From: Dysgonomonas mossii DSM 22836
GTDB taxonomy: Bacteria; Bacteroidota; Bacteroidia; Bacteroidales; Dysgonomonadaceae
Assembly (NCBI RefSeq): GCF_000213575.1
Contig: NZ_GL892006.1
Coordinates: 268,614-332,613 of the forward strand
Direction: 5' to 3'
DNA length: 64,000 nt
Within the stretch, counting starts at the first letter, position 1; the number at the start of each line of letters is the position of its first letter. The translations under genes were made by a program, and so were the position numbers. Positions 1 through 64,000 of this stretch are shown piece by piece. The notes under the pieces are model-generated. The model was given only the letters and a program-made list of their open reading frames with translations. It did no database searches and was not told where the DNA came from.

Positions 1-28
1 CTATATATTGGTATTTTTTGGGTTCCAT
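1..28 (-). CDS. Possible 5' end of the gene after leuA (partial)
   Basis: An ATG on the minus strand at 28-26 opens a frame (MEPKKYQYI) that runs off the window edge, 26 bases after the leuA stop. Only nine codons are visible, so the product cannot be named. In Bacteroidales leuA is usually followed by other leucine genes (leuC, leuD, leuB), so one of these is a fair guess, but these residues do not identify any of them. It could equally be a chance ATG. Confidence 0.3.
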
Positions 29-54
29 CTATTTTGACTTTGTCTGTGCCTTTT

Positions 55-1545
55 TTACTTTACAAATTTGTTTACTGCATTTATAAATGCTTCAGCCGAA
101 GCTGTTACAATATCAGTATTTGCAGAAAAGCCGTAGTAATTTACTCCTTCATGCTCTACCTGCATATGTACCTTTCCAATATCATCGCTACCTCTGTTTA
201 TTGCCTGAATCAAAAATTCTTCAATAACCATCTGACGTCGTATGATTTGCTTGATCGCTTTTATGGCAGCATCTACTGGCCCATTGCCGGAAGCCGAGGC
301 TTCAAATTTTTCGCCGGCAATATCAAGTCCTACATTTGCCACATTGCGTATTCCCAGCCCTGAGATCACCTGTAGATAATCCAACTTGATACGATGCATT
401 TTATCTGTTTCTCTACCCGCTAAGATTAGAATATCCTCATCGGTAATATCTTTCTTCCTATCTGCCAAGTCAAGAAAACGTTGATAATACTCAGCTAATG
501 TATCATCATCAACTTCTATACCAAGCAAATTTAGTCTATTTTTCAATGCGGCACGTCCACTTCTGGCAGTTAAAACGATGGCGTTATCATCAATACCGAC
601 GTCCTTAGGGTCGATAATTTCATAAGTAGAAAGATGTTTCAGTACTCCGTCCTGATGAATACCCGATGAGTGAGCAAAGGCATTGCGCCCTACCACAGCC
701 TTGTTTGGCTGAACAGGCATATTCATCAGATTAGAAACCAAACGACTGGTTGGATATATCTTTTGCGTATTGATATTTGTCTCTATTTTCAATTCTTTAT
801 GACTATGAATAGCCATAACAACCTCTTCCAAAGATGTGTTTCCTGCACGCTCACCTATACCGTTTATCGTCACTTCTACCTGACGAGCTCCATTCAGTAC
901 TCCCATTATAGAGTTTGCCGTAGCCATACCCAAGTCTTGATGACAGTGTGTAGAAAGAATCGCATTCTTCATATCCACATGGTCAATCAGATATTTTATT
1001 TTAGCGCCATACTCTGTGGGCAAACAGTACCCTGTAGTATCGGGAATGTTTACAACAGTAGCTCCGGCATTAATTACGGCTTGTACCACACGTGCAAGAT
1101 AAGCATTGTCGGTACGCCCTGCATCTTCGGCATAAAATTCAACGTCTTCCACAAAACGCTTCGCATATTTGACAGCAGCAGCAGCCCTTTCTATAATTTC
1201 GTCTTGTGTCGAATTAAATTTATGTTTAATATGATATTCCGAAGTTCCAATACCTGTATGTATACGTTTTTTCTTGGCATACTTTAAGGCTTCGGCAGCT
1301 ACTTCTATATCTTTTTCCACAGCACGTGTAAGAGCACAGATTGTAGGCCAAGTAACAGCCTTGGATATTTCAACCACCGAGTTGAAATCTACAGGACTGG
1401 AAACAGGAAAACCAGCTTCGATTACATCAACACCGAGCATTTCGAGGGCTTTGGCTACTTCAATTTTCTCGATTGTGTTCAACTGGCAACCCGGAACTTG
1501 CTCTCCGTCTCTCAATGTGGTGTCAAAAATAAATAACTTGTCCAT
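55..1545 (-). CDS. leuA: 2-isopropylmalate synthase
   Basis: Catalyses the first committed step of leucine synthesis, condensing acetyl-CoA with 2-oxoisovalerate in the cytosol. The 496-residue product starts with the DRE-TIM catalytic motif ([11 protein letters not shown], residues 9-19), has the metal-binding HCHQDLG (His200, His202), and continues through the barrel into a C-terminal regulatory domain (about 370-496), the place where leucine feedback acts in this family. Length fits full-size LeuA and is too short for a fused enzyme. Close relatives are homocitrate and citramalate synthases, but the whole sequence reads as standard bacterial LeuA. Transcription starts about 190 bases upstream and passes through an attenuator with a leader peptide (separate entries), so expression is probably set by charged tRNA-Leu/Ile. 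Confidence 0.95.
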
Positions 1546-1585
1546 AACTGTTTTTAATTAAATCCTGATTATTTTACATAAAAAA

Positions 1586-1619
1586 AGCCTTTCTCATCTA
1601 CTTTACAGTGAGAAAGGCT
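1586..1619 (-). terminator. leuA leader attenuator (intrinsic terminator)
   Basis: Read on the minus strand, an 11-bp perfect stem (AGCCTTTCTCA with TGAGAAAGGCT, arms 1609-1619 and 1586-1596) is followed directly by a U-run (A-run at 1581-1586 on the plus strand). It lies between the leader peptide and leuA, so it is a terminator inside the leader, not at an operon end. Its 5' arm overlaps 1607-1612, which can pair instead with 1657-1662 (6 bp), giving the antiterminator alternative. Confidence 0.85.
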
Positions 1620-1657
1620 CTAGTTTTTTCTTTATCGTTTATACTACATAGCAATGC

Positions 1658-1717
1658 TCACTCTAAATTTCTCCAGAGCAGAATGAGTGAACTAATAATA
1701 ATACTATGTAAATTCAT
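1658..1717 (-). CDS. leuA attenuator leader peptide
   Basis: A 19-codon ORF, MNLHSIIISSLILLWRNLE, lies between the leuA promoter and the attenuator hairpin. Nine of 19 residues are Leu or Ile, including an III run and LILL, the hallmark of a leader peptide for branched-chain amino acid control. The stop codon falls inside the strand (1657-1663) that pairs either with 1685-1690 (leader hairpin) or with 1607-1612 (antiterminator). A ribosome stalled at the LILL codons would cover 1685-1690 and favour the antiterminator. The regulatory logic is inferred; the ORF and complementarities are read directly. Confidence 0.8.
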   Translation of the reverse strand: MNLHSIIISSLILLWRNLE

Positions 1718-1742
1718 ATTCAATATTTACTTTATTGGCTGA

Positions 1743-1773
1743 CAAAGTTATTTTATTTTTTCAGAAAAACAAA
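1743..1773 (-). promoter_or_regulatory. Promoter of the leuA leader
   Basis: On the minus strand, TTTG (1773-1770), 19 bases, then TAACTTTG (1750-1743) match the Bacteroidota -33/-7 consensus. The predicted start near 1736 puts the leader-peptide ATG about 20 bases downstream. Confidence 0.7.
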
Positions 1774-1840
1774 TAAAAAGTTTCATCTTTTGATTTTTTT
1801 ATGACATTTACACATTATAGGTAATTAAATCGATAAAACG

Positions 1841-1848
1841 TATCTTTG
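1841..1848 (+). promoter_or_regulatory. -7 box for the HAD phosphatase gene
   Basis: TATCTTTG matches TAnnTTTG and lies 23 bases before the ATG at 1872, giving a short 5' leader. No clear -33 element. Confidence 0.55.
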
Positions 1849-1871
1849 CACATATTTTACTAAATAAAATC

Positions 1872-2603
1872 ATGATCACCACTTTTAACGACTATCTAAA
1901 CAAACATAACTATTCTAAATTTGATCTCAAAGCCATCCTTTTCGATATGGACGGAGTTCTGTACGACTCGATGAAATGGCATGCCAAATCGTGGAAAGAA
2001 ACAATGGACGAGTTTGATATACCAAGTACGCCCGAAGAATTCTACCTATACGAAGGAATGGTGGGTAGCCATACAATAAACCACCTGATGAAAAGGGAAA
2101 AAGGAAGAGAAGCTACCGAAAAAGAAGTAAATGCAATATATAAGCGTAAGACCGAGCTGTTTTCGGAATATAATGACGGAAGCCTGATTCCATACGCTTA
2201 CGACTTCGTAAAAAAAGTCCATGAAGAGGGATTGATCTGTGCCGTTGTAACAGGATCGGGGCAACCAACTCTGATAGATAAACTGGAGCATAATTTCCCC
2301 GGATTATTTAAGAAAGAACGAATGGTAACAGCCTTTGATGTGAAACATGGTAAGCCACACCCCGAACCTTATCTGATGGGGTTGGAAAAAGCCGGACATC
2401 TGAAGCCAAACGAAGCGATTGTTGTAGAAAATGCACCTAGAGGAGTAGAAGCAGCGGTTGCCGCAGGCATCTTTACTATTGCTATAAACACAGGTCCGAT
2501 GCCTGACAAAATATTAGTCGATGCGGGTGCAAACATCGTACTGCCATCGATGAAAGCCTTATATAAAAAATGGGATGAGTTATACAAATTAATAAAACCA
2601 TAA
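1872..2603 (+). CDS. HAD-superfamily phosphatase (beta-phosphoglucomutase-like)
   Basis: A 243-residue cytosolic enzyme of HAD subfamily IA. Motif I is FDMDGVLYDS with the nucleophile Asp25 and acid/base Asp27; motif II is VVTGSG near residue 127; motif III is the Lys of KHGKPHPEPY near 160; motif IV is VVENAPRGVEAA near 187, with Glu-Asn replacing the usual acidic pair. The helical cap lies between about 35 and 100. Likely substrates are sugar phosphates or small phosphate monoesters, but the specificity cannot be read. Divergent from leuA, with its own -7 box. No other gene follows closely, so it is probably monocistronic. Confidence 0.85.
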   Translation: MITTFNDYLNKHNYSKFDLKAILFDMDGVLYDSMKWHAKSWKETMDEFDIPSTPEEFYLYEGMVGSHTINHLMKREKGREATEKEVNAIYKRKTELFSEYNDGSLIPYAYDFVKKVHEEGLICAVVTGSGQPTLIDKLEHNFPGLFKKERMVTAFDVKHGKPHPEPYLMGLEKAGHLKPNEAIVVENAPRGVEAAVAAGIFTIAINTGPMPDKILVDAGANIVLPSMKALYKKWDELYKLIKP

Positions 2604-2684
2604 AAGAAATAAGGGGACAAAAGAACCGATAATACAACAAAATGACATTATTTACGTTTTTTAATTAGCGGTTCATTTTTTTTC

Positions 2685-2692
2685 TATCTTTG
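2685..2692 (+). promoter_or_regulatory. -7 box for rsmI
   Basis: TATCTTTG matches TAnnTTTG. The predicted transcription start is near 2699, so an ATG at 2692 would be upstream of the transcript. This supports the start at 2728. Confidence 0.55.
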
Positions 2693-2727
2693 TGAATCGA
2701 TATGTATTGTATACAGTGGGAAAGGAA

Positions 2728-3402
2728 ATGGGGAAATTATATGTTATACCTACCCCAGTAGGTAATTTAGAAGATATGACCTTCAGGGCAGTCAGGCTAT
2801 TAAAAGAAGTGTCTCTTATACTGGCTGAGGATACCCGAACAACAGGTATTCTGTTGAAACATTTCGAGATACAAAACAAGATGCAATCGTATCACAAGTT
2901 TAATGAACACAAGGCTGTAGCTCATATTGTAGAACGTATAAATGCAGGTGAAGATATGGCACTGGTCTCAGACGCCGGTACTCCGGGAATTTCTGATCCG
3001 GGATTTCTGATTGTCAGAGAATGTATTGCTGCGGGTATTGATGTAGAGTGTTTGCCGGGAGCAACGGCTTTTGTTCCGGCTCTTGTAGCATCGGGTATTC
3101 CTTGCGACAGATTCTGCTTCGAAGGTTTTTTACCTCAGAAAAAAGGGAGAATGACCCGCTTCAAGGTATTGGCCGAAGAAACAAGGACTATTGTATTATA
3201 CGAATCTCCGCATAGGGTATTAAAAACGTTAACACAATTAGCAGAATATATGGGTGAAGAACGATATGTGGCAACATGTCGCGAAATCTCCAAAAGATAT
3301 GAAGAAGTCTTAAGAGGCAGCCTCAAAGACTTAATATTACACTATACAATGAACGAACCCAGAGGAGAATTTGTTATAGTGCTTGCAGGTAAAGAAGAAT
3401 AA
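2728..3402 (+). CDS. rsmI: 16S rRNA (cytidine(1402)-2'-O)-methyltransferase
   Basis: Methylates the ribose of C1402 in 16S rRNA using SAM, tuning the decoding site. From ATG 2728 the product is 224 residues and begins MGKLYVIPTPVGNLEDMTFR, the usual RsmI amino terminus. A longer frame from 2692 adds 12 residues but starts at or before the likely transcription start. Tetrapyrrole-methylase fold signatures are present: the N-terminal TPVGNL loop, AEDTRTTG, LVSDAGTPGISDPG (SAM site) and LPGATAFVPAL. A purine-rich AAAGGAA just before the ATG supports this start. The lipoprotein gene begins 50 bases downstream and may be cotranscribed up to the terminator at 4348. Confidence 0.93.
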   Translation: MGKLYVIPTPVGNLEDMTFRAVRLLKEVSLILAEDTRTTGILLKHFEIQNKMQSYHKFNEHKAVAHIVERINAGEDMALVSDAGTPGISDPGFLIVRECIAAGIDVECLPGATAFVPALVASGIPCDRFCFEGFLPQKKGRMTRFKVLAEETRTIVLYESPHRVLKTLTQLAEYMGEERYVATCREISKRYEEVLRGSLKDLILHYTMNEPRGEFVIVLAGKEE

Positions 3403-3452
3403 ATTTTTAAACTATAATAGAAAAAGAAATCTAACAACTTAAATATTAGTTT

Positions 3453-4325
3453 ATGAAAAAATTAGTAGTTGGATGTCTATGCTTATTAGCATTAGCATCG
3501 TGTAACGTAAAAAATTCGGATGAATATAAAGCTTTACAGGCTCAACGCGACTCTCTACTTCAAGTTACGAGCAAAAGTAATAGCGAATTGGAGGAAATGA
3601 ATACTTTGATTAACGATGTGGAGGAAAATTTCAGACAGATCCGAGAAGCTGAAAAATTCCTATCTATCGAATCGAAGTCTAAAGGGGAAATGTCTAATGA
3701 TACAAAAACACGTATCAAAGACAATTTTGAAATGATCAATGAAATATTGAAAAAGAACAAAACTGATATCGACAAACTAAATAAAAGGCTAAAAAGCAAC
3801 TCGGGACAAATGTCAGGCTTGAAAGCAACTATCGAACGTTTGAATTCTGAGCTAGTAGAAAGAGCTAACACTATTTCGGAACTTCAAAAATCATTATCAG
3901 CACGTGACGAGCAAATAGCTTTATTGCAAACAGATGTACAATCATTAACTTCAAATGTAGAAACGCTATCGTCTCAGACTGCAGAACAAGCATCTAAGAT
4001 TAAAGAACAAGACAAGGAGTTGAATACTGCTTATTATATGTTCGGCACAAGCAAAGAGCTTAAAGAAGCTAAAATTGTTTCGGGCGGATTCCTTGCTTCT
4101 CCTAAGATTTTGAAAGAAAGCATCGAGAAGAGTAAGTTCATAAGGATTGACATCCGTGATACTCACAGTATTCCTGTTTATGACAAAAAAGCAAAACTAT
4201 TGTCAGATCACCCTAAAGACAGTTATACTTTAGACAAAGATGCAAAAGGAACTATAGTTATCAAAATTACAGACTATAAGAGATTCTGGAGTTTAACTAA
4301 ATTCTTAATCATCGAAGTAGGTTGA
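3453..4325 (+). CDS. Coiled-coil lipoprotein
   Basis: A 290-residue exported lipoprotein. The signal peptide ends in a lipobox (LALASC, Cys16). Residues about 20-195 are rich in Glu, Lys, Gln and Leu with heptad spacing, predicting a long coiled coil. The last 90 residues look globular (SGGFLASPKILKES onward) and end in a hydrophobic strand. This layout is common among Bacteroidota envelope proteins of unknown function; I do not recognise a characterised family. No SusD-like or enzyme motifs are seen. It follows rsmI by 50 bases and is closed by a strong terminator. Confidence 0.75.
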   Translation: MKKLVVGCLCLLALASCNVKNSDEYKALQAQRDSLLQVTSKSNSELEEMNTLINDVEENFRQIREAEKFLSIESKSKGEMSNDTKTRIKDNFEMINEILKKNKTDIDKLNKRLKSNSGQMSGLKATIERLNSELVERANTISELQKSLSARDEQIALLQTDVQSLTSNVETLSSQTAEQASKIKEQDKELNTAYYMFGTSKELKEAKIVSGGFLASPKILKESIEKSKFIRIDIRDTHSIPVYDKKAKLLSDHPKDSYTLDKDAKGTIVIKITDYKRFWSLTKFLIIEVG

Positions 4326-4347
4326 TAATAACAACGATATAATATCA

Positions 4348-4385
4348 AGAAGCGCTATCTATAAAAGATAGCGCTTCTTTTTGTA
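4348..4385 (+). terminator. Terminator after the coiled-coil lipoprotein
   Basis: A 13-bp perfect GC-containing stem (4348-4360 with 4366-4378, loop ATAAA) is followed by a T-rich stretch. It ends the rsmI-lipoprotein unit. Confidence 0.85.
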
Positions 4386-4486
4386 GCTAAATTCAAAAGC
4401 TAAAACACTTTTTTCTATTATATTATTACTAAGAAGTGAAATACTCTCTAAATTTTGATAGAAAATAAATATTCCTGTTATTTTTG

Positions 4487-4494
4487 TAACTTTG
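4487..4494 (+). promoter_or_regulatory. -7 box for metA
   Basis: TAACTTTG fits TAnnTTTG. It implies a transcript start near 4501 and a structured leader of about 127 bases before metA. No good -33 element at the expected spacing. Confidence 0.55.
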
Positions 4495-4502
4495 CATTAT
4501 AA

Positions 4503-4627
4503 ATGCATATCCCTTTGTTATGTCAAAATAACGGAGCTTCTCGTATCACTATTGATAAGGGATGTTTTGCTTCGTTTAACATAACAAAACAACAACTTAT
4601 TTTATCAATCACTTATACTTAGCGACA
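4503..4627 (+). promoter_or_regulatory. Structured leader of metA (candidate riboswitch or attenuator)
   Basis: Complementary segments: ATCCCTT 4509-4515 with AAGGGAT 4557-4563; GTTAT 4517-4521 with ATAAC 4528-4532; TATCA 4544-4548 with TGATA 4553-4557. This resembles a compact closing stem enclosing two hairpins. A competing 10-bp perfect helix joins TTTGTTATGT 4514-4523 with ACATAACAAA 4579-4588 and excludes the first two. The same stretch is open as a 39-codon frame from ATG 4503 to TAG 4620-4622, five bases before metA, with no Met enrichment. I could not match it to SAM-I or SAM-II consensus, so the ligand, if any, is unknown. Confidence 0.45.
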
Positions 4628-5578
4628 ATGCCAGTAAATATCCCAAATAATCTTCCGGCCATAGAGATTCTAAAAAAAGAGAATATATTTGTTATGAGTC
4701 AGTTAAGAGCTGACGAGCAAGATATCCGCCCTTTGAGAGTACTCATACTAAATCTCATGCCGATAAAGATTATGACCGAAACGGATCTGATCAGATTATT
4801 GTCGAACAATCCGTTGCAAGTAGAAGTTGACTTCTTGATGCTCGAAACACATGTATCAAAAAATACATCGGAAGAACATTTGCAGATGTTTTATAAAAGT
4901 TTTAGTGACATCAAAGAAGATTTCTACGACGGGATGATTATTACAGGAGCCCCGGTAGAACTCTACGAATTTAAAGAAGTAACATACTGGTCCGAGATAT
5001 CTGCAATATTCGACTGGGCACGTACGCATGTTACATCTACACTCTATATTTGCTGGGCGGCTCAAGCAGCCATGTATCACTTTTATGGCATAAATAAATA
5101 TATTCTTCCTGAAAAAATGTTCGGGGTATTCAAGCATGTAGTACATGACAAGAAGTTTCCACTATTCAGAGGCTTTGATGATGAATTCTACATTCCACAC
5201 AGTCGCCATACTACGGTAAGAAGAGATGAGATACTAAATAGTGGCGAACTTAAAATACTGTCCGAGTCTGACGATTCGGGAGTAGGCATCGTGATGTCGC
5301 GCGGAGGACGTGAGTTTTATCTGACAGGTCATTCAGAATATGCTCCTTACACCTTGAATAACGAATATATAAGAGATGCAGAGAAAGGATTACCAATAAA
5401 AATTCCAAGTAATTATTACAAAAACGACAATCCGGCAAATCCTCCCGTAGTGCGTTGGTCGGGACATGGAAATTTATTGTTTAATAATTGGCTTAACTAC
5501 TTCGTCTATCAAGAAACTCCATACGATAAAACTCAAATTAAAAATTTGGGAGATCTTGATTTAATGAATGAAAAATAA
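4628..5578 (+). CDS. metA: Homoserine O-acyltransferase, MetA family (predicted acetyltransferase)
   Basis: Activates homoserine by O-acylation, the entry step of methionine synthesis. The 316-residue sequence aligns position-for-position with MetA: nucleophile Cys142 (ICWAAQAAMY), and the His235/Glu237 pair (LTGHSEY). The key specificity position 111 (ITGAPVE) is Glu. In this family Gly111 goes with succinyl-CoA (E. coli) and Glu111 with acetyl-CoA (Bacillus cereus), so the likely product is O-acetylhomoserine, although automatic annotation often says succinyltransferase. The gene stands alone behind a structured leader; no partner sulfhydrylase is visible nearby. Confidence 0.93.
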   Translation: MPVNIPNNLPAIEILKKENIFVMSQLRADEQDIRPLRVLILNLMPIKIMTETDLIRLLSNNPLQVEVDFLMLETHVSKNTSEEHLQMFYKSFSDIKEDFYDGMIITGAPVELYEFKEVTYWSEISAIFDWARTHVTSTLYICWAAQAAMYHFYGINKYILPEKMFGVFKHVVHDKKFPLFRGFDDEFYIPHSRHTTVRRDEILNSGELKILSESDDSGVGIVMSRGGREFYLTGHSEYAPYTLNNEYIRDAEKGLPIKIPSNYYKNDNPANPPVVRWSGHGNLLFNNWLNYFVYQETPYDKTQIKNLGDLDLMNEK

Positions 5579-5631
5579 AAAGGTCAGATCCTATTTGTAG
5601 ATTTATCTATATATAAGAAAGTTTCCACAAC

Positions 5632-5683
5632 AAAAAGGTAACACTCAAAAACAGTAAAAAACGTGTTACTTTTGTTACTTTTT
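5632..5683 (-). repeat. Intergenic hairpin repeat, copy A
   Basis: On the minus strand it reads AAAAAGTAACAAAAGTAACA (5683-5664), a 20-base spacer, then the inverted arm TGTTACCTTTTT (5643-5632). The same 20-mer and arm recur at 34638-34688, 49502-49552 and 60037-60085. On the plus strand the long arm includes TACTTTTG (5667-5674), a good -7 box placed about 38 bases before the U32 gene. Confidence 0.8.
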
Positions 5684-5711
5684 ATTCAGAAACATAAAAG
5701 AAGACAATCAC

Positions 5712-7544
5712 TTGCTTAAAATACGAAAAATAGAATTACTCGCTCCTGCCAAAAACCTTGAATGTGGTATCGAGGCAATCAATCATGGTGCGGATGCAGT
5801 ATATATAGGTGCGCCAAAGTTCAGTGCACGGGCTGCTGCCGGCAATACACTCGATGACATTAAGGCTCTAGCCGAATATGCACACTTGTACAATGCGAAG
5901 GTATATGTAGCTCTCAACACAATACTGAATGATAATGAACTGAGAGAGACAGAAGCACTGATATGGCAGCTATACAATGATGCCCGAGTAGATGCTCTGA
6001 TTATTCAAGACATGGGCATTACGATGCTCAACCTCCCTCCTATAGCCCTACATGCAAGCACACAGATGGATAACCGAGGGGCTGACAAAATAAAATTTCT
6101 CGAAAAAGCAGGTTTTCAACAAATAGTACTACCCCGAGAGTTGACAATAGACGAAATACACGATATAGCAGCACAAGTCACCACACCTCTCGAAGTTTTT
6201 GTACATGGAGCATTGTGTGTATGCTATAGTGGGCAGTGTTACCTCAGCCAGGCTTTATCGGGACGAAGTGCAAATAAAGGAGCATGCGCACAATATTGTC
6301 GCCTACCTTATACGTTGACTGATGCCGAAGGAGAAGAGATCATGGCAAAAAAGCATTTTCTATCGATGAAAGATCTCAATTTATCGGAGAACTTGGAAGA
6401 GCTGCTTGAAGCCGGAGTGAGTTCTTTAAAAATAGAGGGGCGACTCAAAGACATTTCGTATGTAAAGAATGTTGTGGCTTATTATCGCGCCAAACTCGAT
6501 CATATTATAGAAAGACACCCGGAATATATAAGATCATCGTCGGGAAAATCCAGTTATACATTTGAGCCAAATCTTGAGAAGAGTTTTAATAGAGGTTTTA
6601 CAAAGTATTTCCTGCACGAACGCACAAATAATATGTGGTCGCTAGACTCACCAAAATCTGTAGGTGAACCGATTGGCAAAATCAGTGAAGTTACAACAAA
6701 ATACATCAAGATAAATAGTGCCAAAAAGTTGCATAACGGAGACGGACTTTGTTTTTTTAACAACAAAAAAGAACTCGAAGGTATTAATGTAAATCGTGTA
6801 GAAGAAGATACTATATATCCAGCAACTATTCCCGAACTAAAAAAGGGAACTTATGTGTATAGAAACTATGATCATGAGTTTGAGAAATTATTATCAAAAA
6901 AGTCTGCCGAACGTAAAATAGAGACATCAATAATAATAAAAGAAATAGCATTTGGCTTTTCTCTTGAAATTAAGGATGAGGATGATAATCACGTAACTAT
7001 CAACTTTGAAGTAGAAAAACAACCTGCTCAAAAAGATCAAACAGAAAATATACGGAACAACCTAAGTAAAACAGGAAATACAATATTTAGGGTCAATGAT
7101 GTAATCTTTGACTTCCAAAACAGTTGGTTTATTCCGGCCTCTGTTTTATCGGAGTGGAGAAGACAACTCATAGACAAGCTATTGTCTGTTCGAAAGATTA
7201 AATATCGTCAAGAGATTATCCCTCATAAACAGACCTCTCATACCTTTCCTATTTCCAATATTACATATCTCGGAAATGTGATGAATGAGAAGAGTAAGCA
7301 GTTTTATGTTCAGCATCAATCTGCAGTAACACAGCCTGCTTTTGAGAAACAAGTACAGAATGATGTTCCTTTGATGTTTACCCGTCATTGTATCAAACAG
7401 TCATTAGGCTGGTGTCCTAAAGAAGGCAATGAAAAACATCCGTATAAAGAGCCTTTCTATCTGGTGTACAACAATACGAGACTGAGACTTTTTTTTGATT
7501 GTAAAAATTGCGAAATGAAGGTATTCAATGACTCCATTAATTAA
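5712..7544 (+). CDS. U32 family protein (RlhA/YdcP-type, RNA hydroxylation)
   Basis: A 610-residue member of peptidase family U32. Named as collagenase-like proteases, bacterial members of this size are known as prephenate-dependent RNA hydroxylation proteins: RlhA (23S rRNA C2501) and TrhP (tRNA wobble uridine). The N-terminal barrel starts IELLAPAKNLECGIEAINHG, and the cysteine-rich iron-sulfur region is clear (VHGALCVCYSGQCYLSQ, then GACAQYCR, about residues 168-200). The C-terminal extension makes RlhA (about 650 residues) a better fit than the shorter TrhP. The start is TTG at 5712; no ATG lies close by in frame. Which RNA is modified is not determined. Confidence 0.8.
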   Translation: MLKIRKIELLAPAKNLECGIEAINHGADAVYIGAPKFSARAAAGNTLDDIKALAEYAHLYNAKVYVALNTILNDNELRETEALIWQLYNDARVDALIIQDMGITMLNLPPIALHASTQMDNRGADKIKFLEKAGFQQIVLPRELTIDEIHDIAAQVTTPLEVFVHGALCVCYSGQCYLSQALSGRSANKGACAQYCRLPYTLTDAEGEEIMAKKHFLSMKDLNLSENLEELLEAGVSSLKIEGRLKDISYVKNVVAYYRAKLDHIIERHPEYIRSSSGKSSYTFEPNLEKSFNRGFTKYFLHERTNNMWSLDSPKSVGEPIGKISEVTTKYIKINSAKKLHNGDGLCFFNNKKELEGINVNRVEEDTIYPATIPELKKGTYVYRNYDHEFEKLLSKKSAERKIETSIIIKEIAFGFSLEIKDEDDNHVTINFEVEKQPAQKDQTENIRNNLSKTGNTIFRVNDVIFDFQNSWFIPASVLSEWRRQLIDKLLSVRKIKYRQEIIPHKQTSHTFPISNITYLGNVMNEKSKQFYVQHQSAVTQPAFEKQVQNDVPLMFTRHCIKQSLGWCPKEGNEKHPYKEPFYLVYNNTRLRLFFDCKNCEMKVFNDSIN

Positions 7545-7583
7545 TATTTTATCTATCTTTAGCCCCCATAAACGTGGAACTCT

Positions 7584-8003
7584 ATGTTAAGAAAAATATT
7601 CAGGTATACATGGCCACCGGCAATAGTTGCCATTATTATATTTTATTTATGTTGCCTTATCGCTCCAAAAGATGTTCCCGAGATCGATTTTTGTCTTTTT
7701 ATCCCCACAGATAAGATTGTTCATTTTTTGATGTATTTTGGGCTGTCCGGAGTGGCTTCGTTTAATTATATCTATGATAAGCGAGGTAAGATAATTATAC
7801 TAAAGCTTATCCTTTTTGCGCTATTGGTTCCTATTATATACGGAGGACTGATTGAGATACTTCAGAGTAAATACTTTCCCGGAAGGACTGGAGATTGGTA
7901 CGATTTTTTGGCTGATGCCTTAGGAGCGATTGCCTCCCTTCCTTTCTCGTTTTGGTTTAGACGATTTTTATTAAATAAAGAACTAAGAGAACAAGAAATA
8001 TGA
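7584..8003 (+). CDS. VanZ-like membrane protein
   Basis: A 139-residue integral membrane protein with about four hydrophobic helices. The conserved VanZ features are DKIVHFLMYFGLSG (residues about 44-57) and a loop with GRTGDWYDFLADALGA. VanZ domains confer low-level teicoplanin resistance in some Gram-positives, but in Bacteroidota the role is unknown. It overlaps the following thioredoxin-like gene by four bases (ATGA), so the two are translationally coupled. It starts 39 bases after the U32 gene and is probably in the same transcript. Confidence 0.8.
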   Translation: MLRKIFRYTWPPAIVAIIIFYLCCLIAPKDVPEIDFCLFIPTDKIVHFLMYFGLSGVASFNYIYDKRGKIIILKLILFALLVPIIYGGLIEILQSKYFPGRTGDWYDFLADALGAIASLPFSFWFRRFLLNKELREQEI

Positions 8004-8524
8004 AAAAGCTTTCAATTATTTTATTTGTATTATTTACATCCGTAAATATATTCTCGCAAGAAAACGCTGACTATCAATACAAAGTAAAAGTTGGTGATAT
8101 AGCTCCAGACTTTGAGATGAGCTTACCATCGGGCAAGACAATCAAACTGTCATCTCTCAGAGGGAAAGTTGTAATGCTACAATTTACAGCCAGCTGGTGT
8201 GGTGTATGCCGAAAAGAAATGCCACATATAGAAAAAGATATTTGGCAGAAACATAAAAGCAATCCGAATTTCGCTCTATTTGGAATTGACAGAGAAGAAC
8301 CCGCTGAAACAGTTCTAAAATTTGTGAAAGCAACTGGTATCACCTACCCTATCGGACTTGATCCTAAAGCAGATATATTTGCAACCTATGCAGAAAGGGA
8401 AGCGGGCATCACCAGAAATGTTATTATAGACAAGGATGGTAAAATTGTGATGTTGACAAGGCTTTTCAAAATGGAGGAGTTCAACGAAATGGTATCGTTA
8501 ATAGATTCGTTACTAGCAAAATAA
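8000..8524 (+). CDS. TlpA/ResA-like exported thioredoxin-fold protein
   Basis: A 174-residue periplasmic thiol oxidoreductase. Residues 1-20 form a signal peptide ending near IFSQ. The AhpC/TSA-like fold begins KVGDIAPDFEMSLPSGKTIKL and carries the active site SWCGVC (Cys67, Cys70), followed by GIDREEP and the conserved GITYPIGLDP with its cis-proline. Such proteins reduce disulfides in the periplasm, for example in cytochrome c maturation or oxidative-stress repair; the partner is unknown. It overlaps the VanZ-like gene by four bases. Confidence 0.88.
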   Translation: MKKLSIILFVLFTSVNIFSQENADYQYKVKVGDIAPDFEMSLPSGKTIKLSSLRGKVVMLQFTASWCGVCRKEMPHIEKDIWQKHKSNPNFALFGIDREEPAETVLKFVKATGITYPIGLDPKADIFATYAEREAGITRNVIIDKDGKIVMLTRLFKMEEFNEMVSLIDSLLAK

Positions 8525-8575
8525 ATACGGATATACAATATAAAACCGTATGACTTTTATTTAGGACTATAAGCA

Positions 8576-9169
8576 ATGAATATAGTAATCATTAAATATA
8601 ACGCAGGTAATATATTCTCGGTAGAACATGCTTTTAAGCGACTTGGCATCGAAGCTGTTGTTACAGGAGACAAAGAACTGATACAGAAAGCTGATAAAGT
8701 AATTTTCCCCGGTGTAGGCGAAGCCAGTTCTACGATGCAACATTTACAACAAACAGGGCTGGAAAAACTTATTCCCAACTTAAAGCAGCCTGTATTAGGT
8801 ATATGCTTGGGGATGCAACTTATGTGCTCTCACTCGGAGGAAGGGAATGTAGACTGCCTGAATATATTCGACACAGAGGTCAAACGATTTGTACCACAAA
8901 AACATGAGGATAAAGTACCTCACATGGGATGGAATACGATTTCAAATGTAAAGAGTGACTTATTTGATATCTCTTTAGAAAACCAATTTGTGTATTTTGT
9001 TCACAGTTATTATGTGGCCATTAGCGAACATACAGCTGCTGTAACCGATTATATACATCCCTTCAGTGCGGCGATGCACAAAGACAACTTCTATGCAACG
9101 CAGTTTCATCCCGAGAAAAGCGGTAGCGTAGGCGAAAGTATATTAAAGAACTTTTTGCAAATAAAATAG
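8576..9169 (+). CDS. hisH: Imidazole glycerol phosphate synthase, glutaminase subunit
   Basis: Releases ammonia from glutamine and channels it to HisF for the fifth step of histidine synthesis. The 197-residue class I glutamine amidotransferase has the triad Cys77 (LGICLGMQL), His178 and Glu180 (QFHPEKSG), and HisH landmarks FPGVGEA and VPHMGWN. In Bacteroidales hisH normally precedes hisA and hisF. Here no other his gene follows; the next features are a small minus-strand ORF and tRNAs, so hisH is an orphan. Its upstream neighbour ends 51 bases away. Confidence 0.93.
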   Translation: MNIVIIKYNAGNIFSVEHAFKRLGIEAVVTGDKELIQKADKVIFPGVGEASSTMQHLQQTGLEKLIPNLKQPVLGICLGMQLMCSHSEEGNVDCLNIFDTEVKRFVPQKHEDKVPHMGWNTISNVKSDLFDISLENQFVYFVHSYYVAISEHTAAVTDYIHPFSAAMHKDNFYATQFHPEKSGSVGESILKNFLQIK

Positions 9170-9219
9170 GTTTTCCCCCTCATGAAAAGGAACTATATAT
9201 TTGAGGTTAACTTTACAAT

Positions 9220-9459
9220 TTATTGAGTATAGTAGTTTCTCTTTATATACTCTGATATCTTATTGATATCCACCGATGTTTGCCCCATTATATACATACA
9301 CACGAGTTCACATTCTTCCATTTCGGTCAACTCATACTCCTTATGAGGACTAGCTGCACGCCGCCTGATTATTTCTATGATTATTTTCTTTCTCAACTTC
9401 TGCATGACTATTTCGTCTTGCTTTGTCTTTTGATTTATGGTTCCATTCAGCGTGCTCAT
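9220..9459 (-). CDS. Small hypothetical protein
   Basis: A 79-residue charged, helix-rich protein (MSTLNGTINQKTKQDEIVMQ...), with no signal peptide, membrane segment or known motif. Its composition (Glu, Lys, Ile, Met, few Cys) resembles a real small protein. The helices at about 15-40 and 43-75 could form a small helical bundle. It converges on hisH, whose stop is 50 bases away. I do not recognise the family; small-protein conservation in related genomes would decide whether it is real. Confidence 0.5.
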   Translation of the reverse strand: MSTLNGTINQKTKQDEIVMQKLRKKIIIEIIRRRAASPHKEYELTEMEECELVCMYIMGQTSVDINKISEYIKRNYYTQ

Positions 9460-9618
9460 AATAGTTGTATTAGTTCATTCAGGTTCGGATTTGGCTAAGA
9501 TAATGTAAAAGTTAATTACTTAAAAGAGATTGGAAGATGCTTTCCAACATAAAAGGAACACAGAAAAGAGATATGATGTGATTCGTGCATAATTTGCATG
9601 AAAAAAGACATTATAAAT

Positions 9619-9649
9619 TTTGAAAAAATAAAAATTGCCTCTATATTTG
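9619..9649 (+). promoter_or_regulatory. tRNA promoter
   Basis: TTTG (9619-9622), 19 bases, TATATTTG (9642-9649): a near-perfect Bacteroidota promoter directly before tRNA-Gly, probably driving both tRNAs. Confidence 0.7.
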
Positions 9650-9660
9650 CAGTCTCAATT

Positions 9661-9733
<73 letters not shown>

Positions 9734-9772
9734 CAAATGTGACAAAGGTCGCATTTTTTTGTTTTAAAGCAT

Positions 9773-9856
9773 GCGCACGTGGTGAAATTGGTAGACACGC
9801 TACTTTGAGGGGGTAGTTTCCGTAAGGATGTGCGAGTTCGAGTCTCGCCGTGCGCA
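9773..9856 (+). tRNA. tRNA-Leu(GAG)
   Basis: An 84-base tRNA with a long variable arm: acceptor GCGCACG with CGTGCGC, anticodon loop TTGAGGG (anticodon GAG), T arm with AGTTCGAGTCT. CCA is not encoded. It is probably cotranscribed with tRNA-Gly. Confidence 0.96.
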
Positions 9857-10059
9857 CACTAAAGAAATTGTAAAGCTTACATTATTGCACGCTTTTCCTT
9901 TTATACAGAGGATTTCAATACAATTATTTCCACTCTACTTTCACGCAAATTCGCACACAAGGAACAAAGACTGAACGTGATATATTCTATAAAATTCAGA
10001 AGTTTGAACTTTAGTTCTACCATCTGCGACTATTTTTAACAAAGAAGATTTTTTCATTT

Positions 10060-10311
10060 CTACTGTGATAATAGTTTCGCCATCATAAAAACCTCTACTC
10101 CTTCGGCTATTTTATAGTTTCCATTAGGTAAGATGGTATATGCATCTAGGTTTCGAATAATTTGTTTTTCGTTAGCAATATGTTTGAGCTCTTCATCGGA
10201 TTCTGATATTTCAATGAAATAAGTAATATAGCGACTTGTACCAAGAACAGCAACAAATGGATGTTCGGTGCAGAGTCTCTGGAACGCTATTACCCTTATC
10301 GGGAGAAACAA
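10060..10311 (-). CDS. Hypothetical ORF, possibly a gene fragment
   Basis: An 83-residue frame. The C-terminal two thirds (from ISESDEELKHIANEK on) have protein-like composition, with NLDAYTILPNGNYKIAEG reminiscent of a beta-rich domain, but no family is recognised. Its N-terminal end is antisense to a coding-like plus-strand fragment at 10231-10383, so at least one is not a working gene. It may be the surviving 3' end of a larger gene. Confidence 0.3.
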   Translation of the reverse strand: MFLPIRVIAFQRLCTEHPFVAVLGTSRYITYFIEISESDEELKHIANEKQIIRNLDAYTILPNGNYKIAEGVEVFMMAKLLSQ

Positions 10312-10383
10312 TTACAAATAGCACAGTTCAGTACTGAAGGTGGTTATTACTACAATTTTCTGCCAGATTCGACCATTAGATAG
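10231..10383 (+). pseudogene. Coding-like C-terminal fragment
   Basis: In the plus frame ending with TAG at 10381-10383, the translation around FGAESLERYYPYREKQLQ and FSTEGGYYYNFLPDSTIR looks like a real protein C-terminus (aromatic-rich, ordered). No convincing start or N-terminal domain lies upstream. It is probably a decayed 3' remnant. The family is not recognised. Confidence 0.35.
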
Positions 10384-10623
10384 TGCTATTGTTTATTAAT
10401 AATATTGCGACAACCTAGAATTTAAACCTTATCGTCATCTTTACACTAGACTTAGCATAAATATTTTATTAGAATGTTATCTTTAAGATATATCTCCGTC
10501 CTCAAAGCTTAACTCAATATCATTATAAAATGAAAGACCATAATTCTATAAAAATTGACATTATTCCTGTTATATCAAACATCGATAAATGTTAAAAAAA
10601 CATCCTAGTAAAAAAAATATCTT

Positions 10624-10631
10624 TATTTTTG
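10624..10631 (+). promoter_or_regulatory. -7 box for the nhaA-trkH-trkA operon
   Basis: TATTTTTG matches the consensus, giving a transcript start near 10638 and a leader of about 50 bases. No fluoride-aptamer motif is seen here, unlike before eno. Confidence 0.5.
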
Positions 10632-10686
10632 GCTTTCATTTAGATTTATGTTTAAAGGTCTAGAACATATTATAAAGTTTACATAG

Positions 10687-12015
10687 ATGACAGGAGAAAA
10701 GAAAGAAGCTATCGACAAGGTGGTTCAACCCATCCAGCGATTTATATTACAAGAGAAGGCCGGAGGTATAGTCCTCGGACTGAGTGTTATCATCGCTATG
10801 ATTTTAGCTAACTCCCCATGGTCGGAAGATTATTTCCATGTGTTAGAACATAAGCTAGGATTTATATTTGATGGTATTCCATTCTTTGAATATAGCGTTC
10901 ACCACTGGATCAATGACGGGCTGATGGCTGTTTTCTTCTTCGTTGTGGGCTTAGAACTCAAAAGAGAGATTGTAGGAGGAGAATTATCCAATCCACGGAA
11001 AGCCCTTTTGCCTATCGGCGCTGCAATAGGCGGCATGCTGGTACCTGCGCTTATCTATATCGGACTAAATCCATCAGGAGAAGTTCATCACGGATGGGGG
11101 ATACCGATGGCAACTGATATTGCCTTTGCTTTAGGTGTTTTGTATTTGTTGGGAAGTAAGATACCATTATCTCTGAAGGTATTTCTTACAGCACTGGCTA
11201 TTGTTGATGATCTGGGGGCTGTCTTGGTTATTGCATTTTTCTATACATCCGATATCTCTTTCATAAGCCTTGCCACAGGCTTTGCTTTTGCATTTATCAT
11301 GTTCGTTGGTAATAAAATGGGAGTACGGAGCATTTTGTTTTATGCTATATTTGGTATTCTCGGCGTGTGGACTTCGTTTCTATTATCAGGAGTTCATGCA
11401 ACGATAGCTTCTGTTATTGCCGCCTTTATGATTCCTGCTGATGTCAAAATAAGAGAGAATCTATTTGTAGAAAGGATAAAAGACTATCTGAATAAGTTTA
11501 GGGCGGTTGATCCTAAAAACGAAATACCGACACTGACAAACGATCAGTTACATCTGTTGGAAGAAATAAAAATAGATACCAATAAAGCGATCCCTCCGTT
11601 ACAACGCTTAGAACACCGGATGCATCCTTTAGTGACATTTGTTATTATACCGATATTCGCTTTAGCGAACGCCGGAGTTTCACTCAATATTGATGTTGAA
11701 CAACTATTCAGTACGAATGTAGCTTTAGGTGTCGCTTTGGGATTACTGTTAGGTAAAGTACTAGGTGTTGTGGGTTTTACTCTTTTATTGATCAAACTGA
11801 AAGTTGCTCCCTTCCCACAAGGAATGAATGTACGTAACCTTTTTGGTTTAGGTTTGCTGGCATCTATTGGTTTCACCATGTCTTTATTTATCACATCACT
11901 GGCATTTTCTCATCCCGAATATATGGTGCAGGCCAAGATTGGTATTTTTGCTGCATCTATTATCGGTGGGATCTTAGGATATATAACGTTAAGCCGTTCA
12001 GTAAAGCATAAATAA
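10687..12015 (+). CDS. nhaA: Na+/H+ antiporter NhaA
   Basis: A 442-residue inner-membrane antiporter exchanging Na+ (or Li+) for protons. The family's ion-binding Asp pair is in ALAIVDDLGAVLVIAFFY (around residues 174-181), preceded by GWGIPMATDIAFALGVL. About twelve hydrophobic segments are visible, with a hydrophilic insert near 255-305 (DYLNKFRAVDPKNE). It ends in TAATG shared with trkH, so the two are translationally coupled. NhaA genes are a recognised part of some fluoride-riboswitch regulons; here the riboswitch is two genes downstream, so nhaA has its own promoter but sits in the same island. Confidence 0.95.
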   Translation: MTGEKKEAIDKVVQPIQRFILQEKAGGIVLGLSVIIAMILANSPWSEDYFHVLEHKLGFIFDGIPFFEYSVHHWINDGLMAVFFFVVGLELKREIVGGELSNPRKALLPIGAAIGGMLVPALIYIGLNPSGEVHHGWGIPMATDIAFALGVLYLLGSKIPLSLKVFLTALAIVDDLGAVLVIAFFYTSDISFISLATGFAFAFIMFVGNKMGVRSILFYAIFGILGVWTSFLLSGVHATIASVIAAFMIPADVKIRENLFVERIKDYLNKFRAVDPKNEIPTLTNDQLHLLEEIKIDTNKAIPPLQRLEHRMHPLVTFVIIPIFALANAGVSLNIDVEQLFSTNVALGVALGLLLGKVLGVVGFTLLLIKLKVAPFPQGMNVRNLFGLGLLASIGFTMSLFITSLAFSHPEYMVQAKIGIFAASIIGGILGYITLSRSVKHK

Positions 12016-13409
12016 TGTTGTCCCGAATAAAATATATAGGATTAAATCCGGCAAGATTGTTTGTTCTTAGTTTTTTAGGACTGATTCTTATCGGAACCAT
12101 TTTACTGTTATTACCGATATCCACAACAGGGAGTATCAGTCTGATCGATGCTCTTTTTACAACAACGAGTGCAGTTTGTGTAACAGGTCTGGTAGCACTG
12201 GATACAAGTAAAGATTTTACCCTGTTCGGACAAACAGTCATTATGATTATGATTCAAGCGGGAGGTTTGGGCATACTAACTTTTGCCAGTTATTTCAGCT
12301 ACTTCTTTAAGGGAGGTTCGTCTTATGAGGATCAATTAACGATGGGTAATATCTCTAACATAGAGAAGATTGACGAAATCTTTAAGACGTTAAAACGGAT
12401 ATTGATTATAACAGTTGGCATTGAAGCTGTCGGGGCACTCTTTATTTTCACTAGTTTAAGCTCTTCCCTAATACCGGGCTTAGGTGACAGGGTCTATTTC
12501 TCAGTATTCCATTCCATATCCGCTTTTTGTAATGCAGGCTTTTCCACATTGCCGCATGGCATCATTGAAAACGGATATGTGGACAACTATGGATTCCAAT
12601 TAAGCCTGATATTTCTTTTCGTTTTGGGAGGTTTGGGTTTTCCTATTGTGATTAACTTGTTGAAATACCTGAAACATTTAATTCGCAGAACATTCTTACA
12701 GGTTTTTAATCATAAGAAAGACGTTTACAAACCCTGGGTGATGAAACTGGGAAGTAAAATTAATCTGATAACAACATTCTCTTTAATCGTTATAGGAACA
12801 ATCCTTATTTTTATAAACGAATACAACAATATACTGTCTTCTCATCAGGGATTCGGAAAATTCGTCACAGCATTGTTTACTGCAACAACTCCGCGCACAG
12901 CTGGATTCAACTCAATTGATTTTAATCAACTGCATTTATCATCTTTGATTATAGTAATTATTTTGATGTGGATTGGTGCTTCTCCTGCTTCTACGGGAGG
13001 AGGTATAAAAACCAGCACATTTGCGATATCCGTTCTCAATTTTATCAGTTTAGCCAAAGGGCGAAAGAATATTGAAGTGTATAGCCGAGAGGTCTCTGAG
13101 ACTTCAATACGACGTGCTTTTGCCGTCATGACGCTCTCTATTGTCGTATTAGCAATAGGATCAATACTTATTTCTTATTTTGATGAAGGCTTGCGATTAT
13201 TAGATATTATCTTTGAGTCCGTTTCGGCATATAGTACGGTTGGTCTAAGCTTAGGAATAACTCCCGAATTAAGTTCTGCCAGTAAACTGGTGCTGATAAT
13301 ACTGATGTTTATAGGCCGTGTTAGTACACTTACTCTACTTATCGCCTTCTTTAAGCAAGTGAGGATGTCTAATTATACTTATCCATCAGAGGAGATATTG
13401 ATTAATTAA
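12015..13409 (+). CDS. trkH: TrkH/KtrB-family K+ transporter subunit
   Basis: A 464-residue membrane protein forming the K+-conducting subunit. The four pore loops are visible: TTTSAVCVTGL near residue 55, FCNAGFSTLP near 175, TPRTAGFNSID near 295, and SAYSTVGLSLG near 410, each with the central filter Gly. Length and the short N-terminus fit KtrB-like proteins. The start ATG overlaps the nhaA stop by one base. The regulatory TrkA-type subunit follows 101 bases downstream. Confidence 0.93.
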   Translation: MLSRIKYIGLNPARLFVLSFLGLILIGTILLLLPISTTGSISLIDALFTTTSAVCVTGLVALDTSKDFTLFGQTVIMIMIQAGGLGILTFASYFSYFFKGGSSYEDQLTMGNISNIEKIDEIFKTLKRILIITVGIEAVGALFIFTSLSSSLIPGLGDRVYFSVFHSISAFCNAGFSTLPHGIIENGYVDNYGFQLSLIFLFVLGGLGFPIVINLLKYLKHLIRRTFLQVFNHKKDVYKPWVMKLGSKINLITTFSLIVIGTILIFINEYNNILSSHQGFGKFVTALFTATTPRTAGFNSIDFNQLHLSSLIIVIILMWIGASPASTGGGIKTSTFAISVLNFISLAKGRKNIEVYSREVSETSIRRAFAVMTLSIVVLAIGSILISYFDEGLRLLDIIFESVSAYSTVGLSLGITPELSSASKLVLIILMFIGRVSTLTLLIAFFKQVRMSNYTYPSEEILIN

Positions 13410-13510
13410 GGTCTCAGACCTATTTGTTATTTTGGGAATATAGTAACAATAGGTAGTTATAATTCAATTATAGATTGTTAAAGTCTTACTGTTACTTAAA
13501 AAAAGAAAAG

Positions 13511-14209
13511 ATGAAATATATTATTGTAGGACTCGGAGTCTTCGGATCTTCACTTGCTGAGAAGTTAGCATCACAGGGTAATGAAGTAATCGGAGTAGAT
13601 ACAAAGCTCCAACGGGTAAATGAACTGAAAGATAAGATAACGCATGTTGCATGTTTGAATGTGACAGATGCCGTAGCAGTAGAAACATTACCTTTGAAAA
13701 ATACAGATGTAGTTATTGTATGTATAGGAGAAGATCAGGGAGCTAATATAATGGCTACAGCCATGTTTAAAAACCTGAATGTGAAACGACTTATCGGAAG
13801 ATCTCTTAATCCTTTGCATGAAAATGTTTTACAGGCAATTGGCGTGCATGAGATTGTCCGCCCGGAAGAAGAAACTGCTGAAAGATGGGCTAAGAAGCTT
13901 ACACTTCGGGGGATGGTCGATTCTTTCGAATTAAATGAAAACTACAGTATTGTAGAGGTCTTAGTTCCTGAGATTTTTATCAGTAAGACAATTGAAGAAA
14001 TTGGCTTTCGTAAAGAGTACAATATCTTAGTATTGACCGTTGTCAAGAATGTAGAAAAACAGAGTATTATTGGCAAAACTAGAGTTGTAGCCGATGTTCA
14101 GGGTATACCCAATCCAGATACGATATTAGAAAAAGATGATATTTTAGTTATATATGGATCTAATAAAAATATTAAGCAGTTTATTAGCAAGAGTAAAAAA
14201 AATAAATAG
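13511..14209 (+). CDS. trkA: TrkA/KtrA-family K+ channel regulator (RCK domain)
   Basis: A 232-residue cytosolic regulatory subunit that gates TrkH in response to nucleotides. It has a Rossmann RCK_N domain (YIIVGLGVFGSSLAEKLASQ, GxGxxG, then EVIGVD) and a C-terminal RCK_C domain (from about 135: YSIVEVLVPEIFISKTIEEI). The single RCK pair fits KtrA-like proteins rather than the duplicated E. coli TrkA. ATG 13511 is preferred over an upstream TTG at 13475, because the family starts at MKYIIVGLG and AGAAAAG lies before it. The eno leader follows directly. Confidence 0.93.
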   Translation: MKYIIVGLGVFGSSLAEKLASQGNEVIGVDTKLQRVNELKDKITHVACLNVTDAVAVETLPLKNTDVVIVCIGEDQGANIMATAMFKNLNVKRLIGRSLNPLHENVLQAIGVHEIVRPEEETAERWAKKLTLRGMVDSFELNENYSIVEVLVPEIFISKTIEEIGFRKEYNILVLTVVKNVEKQSIIGKTRVVADVQGIPNPDTILEKDDILVIYGSNKNIKQFISKSKKNK

Positions 14210-14238
14210 AAGGCGATGTTATTTGTGAAAATATTTAT

Positions 14239-14246
14239 TATTTTTG
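14239..14246 (+). promoter_or_regulatory. -7 box before the fluoride riboswitch
   Basis: TATTTTTG fits TAnnTTTG and predicts a start near 14253, just ahead of the aptamer at 14261. TTTG at 14222-14225 is too close (13 bases) for a standard -33. Confidence 0.5.
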
Positions 14247-14260
14247 CACTACTCGAAATT

Positions 14261-14318
14261 AAGGGAATGGGACTTCCCTGTTATAAACCGCTAATAAAGT
14301 AGCTGATAGTTCCTGCTT
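14261..14318 (+). promoter_or_regulatory. Fluoride riboswitch aptamer (crcB motif)
   Basis: The crcB-motif landmarks occur in order: stem GGGAA (14263-14267) with TTCCC (14275-14279) enclosing TGGGAC; then AAACCGC (14285-14291); then GCTGATAGTTCCTGC (14302-14316), corresponding to the conserved GCUGAUGACUCCUAC. The downstream genes eno, CLC(F) and a DUF190-like gene are typical fluoride-riboswitch cargo, which independently supports the call. Confidence 0.88.
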
Positions 14319-14373
14319 AACTTAATCAATAACTGGTTATGAGCGGGTTTTCTTTTATATTAATTACTATCAG
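14286..14373 (+). promoter_or_regulatory. Probable expression platform of the fluoride riboswitch
   Basis: The aptamer strand CTGATAGT (14303-14310) is perfectly complementary to ACTATCAG (14366-14373), an anti-aptamer pairing. Separately, AACCGCT (14286-14292) can pair with AGCGGGTT (14342-14349, one bulge), followed by TTTTCTTTT, which would make a terminator. These are read by eye and have not been folded. Confidence 0.5.
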
Positions 14374-14465
14374 TGATATTCTACCCAAAAGGAATTCTTG
14401 AATATGTCTGCTCATGCAATAGCCGCATGGGCTTTACTAGTTTCTATAAATCGCTAAAAATATGA

Positions 14466-15749
<1,284 letters not shown>

Positions 15750-15771
15750 AAACAAGTAAAGATTCTATACT

Positions 15772-15798
15772 GAAAGGTGGTTAAGACAATCACCTTTC
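15772..15798 (+). terminator. Hairpin between eno and clc (partial terminator or processing site)
   Basis: GAAAGGTG-type arms (15772-15779 and 15791-15798) form a stem of about 8 bp followed by TTTAT. It overlaps the longest possible clc start (GTG 15777), which argues for a downstream clc start. It may dampen readthrough. Confidence 0.4.
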
Positions 15799-15818
15799 TT
15801 TATGTATTACAACAGTTT

Positions 15819-17099
15819 ATGCACAAAATAAATTCATACAAACGATTAATGCTAAATGTAGAGCAGATCCCGTTACTCTTTTATCTGCTCAAATGGTTAT
15901 TTATAACTTTAATCGCAGGAGCGTTAATCGGTTCAGCGTCGGCGTTATTACTGGTTTCTCTTGATTTTGTAACCAATTATAGAGAATCCCATTTGTGGAT
16001 TATAGCCCTATTACCTGTCGCTGGATTAGTGATAGGATTAATCTATCATTATTTAGGAAGCAGTATTGTAAAGGGCAACAATTATCTGATAGAGGAAATA
16101 CATAGTCCTAAAGACATTATTCCCCTCAAGATGGCTCCGCTTATATATATCGGAACAGTGATAACTCATTTATTCGGAGGTTCAGCTGGGCGTGAAGGTA
16201 CTGCCGTGCAAATGGGAGGGGCTATTGCTGATCAGTTTTCCCGTATCTTCAAATTAAAGCAACGCGACCATAGGATTATGATTATGGTTGGTATTAGTGC
16301 TGGTTTTGCTTCCGTTTTTGGTACCCCTTTGGCTGGAGCTGTTTTTGCACTCGAAGTTATTATTGTAGGAAGAATGAGGTATGAAGCCATATTGCCAAGT
16401 TTTCTTGCCGCCATTTTTGCTCATCTAACTTGCCACACATGGGGTGTAGCCCACACTCATTACAGCATTCCGGATGTTCCTTCATTAAGTGTGTTAAACA
16501 TTTTATTGGTAATTGGGGTGGGTATTCTTTGCGGATTAGCAGCCATGCTGTTTTCTCGTATGGTTCACTTTTGGTCAGAGCAGGCTAAAGATAAAGTGAA
16601 ATATGCCCCTTTGCGACCTTTTCTTGGTGGAATTGTTATTGCTGTTACGATATGGTTACTGGGCACTACCAAGTATATTGGCTTAGGAGTACCAACGATT
16701 GTAGAATCTTTTTCTGTTCAACAGGAGTGGTATAGTTTTCTACTGAAAATACTGTTGACTACTTTTACTATCGGTGTGGGATTCAAAGGTGGGGAAGTAA
16801 CACCTTTGTTTTTTATTGGAGCTACATTGGGTAGTGCCTTATTTTGTATTATTCCGCTGCCAATGGCTCTATTAGCAGGAATAGGCTTTGTTGCTGTGTT
16901 TTCAGGAGCTACAAATACACCTATTGCTTGTACACTAATGGGGATTGAATTGTTTGGCGCAGAAAGTGGTATATACATTGGTTTGGCATGTGTGGTAGCC
17001 TATATGTTCTCTGGTCACACAGGCATTTATGCTTCTCAGATAGTAGGAAGCCCAAAGCATCTTATTTATGGAAAAATAAAAGGTCGACACATAAAATAG
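15819..17099 (+). CDS. CLC-F type fluoride channel/antiporter
   Basis: Exports fluoride across the inner membrane. The protein has about ten or more membrane helices and CLC signatures, with GSAGREGTAVQMGG in place of GREGP: GREGT is the mark of the fluoride-specific CLC(F) (EriC-F) branch. KGNNYL replaces the chloride-binding GSGIP region, and GVGFKGGEVTPLF is the third signature. The fluoride riboswitch and eno upstream agree. Start choice: GTG 15777 overlaps a hairpin; ATG 15819 (426 residues) or ATG 15849 (MLNVEQIPLL, 416 residues) are better, and the family N-terminus slightly favours the latter. Confidence 0.9.
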   Translation: MHKINSYKRLMLNVEQIPLLFYLLKWLFITLIAGALIGSASALLLVSLDFVTNYRESHLWIIALLPVAGLVIGLIYHYLGSSIVKGNNYLIEEIHSPKDIIPLKMAPLIYIGTVITHLFGGSAGREGTAVQMGGAIADQFSRIFKLKQRDHRIMIMVGISAGFASVFGTPLAGAVFALEVIIVGRMRYEAILPSFLAAIFAHLTCHTWGVAHTHYSIPDVPSLSVLNILLVIGVGILCGLAAMLFSRMVHFWSEQAKDKVKYAPLRPFLGGIVIAVTIWLLGTTKYIGLGVPTIVESFSVQQEWYSFLLKILLTTFTIGVGFKGGEVTPLFFIGATLGSALFCIIPLPMALLAGIGFVAVFSGATNTPIACTLMGIELFGAESGIYIGLACVVAYMFSGHTGIYASQIVGSPKHLIYGKIKGRHIK

Positions 17100-17106
17100 A
17101 ATAATT

Positions 17107-17481
17107 ATGAATAATATAATAACAGTACGAGTATACTTCGAGCATGGGGAAAAGATAAAAGGATTAACTTTCAGGCAAAGATTATTTCATGGTGGTTTTG
17201 CCCATTATATGCTTAAAGCAGCAAAAAAAGATGGTATTAAACAGGCAATATGCTTTCCTGTAACATCCGGATATTTATCACATCAAACAAGAATACATGT
17301 TGAAAATACAGAATCAATCTCTTTCCGACATCCTCAATGTATAGAATTAACAGATGAAGAAGATAAAATTAAATCCTTTATTGATGCTTATAAAGATCAT
17401 TTTACTGATACAGATGTTTTTATTGTAAAAAATGAGATTGTCTTAAAGTTCCAAAAAACCGATAGAAAGGAAAAATTATAA
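17107..17481 (+). CDS. DUF190-like protein
   Basis: A 124-residue soluble protein. The pattern VRVYFEH...KGLTFRQRL, an Ala-Lys-Lys-x-Gly-Ile helix, then TRIHVENTESI...HPQCIELTDEEDKIKSFI resembles DUF190, a PII-like ferredoxin-fold family often found beside CrcB fluoride channels. It begins 7 bases after the CLC(F) stop, so it is in the fluoride operon. Its biochemical role is unknown; a regulatory partner of the transporter is plausible. The match was made by motif only. Confidence 0.65.
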   Translation: MNNIITVRVYFEHGEKIKGLTFRQRLFHGGFAHYMLKAAKKDGIKQAICFPVTSGYLSHQTRIHVENTESISFRHPQCIELTDEEDKIKSFIDAYKDHFTDTDVFIVKNEIVLKFQKTDRKEKL

Positions 17482-17578
17482 AATACTAGGACTCGATCCA
17501 ACAATGAGAAATTTTATATTTACAACTAAAAGTTCAAAAAAAATTCGAGTCTGAAATAAACTAATACTAAAAAAAATA

Positions 17579-17623
17579 GTTCGCAAACTTACGAATTTCA
17601 AATTAATTCGTATATTTGCGAAC
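17579..17623 (+). promoter_or_regulatory. ars promoter and ArsR operator palindrome
   Basis: A 45-base two-layered inverted repeat: GTTCGCAAA (17579-17587) with TTTGCGAAC (17615-17623), and TTACGAATT (17589-17597) with AATTCGTA (17605-17612). The -7 box TATATTTG (17611-17618) lies inside the right half, so bound ArsR would block the polymerase. A shorter ATTCGT/ACGAAT repeat at 17983-18000, before arsC, may be a secondary site. Confidence 0.75.
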
Positions 17624-17639
17624 GTAAATACAAATAGAT

Positions 17640-17966
17640 ATGTCAAAGAAAGAACTTACAGCTCAACAAGAGCAACTTGCACGTTTTGCAAAAGCAATGG
17701 GGCATCCTATTCGCATCGCTATATTAGAAATGCTGGCAAACGAATCATGTTGCTATCATGGCGATATGTCGGAAATATTGCCCATTGCCAAAAGCACGCT
17801 ATCACAGCATCTCAATGAATTAAAAGATGCCGAGTTAATCAAGGGTACAATTACGTTGCCGACAGTCAAGTACTGTATAAACGAAGAAAATTGGGAGAAA
17901 GCTAAAAAAATGTTTTCTGAATTATTTGTAGAAATTTGTAATGAAGACAATTGCAATACGAAGTAA
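17640..17966 (+). CDS. arsR: ArsR-family arsenic-responsive repressor
   Basis: A 108-residue winged-helix repressor. AKAMGHPIRIAILEML begins the fold and STLSQHLNELKDAELI is the recognition helix (residues 52-67). Candidate As(III)-binding cysteines are adjacent Cys37-Cys38 (NESCCYHGD) in the ArsR alpha-3 region, plus Cys79 and C-terminal Cys100/Cys105. It is first in the ars operon and starts 17 bases after the palindrome that overlaps the promoter, so it should repress its own operon. Confidence 0.92.
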   Translation: MSKKELTAQQEQLARFAKAMGHPIRIAILEMLANESCCYHGDMSEILPIAKSTLSQHLNELKDAELIKGTITLPTVKYCINEENWEKAKKMFSELFVEICNEDNCNTK

Positions 17967-18033
17967 AAAATTTATACACAACATTCGTATTTCCACGAAT
18001 AACGAACATATTAACTTTTAATAAATATAAAAT

Positions 18034-18483
18034 ATGAAAATACTTATCCTTTGTACTGGTAATAGCTGCCGTAGCCAGATGGCACATGGTTTCCTACAAT
18101 CTTTCGACCCTAAACTATTGGTCTATTCCGCAGGAACAAAAGCAAGCGGAAAAGTAAACCCCAAAGCAATAGAAGTGATGCACGATGCAGGAATAGATAT
18201 TTCGCACCATACATCCGATAGCATAGACAGATACATCAATGATGAGTGGGATTATGTGATTACCGTTTGTGGTGGAGCAAATGAAAGCTGCCCCGCATTT
18301 TCGGGCAAAGTAAAGACCCGTTTGCACATCGGATTTGATGATCCGTCCGAAGCCATTGGAACACCCGAATTTATACAATCCGAGTATGTCAGGGTAAGGG
18401 ACGAAATCAAAAAAGCATTTTACGAACTATACATTAACAAGATAAAGAGCAATGAGCAAAAGAAAAATGAGTTTCTTAGATAA
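18034..18483 (+). CDS. arsC: Arsenate reductase, thioredoxin-coupled (LMW phosphatase type)
   Basis: Reduces arsenate to arsenite for export. The 149-residue protein has the LMW-phosphatase P-loop CTGNSCRS with nucleophile Cys7. The redox pair Cys79 and Cys86 ([12 protein letters not shown]) keeps the spacing of Staphylococcus ArsC Cys82/Cys89. It therefore uses thioredoxin, not glutaredoxin. The 3' end overlaps acr3 by 32 bases in another frame, indicating coupled expression. Confidence 0.93.
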
Positions 18484-19501
18484 GAACTTAACTCTTTGGA
18501 TATTCCTGGCAATGACTGTCGGTGTGGGATTGGGGTATTTTGTACCCTCTTTCAGCGGCCATATAGATTCCATGTCGAGCGGAACAACAAATATCCCTTT
18601 GGCAATCGGTCTTATCCTTATGATGTACCCGCCATTGGCAAAAGTAGATTATAAGCTGTTACCCAAAGTATTTACCAATGTGAAGATATTAGGTACATCG
18701 TTATTTCTAAACTGGATTGTCAGCCCTGTTCTGATGTTCATTTTAGCCATTACCTTTTTGCAGGACTATCCCGAATATATGGTCGGTGTCATTCTTATCG
18801 GTTTGGCACGATGTATTGCGATGGTGCTTGTATGGAATGATCTGGCAGAAGGCAACAGGGAATACGGGGCAGGACTCGTAGCTCTGAACAGCATCTTCCA
18901 AGTATTTTTTTACAGTTTCTATGCGTGGCTGTTTATAACCGTATTACCCCCTTACTTCGGTTTTGAAGGTGCTATCGTAGATATATCTATTGGTACGATT
19001 GCAGAAACAGTCGCTATCTATCTGGGTATTCCTTTTCTTATGGGTATTCTTAGCCGTTTTATTTTTGTCAAAGTAAAAGGAGAACAATGGTATCGGGACA
19101 AATTTATCCCCGCTATTTCGCCCATTACATTAATCGCATTACTACTTACCATTGTACTCATGTTCAGTCTCAAAGGAGAACTGATCGTACAAATACCAAT
19201 GGATGTGGTACGCATCGCCATTCCTTTACTGATTTACTTCGTAGCCATGTTCTTTATCAGCTTCTTTGTCAGTAAGGCAATGGGAGCAAGCTATGATAAA
19301 AATGCTTCTATCTCGTTTACCGCAGCAGGAAACAACTTTGAACTCGCTATTGCGGTAGCTATCGGTGTATTCGGCATTCATAGCGGACAAGCTTTCGCAG
19401 GCGTAGTTGGTCCGCTTGTCGAAGTGCCTGTACTGATTGCATTGGTGAATGTCGCTTTTTGGTTGAGAAAAAAGTATTACAAAACAGAAAAACAACTTTA
19501 A
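18452..19501 (+). CDS. acr3: Arsenite efflux transporter, ACR3 family
   Basis: A 349-residue inner-membrane As(III) exporter with ten hydrophobic helices. It carries the ACR3 mark [18 protein letters not shown] (Cys around residue 129), and a C-terminal [17 protein letters not shown] motif. It is ACR3, unrelated to the E. coli ArsB fold. With arsA and arsD downstream it could work either alone or as an ATP-driven pump with ArsA. The start at 18452 is inside arsC and gives [16 protein letters not shown], typical for the family. Confidence 0.93.
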
Positions 19502-19513
19502 AATAATCTCACA

Positions 19514-19951
19514 ATGAAAAAATCTATTCTTATCGCACTATTCGCAGCCTTTCTGGTTTCATGCGGAAGCAAGAACACAGAAAACAAACAGGCGGTAAAA
19601 GCCGATACAAAGGAACAATGCCTATCAATGACTGAGACTTCCATCGTAAACGTATATTACTTTCATGGCAAGCAACGTTGTAAAACCTGTATAGCTATCG
19701 AGAATGTAACTAAAAACACAATAGCAGATAACTACAAGGACAATCCGAATGTCAGATATGTAGAAGTAAATATTGACGAAGCTCAAAATAAAGATCTAGT
19801 AGAAAAGTACGAAATTGCTTTCAGTTCTTTAATTATAGTGAAAGCTGATAATGCAACGGATCTGACCGAACAGGCTTTTGCCAATGCCGTCAATTCGCCT
19901 GATATACTAACGAAGCTTATCAAGGACGAAGTAAATAAACACATTGATTAA
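19514..19951 (+). CDS. ArsF-like lipoprotein with thioredoxin-type fold
   Basis: A 145-residue exported lipoprotein (lipobox FLVSC, Cys17). The mature part has a thioredoxin-like core: VNVYYFHGKQRCKTCIAIENV with a CKTC redox motif near residues 55-58. Database names for this family are ArsF-like (nitrophenyl compound nitroreductase subunit), commonly found in Bacteroidota ars operons with ArsG. Its stop overlaps the arsG start (TAATG). It probably hands electrons from ArsG to an envelope substrate; that role is inferred. Confidence 0.7.
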   Translation: MKKSILIALFAAFLVSCGSKNTENKQAVKADTKEQCLSMTETSIVNVYYFHGKQRCKTCIAIENVTKNTIADNYKDNPNVRYVEVNIDEAQNKDLVEKYEIAFSSLIIVKADNATDLTEQAFANAVNSPDILTKLIKDEVNKHID

Positions 19952-20649
19952 TGGAGTTTTTACAACAAATAGTAGACAATTCGGATATCCCTGTACTAAC
20001 AGCCTTTGTATTGGGGCTTATGACAGCAATAAGTCCCTGCCCATTAGCTATGAATATAACGGCAACAGCCTATCTGAGTAAAGATATAGCCGATAAAAAG
20101 CGTGTTTTTCTCAATGGTATATTTTATACATTGGGACGTATATTCAGCTATACGGTATTAGGGTTGGTATTCTATTTTGGAGCCAGTAAATTCTATATAG
20201 CTAAGATGTTGCAGAATATAAGCGGATTGTATTTGGGAATTTCTTTGGTTATCATAGGTATATTAATGCTCGACGTTATCAAGTTTAACATTCCCTTACT
20301 CAACAAGTTTACAGCGAAAGTTAGTGAGAAAAAGATGAAAAACAACTATCTCAATGCTTTCCTGTTGGGAGTATTATTTTCTTTAGCTTTCTGTCCGTAT
20401 AGCGGAGTGTTGTATTTCGGGGTACTTATTCCTATGACAATAAGCAGTGCAACGGGATTGATTTTACCGCCTGTATATGCTATTGCAACAGGATTACCCG
20501 TACTCATTACTGCTTATCTGATAGCTTACAGTATGTCAAATGTAGGTAAGTTCTATAACCGAATGAAAAGTTTTGAAGTCTGGTTCAGGCGTATCGTATC
20601 GGCGGTATTTATCGTAGTAGGAATATATTATATTGTAATTAATATTTAG
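19951..20649 (+). CDS. ArsG-like membrane protein (CcdA/DsbD-type)
   Basis: A 232-residue membrane protein with six hydrophobic helices. The pair of Cys-Pro motifs AISPCPLAMN (near residue 29) and LAFCPYSGVLYF (near 150) matches CcdA/DsbD transmembrane electron carriers. Databases name this Bacteroidota family ArsG, linked to aromatic arsenical efflux. Coupled to arsF by a one-base overlap and followed by a small thioredoxin, it fits a cytosol-to-periplasm electron relay; direct transport is the alternative. Confidence 0.72.
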   Translation: MEFLQQIVDNSDIPVLTAFVLGLMTAISPCPLAMNITATAYLSKDIADKKRVFLNGIFYTLGRIFSYTVLGLVFYFGASKFYIAKMLQNISGLYLGISLVIIGILMLDVIKFNIPLLNKFTAKVSEKKMKNNYLNAFLLGVLFSLAFCPYSGVLYFGVLIPMTISSATGLILPPVYAIATGLPVLITAYLIAYSMSNVGKFYNRMKSFEVWFRRIVSAVFIVVGIYYIVINI

Positions 20650-20695
20650 GTCGCAGACCTTTCTATTATCAAATCAGAATTAAAACTAAAAAGAT

Positions 20696-20926
20696 ATGGA
20701 AATAATAGTATTAGGGACAGGATGTGCCAAATGCAAGACCACTTATGACAAAGTAGCCAAAGTGCTTGCGGAAAACAACAATACGGCTACATTGAAAAAA
20801 GAGGAAGATATTCTGGAGATAGTAAAATATAACATCATGTCACTGCCTGCTGTGGTGGTGGATGGCGAAGTGAAGATAAAAGGATATGTGCCGACAGAAG
20901 ACGAAATAAAACAAGTAATCAATTAA
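20696..20926 (+). CDS. Small thioredoxin-fold protein
   Basis: A 76-residue cytosolic redox protein (MEIIVLGTGCAKCKTTYDKV) with a CAKC active site at residues 10-13 and the cis-Pro region SLPAVVVDGEV. This is the thioredoxin_3 (redox-active disulfide protein 2) type. Next to ArsG it probably supplies electrons to it, and it may also serve ArsC. Confidence 0.82.
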   Translation: MEIIVLGTGCAKCKTTYDKVAKVLAENNNTATLKKEEDILEIVKYNIMSLPAVVVDGEVKIKGYVPTEDEIKQVIN

Positions 20927-20937
20927 ATAAAAAGGTT

Positions 20938-21291
20938 ATGTTGGATTTGAAGTTAGATAACCGTAAAATAATGAAAATATATGATTCCGCATTATGTTGT
21001 CCGACTGGATTATGCGGTGTAAATATAGACCCTGAACTGATGCGTATAGCTATAGTTGTGGAAACCTTGAAACGAAAAGGTATCCCCGTAGTACGCTATA
21101 ACCTCAAAGATAACCCACAGGTATATATAGATACAAAGGTGGTTAATGAATGCCTGATGAAAGAAACTGCTGATGTACTGCCTATCATAACATTAGATGA
21201 TGAAGTAGTATTGACAAAACAATACCCCTCTAACGCACAGATAGCCGAATGGCTCAATGTAAAAGAGGAAGAACTTACCGTAAAAAAATAA
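20938..21291 (+). CDS. arsD: Arsenite metallochaperone ArsD
   Basis: Passes As(III) to ArsA. The conserved cysteine site CCPTGLCG near the N-terminus matches ArsD (CCSTGVCG in E. coli: Cys12, 13, 18), followed by NIDPELMRIAIVVETLKRKG and the C-terminal LPIITLDDEVV. From ATG 20938, preceded by AAAGG, the product is 117 residues. ATG 20971 (MKIYDSALCC) would give 106 and matches the family N-terminus better, so either start is possible. ArsA follows 96 bases downstream. Confidence 0.92.
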   Translation: MLDLKLDNRKIMKIYDSALCCPTGLCGVNIDPELMRIAIVVETLKRKGIPVVRYNLKDNPQVYIDTKVVNECLMKETADVLPIITLDDEVVLTKQYPSNAQIAEWLNVKEEELTVKK

Positions 21292-21387
21292 AATAAATAT
21301 CCCTCTCTTATACAACAACTTAATCTGTTCTACAGGAATAGAAAGGGATGCTATTATCTAAATAAAACAAATAAATACATTAGAAAT

Positions 21388-23106
21388 ATGAAAAAGTACA
21401 ATCCCTCAGTAATAGACTTGACAAAGTATATATTCTTTACAGGTAAAGGCGGAGTAGGAAAAACATCTATCGCTTGTGCAACAGCCGTAAATCTCGCCGA
21501 TAGTGGTAAGAAAGTCTTGCTTATCAGTACCGACCCTGCATCCAACTTGCAGGATGTCTTTAATATGGACTTGGATAACAAAGGCAAACAAATAAAAGAA
21601 GTACCTAACCTCACCGTTGTAAACCTTGATCCCGAACAGGCAGCAGCCGAATACAGGGAATCGGTTATCGCACCCTTTAGAGGTAAACTGCCCGAAAGTG
21701 TAATCACGAATATGGAAGAACAGCTTTCAGGCTCATGTACCATTGAAATAGCAGCATTCAACGAATTTTCGGACTTTATTACCGATGAGAGGAAACGTAA
21801 AGATTTTGACTTCATCATCTTCGACACCGCACCTACCGGACACACACTGCGCATGCTTCAATTACCATCTGCGTGGGATACTTTTATTGCAGAAAATACA
21901 ACGGGAGCATCCTGCTTAGGGCAGTTGTCTGGATTAGAGGACAGAAAAGAGGTGTATAAAAATGCGGTTAATACCCTTTCCGATAGCAAACAAACCACCC
22001 TGATATTGGTTGGCCGACCCGATGAAAGTCCGTTGAAAGAAGTCGAACGTTCTTCCAAAGAACTACTGGACTTGAATATCATATCTCACAATCTGATAAT
22101 AAACGGTGTGTTGGAAAATTATGATGACAACGATACAGTTTCCAAACAGATATATCAACGCCAGCAAAATGCGCTCAACAGCCGTTCCGAAGTGTTATTA
22201 AAACTCAAGACTTATTTTGTACCCCTTCGCTCATATAACATGACAGGGATTGACAATATCCGTAATATGCTGAATAGTGACATGCAAATTGAGACAAAAT
22301 TCGCAGAAATAGATACGAAAGGTTTCCAGACAATTGACAATATCATTGACGATCTCTATAATTCAGGCAAACGGGTAATCTTTACAATGGGCAAAGGTGG
22401 TGTAGGAAAAACAACCATTGCAGGCAATATAGCGAGGGGGTTAGCACAAAAAGGTGTAAAAGTGCATCTGACAACTACCGATCCTGCCAATCACCTATCT
22501 TTCATCGAGACAAAGGTAGAAGGTATAACAGTAAGCCATATTGACGAAAGAGCAGTATTGGCAGCCTACCAGAAGAATGTACTGGAGAAAGCAAGGGAAA
22601 CAATGGGCGATGCCGATTTAAGTTATATCGAAGAAGATTTGCGTTCTCCATGTACGCAGGAAATAGCCGTTTTCAATTCCTTTGCTGAGATTGTAGCAAA
22701 AGCAGATAATGAAGTCGTAGTAATTGATACCGCACCGACAGGACATACTTTATTACTTCTGGATTCAACACAAAGTTATCATAAAGAAGTAGAACGTACA
22801 CAGGGTAATATAACACCTGCTGTTAAAAATTTGCTCCCACGCTTGCGTAATGAGAAGGAAACAGAAGTCGTTATAGTTACTTTACCGGAAACAACGCCCG
22901 TATTTGAAGCGCAACGTTTGCAACAGGATTTGGGACGTGCAGGAATTAAAAACAAATGGTGGCTGGTAAATTCAAGTTTATTACTTACACCAACAATCAG
23001 TCCGTTTCTGAAAGCGAAGGCACAAAGCGAGATTCAGTGGATTGAGAAAGTAAATGAAATTTCTAACGGTAATTTTGCCGTGATTGAATGGAAAGATAAA
23101 GTATAA
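21388..23106 (+). CDS. arsA: Arsenite-transporting ATPase ArsA
   Basis: A 572-residue ATPase with two homologous halves. Each has a P-loop GKGGVGKT (residues 19-26 and about 335-342), a TTDPA/STDPA switch and the DTAPTGHTL signature. Metal-site cysteines are visible in each half (SGSCTIEIAAF and RSPCTQEIAVF). It energises arsenite efflux at the membrane, taking As(III) from ArsD. It is the last gene of the ars operon. A minus-strand gene remnant begins right after its stop. Confidence 0.95.
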   Translation: MKKYNPSVIDLTKYIFFTGKGGVGKTSIACATAVNLADSGKKVLLISTDPASNLQDVFNMDLDNKGKQIKEVPNLTVVNLDPEQAAAEYRESVIAPFRGKLPESVITNMEEQLSGSCTIEIAAFNEFSDFITDERKRKDFDFIIFDTAPTGHTLRMLQLPSAWDTFIAENTTGASCLGQLSGLEDRKEVYKNAVNTLSDSKQTTLILVGRPDESPLKEVERSSKELLDLNIISHNLIINGVLENYDDNDTVSKQIYQRQQNALNSRSEVLLKLKTYFVPLRSYNMTGIDNIRNMLNSDMQIETKFAEIDTKGFQTIDNIIDDLYNSGKRVIFTMGKGGVGKTTIAGNIARGLAQKGVKVHLTTTDPANHLSFIETKVEGITVSHIDERAVLAAYQKNVLEKARETMGDADLSYIEEDLRSPCTQEIAVFNSFAEIVAKADNEVVVIDTAPTGHTLLLLDSTQSYHKEVERTQGNITPAVKNLLPRLRNEKETEVVIVTLPETTPVFEAQRLQQDLGRAGIKNKWWLVNSSLLLTPTISPFLKAKAQSEIQWIEKVNEISNGNFAVIEWKDKV

Positions 23107-23110
23107 ACTT

Positions 23111-23293
23111 TTACAAATTATTCACCCTTATCATTCGAATCTCAAAATCAATATATTTATTCCCTTTCTTTAGAATTTCAGTATCAACAATAGTCTTACG
23201 AATAAGCTTGTCATTAAAGCCATATTTCTTGCTTAAGATATCTTGAGTAGGTTTTACAGGATTGTCCCAATCCGAATAAGAATACTTTTTGGG
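23111..23293 (-). pseudogene. 3' remnant of a lost gene
   Basis: A minus-strand frame of 60 codons, without a start and preceded by a stop, reads like the C-terminus of a real protein (KKYSYSDWDNPVKPTQDILS, later KYIDFEIRMIRVNNL, then TAA at 23113-23111). It lies five bases from the arsA stop. The 5' part is missing, suggesting a deletion or insertion edge of the ars island. The family is not recognised. Confidence 0.45.
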
Positions 23294-23316
23294 TTAAATT
23301 AAGGAAATATCGGCAC

Positions 23317-23352
23317 AAAAAAATAAGGATATTCATCACGAATATCCTTATT
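23317..23352 (-). terminator. Terminator of the RND operon
   Basis: A 13-bp perfect stem (23322-23334 with 23340-23352) precedes, on the minus strand, a U-run (A-run 23317-23323). It lies 26 bases past the outer-membrane gene stop. It could also stop readthrough from arsA. Confidence 0.85.
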
Positions 23353-23377
23353 AATATTTGGTATGTATCAGATTGTA

Positions 23378-24784
23378 TTACTCTACACCTCCTCCAAGCG
23401 CCCTGTATAAATTAACAGTTGCCTGAAGCTGTTCGAGCTTATCATTTACCTGTCCAAGTTGTGCTTGCAACAGATTTTGCTCCGCGTTTAGCACTTCTGT
23501 ATAATTCGCCTCTCCGGCTTTAAGCAACACTTTAGTATCATCCACTGCAGTAAAGAGGGCTTCCACTTGTTTTGCTCTATCTTCGTTTTTACGTAACGAG
23601 GATTCGTAAATATACATTATATCAGAAACTTCTTGTCCTGCTTTTAAGACTGTTTGCTCAAATGTCAACAATGCTTCTTCCTGTTGAGCTTTAGCCACTT
23701 TATATTGTCCTCTCAGCTGATTTCCGGCAAAAATAGGCTGCGTTAAACCTCCTACTATATTAGCTAATATATTGGCTGGTTGAAAAAACTGAGACAATGT
23801 GTTAGAAGCATAACCTATTGTTGACGTACCCAGTGTCAATGAAGGATATAAAGACCGCTGAGCAACATTCCTCATTTCAAATGCATATCTGAATCCCATT
23901 TCAGCTTGGATTACATCCGGACGCTTCGCCAACATTTGTGCAGGAACACCATATTGTAATTGTGTAGGAACAGACTGATCTTTGATAGCAGTTCTATATA
24001 TCGGACCAGGTTTGCGACCAACAAGAACAGAAAGAGAATTCTCTAATTGTCTTATTTGACTCTCTAGTGTAGGTACGCTAACTTGCGTATTATATAGCAA
24101 TGCTTCACTCTGTTTAACCCCTGCACGGTTAAGCAACCCGGCCTGCATCATATCCGTCATAGTAGCAGTAGATTCTTTAAGCAAACCTATGGTCTCCTTC
24201 GTAATCTTTAATTGCTCGTCTAAAGCCAATAGAGAATAATAAGTAGTTGCGATATTGGCTACCAATGATGTTTGTATCAAGTTGCGATAGGCATGAGTAC
24301 TTACTAAATTAGCGTACTGAGCTCTCGACTTGCTACTAAGTTTCCCCCAAAGATCGGCCTCCCATTGTACGGCGAAGCCCAATCCAAACTGAGTACCTGT
24401 TTCATATCCTAATACTCTTTCTTTTCCGTTTTTGATACTTCCCCGAGTGTGCGTCACCTGACCGGCTAAAGCTATAGTTGGGAAATACGCAGATTTAGCA
24501 ACGACCAGACCTGCTTCCGCTTGTTGAATTCGGGTATAAGCTATTCTCAGATCAAAGTTATTAGCCAATCCTTCATCAATAAGAGCCTGAAGGGCAGGAT
24601 CTGTAAAATATTCCCTCCACGGGATATTTGCAATCGTAGTTGTATCTGTGGGATTTTCTCCCCTAAACATATCTTGCGAGTCTATTTCAGGAGCTTTATA
24701 GTTACTTACTATTCCGCAGGAGGTGAATCCCATTGAGAGTATTACCCCCAACAGAACCACACCTTTTATATATTTTCTCTTCAT
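23378..24784 (-). CDS. RND efflux outer-membrane lipoprotein (OprM/NodT type)
   Basis: A 468-residue TolC-fold exit duct. The lipobox is MGFTSCG (Cys23). It has the OEP pattern: IPWREYFTDPALQALIDEGLANNFDLRIAYTRI, GRKPG near residue 255, RPDVIQAE near 287 and the second OEP repeat to the C-terminus. Two tandem helical repeats of about 200 residues are seen. It is last in the marR-MFP-RND-OEP operon, two bases after the pump gene, so tightly coupled. Confidence 0.93.
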   Translation of the reverse strand: MKRKYIKGVVLLGVILSMGFTSCGIVSNYKAPEIDSQDMFRGENPTDTTTIANIPWREYFTDPALQALIDEGLANNFDLRIAYTRIQQAEAGLVVAKSAYFPTIALAGQVTHTRGSIKNGKERVLGYETGTQFGLGFAVQWEADLWGKLSSKSRAQYANLVSTHAYRNLIQTSLVANIATTYYSLLALDEQLKITKETIGLLKESTATMTDMMQAGLLNRAGVKQSEALLYNTQVSVPTLESQIRQLENSLSVLVGRKPGPIYRTAIKDQSVPTQLQYGVPAQMLAKRPDVIQAEMGFRYAFEMRNVAQRSLYPSLTLGTSTIGYASNTLSQFFQPANILANIVGGLTQPIFAGNQLRGQYKVAKAQQEEALLTFEQTVLKAGQEVSDIMYIYESSLRKNEDRAKQVEALFTAVDDTKVLLKAGEANYTEVLNAEQNLLQAQLGQVNDKLEQLQATVNLYRALGGGVE

Positions 24785-24786
24785 TG

Positions 24787-27700
24787 TTATTGGTTTTTAT
24801 TAATAAACTCATCATTAGAGTTAATCATACCCGATTTACTTATCTTATCCTGTATTGTCTGGAATATAATATATAGGGAAGGAATAACCAGTACCCCAAG
24901 CATAGTCCCAATAAACATACCCCCTACAGCACTAATACCAATCGATCTGTTACCGATAGCTCCTGCTCCTGAAGCAAACATCAGAGGCAATATACCTGCA
25001 ATGAAAGCAAAGGAAGTCATCAAAATCGGGCGAAGACGTGCTACAGCTCCGTTTACGGCAGCTTCCACGATACTCATACCTTGCTGGCGTCGCTGCAATG
25101 CATATTCCACAATAAGGATAGCATTCTTAGCCAGCAACCCAATTAACATAATCATCGATATTTGGACGTATATGTTATTTACAATCCCTCGCGAAAGACC
25201 GAATATCATCAAGAATATAAATACTCCGGCAAGTCCCACCGGCAAAGAGAATAATACAGCCAATGGTATAATGTAACTTTCGTACAAGGCCGACAGCAAT
25301 AAATAAACGAATATCAAACAAATACCAAATATTAATACTGTCTGACTTCCACTATTAGCCTCCTCTCGAGTCATACCTGAATACTCGAAGGTATATCCAT
25401 CAGGGAAAATAGTTTTATCTTGAGACCATTCTTCCAATAGACGTAACACGTCACCGGTGCTCTTTCCGTCAATTAAGTTAGGTATAACAGTCAAGTCGAT
25501 AGATGAATACATATTGAATCGGCTCAATGTTGGAGGAGCTACAATATCTTCTACATGAAGAAATTCTGTAATTGGAGCCATCTCTCCGGTCTTTGTTTTT
25601 ACAAACAAACCACTCAGATCATCCCATTGTCTTCTATATTCAGGAGATGCTTGCAGTACTACCCTAAATTGTTTTCCATACAAGTTGAACGTTGAAGCAT
25701 ATGAACTACCAACATAAGCTTGTAATGATCCCATTACTTCGCTAAGAGTAAGACCAGCTGCTTTAATCTTTGGTAAATCTGCCGATATCTCTTTTTGAGG
25801 GAAAGCAGGATTAAAGTTGGTCATGGCCATAAGAACAACATCATTCCTAGCCCGCAATTTTTGAATAATATTTTGAGCAACGTCATTAAATTTGTTGATA
25901 TCGCCACCCGTACGGTCTTGCAATTGCATCTCAACGCCTGCTCCCAAACCAAAACCTTGAAGGGTTGGAGTGGCCACAAAGAAGAAGGTAGCACCCTTTA
26001 TCTTGCTTGTCTTTTCTTTAAGGATTGCAGACACTTCATTCGTTGACAATTTACGGTCATTCCAAGGCTCCATTTTCACGACTAGAGTACCGTAAGAACT
26101 GTTCATACCAGCCATAAAGTTAACCCCTGTAATGTTTGTAACACTCTTAACACCTTCTATATCATGAGCTATTTTAACAACTTCGCTAACAACAGAATCT
26201 GTTCTTTCCAATGAAGATCCGGGAGGTAATGTTACAAAGGCAAGTACACCACCACTATCCTCATTAGGCACAAAACCTGTAGGTAACAGCTTCATCAACC
26301 CGAATAAAACAACTGACGATACAATGATTATAGCTACTGTAATCCAACGATGCCCTTTTCTTCCAAGGAAGTGAAGACTCTTCTTGTACTTTTGAGTAGC
26401 ACTGTTGAAAGTCATATTAAAGTAATAATAGAAGCGTTGGATAAAACCTTTGCTCTTATGCTCCTCATCATGTGGCTTCAAAAAGAGAGCACACAAAGCC
26501 GGACTCAAAGTCAATGCATTGACCGCCGAAATAAGAATTGCAATAGAGAGAGTTAGTCCGAACTGCTTGAAGAATATACCTGAAGTTCCTCCAATAAAGC
26601 TGACCGGAATAAACACCGCCGACATCACAAGCGTAATAGATATAATAGCAGGTGCAATTTCTTTCAAGGCTGTCATTGTAGCTACTTTAGGATCTTTTTC
26701 TCCGGCATCGAGCTGCGCATGTACCGCCTCGACGACGACAATAGCATCGTCGACCACAATACCTATAGCCAACACCAAAGCAAACAGTGTCAATAGATTT
26801 ATAGAGAACCCAAACACCTGCAAGAAAAAGAACGTACCTATAATGGCAACAGGAACTGCTATAGCGGGAATAAGAGTAGATCTAATATCCTGTAAGAATA
26901 CAAACACTACTATAAACACCAATATAAAGGCTTCAATCAACGTATGGATTACTTTCTCTATAGATGCATCCAAAAACTCACTGGAGTCCATTATATAATT
27001 GATCTTAACTCCAGAAGGCAATGTTTTTTCAGCATCATTCAATACAGTCTTAACATTCTTAATAACCTCCTGTGCATTTGATCCTGCAGTTTGGTAGATC
27101 ATTATAAATACAGACTGATTTTTGTCTGTTTCAGAAACAACGCTATAGCTCAACGAACCCAACTCAACTTTAGCAACATCCTTCAATCTCAAAATTTGTC
27201 CATCTTGAGAACGTAATATGATATTTCCAAATTCTTCTTCGGTTTTCAGCTTTCCTGTATATCTCATCGTATATTGGAACGACTGATCACTATTTTGGCC
27301 TAATTCACCCGGTGCTGCTTCTATATTTTGATCTGCTAATGCTGCAGAAATCTCTTGTACAGAAATCTTGTAAGCAGCCATTACGTCAGGCTTTAGCCAA
27401 ACACGCATCGAGTAGTCTCTTGCACCGAACACACTGGCATTACCAACACCGTATACACGCTTTATCTGAGGTAAGATGTTAATGTTAGCATAATTCTGAA
27501 GGAATTCTCCATCATAGTCAGGGTTATTGGTACTCAAAGTCAAACCTAACAATGTACTATTCTGCTGTTTTGATACAATTACCCCTAACTGTGTCACTTC
27601 TTGGGGAAGCAATGGTGTTGCACGTGCTGCTAGATTTTGTACGTTCACCGATGCAATATCAGGATTAACTCCTTGCTTAAAGAGTACCTTAATGGTAGCC

Positions 27701-27957
27701 GTACCATTACTTGCTGACGATGTCATATATGTCATCCCTTCCACTCCGTTTATCTGCTCTTCGAGAGGAATAACCACACTATTCAATACCACATCCGCAT
27801 TTGCACCCGGATAGGTAGCCTGAACCTGTACTGTCGGAGGTGCAATATCAGGATACTGTTCTACAGGCAACGTTGCCAACCCAATAATACCTAATACTAC
27901 AATGATGACAGAAATAACAGTAGAAAGCACAGGTCTTTCTATAAATGTTTTTAACAT
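24787..27957 (-). CDS. RND multidrug efflux pump, HAE1/AcrB family
   Basis: A 1056-residue proton-driven inner-membrane pump. It starts MLKTFIERPVLSTVISVIIV, as in AcrB, and shows GIVVDDAIVVVEAVHA in TM4 with the proton-relay Asp pair, FIPVSFIGGTSGIFFKQFGLTL, and a second half with LPVGLAGVFI and AKNAILIVEYA. Two periplasmic loops of about 300 residues are present. Full AcrB length suggests drugs or other amphiphiles as substrates rather than metals (no CusA-type Met motif seen). The substrate is unknown. Probably repressed by the MarR protein encoded first. Confidence 0.95.
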   Translation of the reverse strand: MLKTFIERPVLSTVISVIIVVLGIIGLATLPVEQYPDIAPPTVQVQATYPGANADVVLNSVVIPLEEQINGVEGMTYMTSSASNGTATIKVLFKQGVNPDIASVNVQNLAARATPLLPQEVTQLGVIVSKQQNSTLLGLTLSTNNPDYDGEFLQNYANINILPQIKRVYGVGNASVFGARDYSMRVWLKPDVMAAYKISVQEISAALADQNIEAAPGELGQNSDQSFQYTMRYTGKLKTEEEFGNIILRSQDGQILRLKDVAKVELGSLSYSVVSETDKNQSVFIMIYQTAGSNAQEVIKNVKTVLNDAEKTLPSGVKINYIMDSSEFLDASIEKVIHTLIEAFILVFIVVFVFLQDIRSTLIPAIAVPVAIIGTFFFLQVFGFSINLLTLFALVLAIGIVVDDAIVVVEAVHAQLDAGEKDPKVATMTALKEIAPAIISITLVMSAVFIPVSFIGGTSGIFFKQFGLTLSIAILISAVNALTLSPALCALFLKPHDEEHKSKGFIQRFYYYFNMTFNSATQKYKKSLHFLGRKGHRWITVAIIIVSSVVLFGLMKLLPTGFVPNEDSGGVLAFVTLPPGSSLERTDSVVSEVVKIAHDIEGVKSVTNITGVNFMAGMNSSYGTLVVKMEPWNDRKLSTNEVSAILKEKTSKIKGATFFFVATPTLQGFGLGAGVEMQLQDRTGGDINKFNDVAQNIIQKLRARNDVVLMAMTNFNPAFPQKEISADLPKIKAAGLTLSEVMGSLQAYVGSSYASTFNLYGKQFRVVLQASPEYRRQWDDLSGLFVKTKTGEMAPITEFLHVEDIVAPPTLSRFNMYSSIDLTVIPNLIDGKSTGDVLRLLEEWSQDKTIFPDGYTFEYSGMTREEANSGSQTVLIFGICLIFVYLLLSALYESYIIPLAVLFSLPVGLAGVFIFLMIFGLSRGIVNNIYVQISMIMLIGLLAKNAILIVEYALQRRQQGMSIVEAAVNGAVARLRPILMTSFAFIAGILPLMFASGAGAIGNRSIGISAVGGMFIGTMLGVLVIPSLYIIFQTIQDKISKSGMINSNDEFINKNQ

Positions 27958-27989
27958 TATTTCCTTATTTTATTTATTAAATAAATTAT

Positions 27990-29108
27990 CTATTTCTTGA
28001 CAATAATCCTAGCACTGTCAGACAATGTTGCAATACCGTCTACTACAACTCGGTCGTTAGGCGCAAGTCCGTTTGTAACAACGTATCTTTTGCCATCAGG
28101 AGTAGCAGTAACATCTATAAGTGTTTGAACAGCTATAGAATCACTAACAACTTTATAGATGAGCAATTTATTTTGCTTGGTCAATGTAGCTGCCTGCGGT
28201 ACAACAAGGGCTTTTTCAATATATCTAGGAATCAAAAGATTTCCGCTGAAACCACTACGCAAAAGACCTTCAGGATTAGTAAATTCGGCTCTCAAGTTTA
28301 CAGATCCGGTAGTTACATTCACCTGACCTGATATCGTTTTAATAACCCCTTTTTCCGGATACATTGTTCCATCAGCCATTCTCAGCGATACCTTAGGTAG
28401 ATTTTTGATCTTTTCAGCCTGATTTTTCCCCGGCAAGTTAGCTAACAAGGATACAAGATCCTTTTCATTCAATGAAAAATACGCAAAGACATTCCCTATG
28501 CTCGAAACTGTAGTTAAAACATTTGAGTTATTAACCAAACTTCCCTGACGGAAGGAGATGGTTCCAACAACTCCGTCAACAGGGCTTGTCACGTTTGTCC
28601 AACCTAACGTTGCATTTGCATTTGCCAAAGTTGCTTCTGCCTGGTTCTTTGTAGCCAGAGCTACATTGTATGCGTTTTGATAAGTTGCCAACTGAGTTGT
28701 ACTAACAATTCCTTTGTCTGCCAATGGTTTAATTCGGTCTACATTCAGCTTCGCTGTTTGCAACTGAGCTTCGGCACTGGCTACCGCAGCCTTAGCTGTT
28801 GTCACAGCCTGAATAGCTGATGGTGAGTTAATCTTAAACAACGCCTGTCCTTTTCTTACTACAGAGCCCTCGTCTATATAAATGGCATCAATAAATCCAT
28901 CTATACGAGGTCTGATCTCGATATCTTCCTGGCCTTTGATAGTAACCGGATATACAGTCTCAAGTTCTACACTTTCTTCACTTAGTACGGCTGTTTTATA
29001 TTCTTGCGGTGCCGTATTAGTCTGCGCAAAAGGATTGGCTCCTCCACCACAAGATGATGTTATAACCATTAGAGCTATTGCTCCAAAAACAATCTGTCTT
29101 AAATTCAT
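27990..29108 (-). CDS. RND periplasmic adaptor (membrane fusion protein)
   Basis: A 372-residue lipoprotein (lipobox VITSSC, Cys20) linking pump and outer-membrane duct. The lipoyl half-motif VYPVTIKGQEDIEIRPRIDG is followed by a Gly-rich turn, the alpha-hairpin (about 95-160, Ala/Gln rich), the second lipoyl half GWTNVTSPVDGVVGTI, and a beta-barrel and membrane-proximal domain. The order marR, MFP, RND, OEP is standard. It starts 13 bases after marR. Confidence 0.93.
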   Translation of the reverse strand: MNLRQIVFGAIALMVITSSCGGGANPFAQTNTAPQEYKTAVLSEESVELETVYPVTIKGQEDIEIRPRIDGFIDAIYIDEGSVVRKGQALFKINSPSAIQAVTTAKAAVASAEAQLQTAKLNVDRIKPLADKGIVSTTQLATYQNAYNVALATKNQAEATLANANATLGWTNVTSPVDGVVGTISFRQGSLVNNSNVLTTVSSIGNVFAYFSLNEKDLVSLLANLPGKNQAEKIKNLPKVSLRMADGTMYPEKGVIKTISGQVNVTTGSVNLRAEFTNPEGLLRSGFSGNLLIPRYIEKALVVPQAATLTKQNKLLIYKVVSDSIAVQTLIDVTATPDGKRYVVTNGLAPNDRVVVDGIATLSDSARIIVKK

Positions 29109-29121
29109 ACCTAATCAATAT

Positions 29122-29595
29122 TTAATTACCTGTTGTTACTTTATTAAATCGTTCTATTTCTTGTAAAAGAATCTGCAATTGAGTTTTCAGTGCTTCACAA
29201 TCAATATTCTCAAATAATAAGCTTTGCCCTTCCCTTACTTTAGCAATAGCTCTTTCGAAAAGCTCCGAGCCTGATTTGGTTACTTCCACAATTCGGGCCC
29301 TAGTATCTGTTACACTTTCCCTCCTACTTATAAGACCTTTCTTTTGAAGATTTCTTAATATAGTAGAAGTAGTCATAGGATCAATACCTGTCTCTTGCGA
29401 CAGAATAATTTGTGTAGCTTCAATATTTTCTCTCGACATATGATAGATAGCTCCAAGCAACTCCAATTGTGAACCTGTTAGACCAAACTCTCCTAACAGG
29501 CGGAGCTTCCCTCTCTGCCAATATTTAGAAACTTTCCAAATTAAATAACCTATATCATCATTGGAATCTTCTAACTTATTACAATTTCCCACCAT
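29122..29595 (-). CDS. MarR-family transcriptional regulator
   Basis: A 157-residue winged-helix protein. The recognition region is SQETGIDPMTTSTILRNLQKKGLISRRESVTDTRARIVEVT (about 80-120), with the wing DTRAR typical for MarR. As first gene of the efflux operon it is probably its ligand-released repressor. The promoter carries a palindrome (next entry). Confidence 0.92.
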   Translation of the reverse strand: MVGNCNKLEDSNDDIGYLIWKVSKYWQRGKLRLLGEFGLTGSQLELLGAIYHMSRENIEATQIILSQETGIDPMTTSTILRNLQKKGLISRRESVTDTRARIVEVTKSGSELFERAIAKVREGQSLLFENIDCEALKTQLQILLQEIERFNKVTTGN

Positions 29596-29618
29596 TCAAT
29601 AGTTTTTATATTTCGGGA

Positions 29619-29646
29619 CAAAAGTAATAAGCGCACTTATTATAAG
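29619..29646 (-). promoter_or_regulatory. marR-RND operon promoter with candidate MarR site
   Basis: On the minus strand, TACTTTTG (29626-29619) is the -7 box. The palindrome CTTATTATAAG (29636-29646) sits just upstream in the spacer, with longer GTGCTTAT-like flanks, a plausible MarR operator. Confidence 0.5.
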
Positions 29647-29720
29647 CACACAATACAGCCAAATTAATTTACAATATTAACGTTTTTTAAAAAATAAATA
29701 ACATTCATTTACAAAAAAAA

Positions 29721-29753
29721 TGCCTTTTCGCTATTATTATTTACGAAAAGGCA
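29721..29753 (-). terminator. Terminator of the mscS gene
   Basis: TGCCTTTTCG (29721-29730) pairs with CGAAAAGGCA (29744-29753), a 10-bp perfect stem. On the minus strand an eight-base U-run follows (29713-29720). It lies 26 bases beyond the stop of the channel gene. Confidence 0.88.
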
Positions 29754-29779
29754 CTGCCAGTAAGAGAATACAAAATTTA

Positions 29780-31084
29780 CTATTTTACATTTTCTTTGAT
29801 ATATACATCAAAAATATCACTTCCCGAAGACTCTTCAAATATCGTGAGATCAAAATATTTGACGATACCAATAAAGTGATTTACTATTTCAGATAATATA
29901 AGTTCATAATCAGCCCATACAGTAGTATTAGTAAAGGTATATAGTTCTATTGGTAACCCTTGAGGTCCGGGAGGCAATTGTCTTACCAGCAAAGTGAGGT
30001 TCTTATCAATCCTCGGATGGTTGCGTAAATAATATATCCCATACTGAAGAAACAAATCGCTATTTGTTATCCGATACATATTCGACAACAAGCCCTCCCG
30101 TTTTGGCATCTTCGAAAATTCCTTTTGTTTAGCTGTGATATACTCTTTTAATCCATCAATCTCCTTATACCGCTCTAGTTCATCATCGGTTAAGAATCGT
30201 ATTGTATTATGTTTTATGTTCAGAGCTCTACGAAAACGTCTCCCCCCCGAATCTTGCATTCCTCTCCAGTTTTGGAACGAGTCGGAAATCAAGGCATAAG
30301 TAGGTACGGTTGTTATTGTTTTATCAAAATTCCTGATTTTGACGGTTGTAAGGTTTATCTCTTCTACATTGCCATCTGCTCCATATTTGTTCATTGTAAT
30401 CCAATCTCCGATTTGAACCATATTGTTAGTCGTAACCTGAATACTCCCCGCAAATCCCTTTATTGAATCTTGGAACAATAACATCAGAATAGCAGAAGCC
30501 GCTCCCATTGCTGCAAAGAATGTAGTAGCCGACTTGCCTGTGAGGATAGAGTAAATAACAACAGCTCCAAAAATAAACAATACGATTTGAACAACCTGAA
30601 AATAACTTTTCATAGGTTTATTATGGAAAGCCGGTTTTTCTTGCAAAACACCGCCAAATGACCTAACAATTGACATTATAATCCAGATAACCATGAACAC
30701 CATATATACATCCGTAGCTTTAAGCATCGGGGTAATCATAGTATGGAAATCATAGAATACTACGGGAATCGTTCCTCTTACAAAAGAATAAGGGCCTATC
30801 AGCGCAAGGTAATGTGGCAACCTGTTTTCTATTGTATAATTAATAAAAGATAGTTTTGTTATATTAACCGCTCTATGAAAAACAAAAAGCAAAATTCTCC
30901 TTAACAAATATTGCAAGCACAATACTATTATTACAACTAATGCAAATAACACAATCAGCTTAGTATATATTATACCCTGTTCGGGAACGCCCAATCCTAT
31001 CAAAAAGTCTTGTATCCATAGAGCAATTGTTTTGGTTATCGAACCTGCTTCAGTCTGTATCTCCTTTGAATCCATTTCTATCAT
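29780..31084 (-). CDS. Mechanosensitive ion channel, MscS family
   Basis: A 434-residue membrane protein with about five hydrophobic segments, larger than E. coli MscS (286). The pore-lining and beta-domain signature is present: GAASAILMLLFQDSIKGFAGSIQVTTNNMVQIGDWI (near residues 195-230), then NLTTVKIRNFDKTITTVPTYAL. The C-terminal domain is YbdG/YnaI-like. It should release solutes on osmotic downshock. The start may be ATG 31084 or 31075 (MDSKEIQTEAG). It has its own terminator; no partner gene. Confidence 0.92.
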   Translation of the reverse strand: MIEMDSKEIQTEAGSITKTIALWIQDFLIGLGVPEQGIIYTKLIVLFALVVIIVLCLQYLLRRILLFVFHRAVNITKLSFINYTIENRLPHYLALIGPYSFVRGTIPVVFYDFHTMITPMLKATDVYMVFMVIWIIMSIVRSFGGVLQEKPAFHNKPMKSYFQVVQIVLFIFGAVVIYSILTGKSATTFFAAMGAASAILMLLFQDSIKGFAGSIQVTTNNMVQIGDWITMNKYGADGNVEEINLTTVKIRNFDKTITTVPTYALISDSFQNWRGMQDSGGRRFRRALNIKHNTIRFLTDDELERYKEIDGLKEYITAKQKEFSKMPKREGLLSNMYRITNSDLFLQYGIYYLRNHPRIDKNLTLLVRQLPPGPQGLPIELYTFTNTTVWADYELILSEIVNHFIGIVKYFDLTIFEESSGSDIFDVYIKENVK

Positions 31085-31517
31085 TTTATTACTTCATTTG
31101 TATTAAAATCCACCTTCATACTTCGAAACATATAAATATATGAAATAATTCGACTTCTTCTAAAACTATTATCTCCTAAATTTTATAAAATTGCATGTTC
31201 ACAACAAATATAAAAAGCCTAAATCTAACAAAAGTATATAGTATAAAAACTAAACAAACCTTAACCTTTTTTAAGATCGAACAAGAGATAGGCAAAGAAA
31301 CAAAATTCATCAAATTTTCGTTAAGATTGTATTCTCCTTTCTTCGCTCGATCTATAATCAGACGATCTTCTATAAATCTTTTCCGAAAGAATAAAGCAAA
31401 GACACAGATAAGATTACACAACAAATGTGAATACAATATATCGCATCACTATTCTTATTAAACTATAAATAAACTATCTTTGCGCCTGAAAATTACTAAT
31501 CGAAAAACAATATACTT
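31085..31517. other. Intergenic region between mscS and the nucleotidyltransferase
   Basis: About 430 bases, very AT-rich. Overlapping plus and minus frames of 86-88 codons exist, but have low-complexity Lys/Phe/Ile composition and look like chance. The only support is for divergent promoters, including the -7 box at 31475. Confidence 0.5.
31475..31482 (+). promoter_or_regulatory. -7 box for the nucleotidyltransferase gene
   Basis: TATCTTTG, 35 bases before the ATG at 31518, matches TAnnTTTG. Confidence 0.55.
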
Positions 31518-32423
31518 ATGAAACCAACCTTGTACGTACTTGCTGCAGGCATGGGAAGCCGTTATGGCGGATTGAAACAACTTGACGGTCTTGGTCCCAA
31601 TGGCGAAACCATTATGGACTATTCGATCTACGATGCTCTTAGAGCCGGATTTGGAAAAATAGTCTTTGTTATCAGAAAAACATTTGATAAAGAATTTCGT
31701 GAAAAGATTATATCCAAATACGAAAAGCATATACCGGTAGAAGTAGTATATCAGGAATTGGACAACCTACCTGAGGGTTTTACACTACATCCCGACAGAC
31801 AAAAGCCTTGGGGTACAAATCATGCTGTAATGATGGCTAAGGAGGTAATACACGAACCGTTTGCTGTGATCAATGCTGATGACTTCTACGGACGCGAAAG
31901 CTATGAAATACTAGCGAAACAATTGATAGCGATGAACGGCACAGAAAACCATTATTGCATGGTGGGATACCGATTAAGTAATACCTTGTCGGAAAGTGGA
32001 GCTGTGGCAAGAGGCGTTTGCGAAACAAATGACAATCATTTCCTTACCAGCATTGTAGAACGCACCCACATCGAACGCAAAGACGGTGTTATTCAGTACA
32101 AAGACGCAGAAAACTATTGGTTCGAATTACCCGAAAACGCTCCTGTTTCGATGAATATGTGGGGCTTCACTCCCGACTATTTCGAACATTCTGACAAGTA
32201 CTTTGTTAAGTTCTTAGAGGCGAACGAAGGAAACCACAAAGCCGAATACTTTATCCCGTTGGTAGTAGATCATTTAATTTTGAACAAAACAGCAGACGTT
32301 AAGGTATTGGATACTCCATCCAAGTGGTTTGGTGTGACGTATGCAGAAGATAGAGATGGAGTAGTTGAGAAGCTTCAAAAGTTAGTAGAAAAAGGTGAAT
32401 ATCCGACTCCTTTATGGAAATAA
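31518..32423 (+). CDS. NDP-sugar pyrophosphorylase-like nucleotidyltransferase
   Basis: A 301-residue cytosolic GT-A-fold enzyme. The N-terminus LYVLAAGMGSRYGGLKQLDGLGPNGETI is a variant of the nucleotidyltransferase motif, and AVINADDFYG (about residues 117-126) holds the metal-binding Asp pair. It transfers NMP to a sugar phosphate or a related acceptor; the substrate is not evident and the protein is longer than RmlA. No sugar-nucleotide genes are adjacent; aldolase fba follows with its own promoter. Confidence 0.82.
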   Translation: MKPTLYVLAAGMGSRYGGLKQLDGLGPNGETIMDYSIYDALRAGFGKIVFVIRKTFDKEFREKIISKYEKHIPVEVVYQELDNLPEGFTLHPDRQKPWGTNHAVMMAKEVIHEPFAVINADDFYGRESYEILAKQLIAMNGTENHYCMVGYRLSNTLSESGAVARGVCETNDNHFLTSIVERTHIERKDGVIQYKDAENYWFELPENAPVSMNMWGFTPDYFEHSDKYFVKFLEANEGNHKAEYFIPLVVDHLILNKTADVKVLDTPSKWFGVTYAEDRDGVVEKLQKLVEKGEYPTPLWK

Positions 32424-32475
32424 ACCTAAAAGGTTATTTTATACTATTTTGAAATCTTTTATCACTATTTTTTGT

Positions 32476-32483
32476 TACTTTTG
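32476..32483 (+). promoter_or_regulatory. -7 box for fba
   Basis: TACTTTTG fits TAnnTTTG and implies a leader of about 100 bases. The leader contains a weak AGGTG/CACCT complementarity and a nine-codon frame (MNFNKYYII), with no clear regulatory meaning. Confidence 0.5.
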
Positions 32484-32594
32484 CATAGTAATCTATAGGT
32501 GGGAACACGAATTAACGAGATTTGTACACCTTGGATAGCAAAAAGGCATGAATTTCAATAAATATTACATTATATAATAATAAATTTAACAACA

Positions 32595-33593
32595 ATGGTA
32601 AGTTATAAAGACCTAGGATTAGTAAACACTAAAGAGATGTTTGCAAAAGCTGTAAAAGGAGGATATGCTATCCCTGCTTTCAATGTAAATAACATGGAAC
32701 AATTGCAGGCTATCGTTCAGGCTGCTTCTGAAACAAAATCTCCGGTAATTGTTCAAGCATCAAAAGGTGCTCGTCAATATGCTAACCCTATTTTATTACG
32801 TTATATGCTACAGGGTGCTGTAGAATATGCTAAAAGTCTAGGTTGGGAAAAACCACAAATCGTGCTTCACTTAGACCACGGTGATACTTTCGAAACATGT
32901 AAAGACTGTATCGATTCAGGATTCTCTTCTGTAATGATAGACGGTTCTCACCTTCCATACGAAGAAAACATTGCTCTAACTAAGAAAGTTGTAGAATATG
33001 CACATCAGTTTGGTGTAACAGTTGAAGGCGAACTTGGAGTATTAGCAGGTGTAGAAGACGAAGTTGTTGCAGAACACCATACTTATACAAGACCTGAAGA
33101 AGTAGTAGACTTTGCTACAAGAACAGGTTGCGACTCTTTGGCTATCTCTATCGGTACTTCTCACGGAGCAAACAAATTTACTCCTGAACAATGTACAAGA
33201 GATGAGAAAGGTCACTTAGTTCCACCTCCATTGCGTTTCGACATCCTTGAAGCTATCGAAAAAGAACTTCCTGGATTCCCTATCGTTCTTCACGGAGCAT
33301 CTTCTGTTCCTCAAGAAGAAGTAGCAACTATCAACAAATATGGCGGTGCACTTAAAGATGCAATCGGTATCCCGGAAGAACAACTTCGTAGAGCTGCAAA
33401 ATCAGCTGTTTGCAAAATCAATATCGACTCTGACAGCCGTCTTGCTTTGACTGCTGCTGTTCGTGAAGTATTTGCAACTAAACCTGCTGAATTTGACCCA
33501 CGTAAATATCTTGGACCAGCTCGCGACAATATGAAGAAACTATACAAACACAAAATTGAAGCTGTGTTAGGTAGTGCAGGAAAAGCTGAATAA
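32595..33593 (+). CDS. fba: Fructose-bisphosphate aldolase, class II
   Basis: A zinc enzyme that splits fructose 1,6-bisphosphate in glycolysis. The 332-residue sequence has zinc ligands in VLHLDHGDTFE (His near residue 94), the EGELGVLAGVEDEV loop, and LHGASSVPQEE. Codon use is biased and regular (high expression). It is flanked by its own promoter and terminator. It works with the PPi-dependent phosphofructokinase and enolase elsewhere in this window. Confidence 0.96.
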   Translation: MVSYKDLGLVNTKEMFAKAVKGGYAIPAFNVNNMEQLQAIVQAASETKSPVIVQASKGARQYANPILLRYMLQGAVEYAKSLGWEKPQIVLHLDHGDTFETCKDCIDSGFSSVMIDGSHLPYEENIALTKKVVEYAHQFGVTVEGELGVLAGVEDEVVAEHHTYTRPEEVVDFATRTGCDSLAISIGTSHGANKFTPEQCTRDEKGHLVPPPLRFDILEAIEKELPGFPIVLHGASSVPQEEVATINKYGGALKDAIGIPEEQLRRAAKSAVCKINIDSDSRLALTAAVREVFATKPAEFDPRKYLGPARDNMKKLYKHKIEAVLGSAGKAE

Positions 33594-33612
33594 AAAGACT
33601 TTTATATAGTAG

Positions 33613-33645
33613 AAAAAAGGTTGTCTATATTAGACAACCTTTTTT
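33613..33645 (+). terminator. fba terminator
   Basis: A 12- to 14-bp stem (AAGGTTGTCT ... AGACAACCTT) with loop ATAT, followed by TTTTTTG. Almost the same sequence recurs at 49809-49841. Confidence 0.9.
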
Positions 33646-33911
33646 GTTTTGATCGACCTTGTACAAAATATTGTTTAAATATGAAACTACAGATTACAAA
33701 ATTTGTAGTTTTTTTATTTATGTATAATTTTATCAAAAGCCATTATTATGAACATACAATAATACTCATTAATCAACAATTTCAGGCACAGGTATTTTCT
33801 TTTACCAACTCATTCAATAATCATAAGACGATCAACCGGGTGAATACGCTCTATTAAGTTAATAAGATGTCATAAAAATAACCTTTAAGAAGTAGTATCC
33901 CAATAATAAGC
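33646..33911. other. Intergenic region between fba and tag
   Basis: About 265 bases, AT-rich. A 78-codon frame at 33621-33857 overlaps the terminator and has Phe/Ile-rich chance-like composition. Nothing else is supported. Confidence 0.5.
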
Positions 33912-34460
33912 CTACTTTTCCATCCACTTGGGATTATGCTTTCCTATCTCACAAAATATCGGACAGTCTTCATCATGAGCTCCCGGTAAATAACCCGTAC
34001 TCATCAGAAATTCATTTACAATTTCTCCTCCTGTAAATTTAAATGTCTTTTTGAAAAGCTTCACCCACTCTTCCTTTGTTTTGGGGTGATGTAAATCTAA
34101 CCAGCCTTTGAAAGAGCCGAACTCCTTTTGCAACAGTAGAATCACATTCGCATTGTGTATAGCAGCATCTATTTTCAGTCGGTTTCTTATTATACCTGCA
34201 TCATTGAGCAATCGGGTTCGCTCTTCATCTCCATAGCTTGCTACGGTAGTGATATCAAAGTTATTATAAGCACTCCTGAAGCCGGATTGCTTATTTAGTA
34301 TTGTTTCCCAACTTAGCCCTGCTTGATTGATTTCAAGCACCAAACGCTCGAAAAGTTCATTATCATCATCGATAGGAAAACCATAGTGGTTGTCATGATA
34401 CGTCCTATGCTGATCTTTTTCTCCGTGGGCGAGCCCTTTTATATAATCACAATAGCTCAT
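33912..34460 (-). CDS. tag: DNA-3-methyladenine glycosylase I
   Basis: Removes 3-methyladenine from alkylated DNA. The 182-residue protein shows Tag features: YHDNHYGFPIDDDNELFERLVLEINQAGLSWETIL, a helix-hairpin-helix region, and zinc-snap-like Cys and His at both ends (Cys4, and the C-terminal HDEDCPIFCEIGKH). Tag normally uses Cys4, His17, His175 and Cys179; equivalents are present with somewhat different spacing. Its length fits the family (187 in E. coli). It has no operon partners; repeat copy B lies upstream. Confidence 0.9.
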   Translation of the reverse strand: MSYCDYIKGLAHGEKDQHRTYHDNHYGFPIDDDNELFERLVLEINQAGLSWETILNKQSGFRSAYNNFDITTVASYGDEERTRLLNDAGIIRNRLKIDAAIHNANVILLLQKEFGSFKGWLDLHHPKTKEEWVKLFKKTFKFTGGEIVNEFLMSTGYLPGAHDEDCPIFCEIGKHNPKWMEK

Positions 34461-34637
34461 TTTATTTCTTTCTATATTTCAACAAAAGTTCAGAATTGCT
34501 TATTCAGGCTGCAAAATAAGGATTTTCTTTGTTAATCCGTTGCGCTAGTATTAAATATTGAAATTTCGGTTCTCCAAATATATAAAAGTGACATATTCGC
34601 AAAAACACAAACGCTTAACTACACACAAGTTACAGCT

Positions 34638-34688
34638 AAAAAGTAACAAAAGTAACACTTTTCACTATATTTTCTCATGTTACCTTTT
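34638..34688 (+). repeat. Intergenic hairpin repeat, copy B
   Basis: AAAAAGTAACAAAAGTAACA (34638-34657), a 20-base spacer, then TGTTACCTTTT (34678-34688). The arms are complementary (GTAACA/TGTTAC plus flanks). The minus strand of the long arm contains TACTTTTG, oriented toward tag about 190 bases away. Confidence 0.8.
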
Positions 34689-34777
34689 GGTGCTTCATCA
34701 TACACTCAAGTGTACGAATCATAATATGTCAAAGACCCCTTATAATAGACAATTTTAGCATTAAAAAATAAAGATGC

Positions 34778-34785
34778 TATATTTG
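34778..34785 (+). promoter_or_regulatory. -7 box for the GNAT gene
   Basis: TATATTTG lies 19 bases before ATG 34805, giving a 5' leader of about 13 bases. Confidence 0.55.
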
Positions 34786-34804
34786 TAATACAACTGAAAT
34801 AGAG

Positions 34805-35233
34805 ATGGTAGAAATAAAACAAATAAAAGAAGTAACACCGGATATAGTATCAGCCTTCTCCCGACTGATGCCACAACTTGCTCCGCATTTGAAAGCTCCT
34901 CAGATGGAAGACTTAAGCCATATAGTTAATGATAAAAACAAATATATTTTTATCGCTTCCAATCCTCAGATAGTGGGAACAATCACTTTAGTAATCGTAA
35001 AGATACCATCGGGGACAAGAGCCTGGATAGAAGACGTTATTGTAGACCAACATGCCAGAGGACAATCCATTGGAGAAAAGATGCTACAGTACGTCATCGA
35101 CTTTGCTAAAAAGCTGAATGTAGCAAGTATCAATCTCACTTCGAGCCCAAGCCGCATAGCAGCCAACAAGCTGTACCAGAAATTAGGGTTCAACCTCCGT
35201 GAAACAAATGTTTACAGAATAGATGTAGATTAA
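34805..35233 (+). CDS. GNAT-family N-acetyltransferase
   Basis: A 142-residue acetyl-CoA-dependent transferase. The motif A loop is VIVDQHARGQSIGEKMLQYVIDFAK (residues about 77-101; Q-x-x-G-x-G/S type), followed by the C-terminal strand-helix LTSSPSRIAANKLYQKLGFNLRETNVYR, common in GNAT members. The substrate is unknown. It is monocistronic with its own promoter. Confidence 0.88.
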   Translation: MVEIKQIKEVTPDIVSAFSRLMPQLAPHLKAPQMEDLSHIVNDKNKYIFIASNPQIVGTITLVIVKIPSGTRAWIEDVIVDQHARGQSIGEKMLQYVIDFAKKLNVASINLTSSPSRIAANKLYQKLGFNLRETNVYRIDVD

Positions 35234-35397
35234 AGCTAGTTGACTTAAAAGGCAACTATAATTTCTATTAAGTAATTGGCAAAGAATAAGGACGTATTTG
35301 TTGTATTGCAAAAAAACTCTGTGTTACTCTTTTTACTCTGTGGTAAAAAATAAAGAAGAGCGATTGCGGCAACAATTCTGTTTTAGGACTTAAATGC

Positions 35398-36561
35398 TTA
35401 TATCTTTATATATATACGTTTTTTATACAAGACATTGCCTACCAACCATGCTATAAAAACAAAAAGCACTGCAAAAATTAATGATCCGAAGTAATCACCC
35501 AATACAGGTTGCAAGAGATCGTTATATAAATAATATTTAGGATTAGTAGTTACTCCGTTGCTACTGAAATGTATACCATCGGCAATAGTAGCCATAACAC
35601 CCGCTAAAACATAGATAAACAAAGGGTTTACTCCAAACGATTCGAAAAACACCGACCACTTCTTATACCCCTTCACATCGATAATCCATATAAGCAGCGA
35701 TAAGAAAGTAGCACCCAATCCACATGTTGTAAGCTCAAATGTCGGAGACCATATCTTTTTATTTATAGGACAGCCGTAACTCAACAGAAAGCCCGAAAAA
35801 GTAAGTATTGCACCTATTATAAACAGGTGAAGCATCCTTTGTTGATTATCTTTTGTTTCCATCAGTATTTTCCCGCAATAAAAACCAATCAATACATGAC
35901 ACACAGCAGGAATAGTGCTTAAAATTCCTTCGGGATCGAGACCGAACTCTGTATACATATGATTCAGTCCCAGAATACTCTGATCTGTCACCGCAAGGAT
36001 ATTGTACCCTTCGGTAGCAAATCCGTTCCCGAAAAGTAAAAGCAAGAAATAGCCAACCAAACCAACTACAATTATATACGGTATATACTTATGTTTTATA
36101 AAGATAGCGATCAGAGATGTTATACCATAGGTAAGAGCCAATCGTTGCATTACGCCCAGAATACGCAGATGTTCAAAATTGGTGACGGATCTACCCAGCC
36201 GTTCCAAAAACCCTAGATTATCGGCAGCTAAAGCATGATATGTACCGAATGAAACACCCAACCAAGAAAGTCCCAGACCGATAAGAAATATAACGAATGT
36301 ACGTTTCAGTATTTTTCTTAGCGTGGGCACAGAAAACTCAAAGTTGAACTTTCGTAACGAGATAAAGGTAGAAATACCCATAATGAACATGAAAAACGGA
36401 AAGATAAGGTCTGTAGGAGTTAATCCATTCCACTCGGCATGTCTTAACGGAGCATATATATGTCCCCATGATCCGGGGTTGTTCACAAGTATCATTCCGG
36501 CGATAGTTATACCCCTCAAAACATCGAGAGATAAAAGACGACTGCTAGCTTTTGCTTCCAT
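35398..36561 (-). CDS. DUF5009/HGSNAT-like membrane acyltransferase
   Basis: A 387-residue integral membrane protein with about ten helices. It begins with SRLLSLDVLRGITIAGMILVNNPGSW, then LRHAEWNGLTPTDLIFPFFMFIMGIS, the hallmark of the heparan-alpha-glucosaminide N-acetyltransferase-like (NagX/DUF5009) group; the conserved His in LRHAEW is the likely catalytic residue. Members transfer acetyl groups across membranes to amino sugars or are uncharacterised. It is widespread in Bacteroidota near glycan genes; here it stands alone. Confidence 0.82.
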   Translation of the reverse strand: MEAKASSRLLSLDVLRGITIAGMILVNNPGSWGHIYAPLRHAEWNGLTPTDLIFPFFMFIMGISTFISLRKFNFEFSVPTLRKILKRTFVIFLIGLGLSWLGVSFGTYHALAADNLGFLERLGRSVTNFEHLRILGVMQRLALTYGITSLIAIFIKHKYIPYIIVVGLVGYFLLLLFGNGFATEGYNILAVTDQSILGLNHMYTEFGLDPEGILSTIPAVCHVLIGFYCGKILMETKDNQQRMLHLFIIGAILTFSGFLLSYGCPINKKIWSPTFELTTCGLGATFLSLLIWIIDVKGYKKWSVFFESFGVNPLFIYVLAGVMATIADGIHFSSNGVTTNPKYYLYNDLLQPVLGDYFGSLIFAVLFVFIAWLVGNVLYKKRIYIKI

Positions 36562-36681
36562 TATATAGTTATTTCTAATAGTTTAGATCTAAAACAGCAC
36601 AAATATAATAAACGAACAGAGTATACGAACAAAAGTCTATTTATTTTATGAACTGTTCCAAACTTTTCTTTTTTGTATCTC

Positions 36682-36743
36682 TTTGTCCTTTTGAACGTAG
36701 TAAAAATTATCGAGAACCTTCATTAACATTCAGAATGACAAAT
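36682..36743. repeat. Degenerate REP-like palindrome
   Basis: TTTGTC ... GACAAA arms with CATTCAGAATGAC inside; related to the TCATTCTGA-type elements at 49677 and 60796. Partly eroded. Confidence 0.4.
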
Positions 36744-36779
36744 ACATTAAAAAATATACAAAAAGAAAGTAATTTTATA

Positions 36780-36787
36780 TACCTTTG
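36780..36787 (+). promoter_or_regulatory. -7 box for the EEP-family gene
   Basis: TACCTTTG fits the consensus, about 60 bases before ATG 36847. Confidence 0.5.
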
Positions 36788-36846
36788 AATAGCATTGATT
36801 TTACTTAAAATCATTCAATAATTTATTAACCTAAGCCCAATTCCAA

Positions 36847-37764
36847 ATGAAATTTTCTCACAAAGCACTATTGATTATACTCTTCATTTTCATTGTATGC
36901 TCACACAGTAAGGCACAATCTGTTGCGCCTATAGAACTGAAAGTCATGAGTTTTAACATCTGGCATGGAGGAGGCTCTTCCATTGGTGCAACTGGCAAAG
37001 TTTTTGTAGAAAGCCAAGCCGATATAATTGGTATTCAGGAATCAACTCATAAAGAAAAAAATACAGCCGTTCATCTTGCCGATAGTCTGGGTTGGCATTC
37101 ATACGTTTTCGAAGGACGAACCATCATTACAAAATATCCGATTGTAGATACCTCAGCAAACAATCATGGAGTAAAGATAAAGATCGATAAAGACCATTTT
37201 GTTTGGATGTTCAATGTTCATCTTATGTACTGCCCTTACGAACCTTACCAACTGAATGGCATAGAATATTGTGGCGGCCCTATACTCCACTCTGCCCAAG
37301 AAGCGATAGCCTCCGCAATTAAATCGAGAGGAAGCACTGTAGACTCAAATATTGCTGATATAATAGAAGTTAGAAAAGAGGGTTATCCGATATTTCTTAC
37401 AGGCGATTTCAACGAGCCCTCGTATCTCGACTGGACAGCAAAAGCTGCTGATGCAGGACTCTGTAAAACAGCAGTTGAGTGGCCTTCTACAAAGGTATTT
37501 TCAGAAAAGGGCGGCATGAAAGATTCATATCGCACATTCTATCCTGATGAAGTGAGAAAGCCGGGACACACCTGGACTACACTGCCTGAAACTACTGCAT
37601 ATAAAGAAGTTCTCGACCGTATCGATTTCGTTCTTTTCTCGGGTGAAAAAATAGAGTTGAAAAATTCTCAGATTGTAGGAGAAGAAAGCCCTCTGAGTGA
37701 TATCCGATTTAAAAATTATCCTTCAGATCATAGAGCTGTTTTAAGCACTTTTGTACTTAAGTAA
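36847..37764 (+). CDS. Secreted endonuclease/exonuclease/phosphatase-family protein
   Basis: A 305-residue protein with an N-terminal signal peptide (cleavage near SKAQ, residue 24). DNase I-fold motifs occur in order: VMSFNIWHGG, IIGIQES (metal Glu), LTGDFNEPSYLDWT, DRIDFVLFSG and YPSDHRAVLS, so all catalytic positions are kept. The family includes nucleases, sphingomyelinases and inositol phosphatases; the substrate is open. Its 3' end overlaps the convergent AraC gene by 8 bases. Confidence 0.88.
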   Translation: MKFSHKALLIILFIFIVCSHSKAQSVAPIELKVMSFNIWHGGGSSIGATGKVFVESQADIIGIQESTHKEKNTAVHLADSLGWHSYVFEGRTIITKYPIVDTSANNHGVKIKIDKDHFVWMFNVHLMYCPYEPYQLNGIEYCGGPILHSAQEAIASAIKSRGSTVDSNIADIIEVRKEGYPIFLTGDFNEPSYLDWTAKAADAGLCKTAVEWPSTKVFSEKGGMKDSYRTFYPDEVRKPGHTWTTLPETTAYKEVLDRIDFVLFSGEKIELKNSQIVGEESPLSDIRFKNYPSDHRAVLSTFVLK

Positions 37765-38659
37765 GTTTAACGGGTTGTTTGTTGGCAGCCAGATATTTTA
37801 CAGGAGATACTCCCATTATCTTTTTGAAAAGGCGAGAATAATAGTAAGGATCATCAAAACCAACCATAATTGATATCTGATTCACCTTCATTGTACTATT
37901 CAGCAAATAGTAACAAGAACGTTGCACCTTGAGTTGATTGAAATACTCCATCGGAGCAATACCCATGTTTTTATAAAACAACCGATAAAAATAAGAAACA
38001 GAATATCCAAAATGTCCTGCAATATCGGACAACTTCAGTTTATTCCCTATATTTTCGTTCATATAGTGCGTTGCCAAATGTATTAGAGAAGTTCCGTATT
38101 TGTTTTCCGTTGTAGGATTTCTATCTGTTTTTACGTACAAAATAGAACCCAGAAAATAAGCCAATCCAAAATTTGCATATTGCAGTGCACTATCATCATG
38201 CGCATCGAGCAAAACATTATATATATCCTCAAATAGTTTGACACGCTCGTCAATACGTAACGTATTTTCGGAATCCAAAGAAATTACCTTCCCATATATT
38301 TTCGAGAATAATTCAGATTTATAACCTTTGAAATGTATCCAATAAATTGACCATGAGTTCGACTCACTAGCACCATAGCTATGTGCTTTATTTGGGGGCA
38401 ATATAACAAACTGATTCTCGCTCACAGCTTGTATTTTTCCATCCAGTTCGATCCATCCTCCACCCTTGGTACAATATATAAGAATATTTTCGGGACATCC
38501 CTCGGGCCTGTTTATATAATGATATTTTGCATTGGGAAAATATCCTAAGGAATGAAAATACAAATCATTCATCATTTGATTCTTACCCATCCTATCGACA
38601 ATAAAGTATGGTAGTATTATACTCCATTGTCCCTGAAATCCATGTTTTATCTGCATCAC
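37757..38659 (-). CDS. AraC-family transcriptional regulator
   Basis: A 300-residue regulator. The N-terminal cupin-like sensing domain (about 30-150: WIELDGKIQAVSENQFVILPPNKAHSYG) is followed by two HTH motifs at the C-terminus (KLSDIAGHFGYSVSYFYRLFYKNMGIAPMEYF, and VNQISIMVGFDDPYYYSRLFKKIMGVSPVKY). It is divergent from the 3-keto-glycoside cluster that starts at 38870, so it most probably activates that cluster in response to a sugar. Confidence 0.93.
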   Translation of the reverse strand: MMQIKHGFQGQWSIILPYFIVDRMGKNQMMNDLYFHSLGYFPNAKYHYINRPEGCPENILIYCTKGGGWIELDGKIQAVSENQFVILPPNKAHSYGASESNSWSIYWIHFKGYKSELFSKIYGKVISLDSENTLRIDERVKLFEDIYNVLLDAHDDSALQYANFGLAYFLGSILYVKTDRNPTTENKYGTSLIHLATHYMNENIGNKLKLSDIAGHFGYSVSYFYRLFYKNMGIAPMEYFNQLKVQRSCYYLLNSTMKVNQISIMVGFDDPYYYSRLFKKIMGVSPVKYLAANKQPVKLT

Positions 38660-38749
38660 TTCATTCTATTTTAGATATTAGATAAAAATAGCAATAATAA
38701 TCCATCTTTTTAGCAAAATTAGTCTATCTTTTTTATTCTCAGCATTCAC

Positions 38750-38757
38750 TATTTTTG
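38750..38757 (+). promoter_or_regulatory. -7 box upstream of the 3-keto-glycoside cluster
   Basis: TATTTTTG in the AraC-Gfo/Idh divergent region; possible AraC-controlled promoter. No clear -33 element. Confidence 0.45.
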
Positions 38758-38869
38758 TTTTAATATAATGAAAAATCAATTTTTAGATAAAACAAGCAGC
38801 AATTGTTCGAGACCTTAATTATCCATGAATTTTCATTTTCCTATTGATTAATTATAAACAAAATAAGCT

Positions 38870-40063
38870 ATGAATCGCAAACAGTTTATTTCCCGCTTAG
38901 GTTCAATTGGCGTTGCTACAGTCGCCGCACCCATTATAGGAACATCACCTTTGGATGCTGCAATTTCGTCGGCTAATGTGAATGTTCTTTCTTCCGACAA
39001 AAAGATACGTGTAGGAATTATAGGATGTGGGAGTGTTTCGGGCATGTATCTGCCGCATTTAACAAAGTGTCCTTATGCAGAAGTAGTAAGTCTATGTGAT
39101 ATTATACCACAAAGAGCACAAGATGCAGCAAAAAAACACAACGTAAAAAACTGGTATCCACATATAGATAAGATGTTAGCTGGTGTACCATTCGACTTAT
39201 TTGTGAATCTGACCGATATGCAGGAACATGGACGCCTAAATCGCATGGCGTTAAAGAGAAAGATAAACGTATGGAGCGAAAAACCAATGGCAAATACATA
39301 CGCCGAAGGTCGTGAGCTATATGATCTAGCCAAAAGTCAAGGCGTACGTATTTGGGGAGCCCCTGCCGTTGTCAACAGCCCACAGTTTGCTTTTATGGCT
39401 AAGCAGGTCAACGAAGGGAAATTGGGGCGTATTGCTGCCGCACATGCTCACTATGGGCATCAAGGCCCTAACTGGTCAGCATTCTTCTTCGAAGAGGGAG
39501 GAGGTAGCCTTCCCGATCTGGGAGTGTATAATATATCTACGCTTACAGGACTTTTTGGCCCGGCTAAATCCATCGTTGCAATGACCAATATAGTAGACCC
39601 TACACGCAATACAGGAAACAAAGGACATATACAGGTTGTAGCCGAAGACAATGCCATGATTATTATGGAACATCAAAACAATGTATTATCACATATACAG
39701 TGCGGATTCAACTATTTTGATCCTTACGGACATGAAGGTACGGGACAAGAACGCCCTACAATATCTGTAGTAGGCTCTACCGGTAATATGCACATGATTG
39801 GTTACGACTGGAAGCCTTTTGGCATAGACATGGCTACAGTAGCCAATGAAAAAACACAACGTTTTGCTACCGAACGTGGTACATTCCTTTGGGAAGAAGG
39901 AGCTTCCGTTATTTGTGAATCCATAGCCACAGGTAAAGAACCTCTAATAGATGCCGAACACGCTTTACACGTACTAGAAATCATAGAGGCAGCTCGTTTA
40001 TCTCAGGAAGAGGGTAAAAGAATTTCGTTAAAATCATCTTTCAAATGGCCTATTATCAACTGA
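38870..40063 (+). CDS. Gfo/Idh/MocA oxidoreductase, exported
   Basis: A 397-residue NAD(P)-dependent sugar dehydrogenase-like enzyme. The first 30 residues (NRKQFISRLGSIGVATVAAP) look like a signal of the Tat type, but with Arg-Lys rather than a true twin arginine. The Rossmann motif is VGIIGCGSVSGMYLPHL, then the WSEKPMA motif (EKP, near residue 140). C-terminal substrate domain with GGGSLPDLGVYNI. Together with the DUF1080 gene and another oxidoreductase it fits the 3-keto-glycoside pathway, oxidising a sugar at C3 or reducing the keto product. Confidence 0.88.
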   Translation: MNRKQFISRLGSIGVATVAAPIIGTSPLDAAISSANVNVLSSDKKIRVGIIGCGSVSGMYLPHLTKCPYAEVVSLCDIIPQRAQDAAKKHNVKNWYPHIDKMLAGVPFDLFVNLTDMQEHGRLNRMALKRKINVWSEKPMANTYAEGRELYDLAKSQGVRIWGAPAVVNSPQFAFMAKQVNEGKLGRIAAAHAHYGHQGPNWSAFFFEEGGGSLPDLGVYNISTLTGLFGPAKSIVAMTNIVDPTRNTGNKGHIQVVAEDNAMIIMEHQNNVLSHIQCGFNYFDPYGHEGTGQERPTISVVGSTGNMHMIGYDWKPFGIDMATVANEKTQRFATERGTFLWEEGASVICESIATGKEPLIDAEHALHVLEIIEAARLSQEEGKRISLKSSFKWPIIN

Positions 40064-40135
40064 TGCACAATCCATTAAAACAAATACAATTATCTAAAAA
40101 AGAAAAAAACAATATATAAATTTGACAGAAGAACC

Positions 40136-40921
40136 ATGAAAAATACTTTCTATTTTTTATTTGTATCTGCTCTTATGCTATCATTCGCATGTAGTAATAA
40201 AAAATCAGAGCAGTCTAACGAAAATACAAGTGCTACCGATCCGATGACACTGTACAGTGAAATTGATAGGACTTCTGCTCCTAATACCATTTCAGAAAAA
40301 GAAAAATCGAAGGGTTGGCAATTGCTTTTTGATGGAGCTACCGATAAGGGTTGGCACGGATACAACCAGAATGGCGTTCCTGAATGCTGGGCTGTAGAAG
40401 ATGGTACGCTTACAATGAAAAGTACAGGAGGACAAGAAGAACAAGACCTTGTAACCGACAAAGAGTACAAAAGATTTGCTTTATCATTGGAATATAAGTT
40501 AACGAAGGGGGCAAATAGCGGAGTACTATTCCAGATAAAAGAAGATCCTAAATACAAATATGCGTATGAAACAGGCCCCGAGTTTCAGGTTATAGACCAT
40601 GAGAATTGGCCTGACCGATTGGAAGGATGGCAAATAAATGGCTGCAACTATGCAATGTATGCACCTATGGAAACACCATATAAGACTTTAGGAGAATGGA
40701 ATCAATTGATGCTGGTGGTAAAAGGCAATGACGTTACTCAGATTTTAAATGGAGTTGTAACCGTGAAGTACACAAAATATTCCGACGAATGGACAAAACT
40801 TCGTAACAGTGGAAAATGGTCAGACTTTCCGGACTACGGAAAATTCGATGAAGGGCATATTTCGCTACAAAATCACGGAACAAAAGTATGGTATAGAAAT
40901 ATTATGATCAAAAATCTTTAA
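40136..40921 (+). CDS. DUF1080 (3-keto-disaccharide hydrolase) lipoprotein
   Basis: A 261-residue lipoprotein (lipobox MLSFAC, Cys19). The DUF1080 domain begins KGWQLLFDGATDKGWHGYNQNG, with TDKEYKRFALSLEYKLTKGANSGVLFQI, and ends in the concanavalin-like jelly roll GHISLQNHGTKVWYRNIMIK. Family members hydrolyse 3-keto-glycosides. It lies between two Gfo/Idh/MocA genes, matching the oxidise-cleave-reduce scheme described in gut Bacteroides. Confidence 0.9.
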   Translation: MKNTFYFLFVSALMLSFACSNKKSEQSNENTSATDPMTLYSEIDRTSAPNTISEKEKSKGWQLLFDGATDKGWHGYNQNGVPECWAVEDGTLTMKSTGGQEEQDLVTDKEYKRFALSLEYKLTKGANSGVLFQIKEDPKYKYAYETGPEFQVIDHENWPDRLEGWQINGCNYAMYAPMETPYKTLGEWNQLMLVVKGNDVTQILNGVVTVKYTKYSDEWTKLRNSGKWSDFPDYGKFDEGHISLQNHGTKVWYRNIMIKNL

Positions 40922-40932
40922 ACACCTGTGAT

Positions 40933-42411
40933 ATGACTTCTCGTAGAAATTTTATTAAAAAATCAGCCATAGCTGCTGCCGGTTTATACATTTTTCCATC
41001 AAACGTTATCAGCGGATTGGGACACAAAGCCCCTAGTGACAAACTTAATATAGTAGGTATAGGCGTAGGTGGAAAAGGACATCCTAACCTTGTAGGAATG
41101 AATACTGAAAATATAATAGGTCTTTGCGATGTAGACTGGGCTTATTCTAAAAACTGTTTTAATGACTTCCCGAAAGCCAAGCGTTACAAAGATTGGCGCA
41201 AAATGTTTGATGAAATAGGAAAAGAGATTGATGGTGTAATGATATCTACACCCGACCATACACATGCCATCATAGCAGCAACGGCATTAACGCTGAACAA
41301 ACATGTTTACTGTCAAAAGCCATTAACACACTCAATATATGAAAGCCGTCTGCTAACACGTTTGGCTGCCAAACATAAGGTAGCTACTCAAATGGGAAAC
41401 CAGGGAAATTCGGGCGATGGAGTACGTCAGGTCTGCGAATGGATATGGAATGGAGAAATAGGTGAAGTGCGCGAAGTGCATGCTTGGACAGACCGTCCGA
41501 TATGGCCTCAAGGGTTACAACGCCCGAAAGAAGTAGTAAAAGTACCTTCAACCTTGGACTGGGACAACTTTATAGGGCCTGCTCCTTTTCGCCCTTACAA
41601 TCCTGTATATACTCCTTGGAATTGGCGTGGTTGGTGGGATTTCGGTACGGGAGCTTTTGGCGATATGGCTTGCCATGTGCTCGACCCTATTTATCAATCG
41701 CTGAAACTCGGTTATCCGACGAAGATACAAGGCAGCTCTTCCCTTATTAATACCGAATCTCCACCTCAGAGCGAACAGGTAGAGTTTACATTCCCATCAC
41801 GAGACAATATGCCTAAAGTAGCGATGCCCGAGGTAAAGGTGTATTGGTATGATGGCGGGCTTTTCCCTCATCGCCCCGATCTGCTCCCCGATGGAACCGA
41901 TCTTATGAGAGACGGGCTTGGAGGCTGCTTATTCGTTGGCTCGAAAGATACGCTACTAACTGATTGCGGTGGATTTAATCCTCGCTTGCTATCGGGACGT
42001 ACACCAAATGTTCCTCAAACCCTTCGACGTGTTCGGGGTGCTACAGGATATTCTGACGGATATCATGAGCAGGATTGGATCAGGGCGTGTAAAGAATCTG
42101 CAGACAGCAGGGTTGAAACATCAAGTAACTTCGGATACGCCGGGCCATTCAATGAAATGGTCTTACTAGGTGTTCTTGCCATACGCTTACAAAGCTTGAA
42201 TAAAATTTTGAAATGGGATGGAGAAAAAATGATGTTTACAAATATAGGTGCAAACGAAGAATTGAAAATTGTCTCAAAAGACAGTTTCCGTGTAGAAGAG
42301 GGGCATCCACACTTTGAAAGAGAATATATAACATCAAATGCACAAGCCACCGCTGCTGAATACATAAAGCATACATATAGGGATGGATGGGCTTTGCCTG
42401 CGATGCCTTAA
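40933..42411 (+). CDS. Gfo/Idh/MocA oxidoreductase with Tat signal
   Basis: A 492-residue enzyme with a canonical twin-arginine signal (TSRRNFIKKSAIAAAGLYIF), so exported folded with its cofactor. Rossmann motif VGIGVGGKGHPNL, catalytic EKP-type motif as CQKPLTHS (near residue 130), and a long C-terminal domain rich in Trp. It starts 11 bases after the DUF1080 gene. Likely second oxidoreductase of the 3-keto-glycoside route. The substrate is undetermined. Confidence 0.9.
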   Translation: MTSRRNFIKKSAIAAAGLYIFPSNVISGLGHKAPSDKLNIVGIGVGGKGHPNLVGMNTENIIGLCDVDWAYSKNCFNDFPKAKRYKDWRKMFDEIGKEIDGVMISTPDHTHAIIAATALTLNKHVYCQKPLTHSIYESRLLTRLAAKHKVATQMGNQGNSGDGVRQVCEWIWNGEIGEVREVHAWTDRPIWPQGLQRPKEVVKVPSTLDWDNFIGPAPFRPYNPVYTPWNWRGWWDFGTGAFGDMACHVLDPIYQSLKLGYPTKIQGSSSLINTESPPQSEQVEFTFPSRDNMPKVAMPEVKVYWYDGGLFPHRPDLLPDGTDLMRDGLGGCLFVGSKDTLLTDCGGFNPRLLSGRTPNVPQTLRRVRGATGYSDGYHEQDWIRACKESADSRVETSSNFGYAGPFNEMVLLGVLAIRLQSLNKILKWDGEKMMFTNIGANEELKIVSKDSFRVEEGHPHFEREYITSNAQATAAEYIKHTYRDGWALPAMP

Positions 42412-42559
42412 ACTTAGACATCAAGAGTATGCCAAGTATGATTTAATCCGATAATATTCATATCTTTGGTATACTCTTATATTCTTTCATAAAAGAATAT
42501 TATACGTACGAATCGAGAAAGTCCCAAATTATAACTACTTATTTTTAATACCAAACAAT

Positions 42560-43375
42560 ATGAAAAATTTAAAGCTATTATTATTACTCTTCTCATTATG
42601 TTTTATCGGATGTAAAGAAGGGGCAAAACAACCCGAATGGAAAATGGGTATTCAGACATATACATTTCACAAATTCACGCTGATGGAGACGCTCGACAAA
42701 ACAAAAGATCTAGGTATCCACTATGCCGAAGCATTCTTCTCTCAGCCTTTGGGAAAGAATTTCCCTGATACAACTTATCTGAACTTTGATTTGTCGGAAG
42801 AAACAAAAGCACAACTAAAAAAGGAATTTAAAGACCGGGATATTACCTTATATGCCTTCGGTGTAGCATCGTATGACACGAATGAAGAATGGGAGCGGTT
42901 TTTCAGTTTTGCAAAAGATATGGGAGTACATACCGTAACATGTGAACCAAAATTGGAACAACTTGACTTTGTTGAACAACTTGCACTCAAATACAATATC
43001 GAAGTAGCCATACATAACCACCCCGAGCCTTCTGTCTATGCTAATCCGCATGTACTTGTAAAAGCCCTCGAAGGAAGAAATAAGATGATGGGCGTATGTG
43101 CCGATATCGGACACTGGAAAAGGACAGGAAACGACCCTATAGAGGCCCTTAAGAAGTTTGATGGACGAATAAAGGTTGTACACATGAAAGACCTGAACGA
43201 AGCAATGGAGGATACAACATGGGGAACAGGAGTATTGCAGGTAAAAGAAGTAATTAATGAACTGAAAAGACAAAACTTCAATGGGCTTATTTCTACCGAG
43301 TATGAAAGTTTTGGAGATTCTCAAATAAATGATATCAAGAAAAGTCTGGAATACTTTATGCTGAACTCAAAATAG
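42560..43375 (+). CDS. Sugar phosphate isomerase/epimerase-like TIM-barrel lipoprotein
   Basis: A 271-residue lipoprotein (lipobox LCFIGC, Cys18). The xylose isomerase-like TIM barrel shows MGIQTYTFHKFTL, VEVAIHNHPEPS, GVCADIGHWKRTGNDP and VVHMKDLNEA, with metal ligands Glu, Asp, His, Glu. In 3-keto-glycoside clusters such proteins have been linked to keto-sugar isomerisation or cleavage. It lies 148 bases after the second oxidoreductase and is closed by a strong terminator. Confidence 0.87.
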   Translation: MKNLKLLLLLFSLCFIGCKEGAKQPEWKMGIQTYTFHKFTLMETLDKTKDLGIHYAEAFFSQPLGKNFPDTTYLNFDLSEETKAQLKKEFKDRDITLYAFGVASYDTNEEWERFFSFAKDMGVHTVTCEPKLEQLDFVEQLALKYNIEVAIHNHPEPSVYANPHVLVKALEGRNKMMGVCADIGHWKRTGNDPIEALKKFDGRIKVVHMKDLNEAMEDTTWGTGVLQVKEVINELKRQNFNGLISTEYESFGDSQINDIKKSLEYFMLNSK

Positions 43376-43406
43376 CAGTGACAACGCAAAAGAAACAGTA
43401 AGGGTA

Positions 43407-43456
43407 AAAATAAGAAAAGAGCTGTATATTTTAACATACAGCTCTTTTCTTATTTT
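43407..43456. terminator. Bidirectional terminator between the isomerase gene and tRNA-Gln
   Basis: A 21-bp perfect stem (43407-43427 with 43436-43456, loop of 8). A-run before and T-run after allow termination from both sides. Confidence 0.9.
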
Positions 43457-43461
43457 TGTAG

Positions 43462-43532
43462 TTGTCTCACAAGGATTCGAACCTTGAACGACTGAACCAA
43501 AATCAGTTGTGTTACCATTACACCATGAGACA
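43462..43532 (-). tRNA. tRNA-Gln(TTG)
   Basis: On the minus strand the acceptor TGTCTCA pairs with TGAGACA, the anticodon loop TTTTGGT gives TTG, and the T arm has GGTTCGAATCC. 71 bases plus no encoded CCA. Confidence 0.95.
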
Positions 43533-43682
43533 ATACCATTTGCTTCAAAAGCAGTGCAAAAGTAGAAGTTTTTTATTAATAAACAAAGCTTTTCGATATG
43601 TTTTTGTTGAATTTCTTATAAAAGAAGACGGGTCTCACTGGATTATTGACACAACAACATCTCTAATCATTTCATAGCCAAT

Positions 43683-43715
43683 AAAAAAGAGGCTGCAATG
43701 AAATTACAGCCTCTT
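43683..43715 (-). terminator. pfp terminator
   Basis: AAGAGGCTG (43687-43695) pairs with CAGCCTCTT (43707-43715); on the minus strand a U-run follows (43683-43688). Confidence 0.85.
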
Positions 43716-43735
43716 GCTAAAATATTTTGAATATT

Positions 43736-45382
43736 TTATCTTCCTTGTTCCAGTCTTAATGTAACTGTAGGTTGGTCGCATACTTCTGATGGTCCGAAAA
43801 ACTGAATTGGTCCCGGATATACAAACTCTGTTCCAACAGCCCACTCTTCACGATGTGCAGCAAAATATTGGAATGGTGCTCCATCAAGTTTCACTAAAGC
43901 TTTCTGGATTACAGGTTTCATTTCGCCATGACGACGCTCCATATTCATCATCATTGTTACAGGCACACCTCCGGCAATCCATTCGCTAGCAGGCGCTGTT
44001 GTGTTGCGCACAGAAGACATATAACCGGTCTTACCTGCAGCGATAAGAGCAGCAGCAGTGTATCCTAACGAATAACAATAATCTGAATCGTAGTTTGACG
44101 GAGTTGCACAACGTCCTTCGTAACCGAAGAAGTGCTCCTGAGCAGCAAACTTACCTTTATATTTACCGGCAGCTTTCATTTCAGCCAGTTTATTACCTAC
44201 CATTTCAGCTAGTAGCTTTTCTGTTTCGATAAGAGAAACCTGTACGTTTCCGTGAGGGTCACGATCTAAAGTCAACTGACGAGCTACACCCGAAGGCAGG
44301 CTTGCGAATATTTTCGCATTTTCGGCAGACAGGTTCTTTTGGATATATGCAAGCTGATCATCTTTAGGCACAGCATTGAATTCACGTTGATGATGTGCCA
44401 AGAAGTCATTCAATTCTGAAATAAGACCTTTCATTGCAGGAATAAATTCGATAAGACCTTCAGGAATCAATACTGTTCCGAAGTTATTACCATTTTCTGC
44501 ACGTTTAGCTACAACATTTGCTATATCTGTAACGATATCATCCAAAGACAATTTTTGAGCTTCTACCTCTTCTGAAATAATACATACGTTTGGTTGTACC
44601 TGAAGAGCACATTCCAATGCGATATGAGAAGCAGAACGTCCCATTAGTTTGATAAAGTGCCAGTATTTGCGAGCAGAGTTACAGTCACGTTGTATATTAC
44701 CGATAACTTCAGCATATACTTTACAAGCTGTGTCGAAACCGAATGATGTTTCTATCATTTCGTTTTTCAAGTCACCGTCAATTGTTTTCGGACAACCGAT
44801 TACCTGAACACCTGCATTGATTTCTTTATAGTATTCAGCAAGCACACAAGCATTTGTATTCGAGTCGTCACCACCGATAATTACAAGAGCTTTTATATCT
44901 AGTTTTTTCAATATTTCAAGACCTTTGTCAAATTGCTCTTTGCTTTCGAGTTTTGTACGACCAGAACCGATAATATCAAAACCTCCTGTATTACGATATT
45001 CATCGATAATATCGGCTGTAAGTTCTTTATAATCATGATCAACCAAACCGCCCGGACCCATTAGGAATCCAAAAAGACGACTGCTCACATTCATATTTTT
45101 TATACCATCAAAAAGACCAGCGATAACATTGTGTCCACCGGGAGCTTGTCCTCCAGAAAGTATAACTCCTACATTGATAGCAGGTAAGTTTACTTTTTCT
45201 GAAGTTTCTACAAACTTGATAGTCGGCATCCCGTATGTATTAGGGAATAACTTTTTCACCTCTTCTTGATCTGCTACGGATTGAGTAGCTGCTCCTTCCT
45301 CAACTTTTACAGAGCCATACAATGCTTTTGGCATTTTAGGGTTATAAGCAGCTCTTGCAATTTGTAACGCACTTTTTTTCAT
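43736..45382 (-). CDS. pfp: Diphosphate-fructose-6-phosphate 1-phosphotransferase
   Basis: PPi-dependent phosphofructokinase; reversible glycolytic step. The 548-residue length matches the long PPi-PFK clade. The PPi-specific GGDDSNTNA (Asp in place of the ATP-PFK Gly) is near residues 173-181 and CPKTIDGDLKN near 203, plus MGRSASHIALECALQ. Common in Bacteroidales. Its own terminator and a 390-base upstream region suggest a monocistronic gene. Confidence 0.95.
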   Translation of the reverse strand: MKKSALQIARAAYNPKMPKALYGSVKVEEGAATQSVADQEEVKKLFPNTYGMPTIKFVETSEKVNLPAINVGVILSGGQAPGGHNVIAGLFDGIKNMNVSSRLFGFLMGPGGLVDHDYKELTADIIDEYRNTGGFDIIGSGRTKLESKEQFDKGLEILKKLDIKALVIIGGDDSNTNACVLAEYYKEINAGVQVIGCPKTIDGDLKNEMIETSFGFDTACKVYAEVIGNIQRDCNSARKYWHFIKLMGRSASHIALECALQVQPNVCIISEEVEAQKLSLDDIVTDIANVVAKRAENGNNFGTVLIPEGLIEFIPAMKGLISELNDFLAHHQREFNAVPKDDQLAYIQKNLSAENAKIFASLPSGVARQLTLDRDPHGNVQVSLIETEKLLAEMVGNKLAEMKAAGKYKGKFAAQEHFFGYEGRCATPSNYDSDYCYSLGYTAAALIAAGKTGYMSSVRNTTAPASEWIAGGVPVTMMMNMERRHGEMKPVIQKALVKLDGAPFQYFAAHREEWAVGTEFVYPGPIQFFGPSEVCDQPTVTLRLEQGR

Positions 45383-45773
45383 TTGTTTTTATTGATTATA
45401 TATAGTTTAATATTCTCATTTTTAAGGCATGCAAATTTCGTCATTTTTTTTGATATATGAAAGAGATTAATTCTCATCAAGGAGGATTTTTGCTAACCTC
45501 TTCTTATATTTTTACTTATTTTAAATTTTTGATATTTTTTAATGACTTTTTATTACTCTTTTCTACCTTAAAAGTTATTCTATTCGCATGCATATCATTT
45601 AGAGGCATTGAAACTTTCTTTTTGAAAGCAAAAACAAACAAAACAAAAGACAAAACAAATAATAAATATCATTTTTAACCATATTTAACTATGATATTGT
45701 AACTTTTTGTCACCAAACACGTCTTATATATAAAGAAACAAAAGTATCTTTGTATAACTAAATAAATAAAGCC
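45383..45773. other. Intergenic region between pfp and the DUF3836 gene
   Basis: 390 bases. A 73-codon plus-strand frame (45457-45678) is Phe- and Lys-rich and probably chance. Contains the pfp promoter region (minus) and the -7 box TATCTTTG at 45745-45752 for the next gene. Confidence 0.5.
45745..45752 (+). promoter_or_regulatory. -7 box for the DUF3836 gene
   Basis: TATCTTTG fits TAnnTTTG, 22 bases before ATG 45774. Confidence 0.55.
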
Positions 45774-46118
45774 ATGAACCTAAAAAAATTATTATTATTC
45801 GCAGTTCTATTTTTATCATTGAGCATATATGCTAATGATCCGGAAACAGTGATGTTCAGCAATATAGAAACAACCGAAACAGGTTGTGTAAAGGAATTTT
45901 TGTTATGTGACAAAAATACAAACGCCCCTTTAACCAAGACGGTTTATAACTATGATGCTACCGGACGTATGCAAGAGAAAGCTACTTACGAATGGGATGG
46001 AGCAAAAGGTTGGATCGGTGTTCAAAAATATGAATATAGCTACGATAAAAACAATCAGCCAACAGCTCCTACCCTATACAAATGGGACAATAAATCTAGC
46101 AATTGGTCAAAAAAATAA
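45774..46118 (+). CDS. Small secreted DUF3836-like protein
   Basis: A 114-residue exported protein. The signal peptide is residues 1-20 (ends IYAND). The mature part has repeated beta hairpins typical of DUF3836 and RHS-like repeats: TKTVYNYDATGRMQEKATYEWDG and GVQKYEYSYDKNNQPTAPTLYKWD. The function is unknown; these small proteins are abundant in Bacteroides and Dysgonomonas. It has its own promoter and a terminator right after. Confidence 0.75.
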   Translation: MNLKKLLLFAVLFLSLSIYANDPETVMFSNIETTETGCVKEFLLCDKNTNAPLTKTVYNYDATGRMQEKATYEWDGAKGWIGVQKYEYSYDKNNQPTAPTLYKWDNKSSNWSKK

Positions 46119-46141
46119 AACTCTCCAATAGTGGGAAAGCG

Positions 46142-46176
46142 AAAGCCTTACATAAAAATTATGTGAGGCTTTTATT
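46142..46176 (+). terminator. Terminator of the DUF3836 gene
   Basis: AAAGCCTTACATAA (46142-46155) pairs with TTATGTGAGGCTTT (46159-46172) with one G-U, loop of 3, then TATTTTT. Confidence 0.82.
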
Positions 46177-46612
46177 TTTCCATAACTACTCATTTGCAAC
46201 CTTAACGCAAAAAGACAAAAGCATAAACTTCATGAAAATAACCATACTCCATACTCTTTCTTTGGATATATCATCGTATTTCTGAATAAAAAATGACCTT
46301 TTAAAAACTTTTTTATCTGTTCTATGTTTAAATATTAAAATATAACAGGAGAATGTGACGGTAAGAAAATGAGGAAAACCATTGAAGATTGTACAATCCT
46401 AAATTATTAGTACAAAGCCCACAAGGCTCAATCTAAGTCTTGGTACAGTAAAAAAAGGAGTCGAATAGAGTATTAAAAAAGAGAGAGATCATAAATATGG
46501 TCTCTTTTCGCTCATATAAATAATGAATGAATATAGCAACACAATATTCTGAATGATATACTTTTATACTCAAATACTTAAACAAGACTACCAAACCACA
46601 TAATTAAATAAA
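46177..46612. other. Gene-free region with a hairpin; possible ncRNA
   Basis: About 435 bases without a credible ORF. It contains a hairpin at about 46477-46508 (AAAAGAGA...TCTCTTTT) that could be a terminator on either strand, and a moderately GC-richer stretch around 46350-46470 (for example AGCCCACAAGGCT). This might be a small RNA, but no known family is recognised. Confidence 0.35.
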
Positions 46613-47113
46613 ATGGCTCTTGACTTTATTCTTATCACAATCGGAACAGTCCTTGTCATCATCGGAATTATCGGCTGTATCTTACCTGCCTTACCGGGAG
46701 TTCCGCTAAATTACATCGCAATTGTTTTGCTACAATTTACCTCCAAAACTAATTTCTCTACAGAATTTCTTGTTGCTTGGGGTATAATTATCATAATCGT
46801 ACAACTATTAGACTATTACATCCCTATTTGGGGTACTAAGAAATTGGGAGGAGGTCCCTATGGTGTATGGGGAAGTGCTATAGGGATGATACTAGGTCTT
46901 TTCATCTTTCCTCCCTGGGGTTTTATTATCCTCCCTTTTGCCTGCGCAGTAGCAGGAGAAATATTGGACAATAAAGAGTTCAAAGTTGCACTTAAAGCGG
47001 GTTTTGGCGCTTTTGTCGGCTTCATAGCCGGAATCATAATGAAACTAACTGTTGCGATTATCCTGTCTTTCTTTTTCTTTAGAGAAGTTATCAGGTACTT
47101 TATCAACAACTAG
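46613..47113 (+). CDS. DUF456 membrane protein
   Basis: A 166-residue protein with about four or five hydrophobic helices. Characteristic DUF456 elements: IIGCILPALPGVPLNYIAIVLLQ near the N-terminus, a conserved PIWGTKKLGGGPYGVWGSAIGMILG in the centre, and GAFVGFIAGIIMKL at the end. Function unknown. It converges on the zinc-ribbon gene. Confidence 0.85.
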   Translation: MALDFILITIGTVLVIIGIIGCILPALPGVPLNYIAIVLLQFTSKTNFSTEFLVAWGIIIIIVQLLDYYIPIWGTKKLGGGPYGVWGSAIGMILGLFIFPPWGFIILPFACAVAGEILDNKEFKVALKAGFGAFVGFIAGIIMKLTVAIILSFFFFREVIRYFINN

Positions 47114-47161
47114 GTATACAATTCAGGTTATAGCTATACTGTCCAACAACTGACACGTTTA

Positions 47162-48253
47162 TCATCCATAATTATTCACGAACCAAATAAACAGAGCCAG
47201 TAAAATAAGACCCGCCGTAATAGCTAAAGCTATTTTGGCAGCACTATATGGCCTATCGCCCGTTACACGTCCCGTGCGTGCATTCACAAAGAAATGATAT
47301 AGCTTGTTGTTATATGTATAGGACGACATATACACAGGCAACAATATCAATTTGAACTTCACGTCTCTAAAAGATGTCTTTTTGGAATGCACACGCTGTC
47401 TATCTCCTCCGATATCCTGATAGATAGCATAGTCGATATCCGACTCTATCTTACTTTTAGCAGCCGCATAGCCGGTTTGCATATTTATGTTATACTTCTC
47501 AGTAATAAAACCGCTAAGGAAGCGATTATCCGCCTCTACCATGTTCATCATATCCCAATTGCTGATCTCGGTCATCACTTGTGTTGTGATAATCTTAGAT
47601 GCCGGAATCATAACATCGTCGAAGAACAAAGAAATATGCCCGCTTACATCACTCCAACGTGTACGTGTCTCGGTACGACGATTTTTACCGACTCCTACCG
47701 TGGTGGTATAATCATCGCCTCGTTCGCCGGTGTAATCCGTCTCGGTCTGAGCATCGTAAGTCCAACAAGGAATATAAACACCCTGTTGCCTACGATCGTA
47801 CAAAGCCCTCGACTTTAATTTATTGGGAGCAAACCATCGTCTAGATATCCAAACAGACATATAGCTGCCGATCTCATTGTCAGAAATCTTGAATGGTAAC
47901 AAGTACGACGGCTGAACAAGACGTTCCTCGTAGGCATCGGACTCAATAAGCGGTGTTGCACAATAAGGACACTCTACGGACTTCATACTTTCGTCGAAAG
48001 TAGATTCTGCGCCACAAGTACGGCAACTGATTACTTTGGTAGCCTTAGTATTTAGTGCCTCCGCTTGTTCTGCATAGGCATCAAAATCGAGCTCGTGAAC
48101 ATCATCTACCTTTTTACTATTGATGAGAGTATCCATTCCACAGTAATCGCAGTGAAGAAAATCTGTTCCCGGTTTGTATTTAAGAGCAGCGCCACATTGC
48201 GGACATTGATATGTGTCGCTGCCATTCAATGTAATCTGAACGTTATCCGCCAT
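47162..48253 (-). CDS. Zinc-ribbon membrane protein (partner of SPFH protein)
   Basis: A 363-residue protein with two zinc-ribbon pairs: CPQCGAALKYKP with CDYCGMD (residues 18-43), and CRTCGAESTF with CPYCATPL (about 78-100). The middle domain is YdjG/TFIIB-like, and one membrane helix lies at the C-terminus (IALAITAGLILLALFIWFV). The stop codon is 49 bases from DUF456. It lies three bases behind the SPFH gene, so the two are coupled, as in Bacillus YdjF-I type sets. It may anchor a membrane microdomain complex; function unknown. Confidence 0.83.
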   Translation of the reverse strand: MADNVQITLNGSDTYQCPQCGAALKYKPGTDFLHCDYCGMDTLINSKKVDDVHELDFDAYAEQAEALNTKATKVISCRTCGAESTFDESMKSVECPYCATPLIESDAYEERLVQPSYLLPFKISDNEIGSYMSVWISRRWFAPNKLKSRALYDRRQQGVYIPCWTYDAQTETDYTGERGDDYTTTVGVGKNRRTETRTRWSDVSGHISLFFDDVMIPASKIITTQVMTEISNWDMMNMVEADNRFLSGFITEKYNINMQTGYAAAKSKIESDIDYAIYQDIGGDRQRVHSKKTSFRDVKFKLILLPVYMSSYTYNNKLYHFFVNARTGRVTGDRPYSAAKIALAITAGLILLALFIWFVNNYG

Positions 48254-48256
48254 ATT

Positions 48257-49357
48257 CTAATCTTGTTTTGGCAGAGGAGGAGGTGTCATTGTCCAAAGAT
48301 CTTGCAAGTCCGGCTGATTTCCTGCCGGAGCCCAATCTGCCAATCCGCTTTTCCAAACCAAAGTATCACGAGTCAGTGTATTGCTTTTTGACAGCTCTAC
48401 TAATGCAGCCTTATCAAAAGGACCTGCTTGCTGTCCGTTCACAGCTACGTAGTAAGATGCTGCACCCGGAAGTGGTGGTGGCACAGTTTGTCCCGAAGCA
48501 CTCTGATTAGCCATCGATTGTACCATCTGATTAGCCATTGCCATACCTGCACCAAGCCCAACCCCCATACCGGCCGTACCCGAAGGGTTTTCGGCAGCCG
48601 CTTCCATAGCCTTTGCAGCCTTCATTTTGGTCAGTTTATCCAAATCTATTTTATCAAGGCGGCTGAGTTCGAATATCTCTTTCTTCACCTCATCAGGCAT
48701 AGAAATATTCTCTATCAGGAATTTGGTTACATCCATACCGTATGCACCAAAATCATCCTTCATATAGCCGAATATAACTTCCGAAAGTTCATTCAGGTTA
48801 GCAGCATACGATTCTATCGGCAAATTTGATTCTGCTGCTGCATCCGAAAAGCGGGTAACAATGATACTCTTGAGCTGTTCTTTGATATTGTCGGTAGTAA
48901 AGGTCTGATTTGTACCAACTATCTCTCTGATAAACACCGGGGCATCGGTTATCTTGAATGAATACATCCCAAATGCTCTTATTTCGACCATTCCAAAACG
49001 GTTATCGTTTAATATTATGGCATTTTTGGTTCCCCATTTCTGGTCTATAAAGTTCTTTGTACTCACAAAATAAACTTCTGCCTTGAACGGACTATTAAAT
49101 CCATACTTCCATCCTTTCAGCGTGGTGAGTATCGGCAGATTTTGAGTGTTAAGCGTATAAGTGCCGGGAGTAAAAGTATCAGCGATTTCGCCCTCATTTA
49201 CAAATACGGCTATCTGTCCTTCGCGAACAATCAGTTTCGCATTGTTTTTTATTTCGTTGTTGTACCTCTCAAAACGATAAACAATAGTATCTTGCGTATT
49301 ATCTAAAAATTCGATAATATCTATTAATTCATTTCTTAGCTTATCAAAAAGTCCCAT
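48257..49357 (-). CDS. SPFH-domain protein with C-terminal GYF_2-like domain
   Basis: A 366-residue protein of the YdjI-like (virion core P4a-like) SPFH group: N-terminal SPFH domain from residue 25 to about 240 (AKLIVREGQIAVFVNEGEIADTFTPGTYTL), Gly/Met-rich linker (MGVGLGAGMAMANQ), and a GYF_2 domain at the end (YYVAVNGQQAGPFDKAALVEL). No signal peptide. It probably oligomerises at the membrane with the zinc-ribbon partner downstream. Repeat copy C lies 145 bases upstream. Confidence 0.85.
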   Translation of the reverse strand: MGLFDKLRNELIDIIEFLDNTQDTIVYRFERYNNEIKNNAKLIVREGQIAVFVNEGEIADTFTPGTYTLNTQNLPILTTLKGWKYGFNSPFKAEVYFVSTKNFIDQKWGTKNAIILNDNRFGMVEIRAFGMYSFKITDAPVFIREIVGTNQTFTTDNIKEQLKSIIVTRFSDAAAESNLPIESYAANLNELSEVIFGYMKDDFGAYGMDVTKFLIENISMPDEVKKEIFELSRLDKIDLDKLTKMKAAKAMEAAAENPSGTAGMGVGLGAGMAMANQMVQSMANQSASGQTVPPPLPGAASYYVAVNGQQAGPFDKAALVELSKSNTLTRDTLVWKSGLADWAPAGNQPDLQDLWTMTPPPLPKQD

Positions 49358-49501
49358 ACCTGATATTTTTTGAGTTAATATTCTGTCTTCAAAAATATAT
49401 TATTTTTATCATTAAAAAGCAGTTTTACAGCTTTTTATTTTCTTTTCTTCAAGGTCGTACTACGATCTCATATTCAGCAACCAAAGTAATTTTCTCAACA
49501 C

Positions 49502-49552
49502 AAAAAGTAACAAAAGTAACAGGTATCAGCATATTATTTATTGTCACTTTTT
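49502..49552 (+). repeat. Intergenic hairpin repeat, copy C
   Basis: AAAAAGTAACAAAAGTAACA (49502-49521), a 20-base spacer, then TGTCACTTTTT (49542-49552), with one change from the other arms. On the minus strand the long arm carries TACTTTTG pointing at the SPFH gene. Confidence 0.78.
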
Positions 49553-49676
49553 CCCTCTGAAAAATTACTCTTAAAGGTGACTGCTTCTATATTAGACAAT
49601 TTTTATATATAAAAATCACAAGAAAAGGTTTCTTTAGGAGGGCATAAATTATAAAAAGAGATTGTTGTCGTGTTTC

Positions 49677-49747
49677 TTGTCATGCTAACGAAGGAAGGGC
49701 CTCATTACGATAAAGAGTTGGGGTGCTTCATTTCACCAGCATGACAA
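49677..49747. repeat. REP-like palindrome
   Basis: TTGTCATGCT (49677-49686) is perfectly complementary to AGCATGACAA (49738-49747), with a 51-base interior. Related elements lie at 36682 and 60796. Confidence 0.55.
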
Positions 49748-49808
49748 TGAGGGGTCACAAGATTGCAATGGATGCGACCAATTCAGTTTGTATGACAGCA
49801 CCCAAAAC

Positions 49809-49841
49809 AAAAAAGGTTGTCCATATTAGACAACCTTTCTT
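49809..49841. terminator. Terminator downstream of the DUF349 gene
   Basis: AAGGTTGTC ... GACAACCTT stem with U-run on the minus strand (49809-49814). Nearly identical to the fba terminator. Confidence 0.85.
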
Positions 49842-49863
49842 CTACTATATATTTTCGATAGAT

Positions 49864-51711
49864 CTACTTTTCCAATTCGTTCAGATTCTCATCAAGAGCC
49901 TCTATTTTCTTAACAAGCAATTCCATTTCTTCTTTCAGCTTTTCAATCTTATTATTTACATCCTTCAACAGTCCGCTTGCCCCTTTAGACGAAATAGACA
50001 GGAAGTTCATGTTGTTTTCATAAGTCTGAAGATCGGATTTCACTTTATTGTACTGATGCATCAAATGATCACGCTCTCTGTACAAAGCTCTCTTCGGATT
50101 ATCTTGTTTCGAGATATCTTTTATATTCGATTTGAAAGATTCGAAACGACGTTCTGTCTTATCCACTTTCAGACGATCATAATGAGCGTCAACAGCCTGA
50201 TGGAATTCTTTATAAATTTTATCCTTTTCTTTGAATGGAACAAAACCTATTTTATGCCATTCGTCTGCTAACTCACGCACCTTAGCGATAAGCTCGGATG
50301 GCTCTAAAGACTGATCAACATTTTTGATCTTCTCTATTATTTCTTTTTTAGCAGCCAGGTTATCCAACTCTTCGCTCTTCTGAGAAGACTCATTCTTCTT
50401 CTTTTGTTCGAAGAAATAATCGCAAGCCGTTACAAATTCCTTCCATATAGCATCCGAATATTTGCGAGGCACAGGCCCTATAGTCTTCCACTCTTTCTGT
50501 ATAGCAATCAGCTTATCTGTTGTAGATTTCCAGTCTGTACTGTCTTTTAGGGCTTTTGCTTGTTCTGTCAATGCACGTTTCTTCTCCAGATTTTCGTCCA
50601 TTTCGCCTCTCACACCCTTAAAGAATTCACTCTTCTTTTCGAAGAATGCATCGCACAACGAACGGAACTCTTCAAATATCTGATTATTTACTTTTTTAGG
50701 AACAAAACCGATTGTCTTCCACTTAGCCTGAAGCTCTATCACTTCCTTGCTCTTTTCATCCCATTCTTTGAAAGAAGTCAAAGTAGAATAATCTATGTTT
50801 TTCAAGGCTTCACAAATTGCAGTCTTTTCAACCAGATTTTCTTCTTCCCTACCTTTCAATGACTCGAAATGAGTTTGATATTTTTTATTTATGGCTGTAG
50901 AAGCATTCTTAAATCGAGTCCAAATTTCTTCCCTCAATTCTCTGGCAACAGGACCTATCTCGCGCCATTGCTGATGGAAATTCTGCAACTGATGAAAGGC
51001 TGAAACCGAATCAGTATCATCTATCAGTTTTTCTACCGACTCGCAAATCGCATTCTTAAGTTCAAGATTCTTCTTGAAGTCATAATCACGAAATTCATTG
51101 TTGATCTTTATCAGATCATAAAACTTCTCTGTATATATTTGATAAGATTTCCACAAATCTTTCTCTTTCGACTGAGGAACCAAGGTTATATCATTCCATC
51201 CCTGCTGCAAGTCTTTAAACTCTTTATATAGCTTATTGAAGTCATCAGAACTTTCGGTCAAATTCTTAATTGACTCTATTATCTGAAGTTTTTTATTATA
51301 ATTTTCTTCTTTAAGACTTTCTTCGGCTGCTGCCTGGCTTGCACGTTTTTCTTTTAATTCGCTCAAGAAAGTTTTCAGTACATCCTCACTCGGATCAGGT
51401 GCAGGAACAAATGCTTCGGCATCGTTTCCAGCCTCAACAAATTCGGCCTTTTGCTCTTCTATAGCAGCAGAACGCAATTTATAAAAAGCTTGCTTAAGCG
51501 ACTCTACTTCAGCTCTTGAAGGGATTTCAGTTTGTGCAGTCAAGTTTTTTAATTTTTCAATTATCTCATCTTTGGTCAAAGATACTTGCTTTGCCACCGA
51601 AGTCTCTGTAGATGTTTCCGATTGCTCTTTCGCTTCCTCTTCAACAGATTGGTTTGTAACTTCCTCTGGTAGATTATTTTCTGGCAATTCAGGATTTAGG
51701 TTCTCGTTCAT
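49864..51711 (-). CDS. DUF349-repeat protein
   Basis: A 615-residue, highly charged helical protein. It contains five DUF349 repeats, each with a W-x-x-I-x-x-V-P core: LQQGWNDITLVPQ, HQQWREIGPVARE, QAKWKTIGFVPKK, QKEWKTIGPVPRK and ADEWHKIGFVPFK, spaced about 75-80 residues apart. A disordered acidic N-terminus precedes them. ATG 51711 (MNENLNPELPENN) is preferred; a frame from 51762 would add an unlike 17 residues. DUF349 proteins are widespread in Bacteroidota and Actinobacteria, with unknown or ribosome/RNA-linked roles. Confidence 0.85.
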   Translation of the reverse strand: MNENLNPELPENNLPEEVTNQSVEEEAKEQSETSTETSVAKQVSLTKDEIIEKLKNLTAQTEIPSRAEVESLKQAFYKLRSAAIEEQKAEFVEAGNDAEAFVPAPDPSEDVLKTFLSELKEKRASQAAAEESLKEENYNKKLQIIESIKNLTESSDDFNKLYKEFKDLQQGWNDITLVPQSKEKDLWKSYQIYTEKFYDLIKINNEFRDYDFKKNLELKNAICESVEKLIDDTDSVSAFHQLQNFHQQWREIGPVARELREEIWTRFKNASTAINKKYQTHFESLKGREEENLVEKTAICEALKNIDYSTLTSFKEWDEKSKEVIELQAKWKTIGFVPKKVNNQIFEEFRSLCDAFFEKKSEFFKGVRGEMDENLEKKRALTEQAKALKDSTDWKSTTDKLIAIQKEWKTIGPVPRKYSDAIWKEFVTACDYFFEQKKKNESSQKSEELDNLAAKKEIIEKIKNVDQSLEPSELIAKVRELADEWHKIGFVPFKEKDKIYKEFHQAVDAHYDRLKVDKTERRFESFKSNIKDISKQDNPKRALYRERDHLMHQYNKVKSDLQTYENNMNFLSISSKGASGLLKDVNNKIEKLKEEMELLVKKIEALDENLNELEK

Positions 51712-51836
51712 ATAGTTAGTTTTTAGGATGAAAGGCATAGCCTCTAGTAATTCATAAGGCAAATTAATGATTTTTTTTTGTTATTTCAACTATCAGAGCA
51801 CACCTTTTTTAGTTTTTGATACTAAAAGCTCATTTT

Positions 51837-54800
51837 TCACCTTTTTTCTTTCAAACGCTGCTTTCTTCTTTCTTCCGCTTCACGCTCTTTTTGTTTGCGT
51901 TCTTGTTCTTTGACCTTTTCTTTTTCCTTCCGTTCTTTTTCGCGCTGACGCAAGCGTTCTTTCTGTTCACGTTCCTTTTGCTTACGGTCTGCCTCTTTCT
52001 GTTTGCGGGCATCCTCACGAGCCTTCACGGCAGCTTTGGCTGCATCTTCTTTTTGTTTCTCTTCCAGTCGTTTTTGTTCCTCTGCTTGTTTATTTGCTGC
52101 CTTTATCGAATCATCGAGTGCTTTTTCTACATTCGCTATCGAGTCTGTTCGGGCTTTCTCTATTTTAGTGATAGAATCTAAGCGGATCTTTTCTATTGCT
52201 TTTTGTTGTTTTTCTTGTTCTTTACGTAACTTCTCTTCTTCCTTGAGCGCTTGCTTCTCTTCTTTTGTCAGTTTTTCCCTATTCTTATATCGGTTAAACA
52301 AGCTCTTTATACCATCAACAGGATTGCTGACAACATCGGATATGCCATCGATAACGTCATTTACTTCTCCGGCTTTTTGCAACTGATCTTTCGACAACAA
52401 ATCATCTCCTGTTATCTGCCTATCATTCACTTTCGTTTCAGGTTGTTTTTGTACAGGCTTTTCAGGCACGACAGGCGTCTGTGGTATAGTTACAGGCTTT
52501 TTTACCGATTCATCAAGCTCTTCCGCCTGACTCTCCTTTTTAGCCCCATCAACTTCTGCAATTACTACAGGCTGGGTAGATTCTACATACTTCTTACCAC
52601 TCCATGAAGCTATCAACTGAGGGAATTGTTCTGAAAAATGTTCACTAAAATATGCCATGTATTGCTCTAAGCCAAGACGAGGTAGCACATTGATATAATT
52701 ATCCGTTGATATCGGTACTACAAGAATTGCCTTATCGAGATGTTGTATCAACCCTTCTTTGCTGTATGCCTTCGAGAGATATGACCTTATAGCTGCAAAA
52801 GAATTAAACCCTTTCATCTGCAATACCTCATACGGCGGGTCTGTATCAAAACTCAAATCGAACGTCTGAATCACATAATTAGTGAAGTTATAGTCTGCCA
52901 CCTGATACAGTAATTCGTTTCGGTCTATCGTCTTTGGTTTAAACATCAGCATCAACACATAAGGGACATCCAATGTGTCGGAATATTGTAATATCTTCCC
53001 TTTAGAAGCCAATAAAGAATCTGCGCCCTGATAAGCCTTACTCCAGTCGAATCCGGTGACAGGAGAGCCATCCGACAGTAATATTTTTCCACTTTTCAGC
53101 CGTTCGAGAATATCACTCGCTAAAGGAGTAATATCAGACTTCGGATACTTTTTCACCAAATCGGTCAAGTTCGCTTCCAAGTTGCCCGCATCACGTACCT
53201 GAGCATAAGTCAATGCATTCAGCAGAGTAAAATTAGGCATCAGGTCAGTAAACGGATATTTGGTATTCATTGCCGCATAGTTGCGCCTTACAGTCTCCAC
53301 ATCTGCCTGTTGGTATGCTTTATAAGCTTCGTTGTAGAGCGAATCCTGCAAGCTAGCCATGTTTCGGAAATTCCATTCATAGTCGGGTTGAGAAACAGGA
53401 CCTGCGTACTTACCCGATGCAAACTCATTCATCAGTTTAGATCGGTATGTAGCCATCATATTGTTATCTCCCAAACGCATATAAATAAGAAACAACTGAT
53501 AGTAAATTTCTTCCAGATTAGGCGTATTTGGAAAGCGGTGTATATTTGTATTAAAGGCATCGATAGCCAAATCCATATCTTGCAACTTATCTTTATATAT
53601 CAGCCCCATTTTATACAAAGCATCCTCGATAAGAACATTCGATTCTTTTATTGCCTCAGGAGTAAGAGGTAATTGTTGCAGATAATATTCGACAGAGTAT
53701 TCATCGTCAACGGCATTCTTCGGACTGTTTAGTTCTTCATTCTGAGCTTGAAGCTCCTTTATCCGATGCGCTTCTGTATCCAGTGAATCGGATTGTTGGG
53801 CTGTATCGACCTCATCAAAGATTCCTGTAGATCGCTTATTACGTCTGCGCCAATCATCTTCCAGCTTACGATTTCCCCATTGCTGCTGAAATGCTATTTT
53901 ACCCTGATTTACTGCTTGCTCGTTGTAAAAATAGAATGTAGCTGCACCTTGTTGTGTAATAACAGGGGGTGCTACCGGCGTCTTGTTAGACTGGTCAAAC
54001 AATTGTTCATTTATATCATCCCACGACGATATACGCTCCTGCCGTTCTTCGATCCGCCTTTGGTTCTCCTCTTCTTTTTGTCTCTTTTCTTCTTCTTTTT
54101 TCAGCTCTACGATCTTATCATTAATAATGCGAAGACGTTCCTCTTCGGGCAGTTGGGCTATATATTGCAAACTATCTTGCTCTTCTACCACTTTAACATG
54201 TACAACCAGCTCATCTAGCACACTCGATCTTAGAGCAACCTTCGGATAATCGTGATGAGATTTATTTAATTGAGGTAAAGCTTCTGAGTAACACGGTTGA
54301 GCCAAGACAAATTTCCGCTTAAGGAAATAAAGGTCTCCGAGTCTTATCTGAGCCATAGCCTTATCGTACCCATTACGGATACTTTCTTTGACACCTTTTC
54401 TATAGTTTTCAAGAGCCTTCAGGGTGTCTGTTTTCTCAAGGTATATATCTCCCAAAGAGGTATATATCTGATCGAGATATTCTTTGTTACGTGATTTCTT
54501 AGACATCCCCGACAGCATGGATAGTGCCTTTGTCTTTGCCGGAGAGTCATCCAGTTCTATCTGCCTGAGTTGCGCATTAAATGTATACTTATAAGGTGTA
54601 CTCATACCCTTAACAGACGAGAATGCCTTATCGGCTTTGGTTTTGTCTCCCAGCTGAGCATAAAGCTGCCCCAAAAGATATTTCATACGAGTCTTTTGAT
54701 GCTTGTTATGTTCGTTCTTTATGGCAATCTCTAATTGAGGTATGGCTGCCTCATACTCATTGTTATATACTAGATAGTTGGCTTTCACCAATGCATAAAA

Positions 54801-55439
54801 ACCTTTATGTTTTTCGGGAGCTCCTCCTGCTATCTCTATTTTATGTAAGATATCGCCAGCTTCGTACAACCATCCCATTTCGGTATATGCACGGGCTATC
54901 CACAACTGACACTCAGCTACAATCTCGGGATTGGTACTGTATATCTTAGTTATATACAGGAACGTACTGACAGCTTGCAAATAGTTTCCATCCTGAAATT
55001 CAGCTTTCGCCAGCAACAGCCATACCTGATCCATAAATGGAGTATATTCTTTTTGACGAATCCACGCCTGATATTCGGCATCGTTTCGCCTATCGGGATC
55101 ACGTTTGGGTTTTGCAGTTATCGAATGCAGCTTGATTGCTTTGGTTGTTTTGTCTATCGTGGTTGTAAAACTCCCCGATGATGCACCAAGCGAGTCCATA
55201 CTTTTCGGGAAAATGTAGACCAATTGCGAAAGATTGTCTTCCCTCCCCTTCTCTTTTGCTTCGAGCGCTTCTTTGTAAGCTATATCAGCATTGTAGTGTA
55301 TATTATAACGTGTATTCACCGAATGGTAAAAACGTGTCAAGGCGGTGTTCTTCTTATTAGAACATGACGATGTGATAAGTAGGATAAACAATACACCAAA
55401 TCCTATGTATAGTGTACGTACTAGATTATTTTGTGACAC
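51837..55439 (-). CDS. porW: PorW/SprE-like TPR lipoprotein (type IX secretion)
   Basis: A 1200-residue outer-membrane lipoprotein (lipobox ITSSC, Cys26). It starts with the PorW/SprE pattern TALTRFYHSVNTRYNIHYNADIAYKEA and continues with TPR units: WLLLAKAEFQDGNYLQAVSTF, LYEAGDILHKIE, LLGQLYAQLGDKTKADKAF and LGDIYLEKTDTLKALENY. SprE/PorW links the T9SS motor to the outer-membrane complex. The last 200 residues are an extreme Lys/Glu/Gln/Arg run, predicted as a long single helix or coiled coil. Its presence suggests that a type IX secretion system is encoded elsewhere. Monocistronic. Confidence 0.85.
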   Translation of the reverse strand: MSQNNLVRTLYIGFGVLFILLITSSCSNKKNTALTRFYHSVNTRYNIHYNADIAYKEALEAKEKGREDNLSQLVYIFPKSMDSLGASSGSFTTTIDKTTKAIKLHSITAKPKRDPDRRNDAEYQAWIRQKEYTPFMDQVWLLLAKAEFQDGNYLQAVSTFLYITKIYSTNPEIVAECQLWIARAYTEMGWLYEAGDILHKIEIAGGAPEKHKGFYALVKANYLVYNNEYEAAIPQLEIAIKNEHNKHQKTRMKYLLGQLYAQLGDKTKADKAFSSVKGMSTPYKYTFNAQLRQIELDDSPAKTKALSMLSGMSKKSRNKEYLDQIYTSLGDIYLEKTDTLKALENYRKGVKESIRNGYDKAMAQIRLGDLYFLKRKFVLAQPCYSEALPQLNKSHHDYPKVALRSSVLDELVVHVKVVEEQDSLQYIAQLPEEERLRIINDKIVELKKEEEKRQKEEENQRRIEERQERISSWDDINEQLFDQSNKTPVAPPVITQQGAATFYFYNEQAVNQGKIAFQQQWGNRKLEDDWRRRNKRSTGIFDEVDTAQQSDSLDTEAHRIKELQAQNEELNSPKNAVDDEYSVEYYLQQLPLTPEAIKESNVLIEDALYKMGLIYKDKLQDMDLAIDAFNTNIHRFPNTPNLEEIYYQLFLIYMRLGDNNMMATYRSKLMNEFASGKYAGPVSQPDYEWNFRNMASLQDSLYNEAYKAYQQADVETVRRNYAAMNTKYPFTDLMPNFTLLNALTYAQVRDAGNLEANLTDLVKKYPKSDITPLASDILERLKSGKILLSDGSPVTGFDWSKAYQGADSLLASKGKILQYSDTLDVPYVLMLMFKPKTIDRNELLYQVADYNFTNYVIQTFDLSFDTDPPYEVLQMKGFNSFAAIRSYLSKAYSKEGLIQHLDKAILVVPISTDNYINVLPRLGLEQYMAYFSEHFSEQFPQLIASWSGKKYVESTQPVVIAEVDGAKKESQAEELDESVKKPVTIPQTPVVPEKPVQKQPETKVNDRQITGDDLLSKDQLQKAGEVNDVIDGISDVVSNPVDGIKSLFNRYKNREKLTKEEKQALKEEEKLRKEQEKQQKAIEKIRLDSITKIEKARTDSIANVEKALDDSIKAANKQAEEQKRLEEKQKEDAAKAAVKAREDARKQKEADRKQKEREQKERLRQREKERKEKEKVKEQERKQKEREAEERRKQRLKEKR

Positions 55440-55663
55440 GTATAAACCAACAGCTGATTAATCATATATAAAACACAAAAATAAGCATTTTATTGTTTTA
55501 TATCCTATCATCACTTTTGAGCAAGTCTTCAATTATCAAAATCCGGATTTAATCTTTTTCATTATACCCAAAAGTATATCTAATGTCTATATATGAATAC
55601 AGGTATAGACAAGCAAAAAAATGGTTACCAAGAGCTAAAAAATAAGCTTTCAGCTATACAAAC

Positions 55664-55744
55664 TTATCGTGTACATATATAAACCAGGACAAGGAAAAGG
55701 AAAAGTGCAGCAGATACAATTAACATTGCTTTTCTCATATTCAT
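55664..55744 (-). CDS. Possible small single-TM protein
   Basis: A 26-residue frame from ATG 55744: basic start (MNMRKA) followed by about 18 hydrophobic residues (LIVSAALFLFLVLVYI) and CTR. This looks like a small membrane protein, but length alone makes it uncertain. A weak -7-like TATCTTCG lies upstream on the minus strand. No ribosome-binding site is obvious. Confidence 0.3.
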   Translation of the reverse strand: MNMRKAMLIVSAALFLFLVLVYICTR

Positions 55745-55797
55745 TTATGGTATTAGGATTTCTACGAAGATATAAGATTTTAGATAAATAGAAACAA

Positions 55798-55827
55798 AAA
55801 GAGCCAAAATTTAACTTTCGGCTCTTT
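55798..55827 (-). terminator. alaS terminator
   Basis: AAAGAGCC (55798-55805) with GGCTCTTT (55820-55827), followed by a U-rich tract on the minus strand (A-run 55793-55800). Confidence 0.8.
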
Positions 55828-55852
55828 CTGAATTAGAATAAAGAGCATTTCC

Positions 55853-58471
55853 TTATTTTATCTTTTCCATTATTTCGTTCAAAGCCTTTGTCAAGCCTTC
55901 GGTATTTTTACCACCGGCTGTAGCAAAGTGAGGTTGACCTCCACCTCCACCTTGGATGTGCTTAGCGGCATCACGTACCAGTTGGGATGCATTCAATCCT
56001 TGATCTTTTACAAGGTCGTCACTTAGCATCACAGTAAGTAATGGCTTCCCTTCGTATTCAGTAGCTCCAACGAAAGCTGTATTTGCGGCGAATTGTCCTT
56101 TTATCTGGAAAGCTATATCTTTCACAACTTCAGCCGGGAACGGACCATTCAACACATAGAAGTCAATACCATTTATAACCTGCTTTTTCTTGATCAGAGC
56201 ATCTTTAATCTGAACGGTCTTTTCCTTAACATACTCTTCAACGGTCTTCTTCATTTCGGCATTTTCCTCAAAGAATTTGCGAAGAGCCTGAGTCAGATTT
56301 GGTGTATTGTTAAACAGGGATTTCACCTCTGTCAATATATCTTGTTGAGCATAAAAGTAATCTTCGCAAGCCTCAGCCGTAATTGCTTCTATACGGCGAA
56401 TACCCGCAGCAATTGAGCTCTCGTTGATAATACGGAACGAACCGATACGTCCTGTAGAAGAAATATGAGTACCGCCACAAAGTTCTACTGAATCGCCAAA
56501 GCGTATTACACGTACATCTTCACCATACTTTTCGCCAAATAGAGCCATCGCGCCCATTTCTTTCGCTTCGGCAATAGGGACATGGCGCATTTCCTCACGA
56601 ATGATGTTCTCTCTGATCTTCCCTGTCACATAACGCTCTACTTCACGGATCTCCTTGTCTGTCAACTTTTGGAAATGAGAGAAGTCGAAACGAAGAACAG
56701 ACGGAGACACATACGACCCCTTTTGTTCTACATGGCTACCCAGTATTTCACGCAAACCTTCATGCAACAAGTGTGTTGCAGTATGGTTGCACTCTGTTGC
56801 AGTACGGTTCTTTAGATTGATACGAGCTATAAATGTAGCTGTCAGATCTTGAGGCAGCTTATTCGACAAATGTACTGCCAGATTATTTTCACGCTTAGTA
56901 TCCGACATTTCGATTGTTTCGTCATCGGTTACCAGCCAACCACTATCACCTACCTGTCCTCCCATTTCGGCATAGAATGGAGTGCGACTCAGTACAATCT
57001 GATAGAACTCGCTATTCTTTTGTTTTACCTTGCGGTAACGTAATATTTCGGTTTCACATTCAGTGAAGTCATAGCCTACAAACTCTGTGTCACCGTCTTT
57101 CAATGTTACCCAGTCTTCAGTTTCTACTGCTGCTGCATTCCGGGCACGGTCTTTTTGTTTTTGCATCTCTGCCTTAAAGCCAGCTTCGTCTACAGACATG
57201 TCATTCTCTTTCAGAATCAGCTCGGTAAGGTCGAGAGGAAATCCGTATGTATCATACAAGGTAAAGGCCTCAACACCACTAATTTCGGTTAACCCCTTTA
57301 CTTTTGCATCGGCTATTTGCTTGTCCAGTAGTTTTATACCCGTCTCTAGTGTACGCAAGAAAGACTCTTCTTCTTCCTTCATTACTTTTTCAATCAGCGT
57401 CTGCTGTTGAATAAGCTCAGGATAAGCATCTCCCATTGTTTCGATCAATGCAGGAAGCAGCTTATACATAAAAGACTTGTGCTGATCAAGGAAGGTATAT
57501 CCGTAACGAACGGCACGGCGAAGAATACGGCGAATCACATACCCCGCTTTGGCATTCGATGGCAACTGCCCGTCTGTTATCGAAAAAGCGATAGTACGCA
57601 CATGATCGGCAATCACACGCATCGCAATGTCTTTCTTCACATCCTCTCCGTATGTGGTGTTAGCCAACGCACCAAGAGCCTTTATTATAGTCTGAAATAC
57701 ATCTGTATCATAGTTCGATGTCTTACCTTGGACAGCCATACACAAACGTTCGAATCCCATACCTGTGTCAATTACTTTAGCAGGAAGCGGATCTAGTGAC
57801 TTGTCGGCTTTACGGTTGTATTGCATAAACACAAGGTTCCAGATTTCTACAACCTGAGGGTCACTCTGATTCACCAATGTCAGCCCGTCAACTTTCGCAC
57901 GTTCTTCATCAGAGCGTAAGTCTATATGTATTTCGGAGCAGGGACCACAAGGACCTGTGTCACCCATTTCCCAAAAGTTATCTTTCTTGTTGCCATTGAT
58001 AATCCGGTCTACAGGTAAATACTTTTCCCAATAGGCGGCTGCTTCATCGTCACGAGACAAGCCTTCGGAAGGACTGCCTTCGAAAACAGTAACATAGAGA
58101 CGATTTTTATCTAATGCCAAAACTTCTGTCAGATATTCCCACGCCCATTCGATCGCCTCTTTTTTGAAATAGTCTCCAAAAGACCAGTTTCCAAGCATTT
58201 CGAACATCGTGTGATGGTAAGTATCGTGCCCTACCTCTTCCAAATCGTTATGCTTCCCACTCACTCGAAGGCATTTTTGAGAATCGGCTACACGTGCATA
58301 CTTGATTGGCGCATTACCCAGAATAACATCTTTAAACTGGTTCATACCCGCATTCGTAAACATCAGTGTAGGGTCACCCTTGATCACCATCGGTGCCGAT
58401 GGTACAATTTTGTGCTCTTTAGATGCAAAGAAGGATTTAAACGATTCACGAATTTCTTTAGAAGTCATCAT
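55853..58471 (-). CDS. alaS: Alanine-tRNA ligase
   Basis: Charges tRNA-Ala; cytosolic. The 872-residue protein has the class II start [60 protein letters not shown]-type region ([14 protein letters not shown]), the editing HxxxH ([10 protein letters not shown], residues around 560-570), the second editing Cys site CGGTH, and the C-Ala tail ending [15 protein letters not shown]. Full length; divergent from the M23 peptidase gene. Terminator at 55798. Confidence 0.97.
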
Positions 58472-58655
58472 ATTTTTAAAATTAGTAAATTAGCAAATTA
58501 GCAGACATCGGATACATTCCTAACCGTTTGCTAATTTTCACATTTTCATGTTGCCACATTAATTTCTGTTTCTTTATTATAATCAATTTGCAAAAATAGC
58601 GCAAAAACTTTACTTTTGTCGAACTCGCGAAAATAAAAATGACAGGAACCATAAA

Positions 58656-59627
58656 ATGAAGCGAAAAGTATATTACAGATACAATCCGCAAACACTCACA
58701 TACGACAGAATTTATCCTAGCCGCAAAGATAGGATTATTGTGGTTTTCCGTCACCTGATATCGGGTATTGTAGTTGGCATAGTGGGTTTGGTAGCAGTTA
58801 CCTATTTCTTCGATACGCCTTGGGATAAAGCCCAGAAGAAAGAAGATGAACTGATCCGTGCGCAGTATGAAGTCTTGTCTAAGCGAATGGACGAAGTTAT
58901 AAATGTGATCGGAGACATACAACAACGTGATGATAACCTTTACAGGGCAATATTCCATGCCGACCCTATCCCCTCCTCTATCCGAAGCTCGGGAGTCGGA
59001 GGTATCGGCAGGTACGATTACCTGATGGAGCTGAAAAGCCCGGATCTGATTATCCAAACTACAAAGAAGATGGACTTCATCGAAAAGCAAATCTATATAC
59101 AGTCTAACTCGTTTGATGAAGTGCTCAGCCTTGCCAAAAGCCAAAAAGATCGTCTGAAACATATACCAAGCATACAACCTGTACCCGACAGATACCTGAA
59201 ACAAGTAGCCTCGGGATACGGCACACGCATCGACCCCATATATGGTACAGCCCGCTTCCATGCAGGAATGGACTTTGCCGCAAACATAGGAACACCCGTG
59301 TATGCGACCGGCGATGGTACTGTGATAGAGGTAGGCTGGAAGCAAGGATATGGTAAATGTATTATGATCAGTCATGGCTATGGCTATGAAACGTTATATG
59401 CTCACCTCAACGAATACAAAGTACGTCCAGGACAAAAGGTTACCCGTGGCGAGCAGATCGGAGAAGTGGGTAACACCGGGAAATCGACAGGCCCGCACTT
59501 GCACTACGAGGTACACGTAAAAGGTCAGCCCGACAATCCGGCCAAATACTACTTTATGGATCTCTCTCCTGCAGAGTATGATAAGATGTTACAAATTGCC
59601 GCTAACCACGGACAGGTAATGGATTGA
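58656..59627 (+). CDS. M23-family metallopeptidase
   Basis: A 323-residue cell-envelope endopeptidase. One N-terminal transmembrane helix (residues about 32-52: HLISGIVVGIVGLVAVTYFF) anchors it, followed by a coiled region and the LytM domain. Zinc ligands are FHAGMDFA and HLHYEV, with GYGYETLYAHLN between. It should cleave peptidoglycan peptides. Followed 7 bases later by the MerR gene, so probably one transcript. A 297-codon antisense frame lies over it and is not real. Confidence 0.92.
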   Translation: MKRKVYYRYNPQTLTYDRIYPSRKDRIIVVFRHLISGIVVGIVGLVAVTYFFDTPWDKAQKKEDELIRAQYEVLSKRMDEVINVIGDIQQRDDNLYRAIFHADPIPSSIRSSGVGGIGRYDYLMELKSPDLIIQTTKKMDFIEKQIYIQSNSFDEVLSLAKSQKDRLKHIPSIQPVPDRYLKQVASGYGTRIDPIYGTARFHAGMDFAANIGTPVYATGDGTVIEVGWKQGYGKCIMISHGYGYETLYAHLNEYKVRPGQKVTRGEQIGEVGNTGKSTGPHLHYEVHVKGQPDNPAKYYFMDLSPAEYDKMLQIAANHGQVMD

Positions 59628-59634
59628 TGCCGCT

Positions 59635-59985
59635 ATGAAAATCGATTTCGAAAATAGTAACCGCCTGTACTACTCCCTGAGAGAAGTTGCTTCGCACTTT
59701 AAAGTGAACGAATCGCTACTCCGTTTTTGGGAAGGTGAGTTTGACATCATCAGACCAAGGAAAACGGAAGGAGGTACACGCCAGTACACAAAAGCCGATA
59801 TCGAGAACATTGCCATCGTTTATCATTTAGTAAGAGAAAAAGGACTTACCCTCGAAGGTGCACGCCAGACCTTAAGACAGAAAAAAGACGAAGAAGCCCG
59901 CAAAATACAGGTTCTCCAAAAACTGGAACAAATAAAAAAGGAACTGATGGATATGGAACGGGAGTTTGACGATTCTATCGATTGA
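59635..59985 (+). CDS. MerR-family transcriptional regulator
   Basis: A 116-residue protein with the MerR winged HTH at the N-terminus (YYSLREVASHFKVNESLLRFWEGEFDIIRPRKTEGGTRQYTKADIENIAIVYHLV), followed by a C-terminal coiled coil (KKDEEARKIQVLQKLEQIKKELMDMEREF). There are no metal-binding Cys, so it is of the small structure-only MerR type found in Bacteroidota. Cotranscribed with the peptidase gene; target unknown. Confidence 0.9.
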   Translation: MKIDFENSNRLYYSLREVASHFKVNESLLRFWEGEFDIIRPRKTEGGTRQYTKADIENIAIVYHLVREKGLTLEGARQTLRQKKDEEARKIQVLQKLEQIKKELMDMEREFDDSID

Positions 59986-60036
59986 GGTAATCTATATTTT
60001 CACCTTGCTTTATCTTATTCCTCCAACTATTTCTAT

Positions 60037-60085
60037 AAAAAGTAACAAAAGTAACACATATCCCCCCTTTTTCAGTTGTCACCTT
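60037..60085 (+). repeat. Intergenic hairpin repeat, copy D
   Basis: AAAAAGTAACAAAAGTAACA (60037-60056), a 20-base spacer, then TGTCACCTT (60077-60085). The right arm overlaps the last codons and stop of the terminase-like gene. Here no gene is positioned to use the -7-like motif. Confidence 0.75.
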
Positions 60086-60753
60086 CTGTAACGGTATCCG
60101 GGAGGCAACGGACCTGTGTTCTGGTTGGGAATGGTAACGTGTTTTGATTTTTTCTTTGGCTGAGGCTCTACCTCCGTATCAGCTTCCTTTATTGCTAAGG
60201 GTTTATCTGACGGTTTTATTGGCTGATCGCCTACAACCGCTTCCTCTTTTTTCTTTTGTTCTACCGAATGATTATTTCTAAGATTTTCACGCAAAAGGTT
60301 TAGGCTCTCTGCTGTGGTAGGATCGCGCACCACGATTGTTAAAGCAGGTTCTTGCTTATACTCTGCCTCTTTCTCTTCTTTGGCTTCATTTTGCAACAAT
60401 ACCAGTTTTATAGCATGGGTATCGGGAGCATATTCCTTTTGCCTGACAGTGCGGGATTTCAATACTAACTTTTCAGGATTGCTCTTATCGGGTACATAAA
60501 TAGTCCGGGTTTCGGTGAGGGTATAGCCTTCCAGCTTCTTCTTCAACGAACTACGTGCCAACATCAAGAGTTTGTCGTCTCGACATTCCATTGCTCTTTC
60601 AACAGCCTCGTTGAACTCAGGTTTTGTTTTACGCCATTCATAGAATGTTTTCCGATTTATATTCAATGCATTACATATTTCCGAAATACTATATGTATCC
60701 TCTTCGATAAAGGAAATTATCCTTTCTACCAATCGCTCTGTGTATTTTGCCAT
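60079..60753 (-). CDS. Helix-turn-helix protein, terminase small subunit-like
   Basis: A 224-residue protein. Residues 1-70 are an HTH region like phage terminase small subunits (YTERLVERIISFIEEDTYSISEICNALNINRKTFYEWRKTKPEFNEAVERA). The middle is KLVLLQNEAKE-type, and the last 60 residues are basic/acidic and Pro-rich, probably disordered. No other phage gene is near, so it may be a domesticated relic or a regulator. The family resemblance is by motif only. Confidence 0.65.
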   Translation of the reverse strand: MAKYTERLVERIISFIEEDTYSISEICNALNINRKTFYEWRKTKPEFNEAVERAMECRDDKLLMLARSSLKKKLEGYTLTETRTIYVPDKSNPEKLVLKSRTVRQKEYAPDTHAIKLVLLQNEAKEEKEAEYKQEPALTIVVRDPTTAESLNLLRENLRNNHSVEQKKKEEAVVGDQPIKPSDKPLAIKEADTEVEPQPKKKSKHVTIPNQNTGPLPPGYRYRR

Positions 60754-60795
60754 GTCTATTATAAGTTAAGTGCTAAAAGAATTTATTGTTGTCTT

Positions 60796-60854
60796 TTTTA
60801 TCATTCTGAGGCATTAAAGGGTCGGTATACTTCTTTGCCTCACCATGACAAAAG
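60796..60854. repeat. REP-like palindrome (TCATTCTGA type)
   Basis: TCATTCTGAGGCA near the left and TGCCTCACCATGA at the right form an imperfect inverted repeat; related to those at 36682 and 49677. Such elements are common in Bacteroidota. Confidence 0.5.
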
Positions 60855-61015
60855 ACTATAAGACAATAATTATGATTGATTACTATAATAGATAAAATTG
60901 GACAAAAATGATAAAGGGGCATTTTGAAAGGAAAACAGGGTTCTTGCTATTCTATATTGAAATCGTTCATACGAGATTGTTCGTTTTATTCAGGATAATA
61001 GGCTGTGTTTCGGAA

Positions 61016-61077
61016 GTAGGGGCAGTGGCTTGTGCCTGCCCATTTATATCCGGGCAACCACAAGTGAGTGCCCCTAC
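61016..61077. repeat. REP-like palindrome (GTAGGGGCA type)
   Basis: GTAGGGGCA (61016-61024) pairs with TGCCCCTAC (61069-61077), with inner CTTGTG/CACAAG and TGCCC/GGGCA pairs. A 62-base, GC-rich palindrome in an AT-rich region; likely a repeated extragenic element. Confidence 0.6.
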
Positions 61078-61092
61078 ACACGCATATACGAA

Positions 61093-61133
61093 AAAGCACC
61101 TCTAAGTCTGATTGATAGACTTAGAGGTGCTTT
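61093..61133 (-). terminator. pgm terminator
   Basis: A 17-bp perfect stem (61093-61109 with 61117-61133); on the minus strand a U-run follows (61090-61095). Sits 23 bases past the pgm stop. Confidence 0.9.
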
Positions 61134-61155
61134 ATATTCATTCTTCAGGCAATTC

Positions 61156-62904
61156 TTATATGCCCAAATCTTTACATACTTGTTCTATTTTCTTTTCAGT
61201 AGCAGCATTCACTGCATCGTATTCTTCACGTGATTTCAACTTGTCCTGAACTTCAATGTAGAATTTTATCTTCGGTTCTGTTCCCGAAGGACGGATTGAA
61301 ACTTTCGTTTTATCCTGTGTAAAGTATTGAAGTACGTTCGAAGTTGTAGGCATCTCGAGAGTATATTCTTCATTGATACTAAAATCTTGTGCCTTCAATG
61401 TCACAAAGTCTTTGATCAATATCACTTTCGAGCCGGCTATTTCTTTGATCGGATTTTCTCTGAAATTCTTCATCATCGCTTCTATTTCTTCAGCACCGCT
61501 TCTACCTTCTTTCGTTACCGAAATACCTTTCTCTTTAGAGAAACCATATTCCACATAGATATCCTGAAGCATTTCGTACAATGTTTTTCCGTTGTCTTTT
61601 GCCCATGCCGCAATTTCGCCAAACAAGATAGCAGCAGAAACAGAATCCTTATCACGCACAAAATCTTCGGCCAAGAATCCGTAACTTTCTTCACCCCCAC
61701 CTATATAATTACGCTTGCCTTCCAGTTCGCGCATTACTGCAGCTATCCATTTAAAGCCGGTGTAGCACTCAAACATTTCCACGCCATTCTTCTCAGATAC
61801 AACCTGAGTCAATGCACTGGTAACGATTGTACGCACTGTATAGTCTTTCTTCGAGAGCAATCCCAATTCCTTACGGCGTGTGATTATATAGTAGATAAGG
61901 ATAAGCATTGTTTGATTACCATTCAGCAAGATAAATTCTCCTTTATCGTTGCGAATACCCGCACCAAAGCGGTCAGCATCAGGGTCAGTAGCAAATACCA
62001 ACTCGGCATTTGTTTCTTCTGCTTTTTTCACAGCCAACGCCATAGCGGCAGGATCTTCAGGGTTTGGAGAAATCACTGTAGGAAAATCGCCACTCAACAC
62101 ATCTTGTTCGGGTACGTTTATAATATTGGTAAACCCGCATTCTTTTAGTGCTTTAGGGATAATTGTAAATCCCGTGCCATGCAGAGGAGTATAAACAATA
62201 CCGATATTTGCATGACGCTTGATCGAATCGGGAGAAAGAAGCAATGTTTTCAAGTCCTGTATATAGGCATTGTCCATATCCTTGCCCAGTATTTCGATCA
62301 GCTTTTTATCACCGCCTTTAAATTTGATCTGGTCAACTTTCACTCTGTTCACCTCAGCGATAATGCTCTTATCATGCGGAGGAATAACCTGCGCACCATC
62401 TTCCCAATATACCTTATAACCGTTATATACTTTCGGGTTGTGAGAAGCTGTAATCATTATACCACTCTGACAACCTAGCTTGCGGATAGCATACGAGATT
62501 TCGGGAGTAGGTCGTAAGTCTTCGAACAGATATGCCTTGATTCCGTTTGCAGCAAAAATATCTGCCGAAATTTCAGCATACAAACGGCTATTGTTACGAC
62601 AATCGTGACCGATCACTGCTTTTATTTCTTTTAACGAAGAAAACTCCTTCAATAGATAATTAGCCAGCCCTTGTGTTGCACCTCCGATTGTGTATATATT
62701 CACGCGGTTGGTACCTACACCCATAATTCCGCGAAGTCCTCCTGTTCCAAATTCAAGATCTTTGTAAAAAGATTCTATAAGTTCAGTTTTATCTTCTTGA
62801 TCCAACAATGCCTGAACTTCTTTTCGTGTATCGGCATCGTATTTTTCCGACAACCATGTTTTTGCTTTAGCTGTTACCTGTGCCAGTAATTCACTGTTTT
62901 CCAT
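61156..62904 (-). CDS. pgm: Phosphoglucomutase/phosphomannomutase
   Basis: A 582-residue alpha-D-phosphohexomutase interconverting sugar 1- and 6-phosphates. Catalytic Ser in GIMITASHNPKVYNGYKVYW (near residue 149), the metal loop ATDPDADRFG, sugar-binding GGGEESYGF, and the phosphate-binding RPSGTEPKIKFY at the C-terminus are all present. Its length and style are those of the Bacteroidota phosphoglucomutase/PGM2-like group. The -7 box TATTTTTG lies upstream on the minus strand (62963-62956). Confidence 0.95.
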   Translation of the reverse strand: MENSELLAQVTAKAKTWLSEKYDADTRKEVQALLDQEDKTELIESFYKDLEFGTGGLRGIMGVGTNRVNIYTIGGATQGLANYLLKEFSSLKEIKAVIGHDCRNNSRLYAEISADIFAANGIKAYLFEDLRPTPEISYAIRKLGCQSGIMITASHNPKVYNGYKVYWEDGAQVIPPHDKSIIAEVNRVKVDQIKFKGGDKKLIEILGKDMDNAYIQDLKTLLLSPDSIKRHANIGIVYTPLHGTGFTIIPKALKECGFTNIINVPEQDVLSGDFPTVISPNPEDPAAMALAVKKAEETNAELVFATDPDADRFGAGIRNDKGEFILLNGNQTMLILIYYIITRRKELGLLSKKDYTVRTIVTSALTQVVSEKNGVEMFECYTGFKWIAAVMRELEGKRNYIGGGEESYGFLAEDFVRDKDSVSAAILFGEIAAWAKDNGKTLYEMLQDIYVEYGFSKEKGISVTKEGRSGAEEIEAMMKNFRENPIKEIAGSKVILIKDFVTLKAQDFSINEEYTLEMPTTSNVLQYFTQDKTKVSIRPSGTEPKIKFYIEVQDKLKSREEYDAVNAATEKKIEQVCKDLGI

Positions 62905-63147
62905 GCTTTCTTCTTTATTTTAGTTTTATATTGATCTAAACAAAAATGCGAATAACAAAAATAACAATTTTTTGCTTTGAGGGGGTAAGAAGATCTAAGA
63001 AATATAGTCTTTCTCCACACTCCGACCAATCATATCCTTTAATCCATTGATTATTCACACAAAACTAAATAGGTGAATACCAAAAACATAATAAAGTATA
63101 ATAAAACCTAATCGCTCGGTATCGCATTCCATTTAAGAAAAGTTCTT

Positions 63148-63179
63148 TTTGGCAGTTCCCGAAGAAAGCATTACTTTTG
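63148..63179 (+). promoter_or_regulatory. mgtE promoter
   Basis: TTTG (63148-63151), exactly 20 bases, then TACTTTTG (63172-63179): a close match to the Bacteroidota -33/-7 consensus. Predicted start near 63186, leaving a leader of about 160 bases. Confidence 0.75.
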
Positions 63180-63237
63180 CAGCGGTTTTAACGCCCCCTA
63201 CTCATTTTGGGCTAGTATTCACTAAAAATTAAGAATC

Positions 63238-63297
63238 ATGGACGAAGACCCCTATCCGAGTTACAGAAACAAAACAGAAGTATTAACCTCTCTGTAA
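63238..63297 (+). CDS. MgtL-like leader peptide of mgtE
   Basis: A 19-codon ORF, MDEDPYPSYRNKTEVLTSL, between the mgtE promoter and gene. Its acidic and alternating-proline start (DEDPYP) is like enterobacterial MgtL (MEPDPTPLP...), whose nascent chain destabilises the ribosome at low Mg2+. The last codons and stop (63289-63297) form part of one of two alternative helices controlling the mgtE Shine-Dalgarno site. The role is inferred; the ORF, composition and pairing are read directly. Confidence 0.65.
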   Translation: MDEDPYPSYRNKTEVLTSL

Positions 63298-63340
63298 AGG
63301 GTCTTATTGTGATTTCCTTACAGAGATAAAGTAAGGAGAT
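63289..63340 (+). promoter_or_regulatory. Switch element controlling mgtE translation
   Basis: CCTTACAGAGA (63316-63326) can pair with TCTCTGTAAAGG (63289-63300; 11 bp, one bulged A), leaving the SD free. Alternatively ATTTCCTTAC (63312-63321) pairs with GTAAGGAGAT (63331-63340; 10 bp, one G-U), hiding the strong SD AAGGAGAT just before ATG 63347. The two helices share 63316-63321 and exclude each other. Confidence 0.65.
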
Positions 63341-63346
63341 TGCATC

Positions 63347-64000
63347 ATGAGTGAAATAATAATCCGCCTCCAACAGCTTATTGAAGACAAAAGCTGGAAA
63401 ATCGTAAAACAAGAACTTAACAACCTCGATTCTGTTCAGATAGCAGAAATCATTGCCGACATACCAAAGTCTGATCAGATCATTTTATTCCGCCTCTTGC
63501 CACAAGAATTGGCAAAGGAGACTTTCAAACGCCTTTCTCACGACGAAAAAGAAGATATAATCGAAGGACTGGCTGTTAACATCAATGTAGTAACATCTCT
63601 TCTTAATGATCTTGATCCGGACGACCGTACGGCTTTTTTTGAAGAACTACCGGGCGAAGTGAGCCAGCGTCTGATGCAGATATTATCGGACGAAGAAAGA
63701 GAAATCACCACCAAGCTACTGGGCTTCCCAAAAGATAGTATCGGACGTCTGATGACACCCGAATACGTCGCTGTAAGACCATACTACACTGTAGAACAGG
63801 CTATAAACCATATCCGCAAGTTCGGACAAGACTCTGAAACACTAAATGTAATATACATCGTAGATGATAATTGGAAGCTTATCGCCGATATCCGCATCAA
63901 GGAAATAATTTTGGCTTCCGCCAACCAGACTATCGGCGAGCTTAGCGACAATCGGGTTATCTCGCTTAACGCATACGACGATCAGGAAGTTGCCGTAAAA
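63347..64000 (+). CDS. mgtE: Magnesium transporter MgtE (5' part)
   Basis: The first 218 codons are in the window. They cover the N-terminal MgtE_N superhelical domain (IIIRLQQLIEDKSWKIVKQEL...LFRLLPQELAKETFKRL...DRTAFFEELPGEV) and the start of the first CBS domain (GRLMTPEYVAVRPYYTVEQAINHIRKF, about residues 135-200). The membrane channel domain lies beyond the edge. MgtE gates Mg2+ uptake by binding Mg2+ in its cytosolic domain. The start ATG 63347 has an AAGGAGAT SD site 6-8 bases upstream, unusual for this phylum, embedded in the switch element. Confidence 0.93.
   Translation, partial: MSEIIIRLQQLIEDKSWKIVKQELNNLDSVQIAEIIADIPKSDQIILFRLLPQELAKETFKRLSHDEKEDIIEGLAVNINVVTSLLNDLDPDDRTAFFEELPGEVSQRLMQILSDEEREITTKLLGFPKDSIGRLMTPEYVAVRPYYTVEQAINHIRKFGQDSETLNVIYIVDDNWKLIADIRIKEIILASANQTIGELSDNRVISLNAYDDQEVAVK

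Follow-up and report, generated by a model that had tools for sequence, protein, structure and literature searches.

How is the translation of mgtE controlled in Dysgonomonas mossii, and what part does the short open reading frame in front of it play? The window, a 64,000-nt stretch of the D. mossii genome, ends within mgtE, which encodes 460 amino acids in the genome. Its product contains an MgtE_N domain (PF03448, E 5.7e-21), and the full protein scores 408.7 bits against TIGR00400 (cut-off 232.75). A first-pass annotation had described, upstream of this gene, a consensus promoter, a 19-codon leader ORF resembling mgtL and two alternative helices; on rereading the window, all of these coordinates were right to the base. 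The elements are as follows.

63148..63151, forward strand: promoter -33 element TTTG, read from the sequence by comparison with the consensus
63172..63179, forward strand: promoter -7 element TACTTTTG, read in the same way
63238..63297, forward strand: leader ORF (uORF) MDEDPYPSYRNKTEVLTSL with stop, 19 codons, from ATG at 63238 to a TAA ending at 63297
63245..63251, forward strand: region 1, AAGACCC, the EDP codons of the uORF, with region 2' as partner (covariation; partner-swap permutations)
63289..63300, forward strand: region 2, the anti-sequestering arm, which includes the uORF stop (covaries with region 3; 2:3 duplex compared with shuffles)
63299..63305, forward strand: region 2', GGGTCTT, partner of region 1 (window fold; covariation; partner-swap permutations)
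63312..63326, forward strand: region 3, partner of region 2 (via 63316-63326) or of region 4 (via 63312-63321) (folds, covariation)
63331..63340, forward strand: region 4, the mgtE Shine-Dalgarno (SD) sequence AAGGAG, hidden in 3:4 (covariation)
63347..64000, forward strand: mgtE, extending past the window end

The two promoter elements match TTTG/TAnnTTTG, which we take to be the Bacteroidota-type promoter consensus. Helix 2:3 joins 63289-63300 to 63316-63326 with A63298 bulged, and helix 3:4 joins 63312-63321 to 63331-63340. As both helices use region 3, they are mutually exclusive, and AAGGAG sits within the second, just where it had been placed. The earlier pairing map was sound for 2:3 and 3:4 and lacked two further pairings of the window fold: AAGACCC (63245-63251) with 63299-63305, termed 1:2', and TTACAGA (63261-63267) with TCTGTAA (63291-63297), a single-sequence prediction. 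The 3' part of this one leader folds with z = -2.69. The leader as a whole gives an unremarkable z of only -1.22, and its single-sequence fold is therefore given no weight. The window sequence by itself makes a modest case for the leader; the case is settled by comparative evidence.

Relatives of MgtE were matched in 17 of 25 genomes of the genus, 52 of 101 of the family and 30 of 393 of the order at E<=1e-45. Of the 52 mgtE loci with at least 45% identity to the query, 51 were testable once L026, with 6 nt of upstream sequence, had been dropped. A uORF beginning M[DEKN][DE] lies close upstream of mgtE in 32 of these and is absent from 19. Two loci, L028 and L029, in which no uORF start was found, retain the CTTTCCTGTAA...ACAGGAAAG pairing upstream of mgtE and are perhaps decayed leaders. 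The uORF is also absent from the more distant MgtE loci (31-44% identity), including the genus's other MgtE clade, and several distant loci carry an MDEGEY-like frame that overlaps the gene start and was left out of the counts. As a separate observation, 12 of 19 loci of that other clade (L006-L008, L010, L011 and L013-L019) share a different conserved leader, TTCATCCCAAAAAC...GTTTTTGTATT. GGATGAA stands near the gene start in 11 of the 12 and could pair with TTCATCC, and five of these loci scanned against Rfam gave no match at the leader, which is possibly a second, unrelated Mg2+ control RNA.

A covariance model trained only on the mgtE leaders (R1), applied to 393 genomes of the order, matched 40 genomes at E<=0.1 and 35 at E<=0.01, of which 19 were training sequences. 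A Mg2+ uptake gene follows each of the other 16 places at E<=0.01: 13 corA (one checked with Pfam, the others called by similarity to it), one mgtA (by NCBIfam) and two mgtE_N-CBS genes. The five weaker matches (E 0.01-0.1) comprise two corA, two mgtE_N-CBS and G217 (E 0.034), which does not precede a Mg2+ gene and was judged a chance match. Under strict filters, R1 matched three of 395 genomes of the class: the genome of D. mossii itself and two others of the same order. The D. mossii genome has one R1 match; in this search its two corA genes were without the leader.

A second model, R2, whose structure is 2:3, was run on the same 393 genomes and matched 67 at E<=0.1. Each of its 47 places at E<=1e-3, nine of them outside the training set, precedes a Mg2+ uptake gene. 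Between 1e-3 and 0.02 this holds for five of eight places, including a second mgtA, and the other three (G343, G451 and G352:C150; E 0.001-0.02) are not before Mg2+ genes and were judged chance matches. Of 16 weaker places, four were examined: an MDEGPA ORF without a called gene stands at one, and the other three look like chance. Where an mgtE_N-CBS gene was inspected, an Nramp gene follows it in two of three genomes and is missing from the third. One of these Nramp proteins is most like PDB 7qia (E 1.8e-112). The excerpts of PMC4072509 describe pairs of an mgtE fragment and Nramp, often under M-box control; some were shown to transport Mg2+, and for one Mn2+ transport is considered likely.

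A sequence pattern made of the uORF start and arms 2 and 3, and containing nothing of the downstream gene, found 51 stretches among 84,980 bacterial and archaeal species, each represented by one genome. Every record title is that of a member of the Bacteroidota, a phylum to which familiar gut bacteria belong (two titles confirmed in taxonomy), and all 51 stretches precede, by similarity, mgtE (25) or corA (26). Most are from Bacteroidales, the others being one Flavobacteriales isolate and three Cytophagales or Cyclobacteriaceae MAGs. Outside Bacteroidales, the leader was seen before corA in L131 (Mesonia oceanica), L105, L138 and L154. Between the CorA proteins of Mesonia and Anaerophaga (L140) the identity is 89.6%, which suggests that the gene was acquired together with its leader by transfer. 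Judged from these sequence comparisons, the leader is real and conserved, and in every confident case its gene context ties it to Mg2+ transport. The first-pass annotation had proposed control of MgtE rather than MgtA; the mgtE context stands, and the restriction to mgtE falls, as corA, mgtA (two genomes) and mgtE_N-CBS genes, with or without Nramp, are also preceded by the leader.

Combining the leaders gave 94 sequences, or 86 after eight identical ones were dropped; 43 of the 86 derive from the pattern and 32 were selected by the regular expression, so that they are conditioned on parts of the uORF start. All 86 leaders have two or three acidic residues at positions 2-4; 75 of these leaders were partly selected for acidity. 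The regular expression required M[DEKN][DE] and thereby selected residues 2-3 of the 32 mgtE leaders. Residue 5 was unselected, and is Pro in 28 of these and Ser in four. Of the 86 uORFs, 82 have Pro and four have Ser at position 5, and the typical start is M-D-[DE]-x-P. The acidic, Pro-containing start described by the first-pass annotation is thus general in its acidic part, and Pro5 is not universal, being replaced by Ser in four of 86 uORFs and absent from four distant corA leaders. The uORF has 10-21 residues in the 86 leaders and 9-23 in distant leaders, and the remainder of the peptide is more variable. Among the 43 non-pattern leaders, codon 3 is GAA, GAC, GAG or GAT, and codon 5 is CCG (17), CCT (13), CCC (7), CCA (2) or TCC (4). 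This freedom at third positions, with the class of residue kept, is as expected if the uORF start is translated. Region 1 is constrained by RNA pairing as well, so that its conservation does not act on the peptide alone.

The uORF stop falls between -12 and +3 nt from the CTG of region 2 in all 84 leaders that could be placed (two of the 86 could not). In 35 leaders it is found at +3, inside CTGTAA, and in the other 49 at -4 to -12, so placed that a ribosome terminating there would cover region 2 or come up to its edge. Upstream, the -7 element TANNTTTG occurs 15-110 nt before the uORF in 75 of 85 nonredundant leaders (one of the 86 was dropped from this count), with 4.5 expected from composition shuffles. 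TTG at the -33 spacing is present in only 25 of these 75.

Covariation was assessed on an alignment of the 32 mgtE leaders (A3) against shuffled and slid-helix controls, with statistics that ignore relatedness. Jointly, 3:4 and 1:2' show 30 cells with two-sided changes, compared with 12.2 in shuffles (0/500 as high), and 80.3% of cells are paired, compared with 40-56% in slid versions. The control slid by +1 reached 32 two-sided cells, yet with 56% paired and about half the covariation score. Taken singly, 3:4 has standard pairs in 92.7% of cells and two-sided changes at six of its nine pairs (32 sequences), and 1:2' is 64.3% paired. Helix 2:3 has 28 two-sided cells compared with 11.6 in shuffles (0/500) and 6-24 in slid versions, and 81.5% of its cells are paired, compared with 40-53% when slid. 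The number of 2:3 pairs with a two-sided change, six, is no excess over shuffles (155/500). All three helices beat the shuffles on most measures, and the slid versions on paired cells and covariation score. RNAalifold found 3:4 on A3 and picked 2:3 on the broader alignment A4, to which every third pattern leader was added and from which five of 67 prepared leaders were left out. The conservation in relatives that the first-pass annotation had proposed as its check is therefore seen in both parts, with the uORF in 32 of 51 mgtE loci and helices that covary.

Correspondingly, region 1 pairs better with its own 2' (-10.2 kcal/mol) than with the 2' of other leaders (-8.5 kcal/mol), with 0/5000 permutations as extreme in 84 leaders and likewise 0/5000 in the mgtE, corA and non-pattern subsets; two of the 86 leaders were dropped, and the permutation ignores relatedness. 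At one 1:2' pair, leaders with Asp, Gly or Val at codon 4 have A-U, G-C or U-A, respectively. The 2:3 duplex failed to reach z<-2 in 16 of 86 leaders, a test that is circular for the pattern-derived ones, as the pattern contains both arms; with these removed, 33 of 43 reached it. It was also reached in 13 of 22 distant leaders and missed in nine, often with quite different arm letters; 13 of the 22 had been found with R2, whose structure is 2:3, and are partly conditioned on it. Part of the misses is explained by failure of the script to place region 3.

The gene context of the leader is that of the M-box, which according to the excerpts of PMC4072509 precedes corA, mgtE, mgtA and mgtE-fragment genes with Nramp, and the RNA might accordingly sense Mg2+ directly as a metal-binding riboswitch, with an incidental uORF. 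Helix 1:2' formally crosses 2:3, and the two could form a pseudoknot, which Mg2+ might stabilise. A direct sensor of this kind is nevertheless unlikely: apart from the uORF start, arms and SD, the leader varies and offers no conserved unpaired stretch that could be an aptamer core, codons 3 and 5 of the conserved uORF start are free at their third positions, and the stop is kept near region 2 in different frames. A known riboswitch was rejected, since Rfam, M-box included, gave no match at the window leader, in 62950-63500 at E<=1 or at the leaders of the other loci scanned; two cobalamin matches among the scanned loci lie away from the leaders. Elsewhere in the window, a fluoride riboswitch (RF01734) occupies 14254-14322 on the forward strand, upstream of an ORF at 14469-15749 that presumably encodes enolase.

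In classical attenuators, 1:2, 2:3 and 3:4 pairings alternate and a ribosome covers region 1. The leader shares this layout, and could in principle respond to an aminoacyl-tRNA, as in trp or his attenuators (tRNA-Asp, tRNA-Pro or tRNA-Tyr), or gauge general EF-P or ABC-F capacity. Codon use would fit such a role, being uneven in the 86 leaders: Asp2 is GAC in 77 of 77 and Tyr6 is TAT in 71 of 72, although GAT outnumbers GAC (78 vs 55) in four genes of the window. The GAC bias is, however, also expected from 1:2' pairing, from which it could stem; Asp2 is plausibly explained in this way and Tyr6 is not. Moreover, the uORF has no run of a single residue, Asp and Glu interchange as do Gly, Asp and Val, and, four chance covariance-model matches aside, all identified targets are Mg2+ uptake genes and none an amino-acid gene, which makes an amino-acid or capacity gauge improbable. 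That termination and reinitiation couple the uORF to mgtE, with the helices as mere spacers, would suit the gap of about 41-64 nt between uORF and gene start in 31 of 32 mgtE leaders (L059 has an earlier gene start), and is very improbable given that the target gene has its own SD within a covarying helix, one arm of which is contested by another helix that shows compensatory changes.

The reading preferred here, to which a probability of roughly three in four is assigned, is that the leader acts in cis as a translational attenuator for genes of Mg2+ import. The layout of such an attenuator is present: a leader ORF, arms pairing as 1:2, 2:3 and 3:4, and the SD in arm 4. As anatomy, the mechanism is well supported by covariation, stop placement and gene context drawn from sequence; its function is predicted. 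Transcription would start upstream of the short uORF (9-23 residues in the leaders seen). When the uORF is fully translated, the ribosome would terminate on or just before region 2 and make it unavailable to region 3, which would then pair with region 4 and hide the SD (OFF). A ribosome held or lost on the acidic, Pro-containing start would leave region 2 free; made before region 4, it would capture region 3 and the SD would be open (ON). Region 1, which consists of the same acidic and Pro codons, would pair with 2' when free of ribosomes. We infer that Mg2+ is the signal, that the hold-up, by drop-off or pause, is a Mg2+-sensitive destabilisation like that at MgtL of E. coli and Salmonella, and that low cytosolic Mg2+ would turn the transporter on. 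Against this reading stand 19 of the 51 related mgtE loci, the genus's second MgtE clade and the two corA genes of D. mossii, all without the uORF.

Folding models with and without ribosomes bear on this sequence of events. In full-length equilibrium folds, 3:4 usually prevails, and the SD stays largely closed even when a ribosome is placed on the first codons. The mean unpaired probability of the SD in 86 leaders is 0.20 with a ribosome on the first codons, 0.04 with one at the stop and 0.08 without any. Moving the ribosome from the stop to the first codons raises it in 80 of 86, by more than 0.2 in only 27. This modelled effect is weak, having the right direction and a small size, and because the SD is mostly closed at equilibrium, the ON state would have to be kinetic. 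Nascent RNA was modelled, free of pseudoknots, as the leader lacking region 4 in 41 non-pattern leaders (three of the 86 leaders were dropped for want of motif or upstream sequence). The 2:3 core exceeded 0.5 in 32 of 41 without a ribosome, in 37 with a ribosome on the first codons and in one with the ribosome at the stop. This last result is in part built into the model, whose mask covers region 2, and what it conveys is that the stop is located there. In L027, an exception, region 2 is far enough downstream for 2:3 to stay formed (0.97) with the ribosome at the stop. For the window leader the values are 0.04, 0.94 and 0.00, respectively, and the models say that in this species 1:2' tips the leader towards OFF as long as no ribosome sits on the first codons. 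As 32 of the 41 leaders form 2:3 without a ribosome, the weight of 1:2' may differ between species. Considered together, the nascent and equilibrium results imply that the order of synthesis and the arrival of the ribosome at the stop would decide the state.

A wider proposal, which we lean towards with less assurance, is that this is a Bacteroidota-wide sensor in which the Mg2+-dependent stability of the ribosome on an acidic, Pro-containing peptide sets the translation of Mg2+ importers. It would be a convergent, translation-level counterpart of MgtL, spanning corA, mgtE, mgtA and mgtE_N-CBS/Nramp genes as the M-box does elsewhere, with sensing codons that double as an RNA arm. If true, ribosome destabilisation would serve as an ion gauge in a second phylum, where it probably evolved apart; a likely Mg2+ regulon of the Bacteroidota would be named; and the leader would be a marker from which Mg2+ importers among the CorA, MgtE and Nramp-type proteins of that phylum could be predicted. 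A general question becomes testable as well, whether low Mg2+ aborts acidic and Pro-containing nascent chains outside Gammaproteobacteria. A literature search of openly licensed PMC texts found no description of the leader, in line with the first-pass annotation, which knew of none, nor of any Mg2+ control leader in Bacteroidota.

Among known systems, ermC-type attenuators have 1:2, 2:3 and 3:4 arms with the SD in arm 4, which is released when a ribosome stalls on the leader ORF. The Bacteroidota leader shares this arm layout and differs in the signal, which in the ermC type is an antibiotic, and in the peptide. The mgtE motif of Thioalkalivibrio is likewise an RNA structure before mgtE that encloses the SD and AUG; it is described from that genus only, and as a riboswitch candidate, in the excerpts of PMC11109978. 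The M-box (ykoK) precedes the same gene classes, including an mgtE fragment with Nramp (excerpts of PMC4072509), and is a direct aptamer, while the Bacteroidota leader has no Rfam match; in M. tuberculosis, an M-box controlling a uORF is reported (PMC12810186). For the corA motif, which like the mgtE motif is distinct from the Bacteroidota leader, the reported range is Gammaproteobacteria and metagenomes only (excerpts of PMC6429828). The corL leader of corA in Salmonella and E. coli also combines a uORF with two folds, and its translation is inverse to that of corA, but it is Rho-dependent, starts with UUG and has fewer acidic and Pro residues (excerpts of PMC11552253).

The closest likeness is to the mgtL leader of mgtA in Salmonella and E. 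coli, described in the excerpts of PMC11282234 and PMC11552253. There too, a short uORF with an acidic, Pro-containing start precedes a Mg2+ importer gene, two exclusive RNA folds are possible and completed translation is proposed to be OFF; efficient translation of mgtL or corL goes with OFF, and low Mg2+ aborts translation at acidic and Pro-containing starts (same excerpts). The Bacteroidota leader differs in phylum and in its targets, corA, mgtE, mgtA and the mgtE_N-CBS gene. The leader pattern matched only Bacteroidota-titled records in the 84,980-species set. The output differs as well: that of mgtL is Rho-dependent transcription termination (excerpts of PMC11282234 and PMC11552253), whereas the second fold of the Bacteroidota leader would hide the SD.
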